Shown: positions 1 to 39,545 of the stretch, in pieces
How positions within the stretch are numbered: the stretch's first letter is position 1
Layout of the letters: each line of letters opens with the position of its first letter
Source: an uncultured Clostridia bacterium
GTDB lineage: Bacteria; Bacillota; Clostridia; Christensenellales; UBA1242
Assembly: GCA_947628205.1 (NCBI GenBank)
Contig: CANQYX010000007.1
Location: forward strand, 1-39,545
DNA: 39,545 nucleotides
Reading direction: 5' to 3'
Program-made: the position numbers and the translations under genes
Notes under the pieces: generated by a model
Seen by the model: the letters and a program-made list of their open reading frames with translations, nothing else
Database searches by the model: none
Told to the model about the DNA's origin: nothing

Positions 1-36
1 CACTCGCTCAAAATGACATTTTTATAGTAACACTTT

Positions 37-102
37 GTCATCCTGAGCAAGCGTTAGCGCGCCGAAGGATCTCAAGATTCTTCGCTTCCGCTCAAAATGA
101 CA
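37..102. repeat. Dispersed GTCAT-N3-GAG...N3'-ATCTC palindromic repeat
   Basis: GTCATCCTGAGC...CGAAGGATCTCAAGATTCTTCG...GCTCAAAATGACA. A partial related end occurs at 1-18. Confidence 0.8.
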
Positions 103-108
103 TCATTC

Positions 109-141
109 GGGGTCCCCACAAGAACTTTGTTCGCAGTGGGG
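109..141. repeat. GGGGnCCCC/CCCC hairpin repeat, copy 1
   Basis: GGGGT-CCCCACaaGAACtttGTTCgcaGTGGGG. Confidence 0.75.
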
Positions 142-144
142 CAT

Positions 145-175
145 AAAAAAACACTTGCATTTCTGCAAGTGTTTC
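145..175 (-). terminator. Rho-independent terminator of rplL
   Basis: Minus strand AACACTTGCA-gaaa-TGCAAGTGTT followed by TTTTTT, just downstream of the rplL stop. Confidence 0.9.
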
Positions 176-189
176 CAAAGCATAAAGAA

Positions 190-561
190 TTATTTAAGTT
201 CAACAGTTGCGCCGGCTGCTTTAAGAGCGGCTTCAAGCGCTTTTGCGTCTGCTGTAGGCACGTTCTCTTTAACAACTGAGCCTGGTTTTTCAACCAAAGC
301 TTTAGCTTCCATTAAGCCTAAGCCAGTTGCTTCGCGAACAGCTTTAATAACAGCAATTTTGTTTGCTCCGCAGTCCTTCAAGACAACGTTAAATTCAGTT
401 TTCTCTTCTGCTGCTGGAGCGGCTTCTGCGCCTGCTGCTGGGCCTGCAACAACGGCTGCGGCTGCGCTTACGCCAAATTCTTCTTCTAATGCTTTAACCA
501 ACTCGTTTAATTCAACGGCGGTTTTTGTTTTGATTTCTGCAACAATTTCTTGAGTTGTCAT
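190..561 (-). CDS. rplL: 50S ribosomal protein L7/L12
   Basis: 123 aa [37 protein letters not shown]...[49 protein letters not shown]...[13 protein letters not shown], a canonical L7/L12. The ATG at 561 is preceded by a GGAG-type RBS; the longer ORF upstream of it is intergenic repeat. Confidence 0.98.
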
Positions 562-628
562 AATTATTTCTCCTTTTTTGTTTAGTTTTGCCATTTCTGG
601 CGGTTGCCGATTAGGGCGATTGCTTATA

Positions 629-656
629 TGAGATTCTTCGCTTTGCTCAGAATGAC
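629..656. repeat. Dispersed GTCAT-N3-GAG repeat (TCT/AGA variant)
   Basis: + strand TGAGATTCTTCGCTTTGCTCAGAATGAC; reverse complement GTCATTCTGAGC..CGAAGAATCTCA. Confidence 0.75.
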
Positions 657-732
657 ATCGTCGTGCCACGCCTTTAAGCTAAATTATTTTGCTCGTAAAA
701 TAATTGTAAGCCATTATGCGGGCCCTCCTCTT

Positions 733-763
733 ACTGCATCGAACATTATCATGTTCTTGCAGT
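733..763. repeat. ACNGC...GCNGT hairpin repeat, copy 1
   Basis: ACTGCAtcGAACATtatcATGTTCtTGCAGT, paired with a 31-nt homologue at 1526-1556. Confidence 0.8.
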
Positions 764-772
764 TTGTATATT

Positions 773-820
773 GTCATACCGACCGAGTGAAATACAATTT
801 CACGAGTGGAGTGTATCTCA
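773..820. repeat. Dispersed GTCATACCGA...GTGTATCTCA repeat
   Basis: GTCATACCGACCGAGTGAAATACAATTTCACGAGTGGAGTGTATCTCA; related to the element at 39069-39200. Confidence 0.75.
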
Positions 821-851
821 AATTAAGCAACATTTTGCCTTTTGATGCGGA

Positions 852-1337
852 CTACTCTTTTTCCGCAATTGCTTTGAATGCACGGGCAAGGCTTGCCACT
901 GGTGCATTGAGGACATAAAGTAATTGAGCAACAAGTTGTTCTTTGCCTGGGATGCTTGCCAAGGTGATGATTTGCTTATCGTCAACAGCGGCGCCGTTGT
1001 ATAAGCCCGCTTTGATTGACAAAGTTTTGTTGTCTTTCATCGCGTTTTTAACAAGCCTTGGGGCAAGAGTTTCATCTTCGCTACCGAAAGCAAAAGCTGT
1101 TGTTCCGTTAAGCGCTTCGTCCAGCCCAGAGATGCCAAGTTGTTCACAAGCTTTTTTGAAAAGTGAATTTTTAATAACCTTGTAAACCACATTGTTTTCT
1201 CTAAAGGTTTTGCGAAGAGCTGTGTCGGCAGCAACGGATGTGCCACGATAGTCCACCAAAACGACAGATTTAGATGATGAAATTAACTTTTTGATGTCCT
1301 CCACCGCAAGTTTTTTCGCTTCTTGATTTGCTGACAC
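852..1337 (-). CDS. rplJ: 50S ribosomal protein L10
   Basis: (GTG)SANQEAKKLAVEDIKKLISSSKSVVLVDYRGTSVAADTALRKTFRENNVVYKVIKNSLFKKACEQLGI... is L10-like. GTG start at 1337 preceded by AAAGGAGG; located upstream of rplL. Confidence 0.95.
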   Translation of the reverse strand: MSANQEAKKLAVEDIKKLISSSKSVVLVDYRGTSVAADTALRKTFRENNVVYKVIKNSLFKKACEQLGISGLDEALNGTTAFAFGSEDETLAPRLVKNAMKDNKTLSIKAGLYNGAAVDDKQIITLASIPGKEQLVAQLLYVLNAPVASLARAFKAIAEKE

Positions 1338-1361
1338 TTTTTCCTCCTTTATACTTTTTTG

Positions 1362-1393
1362 CCCCGTTTTGAACAAGTTCTCACGGGGACCCC
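1362..1393. repeat. GGGGnCCCC/CCCC hairpin repeat, copy 2
   Basis: CCCCGTtttGAACaaGTTCtcACGGGGACCCC, located immediately 5' of the rplJ RBS. Confidence 0.75.
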
Positions 1394-1408
1394 GTCGTCG
1401 CAACTCTC

Positions 1409-1463
1409 ACTTTTGCTAGTTTGCTCGTAAACTCGCAAACATAAGCCTAAGTTCGGTTGCTCC
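1409..1463. repeat. 55-nt dispersed repeat, copy 1
   Basis: ACTTTTGCTAGTTTGCTCGTAAACTCGCAAACATAAGCCTAAGTTCGGTTGCTCC; second copy at 2248-2301. Confidence 0.85.
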
Positions 1464-1468
1464 TTTTT

Positions 1469-1575
1469 CGCACTCAAAGTTGTCAACTTTTCGTGCGATG
1501 TTGCCCTTTTCAAGGGCAATTAATTACCGCTGCGGACATTTTAATGTTCTTGCGGTTGTGCCCATTTCATGGGCA
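1469..1575. repeat. Run of four consecutive hairpin modules in the rplJ leader
   Basis: CGCACtcAAAGTTgtcAACTTTtcGTGCG (1469-1497); TTGCCCTTttcAAGGGCAA (1501-1519); ACCGCtgcGGACATtttaATGTTCttGCGGT (1526-1556); TGCCCATttcATGGGCA (1559-1575). Confidence 0.85.
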
Positions 1576-1616
1576 ATTTAGCTAGATGTGTTTGTTGCAA
1601 GTTTTAAAGATTTTTT

Positions 1617-1687
1617 GACTTCGCTTTGGCGAATCGTCATCCTGAGTGAAATCGAAGGATCTCGCCAAAGCTTCGCTCAAAATGACA
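1617..1687. repeat. Dispersed GTCAT-N3-GAG repeat (CCT/AGG variant)
   Basis: CTTTGGCGA-atcGTCATCCTGAGtgaaatCGAAGGATC-TCGCCAAAG-cttcgctcaaaATGACA. Confidence 0.8.
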
Positions 1688-1719
1688 ATCTTAAAAACAA
1701 CACATTTGGCGTAAATAAA

Positions 1720-1860
1720 AATTCCTCTTGCCAAGACAAAAGGAATTGAAACAATCATATTCTCTTATCCCCTACACGAGTAGCGTTTCGTCGCACTTTT
1801 GCGATTTAAACGACTTTATGCATAATGCACTTGTGGTCTTTGGCGAACAATTTTTATTTA
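1720..1860 (-). ncRNA. Putative L10 leader / attenuator of rplJ-rplL
   Basis: Lies between the promoter at 1871-1898 and rplJ. Contains GCCAAAGACCACAAGTGCATTATGCATAAA, resembling the L10-leader core, and ends in a terminator-like hairpin (minus strand AATTCCTTTTGtcttggCAAGAGGAATT then TTTTTATTT, 1712-1747). Not verified with a covariance model. Confidence 0.55.
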
Positions 1861-1870
1861 ACTATGGAAT

Positions 1871-1898
1871 ATTATAATCAGATTTTTATTAAAGTCAA
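1871..1898 (-). promoter_or_regulatory. Sigma-A-type promoter for rplJ-rplL
   Basis: Minus strand TTGACT-16 nt-TATAAT (+ strand ATTATA 1871-1876, AGTCAA 1893-1898). Confidence 0.7.
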
Positions 1899-1956
1899 TA
1901 GTTTTTAACAAAATTTTTTAAATTTTAATATCTTTTTTATATTAAGGAAATAAGGG

Positions 1957-2029
1957 GGGGGCTTTGCGTTGCCTGAAAGCAACGCGGTGGCAACAAGTTG
2001 CCACAGTGCGCTTTGCGCACAAAGCCCCC
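1957..2029. repeat. Cloverleaf (four-stem) palindromic element
   Basis: Closing stem GGGGGCTTT/AAAGCCCCC (1957-1965/2021-2029) encloses three perfect hairpins: GCGTTGC/GCAACGC (1966-1985), GTGGCAAC/GTTGCCAC (1987-2004), GTGCGC/GCGCAC (2006-2020). Only 1 nt separates adjacent arms. Confidence 0.9.
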
Positions 2030-2137
2030 GCGCGTTGTGCCGCCAGCAATATTGCCAATCCCATTAAACCAAACATTGCAAAACACAAAAATTTCGACAT
2101 TTTTAAAAAATAATTTGTAAAAATTTGGAATTTTATA

Positions 2138-2166
2138 TTGACAAAGTTGATTTTTAGTGATAAAAT
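2138..2166 (+). promoter_or_regulatory. Sigma-A-type promoter upstream of the 369-aa protein gene
   Basis: TTGACA (2138-2143)-17 nt-TAAAAT (2161-2166); implies a leader of about 350 nt containing repeats. Confidence 0.6.
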
Positions 2167-2220
2167 TCGTATGACAAAACAATTTTAGCTACATATGTTA
2201 ATATATAAGTGAAAAGAGGT

Positions 2221-2361
2221 AGAGATTGCCACAACGTCACAAACTGCACTTTTGCTAGTTTGCTCAAAACTCGCAAACATAAGCCTAAGTTTGTTTGTTC
2301 CTTATCCCCTTCAAAACAAATAGTTTTGTGGGGGCCCCGATAATGTTTTGCCTCGCAATGA
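2221..2361. repeat. Composite repeat: GTCAT-TGC-GAG/GCA-ATCTC arms enclosing inner modules
   Basis: Arms AGAGATTGCCAC (from 2221) and CCTCGCAATGACA (about 2351-2363). Inner modules: second copy of the 55-nt repeat (2248-2301) and third CCCC hairpin (2306-2338, CCCCttCAAAACaaataGTTTTGtGGGGGCCCC). Confidence 0.7.
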
Positions 2362-2363
2362 CA

Positions 2364-2480
2364 AAGATTCTTCGACTCGTTGCACTCGCTCAGAATGACA
2401 AGACGCGTTGTTCAGGATGACATTTTCGGGTCATGTTGAGCGGAACGAAGTGAAGTCGAAACATCTCGTTCATAATGACA
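2364..2480. repeat. Cluster of dispersed GTCAT-N3-GAG repeats
   Basis: AGATTCTTCG...CTCAGAATGACA (2364-2400); TTCAGGATGACA (2411-2422); GTCATGTTGAGCGGAACGAAGTGAAGTCGAAACATCTCG...AATGACA (2432-2480). Confidence 0.75.
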
Positions 2481-2524
2481 ATATATTAACAAAAAGCAAT
2501 TTAAGAAATTATAAGGAGAAATTT

Positions 2525-3634
2525 ATGGAAAAAAATTTGATTGAAAAATTGGCTAACAAATGGGCGGACTTTAAATATGCCGTTCGCCACAGCAAAATTG
2601 CAAGGCGCGTGGCAACAATTATGCTTGCAGGTGCAATGGCAGTTCCGGTTGTGCTTTCTGCCAGCGCGTGCACGGTTACAATTAAGGACAATGGCGATGG
2701 AACTTTTGACATCAACCCGGTTGACCCAAACAATCAAGGCAACAATCAGGGGAACAATCAGGGGAACAATCAGGGCAATAACCAAGGCAACACGGACGAC
2801 CCAAAACCCGCACCAGATTACAGCAAATATAGCAAACTTTTGCAAGATGTTTTAAACAACTCACAATATGACGAACTTTATAGAAGATACGAGAGCAATG
2901 AATTATATGAAAACAGCAATCATTTTGATGCTGGATCAAATCTATTAGAAGCAATACCTTATAATTATTTAACAGGCAAAGGCGAAGATATTGAAGGGAT
3001 AAAAAATGGAACAGTGGGTGTTGATGCCGATCTATATATGATTGAAAATGATAAAGAACATATTTATAACAGGTTGGAAATCATTTATAGAATAAATAAT
3101 AATGAAAAATATATTAATCAATATCTTTTAAAATATGAGATTTCCGAACAAGAACTTAAAGATTTAACAATGCTATACAACGGTAGATATTATCAAGGTC
3201 CGGTAATGTTCCAACATCTTGCCAGCACAAGAGACCCTAAAGAAGAATCCATTTCGGGTTTTTGTGTAACAGAAAGTGCATATAAAGAATTGTTGGCTTC
3301 GCTTAAAGTAAATCAAATTGTAAATAAAAATTTTGGAACCAATTTAAGTAATTATGTTATAACATATTATAACAATAATGCTGATGATGAAAGAGATTTT
3401 GATTTACATTTAAAATTAATTTCTGAGAACTCAAACAATCCTGTCTCTTACGGATATATTGCAGATATGAGTTTGAAAATAGACCATTGGGCAAAACCAA
3501 CCTACTCTAATGGCATAATAAATTGGTCGTCAATTCACGAACGATATATTGATGAACAAGTTGAAGCATCCACCCCAATTACATATTTCCAATTAGATCA
3601 CGCATTTAAAAATGTTAAAACAAATTTAAATTAA
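2525..3634 (+). CDS. Putative secreted or lipid-anchored hypothetical protein with (NNQG)n linker
   Basis: ATG 2525 preceded by AAGGAG. Extended N-region and hydrophobic signal ending VVLSASAC, then NNQG x5 linker and a domain of unknown function. Confidence 0.8.
   Translation: MEKNLIEKLANKWADFKYAVRHSKIARRVATIMLAGAMAVPVVLSASACTVTIKDNGDGTFDINPVDPNNQGNNQGNNQGNNQGNNQGNTDDPKPAPDYSKYSKLLQDVLNNSQYDELYRRYESNELYENSNHFDAGSNLLEAIPYNYLTGKGEDIEGIKNGTVGVDADLYMIENDKEHIYNRLEIIYRINNNEKYINQYLLKYEISEQELKDLTMLYNGRYYQGPVMFQHLASTRDPKEESISGFCVTESAYKELLASLKVNQIVNKNFGTNLSNYVITYYNNNADDERDFDLHLKLISENSNNPVSYGYIADMSLKIDHWAKPTYSNGIINWSSIHERYIDEQVEASTPITYFQLDHAFKNVKTNLN
2729..2788 (+). repeat. 12-bp tandem repeat x5 encoding NNQG
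   Basis: AACAATCAAGGC / AACAATCAGGGG / AACAATCAGGGG / AACAATCAGGGC / AATAACCAAGGC. Confidence 0.95.
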
Positions 3635-3641
3635 TATCAAT

Positions 3642-3671
3642 AAAAAACTTCGCGTAATGCGAAGTTTTTTT
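3642..3671. terminator. Bidirectional terminator between convergent genes
   Basis: AAAAAACTTCGC-gtaat-GCGAAGTTTTTTT. Confidence 0.9.
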
Positions 3672-3681
3672 GTTATTCAGA

Positions 3682-6600
3682 TTATTTAGCATTAAATGAA
3701 CCTGATTTGGTGTTTGCGCTGCCCAAACTTGAAGTTTTAACATTTTTACCGCCACCTAAGGTTACCAACACATTTTCGGTTAGATAGGTTGTGTTTCTGC
3801 TGCCCGAATTTGGATTTGCATTATTTTTGAATAAATAATATTTATATCCTGTTGCTTGCTCTTTTACCCATCCTAGTGCATGTTCAGTATCGAAATCTGT
3901 AAATTGATTCCCATTGTTGGAATTATTAGCTGTAGTCCAAGGAATTTTTCCGTCTGTAAACTTATATCTAGTGTAAATTTGCAAACTGCTGTTCATTAGA
4001 TATTTATTGCGGTTGAAATCTTCATCGTTCGCGGTTGGGAATTGCACATCAACATTCATCAATACGCCATCTTTAACCACATATTCCATATTAAGGGTGT
4101 AAATTTCATAAACTTTTGATGTGTATTCTTTGATTCGTCCATTTAATGTCCTGACAATTGCAATTTCCTCGCCGCCTTCAATTTTATAGTTGTTTACTAC
4201 TTTATACATAGCTTCTGTGCTGTTGGTTAAATAATAATTTTTATAAGAATTAAAGTTGGCAGCCAAATAATACAAAGTAATAGGTTGATTATCAGGTGCA
4301 AATATCTGTGCGCCGGATTGATCATACAAATCTATTGTTATTGAACCCAAGTTATCTGAATCCAACCCTAAGTCATAATTGGAAACTACGGCAGTTGAAG
4401 TAAACACAATGCCCGAGCCATTATCCAATTGATCTTGATTCTTGTATGAGCCAACTTTATATCCACCATCATAATAGAAATATTGAACTTTGTGCGAAAT
4501 TCCGGTTGGATTTTTTTCTTCTAAACAATTTGTATTTATAAAGTATTGATTTCCGTCGTAAGTGAAGCCGGTATTATTAACATGATAAGGGTTTTCAAAC
4601 GCACTTGGATATAAATTAACGTTAATGTTGTCTGGAAGTCCATTTGGAGAATATTCGCCAATTTGCACCGTGCCATTTGAATAGTTTTTAGCATCGCTTG
4701 CTGTACCCATGCTACTAAATTTATAGTATGCAGTTGCAGGTTGATAACCTGTTACTTTGCCGTCTTGATCTGTTATTTGGTGGCTTGTGTCGTTATAGGT
4801 TACAACAATGTAATCTACGCCTTCGGTTAAACCTTCTATGCTATCGCTATCGCTAAATTTGCTGAAGGATGCAACTTTACTTCCTATATTAACATTTTTT
4901 CCGTTTGCGGTGTAGTAAACGCCCTTCATGTAACCATAGCCGAGATATAATCTATTTCTAACCGTATCTTTTACGCGATAAATATATCCATTGTTCTCAT
5001 TATCTGTATTGTATTCATCAGTTGCCGGCACAAACGTAATATTCGATTCGGTTACAAATGGAACGCCAACATTAGATTCAAAGTCAGCAAACCCAACTCC
5101 ACTGCCACTATCTTTTTCGTTGCGAATGTTGCTGTTTTCTCTATCCCAAACCAATAAGTTGCCAGTTAAATCTTTGTTTGGAAGGGTATATTTTCCGCTA
5201 CTGCTGTCATATTGCCCTTGAACGTAGTAAATTCCGCTGTCAGAAACGAATTGGCTTGCATTATATTTGCAATTTTCGCCATTGAAAATGTTGTAAGCAA
5301 AATCTTGGCTTGGCGTGTAGATGTTGGTTGACGCAAAGGCACTGATATAATACATTCCATTTTCGTAAACATAAGTTTTAACAATGGTTAGATCTTTATC
5401 TTTGCCTTTGAATTTTTCATCATTGCCGCAATATTCATATTTGCCATCGGTGTTAATAGTTACATCCTTTTTAGGAACTTTTTCAAATAGGTCGCTTAAA
5501 CTTTCAGCCGAACTTTTGCCTGCCGCGCCATTAACCGCAACAAGGTAATAACCTTTATAGTAATCGGTTGGGCGGGTTGACGAATAGAACATATATGGCA
5601 ATTCGCCCGTTTCTTGATTTGGAATGTGTTCATCTTTATAAGTTACAGACGAATCAATTTGAACTTTCATTACCCAATCGCCATTTTCGTTTTTAACATA
5701 TTTAACTTCTCTGGTGTAAGAATCGGCAAACAAGCCAAACGACAAATCTTGACGATTTTCTAGTGTATTCATTTGAACTATCACGTTCCCCGTATTCTGA
5801 ACTTTGAAATGTTGAACTAAGCCAACCACAAGTGATGTTATTAGGAGCCCATTGGATGTTAGTGCGCTAATATAGCCAATTACAATGGCTACAGTTGCAA
5901 CAGCACCGGTTCCGCCCGTCGCAACAAAAACACCGACACTGATTAAGGCTGCTACAATAGCCGCAGCCGCACCAGCAGCCCAACGCCAAGCCGCTTCCCA
6001 GAAGGTATCACCGCTTACTGGTATAGACACTTTTTGATGGATTTTATTATAAGCATCCCTGCTTACAAGTCCCATAATATTAAACACCGAACCATCAGTT
6101 GATAGATTGTCGTTAGTATAAGTGTTTTCATCTGATCTATTGGTTGTCCAGTTTTCAAAAACGGTATCAAATCTAAACCATACATCTCCATATACGGAGT
6201 TTGAAATTTTGTATACGAAATTGGCTTTTCTGTTCATTTCAATCGAATTGTTATTACCCGCTATATGCCAAGTAATATCATATTGTGATAAATCATTTCT
6301 TTCGCCAAGTCGATACGTAATTTTTTGCAGTGCCTCATCTTTCTTCTTATTGCCGCTCCAGCTTCCTTCATTACCATTACTACCTTTTTGCCAATTGTGG
6401 AAGATGTTAGCATTATTTTGATCTCCCGTGTTAACTCCAGCTATCATATATGGAGTTTTAAAGGAGTAAACGTCTTTGCTTCCTTTATTTATTTCATCTT
6501 CATACTTAGCATAAAGGTTTTTTGCTTCTAGGCTTTCCAAAATGTCATAAGAATATGTTACTTCAATTTCAGAAGTTGTAAACCAAGTCCAATCCCATCC

Positions 6601-9600
6601 AAATATACTAGGATACTTATTCTGATCTGTGGCGACAGCATTTTCATAATACCACGGCAAATAGGAAAGAGTATTTGTTGCTCTTGGATCAATTTCTAAG
6701 CTAATGTCAATAGTTTCGTCAGGGTTAGTTGTCCAAGATGTTTTGCGTGCGCCTTTTGCCAAATCATAATAAATTTGTCCGCCACAAATTGCAAGAGGTT
6801 GGTCTTCTCCTCCAATATCATTTTGAGATAAAACATACAAATCACTGGCTGGAGCGTTGGTTATAAATTTGTCTTTTTCATCCTTCATCACACTTGCAAT
6901 GCCCATGCGAGAATATAAGATTGGGTTATTATCCCCAAATTCGTAAACTGTGAAGAAAATATGCTCGTTAATTTTCTTTAACGCATCCGCTTCGCCATAA
7001 AGATTAACATATTCATCCCATAATGAAATTGGTTTTGCACGTGTTTGTAGGCCTAGATTCGTATCGACTTGCGCTTTTTCATAAGAATACAAAATTTGTT
7101 TTGCTTCGTTTTCGTCGATTGCTTTTCCATACCATTCAGTTGCATTTACGCCTGTGGCAACATAGGTTATTTTGCTTGCATCGTAAACTACTGAGATTGA
7201 ATCCCATTGAGCGCCATTGTTATTAGATTGTGGAATGTTGCGTTGCACAATTTTGAACATGGTGTATTCTTTTGCCCAACCAAATGTATCTTCAAGCAAT
7301 GGGTTATTGCTGTTTTTGCCAAACCAGCGTGAATTATCTGTTGTTACATCTTCGCCCACACTAGATGCGCCGCCACGAGAGTAAGAAATGTTAAATGTAT
7401 CTTGGTTAACATAGTACGCTTGTGCGGTTAAGTATAGGTTGTTTTCGTCCTGATCGTCGTAATCATAACTGGTTTCCCCGTCATAATAGTTGCGGTTTTC
7501 AACTGTGTTAACAGTGAAAGCATAAGGTTGCCAGCCAATTACGTAGGCAGGTTCGCTTGCGCTAGATGTCTTTTTAAGCATGCCAACCAAGCCACCAAAG
7601 TTGATTTTATCATCGCCATTAATAGTGAAAGGTTTGCCAGTTTCGTTTGCATTGCCACCATTTACGATGTTGCTGTTTATGGTCGAATTTTCCTCGCCCA
7701 AATTGCCATTCAAGCAGCCAATTAAGCCACCTGCATAGTACGAGTTGCTTGTGGTCATTTCAATTTTTAGGCCACTGCCATTAATTTTCATGTCGTTGGC
7801 TTTGCCTTCCAGTTTGCCAAACAAGCCACCAACATAAATGCCAACGAGCGATTCTCTGCTCTGTTGCCTGTGCGCTTGAACGTGAATTGTGGTGTTTGCG
7901 CTGCAGTGAACAAACTCGGCTGAAGTTTCGGTTTCAAAAGCGATTATATCCACTCCGCCCGACTGGGTGTAAACATTGCCTGCAATGCCGCCAATGTTAT
8001 ATGCGCCCTCAACATATAGGTCGCTTAAAAGTGTTGGCGTTTCAATTGCGTGCGCTGTGCTTTGGCTTTCATCTCCATAAGCTTTGCTATAATTTGCGTT
8101 GTAACTGCCGTAAATTGCGCCCGTGTTTATGCCCAACATTGCATGGACATCAACCCCATTCATTTTGTTGGTTGCAATATTATCCAGCACTGAGCGGCTG
8201 TCTACCGAGCCAATAAATCCGCCAAAACCAGTTCGCATTTCGTCAAATTTAACAAGGTAATCATCCTTAATTTTGCCCTCGTTGTTCTTTGAGAATGAGG
8301 TTGGGATAACACAGATGTTTTTAAGGTTAATTTGCGGATTCGAGGTGGTTTGAGCGTTTTCGTTAACCTTATATAAGAACGGATTGTTTACTGTGGATAT
8401 TGTATAAGAAGTGTTGAATGTTTTAACAATTGAATCCCTTGTGTCGTACTCAATTAACGCGCCCTCGTCACTAGAAGTTACAAGCACATTTTGCACTGTG
8501 TTGTTTTCTATTGTAAGTGGCGAACTTTCCACCGCCTTAGACCCTGCCAAGCCACCAACATTTGTTGGGAACATAATTGCCGCGCGGTTAAATTGTCCGC
8601 TTTGTGCGGTTGACCCTTCTGGGATGTTGATATAGTGCAAGGTTTTTAAATATATGCCCTTAACAATTTGCGTATTTGACTCTTGTTCGGTGCCGGTTGA
8701 GCCAACCACCGCGCCATTTATTGAGCCATTTACAATAAACCCAACCGCGCCACCAACATTAAAGTTGCCATATACATTTGCTTGAACATTGGCTGTTAGT
8801 GTGGAGTTGTTGTTGAGTGTGCCAACCGCGCCACCAACATTAACCACGCCAACCACATTTGCGGTTGATATGCTTTCGCTAGATATTGTTGTATTGTTTG
8901 CATAACCAACAAGACCGCCCACGTTTTGATAACCAATTATCTCGCCCGCATTATTCAATTTCATCAAAATTGCGTCGTCGCTCAAACCGAATATTCCGCC
9001 CACATTTATTGGCAACATAGCAAAATAATAATTTCCGCCAACATCAAAGGTAAAGCTGCCAACAGAAAGTTCAAGCACATCAAACCCTGTTTCGCCTAAA
9101 CTTGCAGCGCGATACACGCCCTCTTTGCCTGCATCGCCCGTTTGCCCTTCCAAAACTGAAATTGAGCCATTGTTGCCCAGTGTGGTGAACTCGGCACCAA
9201 TTTCGTTGGCAATTACCTTGCCTGCCACGCCGCCAACATTGTAGATGGTTGGGTTGGTTTGTTGTTTGTAATAATTTTCGTCAACTTTAATTGCCCCTAC
9301 AATAATTTGGTTGTTGTTTGTTACATCCGCCACCTTAGCATTATCTAAGAAGCCAAACATTCCGCCCCAATTGTAGAAGTTTAAGGTTGTGGTTACATCG
9401 GTTAACTCTTCAAACGAGCGCAAAGTTGCAAACGAAAAGTTGTTTAAAAAGTTTAAACTATCCGTTTCTGCATCTTCAAAATCTATAAATTTTGCAATGC
9501 TATCGCTAGTGACATCTGCCGAGCAATAGCCCATTGCCCCGCCAACATTGCAATATCCATAAATTTCTGCAGAGTATTGTAAATCTTCTTCAAAGGCAAA

Positions 9601-12600
9601 CAATCCGCCTTCATAACAACCAACAAAGCCACCAACGTTTGCCGAACGCACCTTAATGGTTGGGCTTAAAGTTTCTGAAAGGGATAAAGTTAAAGTGCCG
9701 CCTTTTGTGTGCCCAATTAAGCCACCAAAGCCCAATTTTTTGTTTGTGATATTATCCGAATTGAAACTAGCGTTGTCTTTTAGCACAATTTCAATTGTAA
9801 TATTTTGAGTGCAGTTGAAATTGTAAACCTTTATTCCGCCTGCACTTGAACTATCCACCACCATATTTGCGCAAATTAAGCCGAAATAGCAATTTGCACC
9901 ACCAAAATTTGCCATGGTTGGTTTAAATGTGGTTGAATCGTCTAACATAACTTCACACTGATCGAAAATAACCGACATATTATTAACTTCGTAAACCAAG
10001 CCACCCAAACCGGCAACTGTTATTTCTGGCGAAAAGTAAACAGAAATTTTGTTTATAACATTTTTGCCTGCTTGAACAATTTCGCCCGATGTTACATGGC
10101 CTATAATTCCGCCCAATTTTAAATTAGACAATTGCACTGAAGAGTCGGCATCAAGGATTATAACCGCGCTGTTAGATGATACCCCATAAATGTTGCCGCT
10201 GCGCAGTTCGCCAACCAAACCACCCGCATAGTTAACCGAACTTGCAAATGCTATTCGCAAATTGTTTCCGCCCTCGAAATTAACTGTGCCGCCGTTGAAA
10301 TATCCAACAATGAAGCCAGCATTGTTTGCGTTTTCGATAACTATATTAAAGGTTGAATGTTGGGCAAAGCCAGAATCTTGAATAACAATTTTTGTTGCCG
10401 AATTATCCACACTGCCGAACATTGCAGAAACATAGCCACCATCTTTAGCGGTGAATTTTGCCTGATTTAGATAATACAAATTGTTAACATAAATTTGGCC
10501 GCCACCATTTGCGCTAACGCCGATTGCGCCCGAATTTTCTAGCTCATACATAGAGCCAAACACAACATAACCAAAATATGCATTGTTTATGTTTGTAAAC
10601 AGCCCTTGCTTGCTTAAATTTTGAACTGTGCAAAGATTTTCTGTTTTGTTTGAGCTTTCTTCGTTAGGTTTTGTAAAGTTATAGAATTTGTTTGAAATAA
10701 ATAACCCATTAAATTCTGCATCTATATTGTAAAATTCATTTTCTTGTGAGCCGGTTGTGCCAATTGCCTGCCATTGATAATATTCGTTTGCTCCGCCTGT
10801 TGCAGAAATTTGGCCATTTATATCGTAAATTAAAACATAATTGAAATTAGTTTTAATAGGTTCACTTTCATTTTTTACAGTGTTTGCAATGCCCTGAACT
10901 GCTTTTAACACGCCCAAATGAGGCACTTTTAGCGCGTGGGTATATATTCTGTTTTCTTCCTCGCTTGAAATTAAGTTGGTAATATTGTTTAGATAATCGT
11001 TTTTAGTTAAATCGTTATCCATATTAACAAAATAATCATCCACGCCCGTGCCTGTGTAAAGCGCGTAGTTTTGAACAATAAGTTGCATCGTTCCATTATG
11101 CTTATAGAAGTTATAAATAGGATATAAGTAGTTAAAGCCATAAGTGCTTGCCGACAAATCTACATAATATCTGTTGTTGCTGGTTTTTCTAACCGTGGTA
11201 AACCATTTGCCTTGCAAAAGTGCCTTATTTCCACTTTCGTTTGCCATTAAGAATTGTGTATCTATGGTTTTTAAATTTGAAATTTCGCCCAAGTCATTAG
11301 ACGTTATTTCATCAATGTCTTTTTTATTAACATTGACATCAATATAGTTGTTTTCGCCCAGCCCTTTCAACGAATACACCGAAAGCGCATTGTCGGCAAG
11401 GTTTGTTACAACACCTGCCATATAGCAGTTGTAAATGTAACTTGTGTTAGAAAGTTGAACTGTAATACCTGCAGCCGCGCTTGAATTGTTGTCAATATAC
11501 CCTGTGAAATAGCACGACAAGATTTTTCCATTGTTAGTGTAACAAATTCCGCCAAACGAATTTGCTGTTAGCTCAACAATTTCTGCCGAACTATAACAAT
11601 AAGAAATTAATCCGTCATTAATGCCGGCGATTATTCCGCCATCACCTGCCTGAACTTTAAGCCCTACACCCTGAACAGAGCAGTTGAAAATTACGCCAGC
11701 ATTGTTAGTTACCAATATGCCCGAGTTGCCATTGGATAAATCTATTGTTGAGTCATCCGCAACTCTTAAATGGAAGTTAGATATTGCCGAATGTTTATCC
11801 AAACTATCAAACACGCTGCCCTGATTTGCGGATTGATAAACATATTCACTATCGCTTGCTATCAACACGCCATTAATTTTAACCGAAGATTGATAGATGT
11901 CGTTAGACAAGGTGTTTTCTTCTAAAATATAATAGTTATAACTATCCTTAATATTATTGCCCGTTTGCAAATCGGTTGCTGTTATTTGAATTGGGTTAAC
12001 CGAACTGCCTGCCGCATACCCTTTCAACTCGTTCAAATCATTGTTAATTAATATTTTGTAATTAACCAATTTGGTTTTTAAATTTGCAATGTATGGCAAT
12101 CCATCAGGCAAGCTTGCCCAACCTGCAGAAACCAACGTTTCCACCCAACTTGAATCTATAATTGGGTGCGTTAATGCGTTTGCCGATAGGTTTGTTGCAT
12201 TTTCGCATAGCTCTTCTGGCACAAGCGAAATGTCGCTTGAATAATATACATTAGATAATGCTATGGATGGCTCGCCACCCTCTTCGTTGGTGTTGCCCAA
12301 AATTGCATGAACATCCAAATGTGCAATTGCCTTAGATGCAATGCTATCCAACAAAATTGTAGAAGTTGAAATTGAATTGGTTATGTTTATGTTGTTTGCC
12401 GAACCTATAATTCCGCCAACTTGAATTGTTGTTGCGTTGTTAGATGTTAATGGAACAATTTGGCCAGCAGTTAAACAGTTTGTTATTGCAATATTTCCTT
12501 GTGCGTAGCCCACTATTCCGCCAGCATAAAGAATTGTTGTGCCAGATTTAGCCTCATCAGCATCCACGCCACCCACAGTGATGGCCACGTTGGTGAAGTT

Positions 12601-15600
12601 TTCGTTAATATAGGCATTGGCACCTTCGCCATGCAAATATGCCAAAACGCCAGCGGCATACACGTTAGACGCAGCCAAATTTGTGTCTTCGCTGCAATTT
12701 ATTTGCCCAGTAAATACATTTTGCAACAAATTAATTGTGCCCGAGGCAAAAATTTCAGCCACTCCACCTGCCACTCTTAAATTTGTTAAATTTTGTTCGG
12801 TAATAGATATATCTACTTCGGCAAGCGAATTTCTAATTGCCTGTGTGCCACCATAACGCCCAACCAAACCGGCGATGTTGGCAGTTACATTATCGCTTGT
12901 TGCCGACACTGTTAAATTGGTTAGCGCTTCACAACTTGAAACTGAAGAGTTTTCTGCGTAACCAATAAACCCACCAATATGGGTGTTGAGGCAGGAAGAC
13001 AAATCTATTGACGTTGTTATTTTTCTTGCATTAAAGTCATTTAGATTGTTGCCGACATTAACCCTAGATATGCCTGCATCTTCAACCCAACCAAAAGCGT
13101 TGCCAATGTACGCATTGTTGCAAGTGTTTACGGTTATATTGAAGGATGTTCTGTAATTTTCTTCTCCGCCCACAACAGAATCGCTTATTAAGAATTTTTC
13201 GTTATCGAAACGCGATTCAGCACCATCATCGTCTGTTGCTTTGCTTCCGTTTGCAATTAAGCCACCAAATTTTACATCTCCATCTGCGTTAGCCATATTT
13301 GCTGTTACATTGCCATTGAAGTTGCAACTTTCCATTGTTGTGTTTTTAGCATTGCCAACAAGTCCGCCGAATGCCTGAATTGGCATTTGTGAAGAGTTAT
13401 TCACCAAATTATATTCTGGAACGGATTGAATTTGCCTGTTTACTTTATTATATTGCCCAACAAACACATTTACATTGTTGAACTTAGAGCCATTATCATC
13501 GCAAGTTAAACCGCCAATGGTTGAAATTTTATTGTTTTGAACATTTATTGCGGAATTAGCGTTATCTAATGGAGTCCAAACAAAATCTATGTTTTTAATA
13601 GTTGACTTTTTGGTTGATCTAAACAAGCCAGAGGTGTTGTCTTCGATTGTGTTAACATATAAATTGTAAATGCGAGGAAGTGCGGTTACATCCTCATCTT
13701 CGCCAAGATACCCTTCCAAAGTGCCAGTAAATTCAACATCGAATATCCAGTTAGTGTTAAAATTTTCCTTCCAATCTCGAATATCAATATCGTTCATAAC
13801 CCTGTAGTGCAAACTAGGGTTAGCAACTAAAATGTCAAGGTCTTTAGCCTCTTTAATTTCGATGTAATCTCCCACATCTTCTTTAATTAAAAGTGGGAAA
13901 TATCTTGCCTCGTTTAAAAGCCAGTATTGTGTTGGCCAATCGCCAAAAACCTGATTGAACAACTCGGCTTGCGCGCTCGTTTCGGCTTCCGTGTCGTAAA
14001 TTTCATCTAAGGCAAAATATTCGCCGTGGTCATATTTGAACACATCTGTTTCTTCGTTTTGTGCATAATTTTTTACTCTGCCAACAAACACATTTAGCGT
14101 TTCGGTTGAATCTATTGGATTATCGTTGCTATAAACATGGCAAACGCCATTAGTTTGATAGTTTGCAACAAGGTAATTAATATTTTTGTTTTCTATATTT
14201 ACCTGTTTGCCATTGGCTGCATCCACAACCGAACCATTAATAATGTTTTTAAGCATTGCGTTGTCGGTTAAAATTGTGGAGAAAGTGTACGCAATATCAG
14301 TATATTTAGGTGTTTGAGTGTTAAGGCAAGCAATTGCATAGGTTACATATTCTTTATGCGTTTCGCTGTTAGATTGAATGCTTGTTGCCTCGCCAATTAA
14401 GCCACCAATATTTTGAACAATTGGGTTATCTGCCTCAATAATGGTGTTATCCAAATTCACATAAGGCACAGCATAAGAGTGGAAAATTGTTGTGCCAACG
14501 CTTAAACCTACCAAACCACCAAAGGTTTGCGCCAATTCCACACTAGATTTTGCGTAAGAACTTTCAATGCGCGTTGTAATGCCTATGCCAACGAGGCCGC
14601 CCACATAACCTTGCGAACTTAAAAGCGAGGTGTTGCCAATTTGGCTTAAATCTAGCGTTGCATCTGGGTTATCTGCCAAATTTTTAATGTAATTGCCAAA
14701 GGCATCATCATAGGCAAATTGTTCGGTTTCCGATTCTCTTGCCGTAACTTGCGAAGCAGTTATTTTGCCAAGCGAAACTGCAAACAATCCGCCTGCCGCT
14801 TGCGAGCCATAAATTGCGGTGTCCGTGCCAACATAAACTTTAAGTTTAAATGCGTCTGTTTCCGCGCTAGCATATCCTGCCACGCCACCTGCAAAGCCGG
14901 CCTCTATATTGCTGCCAGTGGCTCGGCTTGCCATATTTTTAGTGTCTACTGTTATGTTGGATAAATTTTCGCCATCCGATCGGCTAGATAAATCCAACAC
15001 GCCTGCCACGCCGCCTGCGTAGGACAAATTATTTACATATTCTTTATATTCTGCATCTAAAATTTCGCTGTTGTTAACTTGTTCTTGCTTTAATTGGTCG
15101 GTGGCGACCATAACTTTTGCAAAGTCATTTTTGTTGTAATACATTCCGCTAACAATGTTGCTATCGCTAACCACATTTATGTTAACTTCTAGGTTATATA
15201 GCAAACTTTTGCCCGTAATTAACCCAGCCACACCGCCAACAAAGTTTTTACCCCATAAGGTGGTTGAATTGCCATCTAATTTTAAGTTTATTAATGTGCT
15301 ATTTTCAATTGTGCCTGCTAAACCGCCAGAATATTTAATTGGCGAAGTTTTTGAAACTTGGTCGAATTGCATAAAACTCAAATTTAAGTTTTTAATGTAT
15401 GCATTGCTAATTTCGCCAAACAAACCAACTTTTTGAAGGTTTTCTTCCGCAAGCGAGCTGCCCTTTATGTCTAACGAAATGTCGGAAATGGACATGCCGT
15501 TGCCTTCAAAGCTGGTGATGTTATCTGGGTTTAATTTATCGCCAAAAGTAAAGTCCGCACGCGTTAAAATTTCGGCATTCTTTTGCTCTTGAACTTCCGA

Positions 15601-18600
15601 AGCAAAGGATATGTTGTTAATCAACCTTACATAGCCAGTAAAACTGTGCAACCCTTCGTCAAACTCGTCGTTAGTTGAAACGCCAGTGAAAACTCTGTTA
15701 TATTCTTCCGCTGTGCGAATTATGTATGGGTTATTTTTGCTGCCCAAAACATAACTTGGCGCATTGGCGAAAACGTTTTCTTCTTCGCTAACTAAATATC
15801 TATATGAATATGCAATTTGATTAGCACTTGTAAGTTCTGGCAAAGCGTGCATTTCATCGCTGCCAACTATGTAATAAGACCAAATGCCCAAATCGCTTTC
15901 TTGACGTTTGTTGCTGTTTACAAAAACGAATCCATTTAAGTTGTTTGGCGACCTAAAGTTATCCTTGCGCAACGCGGTTGCGTTAGGTTTGCCCTCTTTG
16001 ATGTTGTATGAAACAATACCCGGCTCTAAATAATGGCAATTTACAAGTTCGCCCTTAGAAAGCAATTCTTGACGTTCGTTAACACCAACAAATGGTTGCT
16101 CGGCATAACTAAATCTATCCTGATTTTCAGTGTGCAAAGCATTTAATGTGCAAGCCGCATAACATGCTTTAATGGATGCGCCGCTTTGGTTGTTGTAAAC
16201 AAAGCCTGCAATTAACGCCGAGTCGGTTGTTAACATGGTGTTGGCAAAGCAATCGTTAATTTCGCCTAGGTTGTTGTACACAAATCCGGCAACGTTGCCA
16301 TTGCCCATAGATTTAATTTCCATGCCGGTTGAGTTGGCTTGCTCTATGCCAACGATGGTATTTTCTAATGCCTTAACATAAGAATAACGAATTTTGCCTT
16401 CGCTGTTGTTTACCGCAACGAACCCTGCGGTTAAGTTTTCTTCTTGCGGAATTTTAGAATAGTTGGTTAAACCCGCATTTGCGAAATACGAACTTGCAAT
16501 TGTGCCGTTGTTTTCGCCAACAAAGCCACCAGCAACTCCGATAAAGCCATTGGTGCTTGTGTCGTTTTGTTCAACTGATTTGCCGCCCAAAACAAAGTTT
16601 ATTGGGTAAGCGGAAACTTTTACCACGCTTTCATCCGGTTGAGTAACCACATCTAGCATAATTTTATCATAACTTATTCTGCCCACGCGCGAATTGGTTA
16701 TTACACCATTGTTTTGGCCAACAAGGCCACCAAAAGTGACATTTGCGCCAACAAAGCCATTTAACACAATGTTAACATCCGTTTGCTGAGAAGATAGGTT
16801 CATCACATCGCAATTATAAACTATACCGCCCGCTTCAACCGTGGCAACAAGTCCGCCAAACACCACACTTGAAATTTGATCGGTTTTGATGATAGTTAAA
16901 GGTTCTAACTCGCCATAATTTACAATTACATTTTTTAAGGTTGTAGATTTTTGTGTGTCCTCGCCTGCCGGAGTGTAACTGCCAATTGATGTGAACAGAC
17001 CATATTTTGCCACTCCGTTTTCCGCCGTTGAGCCAACGCTGAAATTGTGGATTGTTATAACTTTGTTGTTACCATCTAAGCTAGCAAAATTTGCACTGAT
17101 TAAATTTGGGTTATAATCATACAAATCTATATCGTTCATCAATATAAAATCTTCATTTTCGCCCGCACTTAATTTTTGCACAAATTCGTTAGCGTCCGAA
17201 ATGCGTGTTGGAGCAAATTCGTTTGTGCCAGAACGGATTACCAAACTAAATGAATAGGTTGGCAAAGTTAAGTCGGAGGTTAAACTTAAACCAAATTTAA
17301 CTTGATATAACCCATCCTCGCCGCGCACATAACTATAACCAATTGATAAGGTGATATTCGCTTCAACCTCGCTTAAAGCGGTTAGGTAAATGTGATCTCT
17401 ATTATAAGATATTAAGAATTGTTTTATTGTTTCGTCGTCAAAATATCCATAGCCAAAATTTTCAATTGAATAACTAAACGCGTGAGCAAATGCTTGAACA
17501 CCCGTTTTGTTGTCCACCTTAAATTGGCTTATTAAATTGTTATAAATTTCGTCAGATAAATCTGCATTGTCGTTGTTAGTTCTAAATGTTAAATCTATTC
17601 TTGTTCGGTTGTTAATAACAGTGTTTAACACTCCGTTATTTAAGCCATTTACATAAACGCTTTTTAAAATATATTTAACTGGGTGGAAAATTAACTCTTT
17701 GGTTTCGCTTTTGTTTCCGGCGAATGAAAGACCAGCTGTAAGCTTAAAGCTTGCAGGAATATCGTTAGCCGTGTAAATATCAAAATCGAAAGAAACAGAT
17801 CCATCTTCGTTAGAAATTAAATTTCTATAATCTTTTAGTGTTCCATGCCTTACAAAGCTATTAATGTCGTACTTTTTGCTGTCTTTATCCACAATTACGG
17901 CCAAATTCTCTTGACCATTTTCCTCGTCGTACTTAAAGCCATCGTAAATATAATTGCCGTTTTCATCCCTTTCAAGATTCCAAACAAAATTGATGTCTGG
18001 CGTGTTATTCAACTCATAACCAAACATGGTTATTTTAACTCTGTTTATTGTTTCCTCTTGAATTAAATATTCGTTGCCTTTATCTTTAACTTTCGCAGTA
18101 TTATCATATTCCAACGCAACGCCAGGCAAATATTTAGTTGTAAGTTGTTTTTCGCGCACAATTGGCTGATCTTGCCCTTCCACATTAACGGTTAATGTGG
18201 CTTTTAAAATTTTGCTTGCATTAATGCGTTCAGAAACATTAACCATAACATAAATAACACCATTGTAACCATAAGGCAAGCCCTCGCCCTCATAACTTGT
18301 AAATTGTTGCAAATTAAGTTCGCTTACATGATTAGAATCTGAGAACGGAAGATTTGCAAAACTGTTTGTTTCTTTGTTATAAATCAGTTGCGTGAACAAA
18401 AGTGTAACGCCGTTTTCGTTGCTGGAAGAAAGAACTGCATTCCTAACAAGCGCATAGGTTGGCTCTAGATGGATAACCATAATAGACCCAAACCCTTCTG
18501 CCGGCGAAATATATGGTGTGTCTATTGCGTTAACTTGCAAAATTTCTGTTGCGGATTGATTAAAACTTGTAACTTCGTAATTATAGAAGCGCGCCGATTT

Positions 18601-21600
18601 AAATTCGGTTGGCTTAAAGGTTAAATCCACCTGTGCGCACAAATCTTTTTCGGTTGCGGTTGGGTTTAATTGCGAAGTGATGGATAGGGTTAAATTAACA
18701 TTGTTTGTTAAATATCTATAATTCAATTCGTTTTTAAGCGAAAGTTCAATTGAATAGGTGTATCCCTTAACAATTTCGCCTTCTTTAATGTAGGTGTAAG
18801 ATATTGTGTAATCAAACAACTCTGCCACGCTAACACCAGTTGCACTTAGCAAATTGCTTAAAGCAACATCGTCATTGTTATTAAAGGTTAAAATTAAACT
18901 ATCCTTGCCCTGCTCGTTAAACGAAACAACGTTGCCATCAATTGTTAATGTGTCGGATAACACATATCCCGATTCATCGTTTTCCTTAACATAGCCAGTT
19001 AATAAATTTACATTAAATTTAACATGGCTTTCGCTATCCACCTCGTTGGCGATAACGTTGGCCTCTATTTTTTGCGTTGCCTTATATGCCGTAACAAGCA
19101 ATTTAATTTTCCCAACAAGTTTGGTTTGATTTGCCCCGTCAATTTTTGGAAAGTACGATTCGCCATAACAAGCGGTTAAATCCAAACTCATTGCCAATTC
19201 AACTTCTTCATTTTCCGAGCGTTCAAAACTAGATTTGTCTTTTACAGAAACGCGAACAGATTTCTCATAAGTTTCCAAATTTAAAATGGAATTTTCTGCC
19301 CCAGTTGCAGATAGTTTTAGGAAATTTACCAAATCGCTATCAAACATGGTTAAGAATTTTTGCGATTTAAATATGTTTTCTGCGCCAACTGTTAATTCCA
19401 CCGGATTGCCGCCAGTATGCAAGGACAATTCATAATCTATGCCCTGCTCAACCGAAGGCACAAGGTTAATGCTGCTTGCATTTAGGTTTAATTTACTGCT
19501 GCCATGTTGAACAAAGAAAGCAAAATATTTTTCCGCCGTTTGGTTAAACAGTGAATAAGCCCTTACAACAACCGGCTCAACGCCAACCGCTGTGAACACA
19601 ATTTTTTCGCCATCCGAAGTGATGTATGCGCGGTTTTTACCTTCAACAATTTCAAAGTTAACACCACCATCAAAATCGTTTTCGTCCTGATTTGCAACTT
19701 TTAAATCAATTAAACCAGATTGTTCAACTACACCATTAACATTTCTAACTTTATTAACAATATAGTGGCTGTTAAACTCTTCCGAACTTGTTGCATTTTC
19801 GCGCTCGAAATAATCTACCAAAAGAATTTGGCTTATGTTGTATTTTGGAATGTCGAAATCTATATCATCCTCGTTTTCGTCAATTACAACAGAGTTGATG
19901 TAAATAACATAATCAGCGTTAAAACTTGCTTTAATTTCGGTTGGTTTAACAATTCTGCTCTCTTCCTCGTTTACAACTAAATAAGGGAAATATTGCTCGC
20001 TCTGTATTTCATTTTTGCCGGCCGCATATTGATAATATGCCTCGTCTTCGGCATCCAAGTTTTCAATTGTGCCAACCGCATCTTGCCAAGAAACGCCAGC
20101 AGTTAATTGGGTTGTTATAAATTCTTGCCAATCTGTTTTTACATTATAAATAGTATCTTTGCTAATTATATCATCTGGGGAAAGTGGTTCAAAACTTTCG
20201 TCAAATAGGTTTTCTAGCTTATATTTCAACACATAAGCTTCTTCTCCCTCGTCACCATCTGGCATATACATGTCATTAACTAAATAATATTTTGTTTTTT
20301 CGCCAGCATCGCCAGTTAATTGTTCAAGTAAATATTCTCCGCTCAACTGGGAGTATTCTTGAAATTTTTGCAAACTTTCGCCTTTTTTATAGTAGAAACC
20401 ATCATCTGAATAAACAACAACAAAATTTGAGTTTTTGTTTAAAACATATTGGTTATTTTGGTAATTAAAGTTTTGCACCCTGCCAAGGAAATAAGTGCCC
20501 GATTCGTTTGTTGAAGAAGGCGAGGTTAAAACCAATTGATTTGAACCTGTTTCTAAGCAAGCCAAATTAATATTTGCAAACGACAAATCAATTGAGCATT
20601 CCGTTGCCTGATAAACAAAACTTGCAACTTGGTTGGTTTGGCTTTCTAGCGTGTAGAAATAGCCATCTGCCCCAGCGTTAAAGTTTTCTAAGTTAGCGTT
20701 GGCAATTGTGGTGTTGTTTGCGTCGGCAACAAGTCCGCCAACCAAATTTGCACCTTTAATTTTGCCATAGCAATTTAAATCTGCCCCGGCAAAGAAGGAA
20801 ACTTTAGTGGAAATTATTCTTGCATCGTAAATTTCAACTCCGTCAGATTTTGCAACAATTCCTGCCACTGCACCCGTGTTGTTTGTTAAATCTAACCCCA
20901 GAGTTGCCACCTTATTAAAGCCCTTAAATTCAGCTCCGCTGCCCGAATGCGCTTGTCCTGCCAAGCCACCTAAATATGAGTTGGCACTAGGCTGTCCGTT
21001 TAAAACAATTCTTCCGCCTACTATAACTTGACTTATAGATTTTGCATTTTCACCCGCAACCGCACCAACGTTAAAGGTTGCCTCTGGTGCGTTTTTGTTG
21101 CTTACAACCAAATTGGCAACAATTGTGTAATTTACGCTATCCAAACTAGCTTTGCCTAAATATTCACCCACAATTGAACCATCGTTTAAACCGGCAATTA
21201 AGCCAATGTCATAACTAGATTTTTTGCTAGGAGAAATTGATAAACTTGTGGCGGTGACGCTGCTGGACAACATGTTAATATTTCCAAGATTTTTGCCAAC
21301 AAGCAAGCCAAAATACAAGGTTGATTCATCGTCAAGCGCCAAATTTTCAAAAGTTAAATCGGCAACGCTTTCCGTGCTAACGCTAACATCGTTTATCGAC
21401 CCTTCGTTTATGCCGGCAAGCGCGCCAACATAAATCTTGCCCGTTGTGCTTTTTAAATTGTTAACATCAAATTTAACAACTAAATTCAAATTTTGCACAA
21501 CCGCATTATTTGAAAGTTTTTGGAAAAGCGCAATAAAGTTTTCGTCTTTAAGCGCATTGATGTGGTTTAAATTTATCGTTAAAGTGTGTTTAGAATAATA

Positions 21601-24600
21601 AACCTTGTTGCCATCAACAATTTCGGAAAGTCCGCTTAGCATGCCTTCAAAACTGCCTTCTATTGTATTTTCTAGTTCAAAATCGTTAGTGATTGTGAAA
21701 TTTTTATCTAATTTGCCCGCAATTTTTGCAAAATCGGTTGCGTTTGAAATTGCAAACGGATTTTCAGTTGTTCCGTCGCTAACTCGCAAATATATCGAAC
21801 TAATTGCACGATAAACATCTTCGCTCGCAGAATAACTATCCAAAGCGAACACATCCAACCTATAAATGCCGCCATTAGAAGAGTTATTTGCAACAATTTT
21901 ATATTCGTTGTCGTTGTTGGTTTTTTCTATTCTAATGCTATCGTCATCATCAACCAGAGCATAATCATCAACCGCATTTCCATTGATTGTGGCTTTGTAT
22001 AACTTAAAATCTAATTCTCGCAATTTAAAGGTGTTGTTGTTAGAATTTAAATAACTTGCGTTTGCGTTGAAAAACTTTTCAACAAGGTCGCTATCCAAAT
22101 AGGATATATTCAAATAATAAAGGTCGTTGCCCTCTAAAACTAAATCTTTGCCGCTAATTTCCACGCCCGAAGCAACCGCAGATGTTTGGAAGCGCACAGT
22201 CATAAATTTAGAATCACCAATTTCAAGGCCGAAGTTAGACGCTCTAAACTTAAACTCCAACGCGTCAATTGAGGCTGGGGCGGTTAAAGTTATGTCTATC
22301 TTCCCTTCCAAAATAGTTAAAGTGTTGTTGCCAAAACCGCCAAGCGAATCATTGTAAGTTAAATTTATGTTGTTGTTTTCGACATTTTGTAAAAGTTCAA
22401 CATTTATTTTGTTAGGGTTGTTGTATGTAACCCGTCCGCTACTCGAACTAAAATACAAGGCAGTTGATGGGCTATATAAATCAAAACCAGATTTAGCTTT
22501 ATATGTTAAAGTTGCGTGTGCATATTTTTGCACCACGTCAGAATTTGCTGGCGCATTTATAAACGTTAAAGCGTTTGTGCCTTTTGCATACTCTATATTC
22601 AATTCAATGTCGTCAATTGGAACAAAAACTGCAAATTCAACAGAAATTGGCTCACTAGTTAAAAGTTGAACATAGCCATCCTTTAAAGCGTAATAGTTAA
22701 CAGTAATTTGAACAACTTGTGTGTAATTTGCCCTAGCGCCATGCACGCCAAAAGTTGAGGTTCTAACCTCCTGATTAACATTTGGCAAATTTGTTAGAGA
22801 AACTGCGTTATCTGCAAAACAGTTATATTCGTTGTTCAAATCTTCGTTAGAAAAGGCCACGCGCTGAATTGAATGAACAACATCTATCGAGCGATTAAGC
22901 ACATCTTTGCCCGAAATTGTAAAGTTCACTGTTTTTCCATATACAATTGCAAAATTGAAATGCTCGTTTTCAACGCCATTAACCTTGTAGGCATTTTGTT
23001 CGGAGGATAACGACGTGTTAACATCGAAATTTCCATCCGAAAGGTTTTTTGCTGAAAGTTTAAAGGATTTTTCAAATTTGTTGGCAACAAAAATGTCAAT
23101 TGAAAAATTTTCCAACTCGTTCACATTTGTTAGCTCAAGCGTATATTCATTAAACGTGCCCTCGCCATCATGACCGGAAACTCGGGTTGGCGCAAGTTCG
23201 CTTAAATTAAGCCTATCGCTGTTGTTGTTGAATTTAACCGCGCTTGAATTGATTAAAAAAGCAACCGAACTTGCATCAAAATTTGTGCCAGTATAGTAAA
23301 CGCGCAAATAAACAGAATTTTTTATTCCCACACCTATATCCACCGTGTTGGTGGCGTTAAGCGGTGTGGTGTAGTTGCTGTCTTTAAAAATGTTTACAGC
23401 ATCGGCAGTGTCAACCTGCTTTACTGCCACTGTTATTGTTATGTAAGTTGGAGCTTGCGCCACACCCATAAAGAATTCTGGGTTAGACCTAATGCGCAAA
23501 TTGAATTCTCCATTTGCGGTTAAATCGTTAGCAAACAGCACTTTTAGTGTAGAATTATTTTTAACTTCGTCGCCATTGCTAACAGGTTTTTCCAAATCGT
23601 TAGTTAAAACAAAATTATTTGCCGAATCAATCAATATGCCCTGTTGGTTATTTAGCGGATTTACAATTGAAAGATTAAGCGACAATGCCTGTTGTTTACC
23701 CTTAACCGAATAGATGGTGGCAGCGTATGAATTTTGTTCGTTAGACAGTTCCTCTTCGTTAATTTTTAACGCAGTTGGCAACATCTTTTGGTCTATCGTA
23801 ATTGTTGTTGTGCCAGAATTGGCAACCCCATTGCCAAAATCCAAACCGGTTAATTCTAAAACAAATTTTAAATTTAGGCTGTTTGTAGTTTTATAAGAAA
23901 CAAGAGTTATTGCATATTCATTTTGCTCGGCATCATATTCCAGTTGCAAAGTTTGGTCGTTCAGCAACGCGCCCGATTCAACCGGTCTGTTGTTTTGTGC
24001 ATCGTACAATTTAACCGCATACACCGCCTTGCCATCCGCGGTGTTTACAGGGTTGGAATATGGTCCGTGATAAGGGTTTTCAACCGCCAATTCAACGCGC
24101 GAAAAACGTGTATCAGCACCCGAATAAAGCGTTATTGGAGAGTTAACCACGCTGTCCGTGCCGGCATATTTTACAATTGGCGAAAGGTTAGCATCTTCCA
24201 CCACATAAACATAGAATTTTTTTGTTGCATCGGCTAAATCTGGCCTATCCAAACTTGCAACCTCAACTTCAATTGCGTAACAAGAAAGCGAAAAATTATA
24301 TGTGTCGTTAACATGCAACAATGTGCCTTGGCAATCAACGCTGTTATATAACCTTGAAGTAAGCTCGCTGCCCGCTGGGATAAAATTGCCTGCACCGTCA
24401 AACGAACCAAAACCAGTTACTTTGTAACTAACATTTGTTTGATATGTTAAACTCTTGTTGTTGCTATCCACCGGCAAAAAGGTTAAAATTTTATTTTTAA
24501 ACTCGGCAAGATTTATTGTTCCGCCCACCTTAACAGCTGGCTTTACCGAATTGTTTACCTGAATGCCTTCCAACAAGTTGGACACATTAATATCAAAACT

Positions 24601-25002
24601 AAAAGATTTTTGCGAGTTGGTTTCTAGCACATTTAAATTTAATGGAACAACGCCATTAACGTCAATTTCAAACACCTCGTTTTCTTTAACCACACGCTCG
24701 GCAAAAGTTGTGCCGTTAGAAGTTGTGCGGTTAGAAACGACCAATCTATCTGTCTTGGCATTTGTAACGTCAATTTTTATGTAAAGTTTCGCCCAACCAT
24801 TTGCATCTGTTTGCAAATAGTTTTCGCCCGCGCCATAAAAACAATCAATTCCGTTTGTGCCATCAAGCCAATTGTCCGAATTGGCATTTAAGGCATAATA
24901 AACATGGAATTGCGGATTGCTCTTTTTGCCGCAAGCGGTAAAGCCAAAACATGTGGCCACAAAAAATAATAAAGTTAAAACGCCAAAAATCTTTTTTCTC
25001 AT
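3682..25002 (-). CDS. Giant (7106 aa) GLUG-repeat putative surface lipoprotein
   Basis: Single uninterrupted ORF. RBS AGGGG 5' of ATG; signal MRKKIFGVLTLLFFVATCFGFTACGKK (lipobox-like TAC). More than 40 GLUG-like motifs (e.g. FGGLVGQNNG, VGGLVGYANN, AGGLIGCLNG) and several 'NPxxIxxxxDF...F.L.NDIDL' block starts. Confidence 0.93.
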   Translation of the reverse strand: MRKKIFGVLTLLFFVATCFGFTACGKKSNPQFHVYYALNANSDNWLDGTNGIDCFYGAGENYLQTDANGWAKLYIKIDVTNAKTDRLVVSNRTTSNGTTFAERVVKENEVFEIDVNGVVPLNLNVLETNSQKSFSFDINVSNLLEGIQVNNSVKPAVKVGGTINLAEFKNKILTFLPVDSNNKSLTYQTNVSYKVTGFGSFDGAGNFIPAGSELTSRLYNSVDCQGTLLHVNDTYNFSLSCYAIEVEVASLDRPDLADATKKFYVYVVEDANLSPIVKYAGTDSVVNSPITLYSGADTRFSRVELAVENPYHGPYSNPVNTADGKAVYAVKLYDAQNNRPVESGALLNDQTLQLEYDAEQNEYAITLVSYKTTNSLNLKFVLELTGLDFGNGVANSGTTTITIDQKMLPTALKINEEELSNEQNSYAATIYSVKGKQQALSLNLSIVNPLNNQQGILIDSANNFVLTNDLEKPVSNGDEVKNNSTLKVLFANDLTANGEFNLRIRSNPEFFMGVAQAPTYITITVAVKQVDTADAVNIFKDSNYTTPLNATNTVDIGVGIKNSVYLRVYYTGTNFDASSVAFLINSSAVKFNNNSDRLNLSELAPTRVSGHDGEGTFNEYTLELTNVNELENFSIDIFVANKFEKSFKLSAKNLSDGNFDVNTSLSSEQNAYKVNGVENEHFNFAIVYGKTVNFTISGKDVLNRSIDVVHSIQRVAFSNEDLNNEYNCFADNAVSLTNLPNVNQEVRTSTFGVHGARANYTQVVQITVNYYALKDGYVQLLTSEPISVEFAVFVPIDDIELNIEYAKGTNALTFINAPANSDVVQKYAHATLTYKAKSGFDLYSPSTALYFSSSSGRVTYNNPNKINVELLQNVENNNINLTYNDSLGGFGNNTLTILEGKIDITLTAPASIDALEFKFRASNFGLEIGDSKFMTVRFQTSAVASGVEISGKDLVLEGNDLYYLNISYLDSDLVEKFFNANASYLNSNNNTFKLRELDFKLYKATINGNAVDDYALVDDDDSIRIEKTNNDNEYKIVANNSSNGGIYRLDVFALDSYSASEDVYRAISSIYLRVSDGTTENPFAISNATDFAKIAGKLDKNFTITNDFELENTIEGSFEGMLSGLSEIVDGNKVYYSKHTLTINLNHINALKDENFIALFQKLSNNAVVQNLNLVVKFDVNNLKSTTGKIYVGALAGINEGSINDVSVSTESVADLTFENLALDDESTLYFGLLVGKNLGNINMLSSSVTATSLSISPSKKSSYDIGLIAGLNDGSIVGEYLGKASLDSVNYTIVANLVVSNKNAPEATFNVGAVAGENAKSISQVIVGGRIVLNGQPSANSYLGGLAGQAHSGSGAEFKGFNKVATLGLDLTNNTGAVAGIVAKSDGVEIYDARIISTKVSFFAGADLNCYGKIKGANLVGGLVADANNTTIANANLENFNAGADGYFYTLESQTNQVASFVYQATECSIDLSFANINLACLETGSNQLVLTSPSSTNESGTYFLGRVQNFNYQNNQYVLNKNSNFVVVYSDDGFYYKKGESLQKFQEYSQLSGEYLLEQLTGDAGEKTKYYLVNDMYMPDGDEGEEAYVLKYKLENLFDESFEPLSPDDIISKDTIYNVKTDWQEFITTQLTAGVSWQDAVGTIENLDAEDEAYYQYAAGKNEIQSEQYFPYLVVNEEESRIVKPTEIKASFNADYVIYINSVVIDENEDDIDFDIPKYNISQILLVDYFERENATSSEEFNSHYIVNKVRNVNGVVEQSGLIDLKVANQDENDFDGGVNFEIVEGKNRAYITSDGEKIVFTAVGVEPVVVRAYSLFNQTAEKYFAFFVQHGSSKLNLNASSINLVPSVEQGIDYELSLHTGGNPVELTVGAENIFKSQKFLTMFDSDLVNFLKLSATGAENSILNLETYEKSVRVSVKDKSSFERSENEEVELAMSLDLTACYGESYFPKIDGANQTKLVGKIKLLVTAYKATQKIEANVIANEVDSESHVKFNVNLLTGYVKENDESGYVLSDTLTIDGNVVSFNEQGKDSLILTFNNNDDVALSNLLSATGVSVAELFDYTISYTYIKEGEIVKGYTYSIELSLKNELNYRYLTNNVNLTLSITSQLNPTATEKDLCAQVDLTFKPTEFKSARFYNYEVTSFNQSATEILQVNAIDTPYISPAEGFGSIMVIHLEPTYALVRNAVLSSSNENGVTLLFTQLIYNKETNSFANLPFSDSNHVSELNLQQFTSYEGEGLPYGYNGVIYVMVNVSERINASKILKATLTVNVEGQDQPIVREKQLTTKYLPGVALEYDNTAKVKDKGNEYLIQEETINRVKITMFGYELNNTPDINFVWNLERDENGNYIYDGFKYDEENGQENLAVIVDKDSKKYDINSFVRHGTLKDYRNLISNEDGSVSFDFDIYTANDIPASFKLTAGLSFAGNKSETKELIFHPVKYILKSVYVNGLNNGVLNTVINNRTRIDLTFRTNNDNADLSDEIYNNLISQFKVDNKTGVQAFAHAFSYSIENFGYGYFDDETIKQFLISYNRDHIYLTALSEVEANITLSIGYSYVRGEDGLYQVKFGLSLTSDLTLPTYSFSLVIRSGTNEFAPTRISDANEFVQKLSAGENEDFILMNDIDLYDYNPNLISANFASLDGNNKVITIHNFSVGSTAENGVAKYGLFTSIGSYTPAGEDTQKSTTLKNVIVNYGELEPLTIIKTDQISSVVFGGLVATVEAGGIVYNCDVMNLSSQQTDVNIVLNGFVGANVTFGGLVGQNNGVITNSRVGRISYDKIMLDVVTQPDESVVKVSAYPINFVLGGKSVEQNDTSTNGFIGVAGGFVGENNGTIASSYFANAGLTNYSKIPQEENLTAGFVAVNNSEGKIRYSYVKALENTIVGIEQANSTGMEIKSMGNGNVAGFVYNNLGEINDCFANTMLTTDSALIAGFVYNNQSGASIKACYAACTLNALHTENQDRFSYAEQPFVGVNERQELLSKGELVNCHYLEPGIVSYNIKEGKPNATALRKDNFRSPNNLNGFVFVNSNKRQESDLGIWSYYIVGSDEMHALPELTSANQIAYSYRYLVSEEENVFANAPSYVLGSKNNPYIIRTAEEYNRVFTGVSTNDEFDEGLHSFTGYVRLINNISFASEVQEQKNAEILTRADFTFGDKLNPDNITSFEGNGMSISDISLDIKGSSLAEENLQKVGLFGEISNAYIKNLNLSFMQFDQVSKTSPIKYSGGLAGTIENSTLINLKLDGNSTTLWGKNFVGGVAGLITGKSLLYNLEVNINVVSDSNIVSGMYYNKNDFAKVMVATDQLKQEQVNNSEILDAEYKEYVNNLSYAGGVAGVLDLSSRSDGENLSNITVDTKNMASRATGSNIEAGFAGGVAGYASAETDAFKLKVYVGTDTAIYGSQAAGGLFAVSLGKITASQVTARESETEQFAYDDAFGNYIKNLADNPDATLDLSQIGNTSLLSSQGYVGGLVGIGITTRIESSYAKSSVELAQTFGGLVGLSVGTTIFHSYAVPYVNLDNTIIEADNPIVQNIGGLIGEATSIQSNSETHKEYVTYAIACLNTQTPKYTDIAYTFSTILTDNAMLKNIINGSVVDAANGKQVNIENKNINYLVANYQTNGVCHVYSNDNPIDSTETLNVFVGRVKNYAQNEETDVFKYDHGEYFALDEIYDTEAETSAQAELFNQVFGDWPTQYWLLNEARYFPLLIKEDVGDYIEIKEAKDLDILVANPSLHYRVMNDIDIRDWKENFNTNWIFDVEFTGTLEGYLGEDEDVTALPRIYNLYVNTIEDNTSGLFRSTKKSTIKNIDFVWTPLDNANSAINVQNNKISTIGGLTCDDNGSKFNNVNVFVGQYNKVNRQIQSVPEYNLVNNSSQMPIQAFGGLVGNAKNTTMESCNFNGNVTANMANADGDVKFGGLIANGSKATDDDGAESRFDNEKFLISDSVVGGEENYRTSFNITVNTCNNAYIGNAFGWVEDAGISRVNVGNNLNDFNARKITTSIDLSSCLNTHIGGFIGYAENSSVSSCEALTNLTVSATSDNVTANIAGLVGRYGGTQAIRNSLAEVDISITEQNLTNLRVAGGVAEIFASGTINLLQNVFTGQINCSEDTNLAASNVYAAGVLAYLHGEGANAYINENFTNVAITVGGVDADEAKSGTTILYAGGIVGYAQGNIAITNCLTAGQIVPLTSNNATTIQVGGIIGSANNINITNSISTSTILLDSIASKAIAHLDVHAILGNTNEEGGEPSIALSNVYYSSDISLVPEELCENATNLSANALTHPIIDSSWVETLVSAGWASLPDGLPYIANLKTKLVNYKILINNDLNELKGYAAGSSVNPIQITATDLQTGNNIKDSYNYYILEENTLSNDIYQSSVKINGVLIASDSEYVYQSANQGSVFDSLDKHSAISNFHLRVADDSTIDLSNGNSGILVTNNAGVIFNCSVQGVGLKVQAGDGGIIAGINDGLISYCYSSAEIVELTANSFGGICYTNNGKILSCYFTGYIDNNSSAAAGITVQLSNTSYIYNCYMAGVVTNLADNALSVYSLKGLGENNYIDVNVNKKDIDEITSNDLGEISNLKTIDTQFLMANESGNKALLQGKWFTTVRKTSNNRYYVDLSASTYGFNYLYPIYNFYKHNGTMQLIVQNYALYTGTGVDDYFVNMDNDLTKNDYLNNITNLISSEEENRIYTHALKVPHLGVLKAVQGIANTVKNESEPIKTNFNYVLIYDINGQISATGGANEYYQWQAIGTTGSQENEFYNIDAEFNGLFISNKFYNFTKPNEESSNKTENLCTVQNLSKQGLFTNINNAYFGYVVFGSMYELENSGAIGVSANGGGQIYVNNLYYLNQAKFTAKDGGYVSAMFGSVDNSATKIVIQDSGFAQHSTFNIVIENANNAGFIVGYFNGGTVNFEGGNNLRIAFASSVNYAGGLVGELRSGNIYGVSSNSAVIILDADSSVQLSNLKLGGIIGHVTSGEIVQAGKNVINKISVYFSPEITVAGLGGLVYEVNNMSVIFDQCEVMLDDSTTFKPTMANFGGANCYFGLICANMVVDSSSAGGIKVYNFNCTQNITIEIVLKDNASFNSDNITNKKLGFGGLIGHTKGGTLTLSLSETLSPTIKVRSANVGGFVGCYEGGLFAFEEDLQYSAEIYGYCNVGGAMGYCSADVTSDSIAKFIDFEDAETDSLNFLNNFSFATLRSFEELTDVTTTLNFYNWGGMFGFLDNAKVADVTNNNQIIVGAIKVDENYYKQQTNPTIYNVGGVAGKVIANEIGAEFTTLGNNGSISVLEGQTGDAGKEGVYRAASLGETGFDVLELSVGSFTFDVGGNYYFAMLPINVGGIFGLSDDAILMKLNNAGEIIGYQNVGGLVGYANNTTISSESISTANVVGVVNVGGAVGTLNNNSTLTANVQANVYGNFNVGGAVGFIVNGSINGAVVGSTGTEQESNTQIVKGIYLKTLHYINIPEGSTAQSGQFNRAAIMFPTNVGGLAGSKAVESSPLTIENNTVQNVLVTSSDEGALIEYDTRDSIVKTFNTSYTISTVNNPFLYKVNENAQTTSNPQINLKNICVIPTSFSKNNEGKIKDDYLVKFDEMRTGFGGFIGSVDSRSVLDNIATNKMNGVDVHAMLGINTGAIYGSYNANYSKAYGDESQSTAHAIETPTLLSDLYVEGAYNIGGIAGNVYTQSGGVDIIAFETETSAEFVHCSANTTIHVQAHRQQSRESLVGIYVGGLFGKLEGKANDMKINGSGLKIEMTTSNSYYAGGLIGCLNGNLGEENSTINSNIVNGGNANETGKPFTINGDDKINFGGLVGMLKKTSSASEPAYVIGWQPYAFTVNTVENRNYYDGETSYDYDDQDENNLYLTAQAYYVNQDTFNISYSRGGASSVGEDVTTDNSRWFGKNSNNPLLEDTFGWAKEYTMFKIVQRNIPQSNNNGAQWDSISVVYDASKITYVATGVNATEWYGKAIDENEAKQILYSYEKAQVDTNLGLQTRAKPISLWDEYVNLYGEADALKKINEHIFFTVYEFGDNNPILYSRMGIASVMKDEKDKFITNAPASDLYVLSQNDIGGEDQPLAICGGQIYYDLAKGARKTSWTTNPDETIDISLEIDPRATNTLSYLPWYYENAVATDQNKYPSIFGWDWTWFTTSEIEVTYSYDILESLEAKNLYAKYEDEINKGSKDVYSFKTPYMIAGVNTGDQNNANIFHNWQKGSNGNEGSWSGNKKKDEALQKITYRLGERNDLSQYDITWHIAGNNNSIEMNRKANFVYKISNSVYGDVWFRFDTVFENWTTNRSDENTYTNDNLSTDGSVFNIMGLVSRDAYNKIHQKVSIPVSGDTFWEAAWRWAAGAAAAIVAALISVGVFVATGGTGAVATVAIVIGYISALTSNGLLITSLVVGLVQHFKVQNTGNVIVQMNTLENRQDLSFGLFADSYTREVKYVKNENGDWVMKVQIDSSVTYKDEHIPNQETGELPYMFYSSTRPTDYYKGYYLVAVNGAAGKSSAESLSDLFEKVPKKDVTINTDGKYEYCGNDEKFKGKDKDLTIVKTYVYENGMYYISAFASTNIYTPSQDFAYNIFNGENCKYNASQFVSDSGIYYVQGQYDSSSGKYTLPNKDLTGNLLVWDRENSNIRNEKDSGSGVGFADFESNVGVPFVTESNITFVPATDEYNTDNENNGYIYRVKDTVRNRLYLGYGYMKGVYYTANGKNVNIGSKVASFSKFSDSDSIEGLTEGVDYIVVTYNDTSHQITDQDGKVTGYQPATAYYKFSSMGTASDAKNYSNGTVQIGEYSPNGLPDNINVNLYPSAFENPYHVNNTGFTYDGNQYFINTNCLEEKNPTGISHKVQYFYYDGGYKVGSYKNQDQLDNGSGIVFTSTAVVSNYDLGLDSDNLGSITIDLYDQSGAQIFAPDNQPITLYYLAANFNSYKNYYLTNSTEAMYKVVNNYKIEGGEEIAIVRTLNGRIKEYTSKVYEIYTLNMEYVVKDGVLMNVDVQFPTANDEDFNRNKYLMNSSLQIYTRYKFTDGKIPWTTANNSNNGNQFTDFDTEHALGWVKEQATGYKYYLFKNNANPNSGSRNTTYLTENVLVTLGGGKNVKTSSLGSANTKSGSFNAK

Positions 25003-25016
25003 TGTCCCCTCATTTT

Positions 25017-25038
25017 AATTTGCGTTATTGCGCAATTT
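25017..25038 (-). promoter_or_regulatory. 5'-UTR hairpin of the giant gene
   Basis: AATTTGCG-ttattg-CGCAATTT (7 of 8 paired), between the predicted TSS (about 25045) and the RBS. Confidence 0.5.
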
Positions 25039-25051
25039 TTATAATAATTTT

Positions 25052-25080
25052 ATTATATAAAATTAAACAATTTAAGTCAA
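25052..25080 (-). promoter_or_regulatory. Sigma-A-type promoter of the giant lipoprotein gene
   Basis: Minus strand TTGACT-17 nt-TATAAT (+ strand ATTATA 25052-25057, AGTCAA 25075-25080). Confidence 0.75.
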
Positions 25081-25412
25081 AACGTTTTGACGAATTTTGT
25101 AGTTTTTTTAATAATTTTTTAATATTTTTTAATCTCTTTAAATAAATTTTGGAAAAATACAAAAAAATGCTTGTTTTGAGGCAAAATGATAATTTATTAA
25201 AAATTTTTAAGATTTTTTATATTTTTGCAAAAAATTTTTATTTTTTTGATTTTTTACGCCATTTTTTGCAATTTTTTAATATTTTTTATTTAATTTTTTA
25301 AATTTTTTATTTTTTTGGTTTTGTCGCAATTTAAAATTTTATTAAACTTTTTAAGTTTTTTTGTAATATTTTGGCAAAACGAAAAATATCTTCCTAATAA
25401 GGAGATATAACT

Positions 25413-25712
25413 ATGGAACAAATTGTAACCGACAATCAAATTGTACATTTTGCAAATTACATCTTAGATAATCATGCCACAATTAGGGCCACAGCCAAAA
25501 CGTTTAACCTTGCAAAAAGCACGCTGCACAACTATTTAAGCACACGATTAAAACAAATAGATTACAAATTATATAAACAAGTTCAAGAAGTAATGGATGA
25601 AAATTTTAGCGTTAAGCACCTACATGGCGGCGAAAGCACCAAACATAAATATCAGCAATTGAAAAATGAGATTTCCATTTTTGAAGAAACCGAGGCCTTA
25701 TTGGATATTTAA
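25413..25712 (+). CDS. spoIIID: Sporulation transcriptional regulator SpoIIID
   Basis: ATIRATAKTFNLAKSTLHNYLSTRLKQIDYKLYKQVQEVMDENFSVKHLHGGESTKHKYQ matches the SpoIIID pattern (TVRVIAKEFGVSKSTVHKDLTERLPEINPDLANEVKEIL...IRHLRGGEATKLKYK). RBS AAGGAG. Confidence 0.9.
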   Translation: MEQIVTDNQIVHFANYILDNHATIRATAKTFNLAKSTLHNYLSTRLKQIDYKLYKQVQEVMDENFSVKHLHGGESTKHKYQQLKNEISIFEETEALLDI

Positions 25713-25736
25713 AAAAACACCATAAGGTGTTTTTTA
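25711..25736. terminator. Bidirectional terminator of spoIIID and the convergent gene
   Basis: AAAAAAACACC-ataa-GGTGTTTTTTT. Confidence 0.9.
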
Positions 25737-26492
25737 ATTTAATGTTTTAGCAGTATAATTTTCTACAAATTTCAAGTCAGCCGAATTAGATTTTAACAAA
25801 TTTTTAACTTCGTTAATGTTGCCTTCGTTTAGTGCGGCTATCATTTTTAAATTATTTTTATATACAACCAAACGCCTAATATAATCTGCAAATTGAGGGT
25901 CTTGCAAATCCATTTTATCTAAATCTTGCAAATTTAACCTTCCATTAAAGAAATTGTATAGTTGAATGCCCCTATTAACAACATCTTTTTTAGTTAAATT
26001 GTTGTTAGCATATTCGCCCATCATATTAACAATTGTTTCTTTGCCGCCCACAGATGCAACTGCAAAGCCATATAAGTTTAGTTTGTTAGACAAATCCAAG
26101 CCAGCGTCAACTTCCGCGCTTGTGGCGCGTTTGTAAGAATAAGTTTTTTCAATGTCGAAGGGCTGTGGGTTAACTTTGCCATCAAAATCCCTGAACAGTG
26201 CCTTGTCGTCCTTATGCCTTTGGCAGATGGCACGACCGCATGAGTATGGCATAGCAAAGTAATAACTATCATCACTCAACTTGCCATTAATCCCTAAATA
26301 TTTATAAACCTTGTTGCCGTTTTTGTCTTTAACTGCCACCAGCGCATAGCCATCAACAAACTCACCTGCTTCCAACAAGTTAGACACTCTTAAAATTTGT
26401 GTTTCCCCCAATTTGAATTGATATTCAAATGTTCCGTTTTTCGATTTTACCAACCTTGGGTAGTTGGTGGTAACCGATTTTTTTTCTGCCAT
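25734..26492 (-). CDS. Hypothetical protein with WG-repeat-like segments
   Basis: AAGGAGG RBS. FVDGYALVAVKDKNGNKVYKYLGINGKL and FAMPYSCGRAICQRHKDDKALFRDFDGKV resemble WG (KWG) repeats; C-terminal helical region. Confidence 0.75.
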   Translation of the reverse strand: MAEKKSVTTNYPRLVKSKNGTFEYQFKLGETQILRVSNLLEAGEFVDGYALVAVKDKNGNKVYKYLGINGKLSDDSYYFAMPYSCGRAICQRHKDDKALFRDFDGKVNPQPFDIEKTYSYKRATSAEVDAGLDLSNKLNLYGFAVASVGGKETIVNMMGEYANNNLTKKDVVNRGIQLYNFFNGRLNLQDLDKMDLQDPQFADYIRRLVVYKNNLKMIAALNEGNINEVKNLLKSNSADLKFVENYTAKTLN

Positions 26493-26535
26493 AATTCCTC
26501 CTTAACCATTTTAAATACTTTAAAATATTAACAAT

Positions 26536-26564
26536 AGTTTAGCAAAAAATTTCAAAAATGTCAA
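26536..26564 (-). promoter_or_regulatory. Sigma-A-type promoter of the WG-like gene
   Basis: Minus strand TTGACA-17 nt-TAAACT. Confidence 0.6.
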
Positions 26565-26693
26565 GCATTTATTATTTGCTTTAAGCGCTCTTGAATATTA
26601 TTAGTTTTTTTATGGTTTTTTAATAAATTTGCAGGTTTTTTCATGGTTTTTTGCAAAAATGTTGGGTTATTTTTAAAAATTTTGAACAATACT

Positions 26694-29600
26694 TTACGCT
26701 TTTTCGCAAGAAATTTCATCAGAAATTGCGCCATCGGTCAAATATCCATAAACGCCCAAAGGTGTTGAACCCAAAGTGGTTTTTCCGTTTTTAAACTCAA
26801 CGCCAGAAGTGCAACCGCTTATGCTAGACAATCTGGTTTGAACGCCAGCAGAAATTTCGCCTGCCAAAATTCCAACTCGAATGTTTTCGTTTTGTTCGCT
26901 ACCCGCCGCCAAATTAACTTCTAAACCAACATTTGTTTTTAAATTGGTTAAAGTTGAACTTTGAACCACGCCCACTAAGCCGGCAAGATTGACATAAGAT
27001 TGAGAGGTTAATCGAGCGGTTGTTATCTTGCCGCTTGCCGTGCAATTATTGAAATCGTTGCAAAGCGAATAACCTGCCAAGCCACCAACATTTCTTGCTG
27101 TGGTGCTTGTAATATTAATTTGAGCATCAACCGAATCCATTTTGCCTAGGCCGGACTCTGTTGAACGATATTCGCCAACAATGCCGCCCAAATATGTTAT
27201 GGTTGCGCCAACCTCGTTGGAAGAAGTTAAGGTTAAGTCAACCGAAGTTTTGTTTTCGTAACTGCCAAATTCCCCTGCGTTTGCCGCAGCCACCAAGCCA
27301 GCCACATATTTAATGCCAGCATTGGAAATTGCCGAATAGTTGATTGTCAATTTTGCTGTGCAGCCCAATAATTTAGAATTTTGAGTTTGGCAAATTAAAC
27401 CAGCCACAAACACATTGCCCGAGCTTGTGCCAGAAACAGAAATTGACATCTCCCTTAATTGCACTTTTTGTATGGTTGCATTGACAGCTTCTTGCGCCAA
27501 AACTGCCACATAAATTGAAGAAGCGGATGTGTAGTTTGCAGACACGCTGTTATTAGCCGCGCCCAAAATTACATTTTCTATTTTTGCGCCATTTAATTTT
27601 TTGAACAACGAGAAATTTGAATTGGCAAGTTCTGCTTTAAACCCTTTAATTTCAAATCCGCCACCATTAAATTCGCCGCTAAATTCTTTTGCAATTATGC
27701 CATCGAAATCTGAAATAGATTCACAATTCAATTCCACGCTTTGCCTTAGCACAAATTTAGAAGAAGAACGATATTTAATGTTTAAAAGTTGTTGTTCAAC
27801 CGACGCGCCATTTTCAATTTCGTTTATTGAATATGGAACAGAATTTCCATCGCCAGCGGCAAAGATTTGCAAGGTTAAATCTGTTTTTGCCATGCTGCCT
27901 GCGCTTAAAATGCTGCCACGCCTTACTCGCGCACTGATAACGCTATATTGCCCCATAACGGCTGGCTCATAATAATATACATTATTGTTGGCTGCGTTGT
28001 ATGGGATTTGAGTTGTTAACAACTCCATCTCTTCGGACAAACTAATTTTTCCATCGTAATTATATTTGTAAACTGAACTTGTAATTTCAATGCTATCGTT
28101 TGCGCCAAAATCGGAACTTGTAACAATTTTAAACCTATATTCATTTTCAAGCCAACTAAACTCTTCAACCGCATTTGGCACCAAAATTGAACTTTCAAAT
28201 GTTTCAAATTGAGAATTTAAAATGTTGTTATTGCCAAGCTTTTGTGCTTGAATTTTAAATGTAAATTGTCCGCTTAAACCCACAGGAATGGTGCAATTTT
28301 GGGCTGTGGTTGAATTTTTAACAGCCACTTTTTCTTCGTTTTGATAATATTCAAATTCATAATAATATTTATCTGCTTTTTCAACAGAATTCCAACTAAC
28401 AGTGTTGTCGGTTAACTCAATTGAGTTGTGTTCTACTTTTTGTAGTTTTTCAAACTGTTTGCTTGCGCACGCTTGAGAATTTATTTTATTGCTGCCAAGT
28501 GCAGTTACGCTAATTGAATATGTGTTAGAAACAAGTTCATCGCTTAAATCCAAATAATTATTAGAGGTTGTAAACGATTTAATTTCCGCGCCCGTTACAT
28601 CCACTTTATAACCGGTTGCGTCAGCCACCGCACCCCAAGTTAAAACACCATCTTGGGCAGACAAATTTTCCACAACAGGAAGGCGCGTCACATCTTTGCT
28701 TTCAACAACAAAATTTCCATTAAGCACATAATTAATGCCTTCGTCATAGCCAAGCGCAATGATGTTTATTTGATAATCTCTATCGGCAACAATTGCCTCG
28801 GTTATTGAACTTAATTCGTCTTGATAAATTGCCTCGTCACTAAAATTATAAGTTTGATAATCGTAAGAGTTGTTTATATCTAATGTGAAGTATAAGTTTT
28901 TAGTTAACCCGTCAATTGCATAAGCCATTTTAACATAAACGCGCTTTGCAATTTTTGGAGTTGCAAATTTTAACGCGCCATTTTCAATTGAAAATTCGCC
29001 AATTTCTTCTGCCTTTTTAATTGTGTAGTTCGACAAATCGTTATAGCTGCCATTTATTATTCCTTGCTGACCTTCCTCGTTGTTTGCAATTGCACGAATT
29101 TTATATTGATAGCTGGACGACAATTCAATTTCTTCGCCATCCACCTCAATTTTTGTTGGCAAGGTGTAATACATGTAGTTCGTAGCAAATTTTACATTTT
29201 GGCTGTTTGCATCAATTCTATAAACCAGCTCTTTTCCCGTGGCACTGTCAATTAAAGTTAACTCAAATTGTTTTATGTTATATTCGCCATCCAGCGCGTT
29301 AAATTTTAACTGTCGGCCCATGCTTTTATCCACATTTGAATTTATTAATCCATATTTATAAACATTAAATCTGTTACTTGGCCTAAATGCGCTTAAAAGA
29401 TAATTTGCATTATCGTTTACGCCAATTCCTGCCAAGGTTTGAATTGTTAAATTGTAAGAAGTTGCATTATCCAAAAATTTAGAAATTTCAAACCAAACAA
29501 ATTTTGTATTTTCCATCTGTTTAAAATCCGAAATTTCAACAAAAGTGGCATCGTCATCCTGAACAAGCAATTTAACATCTTGCAAATTGTTTTGCGCATA

Positions 29601-32600
29601 ATATAAATAGAAAGTTTTAACCCCAATAACAGATGTGGCAGTAAGTTTGTAAATAGGATAATCTAACGGATTGCCGGCGGCATCCACCTGAGTGAGATCT
29701 TCAAAGCGGACTTCGCCATCTAATGTTGCAATTGAATTTATTGAATATCGAACAAACACCCTTTCCATTAATGGCGAAGTTAAGTTCGCAATTGCTTTTT
29801 CTGGCGCGCTATCGCCTGCAAGCAAATAGACATTAACAATAAATTTTCCGCCTGCTGAAATGTCAATTTCGGATAACGAGCTATCTAGCATTGAATATTT
29901 AAACTGCCCGTTTTGCTCGTCAACAACCAAATTAATTTTGTGATAATAAATTTTTTCTTGTGTGAAATCTATAATGTTATCCTTAAACACATTTAAATAA
30001 ATTTCGCCATCATTGGTTGTCAATTTTAAATAGCCATAAAGTGTGTTGTATTCGGAATATAACTTATATTTATCTTCGGTTAAAGTGCCAAATTTTTTAA
30101 CAAAATAATTATAGTCAAGTGCATAAATTGAATAATCTTCATTGGCAATATTTAGTTCTAATTTATAAATTTTTGCAACCAAATTTTCAACTTGCGTTAG
30201 CTCTGCTTGCAATTCATTAAAATTATAATTAAGTTCGCCAACGTTTAAATTTGTGTCGGTTGAAAAATTTAATTTTCCGCGTTCAATTGCCTTGGAATCT
30301 GCCTTTTTAAGCGGAGTGATTGTTGTTAACGCTTTTGCGTTTGCCGAACAAACGATTGGTAGTTTTAATTCTGTATCGGCGTTAACATCATTGCCGGTTA
30401 GGCGCACAAAAACAGAATAACTTATGCCCTCGGACAAATTAATTTTGTTGTTAAATTTATCCGCTTTTTTAAGGTCGACTATATATTTTTTTGTTTCGCT
30501 TAGCGAACTAGGGTCTAACAAACTATCCCAATCCTCTATGCCAAGTCCGCTTAACTGCTGACTGGCCAAGGTTGAATTGTCTAAAACATATTTAACGCTG
30601 TTTCCATCGTATACAAATTCAATTTCCGCTGTGCTGAAAAACTTGTTGGCATTTAAAATTAAAATTCCGTCATCCACACTAACATCTTTAATTTTATCCA
30701 GTTTATAAACGGTTAGCTTTTCGCTCCACTTGCTGTTTGCAACACTTTTTAAAATGTCCACATCCGTTTCGTTTTTCATTTTGCTTATTGCTTGAATTTG
30801 AACGGACAAAATGCCGGACATCTCGTCCATCAAAGTGGAATCGAAATTAAAATATGTGTTTTGAGTTTGCAAGTATATTGTTTTGCTTTCATCCTCAATT
30901 TTTAGCTGATACCCTTGCGCAAGCTCGTTTCTTTCCCATGTTAAATTTCCGCCTTCAACGGATAAAACTGGGCATTCCAAAATATCAATTTTAGCCACCG
31001 CATAAGCTGACGAGCAATATTGTTTTCCCTCAACCGCATCTAATGAATAAATTTTAATTTCTATTAGATAACTACCTTCTTTAAATTCAACTTCATCGCC
31101 AAGATTAGAAATGAATTTTGTTGGCATTTTAATTCTATTTTCATCCAACTTCAATTCCTTTTCGTTGGCTTCAAACCTGCCTTCAAGCGAACTGTAAGTT
31201 ACACCATTGTAACTCACCTTTAAAATGTAATTATATGAAAGCGAAGAAGGGTTGTTGTCGTTGCTCCAATTTATGCAATCAACCATTTCATCGTTTTCAA
31301 TTAACGAATATTCAACCGATAAATTTGTTGGTTTTAATAAGCCCTGAACTATTAAATTATTTAACTTTGAATTAACAAAATATGTCTCTTGATTTGTTGG
31401 ATATTCCACCACTATTTGAAAATTGAGTTGTTCAGAAGCAATTTGCACACCATAGTTTAAAACTAAGCATGCCTCAATTGTAATTTTATTATTTTCAAAA
31501 TCAAAATTTGTGCCATCAATTTTGTTAACGCTGTCCGCATAAAAATTGAAAACTTTATTTGAGGTTAAATTATTAATTTTTACATACGCGCGCTCGTCCG
31601 TTGTGCTTTCAAACAGCGTTTTCATCTCGCTTAGTTGATTGCACTGCAAAACAAAATCGCCTTTATCAATTGAAATTGCAAGCGTGGTTTTACGCGCTGA
31701 AATTTGTTCGCTAAAATTTGAATTAGAGCAATTAGGCAAATTGCCCGCACTTGCGTTTGCAATAACTTTAACCGACAAATTGAAATTTTCTGCAATGTCC
31801 AAATTGGACAAATCAAAACTCGTGTTTTTCGTGCTGCCAAGTTTGGTGTATTGTTCGCTAAATACGGAATAAATTTCATAGCAAGCAACATTGGCATTGA
31901 TGTCGTCAAAAGTTAAAATTCCGTTGCTTATTTTTAAGTTGGAAACCGATGCTAATTTGCTAATTTTTATTGGTTCAGTTTCAAGCGAATTAAACACATA
32001 GGTTGAAAAATCTTCTGCCTGCTGCACAACTAAAATTTGTGCGGACAAATATATTTCCCCATCAAATTTATAATAATTTGCCAAATCTTCTAAATAAAAT
32101 TTAATTTGATTTGTATCCTCAAAAGGCACAACTTCAACAACAGTTTTTGTTTCGTTGTAAACTTTAAAAACATATTGTTTTTTGTATTCCGTTTCTGTTT
32201 GCGTTGCGCTAACTTCAATTGCGTTATTTGCTTGTGAATCTAAATTTTTTGAAAGCTTTACATTTGGCGCGTCAGCCAATTTAAATTTGAAAACATCGCC
32301 TAATGTTGGCACAGTATTTTCATAGCTGCTTATAACATTTAATTCAATTTCTGTTGTTAAATTAATGTTGTGGCTTTTTAAAGTGTTTATCAAATTTTCT
32401 AATTTAACAATAATTTTTTCATTTTCAATTGTTGCGTTGTCCGCGCTCAAATTCACTAAAACATTTTTATTAATTAAAACAAAATAATCAGTTAGCTCAG
32501 CCGCCAAATTCGATTTTTGAATTTCAATATTTTGCTCGTTGCCTGCCGCCGAACTTTTTGGAGCAAGCAAGAATTGTGTGGTTGTTTCATCGCTTGCAAT

Positions 32601-34616
32601 TTCGGTTTCGCTTGTTCCATCAACAAAGGCAGTTAAACCAAAACTAAGATTTTCCGCATCTTTTAGTTCACTTATAATTAAATTGTAATTATCGTCAAGC
32701 AAGGATATATAAAATTTTCCGGCATCAAATAAATAAGGCAAAGAATAATTTTTTTCGTCAACGCTTTTTAACATTCCATTTTCCGATTTAAATTTTAAAT
32801 TTTCTTTTTGAATATCAAATGTTAAATTTAAAATGCTTTCGCTAAGCGTTTCCGTTTCAATTGTTAAATAACTAAAAAAATTTGCGTCAGTTTCTAATTC
32901 AAAATCGTTTAAATTTAAACTTGTACTTTTTGGTTGTGCCAGTTTTGAAATTAAAAGTTTGTATGGTTTTGAATTTAAATAATGCACACCCTCAACTTCA
33001 CCCTTTGAAATTGCGGTTAATCCAAATTCGTTTTCTCCCAGTTTGAAATCATAACTAAATCTTGTTAAGTCATCATTTTCAAAGTGTTGTTCGCTGCCAG
33101 CAAAACTTAACACAAATTCTTTAACAAGTTGGTTGTTGTTTTGGTTGTTTATTTCAAATTTATTTTCCTGCTTTTTATAAATCAGTTCAGGTGCAGATAA
33201 ACGCGACAATTTAATTGATGCTTTTTGCGAAGTTAAATAATAAACACCCTCCAACGTCTCTGCCAATTCGCTAACACAAATTTCAAATTCCTCATCCGTT
33301 ATTTCGTCCAAGCCATATTCATTTGCTTGCAGTGCCAAACTGCTAATAAGTTCGTTATTTTTAAACTCTTCCACCAAAAATTCTTTTTGGTCTGATTGCC
33401 ATTTTAATAAATCGTTTTCAACCATTAAAGTTGGAGTTGGTTTTTTGCCAAATTTTATAACATTGCCATGCCCACCCGTTTTTGCCAAATTTAAGCCTGA
33501 CAAAACCGGTTCAACATAAACCTCGTATGTGTTGCCCGCCTCAACCGTTTTTAAATTGTTTAAATTAAAACTGCAATCGTCAACCGTTTCAACCTTTTCG
33601 CCGCCGACAAAAACATTATACCCTTTTGCAAAAGGCATTGAATCCCACACCAAAACTGATGCATTTAAACTAATTTGCACCGGACCTAAAACATTAATTT
33701 CATAATGCCTGCTAACTGAAGGATATGCGGTTGAATACATTTGGGCAATTTCGCTGTTAACCAGTGCGGTTATTTGCAAATTTACCATTTGGCCAGCATA
33801 TTTATTTTGCAAAGCCATCAAGGAAATTTTGGTGCTTGAAAGGTCGGTTAACTCGGGTTGTTTTTCGCCATTAATGGACAAATCAAAATTTGTTGCATGC
33901 GGGTGGCTAAATGTTAAATACGATTGCCCGTTTTCGTCCGCCTCTATTTTAACATTTTGCACTTCTCCAACCTGATAAATAGTAATTGGTGCACAAAAAT
34001 CCGAAGATTCAGCAACATGGCTATAACTTGGCGCATCGGCTCGAACTTTTGCTATCAATCCGCAATCAAATGCTTGATGATGTTGCGCATATTCTTCCAA
34101 AGAAAATTCCAACCGCTGACCTAGCGAAATATCCTCGCCATTTATGTTAATTGTATATCCAACCGCATTAGCAATTCCGTTAAATGTAAATTTTTTATCC
34201 AGTTCGTTATAACGCAAATTTAATGCTGCATCCACATCTGCACCGCCCAACTTAATTGGCGCGTCATAAACCCTAACTAAAATTGTGTTTTGAATGGTTT
34301 CGTTGTCGGCCGCAACAACAGTCAACACCGCGCTGCCAGCACTAACAGCAACTATTTTTTGCCCAGAAATCTGCAAAACCTCTTGGTTAGAGCTTGAAAA
34401 CGAAAACCCTTTGTTAGAAGCAAAACTTGGCACAAAAGTTATTTTTGGGCAATACTCATCTCCCACAAGCAAAGAAATTTCTTCCCCACCAATTTCAGTT
34501 AAATCGAAATCCACCCTCTCAACTGGTGTTCTTGAAGCTTTGCACCCAAAGGCAAAAAGAGAAAACAATATCAAAATTGCCAATATGCAAAAATATCTTT
34601 TGTTCCCCTTTGACAT
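26694..34616 (-). CDS. Large (2640 aa) putative surface lipoprotein: Big2-like + tandem Fn3/Ig-like modules + C-terminal GLUG-like block
   Basis: MSKGNKRYFCILAILILFSLFAFGCKASR (lipobox FGC). Big2-like FSFSSSNQEVLQISGQKIVAVSAGSAVLTV. Repeated 'W..v..A.gY.v.v.G' modules (LVWDSMPFAKGYNVFVGG, LTWGAVADATGYKVDVTG). C-terminal LGGIVGEYRS, VGGLAGYSLC, LAGLVGVVQS. Confidence 0.92.
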   Translation of the reverse strand: MSKGNKRYFCILAILILFSLFAFGCKASRTPVERVDFDLTEIGGEEISLLVGDEYCPKITFVPSFASNKGFSFSSSNQEVLQISGQKIVAVSAGSAVLTVVAADNETIQNTILVRVYDAPIKLGGADVDAALNLRYNELDKKFTFNGIANAVGYTININGEDISLGQRLEFSLEEYAQHHQAFDCGLIAKVRADAPSYSHVAESSDFCAPITIYQVGEVQNVKIEADENGQSYLTFSHPHATNFDLSINGEKQPELTDLSSTKISLMALQNKYAGQMVNLQITALVNSEIAQMYSTAYPSVSRHYEINVLGPVQISLNASVLVWDSMPFAKGYNVFVGGEKVETVDDCSFNLNNLKTVEAGNTYEVYVEPVLSGLNLAKTGGHGNVIKFGKKPTPTLMVENDLLKWQSDQKEFLVEEFKNNELISSLALQANEYGLDEITDEEFEICVSELAETLEGVYYLTSQKASIKLSRLSAPELIYKKQENKFEINNQNNNQLVKEFVLSFAGSEQHFENDDLTRFSYDFKLGENEFGLTAISKGEVEGVHYLNSKPYKLLISKLAQPKSTSLNLNDFELETDANFFSYLTIETETLSESILNLTFDIQKENLKFKSENGMLKSVDEKNYSLPYLFDAGKFYISLLDDNYNLIISELKDAENLSFGLTAFVDGTSETEIASDETTTQFLLAPKSSAAGNEQNIEIQKSNLAAELTDYFVLINKNVLVNLSADNATIENEKIIVKLENLINTLKSHNINLTTEIELNVISSYENTVPTLGDVFKFKLADAPNVKLSKNLDSQANNAIEVSATQTETEYKKQYVFKVYNETKTVVEVVPFEDTNQIKFYLEDLANYYKFDGEIYLSAQILVVQQAEDFSTYVFNSLETEPIKISKLASVSNLKISNGILTFDDINANVACYEIYSVFSEQYTKLGSTKNTSFDLSNLDIAENFNLSVKVIANASAGNLPNCSNSNFSEQISARKTTLAISIDKGDFVLQCNQLSEMKTLFESTTDERAYVKINNLTSNKVFNFYADSVNKIDGTNFDFENNKITIEACLVLNYGVQIASEQLNFQIVVEYPTNQETYFVNSKLNNLIVQGLLKPTNLSVEYSLIENDEMVDCINWSNDNNPSSLSYNYILKVSYNGVTYSSLEGRFEANEKELKLDENRIKMPTKFISNLGDEVEFKEGSYLIEIKIYSLDAVEGKQYCSSAYAVAKIDILECPVLSVEGGNLTWERNELAQGYQLKIEDESKTIYLQTQNTYFNFDSTLMDEMSGILSVQIQAISKMKNETDVDILKSVANSKWSEKLTVYKLDKIKDVSVDDGILILNANKFFSTAEIEFVYDGNSVKYVLDNSTLASQQLSGLGIEDWDSLLDPSSLSETKKYIVDLKKADKFNNKINLSEGISYSVFVRLTGNDVNADTELKLPIVCSANAKALTTITPLKKADSKAIERGKLNFSTDTNLNVGELNYNFNELQAELTQVENLVAKIYKLELNIANEDYSIYALDYNYFVKKFGTLTEDKYKLYSEYNTLYGYLKLTTNDGEIYLNVFKDNIIDFTQEKIYYHKINLVVDEQNGQFKYSMLDSSLSEIDISAGGKFIVNVYLLAGDSAPEKAIANLTSPLMERVFVRYSINSIATLDGEVRFEDLTQVDAAGNPLDYPIYKLTATSVIGVKTFYLYYAQNNLQDVKLLVQDDDATFVEISDFKQMENTKFVWFEISKFLDNATSYNLTIQTLAGIGVNDNANYLLSAFRPSNRFNVYKYGLINSNVDKSMGRQLKFNALDGEYNIKQFELTLIDSATGKELVYRIDANSQNVKFATNYMYYTLPTKIEVDGEEIELSSSYQYKIRAIANNEEGQQGIINGSYNDLSNYTIKKAEEIGEFSIENGALKFATPKIAKRVYVKMAYAIDGLTKNLYFTLDINNSYDYQTYNFSDEAIYQDELSSITEAIVADRDYQINIIALGYDEGINYVLNGNFVVESKDVTRLPVVENLSAQDGVLTWGAVADATGYKVDVTGAEIKSFTTSNNYLDLSDELVSNTYSISVTALGSNKINSQACASKQFEKLQKVEHNSIELTDNTVSWNSVEKADKYYYEFEYYQNEEKVAVKNSTTAQNCTIPVGLSGQFTFKIQAQKLGNNNILNSQFETFESSILVPNAVEEFSWLENEYRFKIVTSSDFGANDSIEITSSVYKYNYDGKISLSEEMELLTTQIPYNAANNNVYYYEPAVMGQYSVISARVRRGSILSAGSMAKTDLTLQIFAAGDGNSVPYSINEIENGASVEQQLLNIKYRSSSKFVLRQSVELNCESISDFDGIIAKEFSGEFNGGGFEIKGFKAELANSNFSLFKKLNGAKIENVILGAANNSVSANYTSASSIYVAVLAQEAVNATIQKVQLREMSISVSGTSSGNVFVAGLICQTQNSKLLGCTAKLTINYSAISNAGIKYVAGLVAAANAGEFGSYENKTSVDLTLTSSNEVGATITYLGGIVGEYRSTESGLGKMDSVDAQINITSTTARNVGGLAGYSLCNDFNNCTASGKITTARLTSQSYVNLAGLVGVVQSSTLTNLKTNVGLEVNLAAGSEQNENIRVGILAGEISAGVQTRLSSISGCTSGVEFKNGKTTLGSTPLGVYGYLTDGAISDEISCEKA

Positions 34617-34688
34617 ATTTCCCCCTTGTTACTGCCAAACCCAAATTAAACCAAATAATTAATTAAAAATTAATTAAATTTCATTTTT

Positions 34689-34717
34689 ATTATACCACAC
34701 CACAATTTTATTAACAA
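34689..34717 (-). promoter_or_regulatory. Extended -10 promoter of the 2640-aa gene
   Basis: Minus strand TTGTTA-17 nt-TATAAT with TGG immediately upstream of the -10 (TGGTATAAT). Confidence 0.7.
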
Positions 34718-34978
34718 ATATTTTGGCAAAAAAAGAAAAAAATATTGAAAAATAATTAAAAATTATTTTTTTCTGTGTTTAGTGCTTGTTTTGCTTATAA
34801 AATCTTAACAAAACAAAATTTTTAAAATTTAGCTAAAAATTACAAAAAAAATTTAAAAAATTTTTAATTTTGGGGCATTTTTTGTTAATTTTTATTAAAA
34901 TTTCGTTTATTTTTTTAATTTTTTAAAAATTTTTGAAATTTTTTATTTTTTTAATTTTATTTCATCTTTAAAATTGGT

Positions 34979-35007
34979 TTGACAAATGTCCTTTTTTGCT
35001 TTATACT
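34979..35007 (+). promoter_or_regulatory. Sigma-A-type promoter of cysS
   Basis: TTGACA-17 nt-TATACT. Confidence 0.8.
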
Positions 35008-35056
35008 AATTATTGTTTACAAATTTTGAAATTTTTCATAATAATAAAGGAAATGT

Positions 35057-36445
35057 ATGGAACTTAAAATTTACAATTCGCTAACACGTAAAAAACAAGC
35101 ATTAAAGCCAATTAACAACACTGTCAATTTTTATTTTTGCGGACCAACGGTTTATTGGTTTCAACACATTGGCAACATGCGCGCATTTTTTGTTATGGAT
35201 AGTGTTAGGCGCGCGGTGGAATATTTGGGCTATGGCATAAACCATGTTATGAACATAACCGATGTTGGCCACATGACTAGCGACGCGGATGAGGGCGAGG
35301 ACAAAATGGATGTCGCCAGCAAGCGCGAACACAAAACGCCCGAAGAAGTTGCCGCTTTTTATTGGCAGAAATGCTGGCAAGATATGCAAGAGTTGAACAT
35401 AGAAAAGCCCGAGCATATTTGCCCAGCCACGAGTGTTATTAGCGAAATTATTGCCTTCGTGCAGAAAATTTTGGATAATGGCTACGGATACATCACCGAA
35501 AATGGCGTGTATTTTGACACAAGCAAATATCCGCATTATGGCGAACTTGGCGGCATGAACCAAAATGACAAGCAGTTTGGCGCGCGCATTGCAGTTGACG
35601 AAAAAAAGCGCAACCCTGCCGACTTTGCACTTTGGGTTAAGGCTCGAGATAATCACATTCAGCGTTGGGATAGCCCGTGGGGAGTTGGCTACCCCGGCTG
35701 GCACATTGAATGTAGCGCAATTGGAAACAAATTTTTGGGCGAACATATCGACATCCATGGCGGCGGTGTTGAACACAAAACTGTGCATCACGAAAATGAA
35801 ATTGCACAAAACTTTGCTTGCACTGGGCATGAAGTGGTGGACATCTGGTTTCACCTTGAACACCTTATGTTTGACGGTGGTAAAATGAGCAAATCGCTTG
35901 GCAATATTTACACTTTGTCCGCGCTTAAAGAAAAGGGCTATTCAGCCATGGATTTGCGGCTGTTTTTCCTCTCCGCGCACTATTCTAAGCCACAAAATTT
36001 CACTTTTGAGGCATTAAATAGCGCAAAAGATAGTTACGCTAACCTTAAAAAATTGCTGTTGAAACACAAGGCAGGCACAAACAAAATTGAACAGGCAAAA
36101 CTTGACGAATTAAAAAATAAATTTTCATCTTTTGTTGCCGATGACGTAAATAGCCCGCTTGCATTGTCCGTTGTGTGGGACGCATTAAAAAATTATCCGG
36201 ACAGCGCAGACATTTACAATTTAGTGTTGGATTTCGACCGCTTTTTAGGCCTTAAACTTAATGAGGTTGAGCCGGAAGAAAAGTTGGCAATTCCTGCTGA
36301 AATTATTGCCATTGCCGAACAGAGAAAATCGGCAAGGAACAATAAAGATTACGCCACAAGCGACCTTTTGCGCGATAAAATTTCCGCGCTTGGCTACACG
36401 ATTTTGGATAAACCAAAAAATGAATATGAAATAATTAAAAAATGA
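35057..36445 (+). CDS. cysS: Cysteinyl-tRNA synthetase
   Basis: [18 protein letters not shown] (HIGH-type motif), [21 protein letters not shown] (KMSKS); 462 aa; AAAGG RBS. Confidence 0.97.
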
Positions 36446-36464
36446 GCCACTTGGCTCTTTTTTA
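36438..36464 (+). terminator. Terminator overlapping the cysS stop codon
   Basis: AAAAAATGAGCC-actt-GGCTCTTTTTT; the TGA stop (36443-36445) lies within the 5' arm. Confidence 0.85.
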
Positions 36465-36596
36465 GTTATATTCAAATTGAAATATTTTTTAAAATTTTTT
36501 TAATATAGTTTTATTTAAAATTTTCTTTATATAAAGTTATAAATAATTTGTTTTTTATAATATTCTAATCGAATTGAACTTTTCATATATTTATTT

Positions 36597-37058
36597 ATGG
36601 AATATAACGATTTCCCCATTTTAGACGATGCACGATATAAACTGATGCAAGATAAATTTAACGAACAATTTGCTTTTGATAGAAAACAAAATGTGTTTTT
36701 TATATATTCAAATTTGTGCGAGTGCAATTTGGCTTGCCCGCTTTTATATAACAAACTGAACAAGACCCTTTGCGATTGCCTAAAACAAAGCAAGCCAAAA
36801 GTTGAACTTGCAATTTCTAATTTAGAAGCCACATTTAATTTGCATCAAAACAAAACTGAAATTAAAGAGATGAATTTGTTTGCATTTTTAACTAAACTAA
36901 CAAACATTTTAAAACAAATAAATTTTTGGCAACAAAAAGAACAAAAGGAATATTTCCGGCATTTCGCCCTTCAACTTTCTGCCGACCTAACCGAAGTTTT
37001 ATTTGATATCCTTTCCGCCCTTCAAAATTGCAATATTCAATTGTTTAAATATTTATAA
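36597..37058 (+). CDS. Hypothetical protein (153 aa)
   Basis: Open reading frame with plausible composition; TATAAT about 40 nt upstream, no strong SD. Contains CECNLAC...CDC. Confidence 0.6.
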   Translation: MEYNDFPILDDARYKLMQDKFNEQFAFDRKQNVFFIYSNLCECNLACPLLYNKLNKTLCDCLKQSKPKVELAISNLEATFNLHQNKTEIKEMNLFAFLTKLTNILKQINFWQQKEQKEYFRHFALQLSADLTEVLFDILSALQNCNIQLFKYL

Positions 37059-37140
37059 ATTTTTCCGCACCCTTGCCACTTAAAAACTACTTTGAGTTAA
37101 GTTTTGCGCATCTTTTTTAGATTAAATAAAATTAAAATTT

Positions 37141-37851
37141 TTAATTTGTTTTTAAAATAACTTTAATTTTTAACTTTTTATTTAAATTTTCTATTGTTTT
37201 TTGCAATTCTTTAAAAATTTTTGTTTTATCATCGTCAAACTTTAAAACCGAATTAAAATCTATTGCAACGGATTTTAGTTCTTTTTCTTTAATAAATTCA
37301 AAAACTGTTTTTAAATTTTCAGCTAAAATTTCACAAACATTTTGGTCATTTGAATTTTTTAAAACAATTTTGGCAAGGTATTTAGCGTTAAGGTTAAACC
37401 CTTTTGCAAAAATTAAATTTTTGTTGGCATTTTTTAAAAGTTCGTTTTTTAATTCAACGCCCGCGCGGAAAAGAATTTCGTTATCCAAACTCGGCCTGCC
37501 TGCCAACAAGCTTTCAACATCCTCAACCGCATTGTTAGTTGCAACCACAAGCAAATCTACATTATAATTTAAAACATCATTTCGCACCAAATAGATATTG
37601 TTTTTAAATTGCAATTTGTCAATATTAATTTTTTGTTGTTCGTTAAATGTTTTTAAAAATTTATCTTGTGCCAAAATCAATTTTTCGCTTGCTGGCTCGT
37701 TTGTGCGAGTAACAATTAAAACGCGCAAAAAATTATCTTTTTGCTCGTCCGTCAACTCAAAGTTTTGCGGCATTTCGGCATCCTTAAAAAGTTCAATAAG
37801 CAAATTGTCTTTTAAAACATTCAAGTCATTTTCTTCTTCAAAATTTTCCAT
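37141..37851 (-). CDS. Degenerate Zn-type macrodomain (ADP-ribose hydrolase-like) protein
   Basis: N-terminal 'FLRVLIVTRTNEPASEKLILAQDKFL' followed by 'NNIYLVRNDVLNYNVDLLVVATNNAVED...PSLDNEILFRAGVELKNE...FAKGFNLNAKYL' parallels the order of the Zn-macrodomain family (R-L-xNxR..P.S.e.L..QD..L; GDIT.l.vDAIVNAAN; CIDN.IH..AG..LR.EC; GYNLPAKYI). Confidence 0.7.
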   Translation of the reverse strand: MENFEEENDLNVLKDNLLIELFKDAEMPQNFELTDEQKDNFLRVLIVTRTNEPASEKLILAQDKFLKTFNEQQKINIDKLQFKNNIYLVRNDVLNYNVDLLVVATNNAVEDVESLLAGRPSLDNEILFRAGVELKNELLKNANKNLIFAKGFNLNAKYLAKIVLKNSNDQNVCEILAENLKTVFEFIKEKELKSVAIDFNSVLKFDDDKTKIFKELQKTIENLNKKLKIKVILKTN

Positions 37852-37857
37852 AAAAAC

Positions 37858-37863
37858 ATTATA
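37858..37863 (-). promoter_or_regulatory. -10 element directly abutting the macrodomain start codon
   Basis: Minus strand TTGAAA-16 nt-TATAAT-gttttt-ATG. Confidence 0.5.
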
Positions 37864-37955
37864 CACAAAACGCCAAAAATTTCAAAATTTTTATCGCTTT
37901 AATTTTTCATTAACAAAAATTAACAACAAACTAAAATTTTTAATAAATAAAATGT

Positions 37956-39056
37956 ATGGATAAAAAAATTTGTGTTTATGCTATAAGCAAAAATGAAATT
38001 AAATTTGTGGATAGGTGGTACAATTCGGTTAAAGAGGCAGATTATGTTTGCGTGTTGGACACGGGCAGCACGGACGGGACGTATGAAAAATTTAAAGAAC
38101 TTGGCGTTATTACAAAGCAAAAAAAGTATAAAAATTTTCGTTTCGATGTGGCGCGCAACGACAGCATGGCACTTATTCCGCCCGACACTGACATTTGCGT
38201 TTGCATAGATATTGACGAATATTTTGAGGCGGGCTGGGCAAAAATTTTGCGCGAAAATTGGTGCGAAAACACCGGCCGCGTTAGATATCGCTACACTTGG
38301 AATTTTAACCCAGATGGTAGCGAGGGCGTGGTGTTTATGGCGGACAAAATTCACAAGGCGGGCGCGTACAATTGGAAATATCCGGTGCATGAAGTTTTGT
38401 CGCCCACAACAAGCGGAAAACTCGAATTTTTAGACCTGCCGCAAATTCAACTCAACCACAAGGCAGACAACACAAAATCTCGCAAAAGTTATTTGCCGCT
38501 GTTGGAATTGTCGGTTAAAGAAAATCCGCAAGATGACCGCAATATGCACTATCTCGGCCGCGAATATATGTTTGCCGGCGAATATGACAAGGCAATTGAA
38601 ACGCTAAACCGCCACCTAAATTTGCCCAGTGCAAACTGGGATATTGAACGATGTGCGAGTTTGCGCTATATTGCCAAATGCCACAAGCAAAAAGGCGAAA
38701 AAGTTAGCCAAGAAAGCGCCCTATTCCGCGCAATTTTGGAGTGCAATTACGTACGCGAGCCATATTTTGAATTGGGCATCTTTTATTTTGAACAAAATGA
38801 ATTTTTAAAGGCCGCTTTTGTATTCAGCGAAATGCTAAAAATTGAAAATCGCTATTTAAACTATATGTCCGCGCCCATTTGTTGGGGCAGCGCGCCTTAC
38901 GATTATTTGTCTATTTGTTATTTCCAAATTGGCGAATTGAAAAAGGCAGTTTCCGCAATAGAAACTGCCATAAAATTAAGCCCGAACGACGACCGCTTAA
39001 AACAAAACCGCCAAATTTTTATAGATAAATTTAACGAATTAAATACCAAAGATTAA
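37956..39056 (+). CDS. Family 2 glycosyltransferase with C-terminal TPR repeats
   Basis: CVYAISKNEIKFVDRWYNSVKEADYVCVLDTGSTDGT...FDVARNDSMALIPPDTDICVCIDIDEYF (GT-A fold, DxD-like) followed by TPR-like helices (YLGREYMFAGEYDKAIETLNRHL, ELGIFYFEQNEFLKAAFVFSEML). Confidence 0.9.
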   Translation: MDKKICVYAISKNEIKFVDRWYNSVKEADYVCVLDTGSTDGTYEKFKELGVITKQKKYKNFRFDVARNDSMALIPPDTDICVCIDIDEYFEAGWAKILRENWCENTGRVRYRYTWNFNPDGSEGVVFMADKIHKAGAYNWKYPVHEVLSPTTSGKLEFLDLPQIQLNHKADNTKSRKSYLPLLELSVKENPQDDRNMHYLGREYMFAGEYDKAIETLNRHLNLPSANWDIERCASLRYIAKCHKQKGEKVSQESALFRAILECNYVREPYFELGIFYFEQNEFLKAAFVFSEMLKIENRYLNYMSAPICWGSAPYDYLSICYFQIGELKKAVSAIETAIKLSPNDDRLKQNRQIFIDKFNELNTKD

Positions 39057-39068
39057 TTGTTTTTGGTC

Positions 39069-39200
39069 GTCATACCGAGCGGAACAAATGGCGAGATACA
39101 CTCCACGCGCTTGCGCTTGGTCGGTATGACATACGCCATTTGTGTAGTCGAGTGTATCTCAAGGTCCTCGCGCGAACACTTCGTTTCGCTCAACATGACA
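39069..39200. repeat. Compound dispersed inverted repeat
   Basis: GTCATACCGA/TCGGTATGAC, CAAATGGCG/CGCCATTTG (39085-39093/39134-39142), GAGATACACTC/GAGTGTATCTC (39093-39103/39150-39160). Confidence 0.8.
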
Positions 39201-39201
39201 A

Positions 39202-39226
39202 AAAAAGTGGCGCGCTGCCACTTTTT
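39202..39226 (-). terminator. Terminator for the truncated ABC gene (usable in both directions)
   Basis: AAAAAGTGGC-gcgct-GCCACTTTTT. Confidence 0.85.
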
Positions 39227-39254
39227 ATATGAATTTACAATAATTGCCGCCACC

Positions 39255-39545
39255 TTAAATATTTTCTGCCAAAAACATGGTTTTGAAAGATTTGTTGCGT
39301 TTGTATAGTTCGTCAAATGTGCCAACATCCACAATTTCGCCGTTTTCGAGATAGAAAATTTTGTCAACATTTTTAATGGTGGTCAATCTGTGCGCCACAA
39401 TGACGATTGTGGACTTGCCCTTAATGTTATCTATGCTTTGCTTAATGTGGTTTTGCGCGAGATTGTCAAGCGAACTTGTGCTTTCGTCAAACAAAATTAT
39501 GCTAGATTTTTTAAGCAATGCGCGAGCAATTGCAAGGCGTTGTTT
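39255..39545 (-). CDS. ABC transporter ATP-binding protein (exporter type), partial, runs off the right edge
   Basis: KQRLAIARALLKKSSIILFDESTSSLDNLAQNHIKQSIDNIKGKSTIVIVAHRLTTIKNVDKIFYLENGEIVDVGTFDELY: end of signature motif, Walker B, D-loop and H-loop. Confidence 0.95.
   Translation of the reverse strand, partial: KQRLAIARALLKKSSIILFDESTSSLDNLAQNHIKQSIDNIKGKSTIVIVAHRLTTIKNVDKIFYLENGEIVDVGTFDELYKRNKSFKTMFLAENI

Follow-up and report, generated by a model that had tools for sequence, protein, structure and literature searches.

To our knowledge, the palindromic repeats of bacteria are single or double hairpins that are recognised by their sequence, usually together with a RAYT. The ends of IS200/IS605 elements and attC sites are folded single-stranded DNA that recombinases read partly by its shape, and no target duplication is made; the hairpins into which they fold are imperfect and carry defined extrahelical bases. 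As a kind of DNA, mobile palindromes and hairpin elements have been described before (PMC3733652, PMC3116915, PMC2267715, PMC2800124, PMC4524435). REPs are palindromes of 20-40 bp tagged GTAG or CGTC, of which the GTAG types are linked to RAYTs (PMC3733652, PMC3116915), and bcr1 of Bacillus cereus is listed as an SLS family (PMC2267715).

We analysed a window of 39,545 nucleotides, i.e. the whole stretch of contig CANQYX010000007.1 from an uncultured Clostridia bacterium (assembly GCA_947628205.1), which carries an element of 73 nucleotides at 1957-2029. This element probably belongs to a dispersed DNA repeat that is MITE-like, non-autonomous and recognised by its folded shape. What is inherited would be largely a DNA shape, with a constant cloverleaf in which almost every letter of the arms can change. 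Like REPs and REPINs, the repeat is short, extragenic, dispersed and palindromic, non-autonomous and restricted to certain species (PMC3733652, PMC3116915); unlike them, it measures 67-94 bp, has three arms in a four-way junction, lacks a tag, is found without a RAYT in element-rich genomes and turns its arms over almost completely. With MITEs and bcr1 repeats (about 100-150 bp) it has in common an intergenic, dispersed location, a conserved secondary structure and mobile behaviour, but target duplication was not seen, a parent insertion sequence was not found, and shape rather than sequence is conserved. Compact hairpins that invade spacers are also known from mitochondria, namely sponge RHE (PMC2800124), fungal double-hairpin elements and LIMP palindromes (PMC4524435). 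These are likewise confined to groups of close species, have variable loops and an unsettled role as DNA or RNA; however, they are organellar and form single or double hairpins (triple in one sponge). In sponge RHE (PMC2800124), stems are conserved and loops alone change, the reverse of the paired turnover of the cloverleaf. We found no account in the open-licence literature of a bacterial perfect three-armed cloverleaf repeat with wholesale paired turnover. What is conserved here is a three-armed cloverleaf that almost excludes G-U on both strands, lies in apparently untranscribed gaps and is gained and lost between close species. IS200/IS605 and attC likewise make no target duplication; for the cloverleaf repeat no cognate enzyme was found.

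The element folds into a perfect cloverleaf with a four-way junction, in which a G-rich closing stem of 9 bp encloses hairpins of 7, 7 and 6 bp (Table 1). The closing stem and the single-nucleotide spacers G1986 and A2005 are present as the original prediction had claimed. Its arm lengths of 7, 8 and 6 bp hold for the first and the last arm; the middle hairpin has 7 bp and a 4-nt loop, and 8 bp would need a loop of 2 nt. Folding as RNA gave -46.1 kcal/mol (z -6.1) and as DNA -30.6 (z -6.4), and none of 200 shuffles was as good in either case. The cloverleaf at this position is far beyond chance. Consistent with the earlier statement that it is not a tRNA, ARAGORN found no tRNA at 1957-2029 and an Rfam search returned no family matching at the element itself.

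Table 1 Features of the cloverleaf element and its immediate surroundings (positions in the window).
Feature	Position	Strand	Basis
Closing stem, 5' side, GGGGGCTTT	1957..1965	+	sequence and fold; family core GGGGCTTT/AAAGCCCC
Hairpin arm 1, GCGTTGC-ctgaaa-GCAACGC, 7 bp	1966..1985	+	sequence and fold
Hairpin arm 2, GTGGCAA-caag-TTGCCAC, 7 bp (8 bp with 2-nt loop)	1987..2004	+	sequence and fold
Hairpin arm 3, GTGCGC-ttt-GCGCAC, 6 bp	2006..2020	+	sequence and fold
Closing stem, 3' side, AAAGCCCCC	2021..2029	+	sequence and fold
Complete cloverleaf element, 1 of 9 genome copies; both strands fold alike	1957..2029	.	covariance models, folding
Predicted promoter of rplJ-rplL, directed away from element	1871..1898	-	TTGACT-16-TATAAT, 11/12 matches
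Predicted promoter of gene at 2525, directed away from element	2138..2166	+	TTGACA-17-TAAAAT, 11/12 matches
L10 leader RNA of rplJ, neighbour outside element	1707..1861	-	Rfam RF00557, 45.3 bits

Plain BLAST of the 73-mer returned only itself in the source genome (at E 0.001) and nothing beyond short arm matches in the relatives, and finding the family required a stem-anchored pattern and structure models. The pattern GGGGCTTT-N40-70-AAAGCCCC had 7 sites in the source genome and also matched copies in 7 further genomes from the genus, and its backwards-read version, used as a control, had 0 matches. Structural scanning added 2 further source-genome copies. A covariance model built on a single copy recovers all 9 of these (E <=0.004) and every copy then known in the relatives, including that of genome G009, which is still matched with its deviating closing stem GGCGGAAGC. 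A strict scan for GC-rich cloverleaves (GC >0.5, with a minimum of 7 bp for the closing stem and of 5 bp for each of three perfect arms) yielded 8 in 984 kb of the source genome compared to 0 in three dinucleotide-shuffled genomes; the 984 kb covered in our searches are part of 986 kb. In two scans, tRNA genes surfaced as topological look-alikes and thereby showed, as a positive control, that cloverleaves are detected. The search for further copies in the source genome and its relatives, which the original prediction had proposed, thus gave 9 copies for the source genome (0.98 Mb) and about 46 for the genus, in which 10 of 34 genomes have them. This total comprises the copies of our folded set (45, one of which is from genome G215 outside the genus), an additional copy at the smr site of G007 and a few copies from partial lists of the covariance search. 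As judged from these searches, the element is a member of a multicopy, dispersed family.

A second covariance model placed copies in 9 of the 34 genus genomes, ten once G009 is added. No copy was detected in the other 24, all genomes being MAGs of many contigs, in which copies at contig ends or with deviant stems may escape detection, and the genus search being biased toward closing stems that resemble GGGGCT. In a three-protein tree, G000, G014, G021, G031, G032, G007, G024, G010 and G013 form one clade, within which G031 alone is without copies; outside it, G001 holds about a dozen and G009 one. The paralogs of G001 have arms and closing stems in common. Across copies, the arms often recur in the order GCGC-type, GGCGGGC-type and (G)CACAAAAC-type, an order read by eye with the orientation picked from the A-rich arm. 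This suggests a single ancestor for the copies. A scan of 297 genomes of the order found the repeat in its own genus and one genuine match in another family (G215); a match in G191 was dropped, as it folds differently. Among the matches listed from a pattern scan of a genome collection, true cloverleaves were present in L150 and L252 only, and none was on a viral contig. L150, a public MAG from rabbit (uncultured Clostridia bacterium isolate Lapin-021__bin12), holds an identical copy. The plasmid and phage collections searched held no match to the element.

With these copies at hand, we examined how pairing is kept. The minimum-energy structures of RNAfold contain three hairpins in 43 of the 45 copies; the remaining two (G013_C26 and G014_C63) have a competing fold, yet can be parsed into three arms. 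All reliably folded copies are thereby shown with exactly three predicted arms. In a structure-fitted alignment, standard pairs fill 95.1% of cells, and variation on both sides is seen at 32 of 34 pairs, so that the covariation sought in the original prediction is present. Two-sided changes occupy 377 cells; shuffles gave 101 and slid controls no more than 90. This alignment leans toward the structure because it was fitted to it and lists many copies twice, with one row per strand. The 45 copies have 1461 pairs in total, of which 1440 are Watson-Crick and 11 (plus strand) and 10 (minus strand) are wobble pairs (1.4%), whereas the 36 tRNAs of the source genome have 64 G-U in 786 pairs (8.1%). 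Selection at the RNA level tolerates G-U on the transcribed strand. The near-absence of wobble on both strands therefore points to pairing that is kept at the DNA level, or to perfect palindromes being restored by mutation. These data bear directly on an independent structured non-coding RNA gene, e.g. for a tRNA-like RNA. Its tRNA-sized cloverleaf and strong covariation would fit such a gene, but the structure is equally good on either strand, wobble is far rarer than in tRNAs, the loops show no sequence conservation across copies, Rfam and ARAGORN have no match, and many near-relatives are without the element at the same site. We consider this reading extremely unlikely, and strong covariation by itself is, as a warning, no proof of RNA. 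The unannotated structured RNA that the original prediction had listed is disfavoured on account of the rare and strand-equal wobble, the unconserved loops and the position between terminator and promoter.

Orthologous copies allowed us to follow how the letters change. Such copies occupy the truA site (G000, G014 and G021), the IUNH site (G000, G014 and G007) and the site upstream of smr (G000, G010, G024 and G007), and they differ via paired changes. At smr, for instance, the arm GCGCGAGA...TCTCGCGC corresponds to GTGCGAAA...TTTCGCAC, with two pairs altered on both sides, and the closing stem turns over too (GGGGATGGGCT in G014 compared to GGGGGAGGGGCT in G021 at the same site). Sequence comparison shows turnover almost entirely through paired changes. 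Several loops are swapped for their reverse complement, exactly so for tgc/gca and with one further change each for CTCTTG/CGAGAG and for the G014_C2/G021_C18a loop; some changed loops are no flips. Template switching is reported to create and maintain perfect hairpins and multibase paired changes (PMC8794818), and the flipped loops fit the same class of event. The family therewith offers an unusually clean natural record of palindrome upkeep, in paired changes and flipped loops, and a direct test bed for template-switch mutation. Perfect pairing could also be produced largely by such mutation, with no enzyme reading the shape.

A comparison of orthologous sites shows insertion polymorphism, in that sites are occupied in some genomes and empty in others, with no visible target duplication. 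Empty sites were observed at truA (G007 and G013), pyk (G021 and G010), lepA/sigma (G021 and G031), C8a (G014), gene244/rpmA (G000) and rplJ (G021 and G014). Flank matches of the kind that a target-site duplication would leave numbered 1 observed compared to 2.7 expected for 2 bp and 2 compared to 0.8 for 3 bp, with 0 for 4 and 5 bp. In four genomes, the element sits 5' of smr, where a terminator precedes it and the smr promoter follows it. In G014, the terminator adjoins the promoter, the 5' site is clean, and an element lies just 3' of the smr stop that has the arms CCGCGC and GCGCGAGAtaaaTCTCGCGC in common with the 5' element. This seems to be the relocation of an intact copy, as judged from two common arms, one of which has just 6 bp; a local duplication followed by loss could also account for it, with no relocation. 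Several copies are old and orthologous (smr in four species, IUNH in three), and transposition must therefore be rare. A family of many copies with covariation on both sides of its pairs, pairing kept in DNA, sites that are occupied or empty and arms common to several copies together back two options of the original prediction, a cruciform-forming element and a mobile palindrome; its REP-type variant did not hold up.

REPs and REPINs mobilised by a RAYT (Y1 transposase) would likewise be extragenic, dispersed and species-restricted palindromes. We searched for the REP-associated transposase that the original prediction had proposed and found no Y1_Tnp match in the assembled sequences of G000, G001, G014, G021, G007, G010, G013, G024 and G009, i.e. 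no RAYT in the element-rich genomes; among element-bearing genus genomes, only G032 has a Y1 transposase. Flank positions 1-14 show no conserved motif, so that neither GTAG nor CGTC stands unpaired as a tag at the stem base. The body is 2-3x as long as a REP, has three arms and turns over almost completely in sequence. A REP-type origin is therefore very unlikely.

We favour a mobile DNA repeat recognised by its fold, which might work as follows. An enzyme encoded elsewhere would recognise this fold mainly from its shape and its closing stem, whether the DNA is single-stranded or extruded as a cruciform, and would move or copy the element into spacers, much as hairpins are handled by IS200/IS605-type enzymes. 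During replication, template switching and the flipping of hairpins would restore perfect pairing and flip loops, so that letters change and the shape stays. Selection against damage would leave copies chiefly in untranscribed spacers upstream of promoters. The trans-acting enzyme is the least certain step because no enzyme was found. When the source genome (984 kb) was searched for GGGGCTTT outside a pair and for long repeats, nothing with such ends turned up, and in the same 984 kb of this fragmentary assembly we saw no autonomous partner whose terminal inverted repeats agree; neither a transposase or relaxase nor a partner of matching ends was identified. More tentatively, a recombinase or junction-binding enzyme might read the perfect four-way-junction cloverleaf as a mimic of a Holliday junction, with almost no regard to its letters, and the copies would thereby keep moving as paired changes replace nearly all of their sequence; this is conceivable, though we regard it as doubtful. 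The family may provide a lead toward an enzyme that may read DNA shape.

The genomic setting brings in two further explanations. Inspection of open reading frames located the copies in intergenic spacers; mechanical frames overlap 8 of the copies inspected, that of the window included, and none of these frames looked like a real gene. The neighbours are mostly housekeeping genes, as named by reading translations, a Pfam check having covered the window's own neighbours. In the window, divergent promoters flank the element as the original prediction had described (Table 1). Across copies, 14 promoter-like sites (at least 9.5 of 12 matches) are directed away from the element and 2 toward it, and -35 boxes often lie 5-10 bp off the stem. 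Together with the spacer location, the DNA-level pairing and the recurrence of ribosomal protein promoters nearby (rplJ in three genomes; rplM, rpsO and rpsF, by reading translations), this would suit a cruciform of benefit to the host, which takes up negative supercoiling or insulates the transcription units on either side and is selected upstream of promoters or between divergent genes. However, many orthologous sites are empty in close relatives, rplJ in G021 and G014 included, no copy was detected in 24 of the 34 genus genomes, and a tolerated insertion would equally show avoidance of genes and promoters. A host function of this kind thus appears unlikely. The copies upstream of rplJ in G000, G032 and G009 have unlike arms.

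Many copies begin no more than about 10 bp from a stop codon, as would be expected if the cloverleaf were a bidirectional 3'-end or terminator structure in RNA at the borders of transcription units. At IUNH, a T6 follows the stem in G007, and G013 has a simple GGGC-AGAT-GCCC-T6 hairpin at the cloverleaf position; T-rich tails are slightly enriched (15 T-rich compared to 4 A-rich of 80 flanks). A GC stem followed by a T-run is present at few sites (IUNH in G007, truA in G000) but missing from most copies, including the plus strand of the window. Separate ordinary terminators adjoin the element at the smr and gene244/rpmA sites, and wobble pairs are nearly absent and symmetric between strands. 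We therefore judge a terminator function improbable. Past the IUNH stop codon of G013 (L395, G013:C62), a terminator-like TAGGGCAGATGCCCTTTTTTG stands where relatives have the cloverleaf; this may have been left by a deletion, or it may represent the ancestral state.

The copies of G215, in another family of the order, form a set with its own closing stem, in which a repeat of 120-155 bp with 82-92% identity contains the cloverleaf core. Five complete and one partial copy lie within 20 kb of one contig (L528, G215:C35, 1-20000); in 250 kb of other G215 contigs the repeat is almost absent save for two contigs that terminate in partial copies of it. By its layout, this cluster looks like a recently amplified mobile repeat.

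Several further observations concern the surroundings of the element. A minus-strand reading frame from 2099 to about 1903, starting MSKFLCFAMFGLMGLAILLAAQ, crosses the element as seen by eye; it is unsupported as a gene by orthologous loci and other copies and is possibly a coding remnant. The gene at 2525-3634 (plus strand) encodes a predicted lipoprotein-like protein without Pfam match, and similar-looking signal-peptide genes stand divergent to rplJ in the relatives L030, L031, L038 and L044. The spacers here are filled with repeats. A second family of the type TCATCCTGAGCGAAGCGAAGGATCTC / CTCAGAATGACA occurs at window positions 1-105, 631-660, 1640-1690 and 2340-2480, further repeats lie around 1396-1465 and 2235-2303, and GGGGTCCCC-type palindromes are found near 108-142 and 1375-1394. 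Positions 2217-2364 have 85% identity to L023 15105-15259. Finally, although the genome has <1 Mb, the window contains two giant open reading frames on the minus strand, at 3682-25002 (7106 aa) and 26694-34616 (2640 aa).
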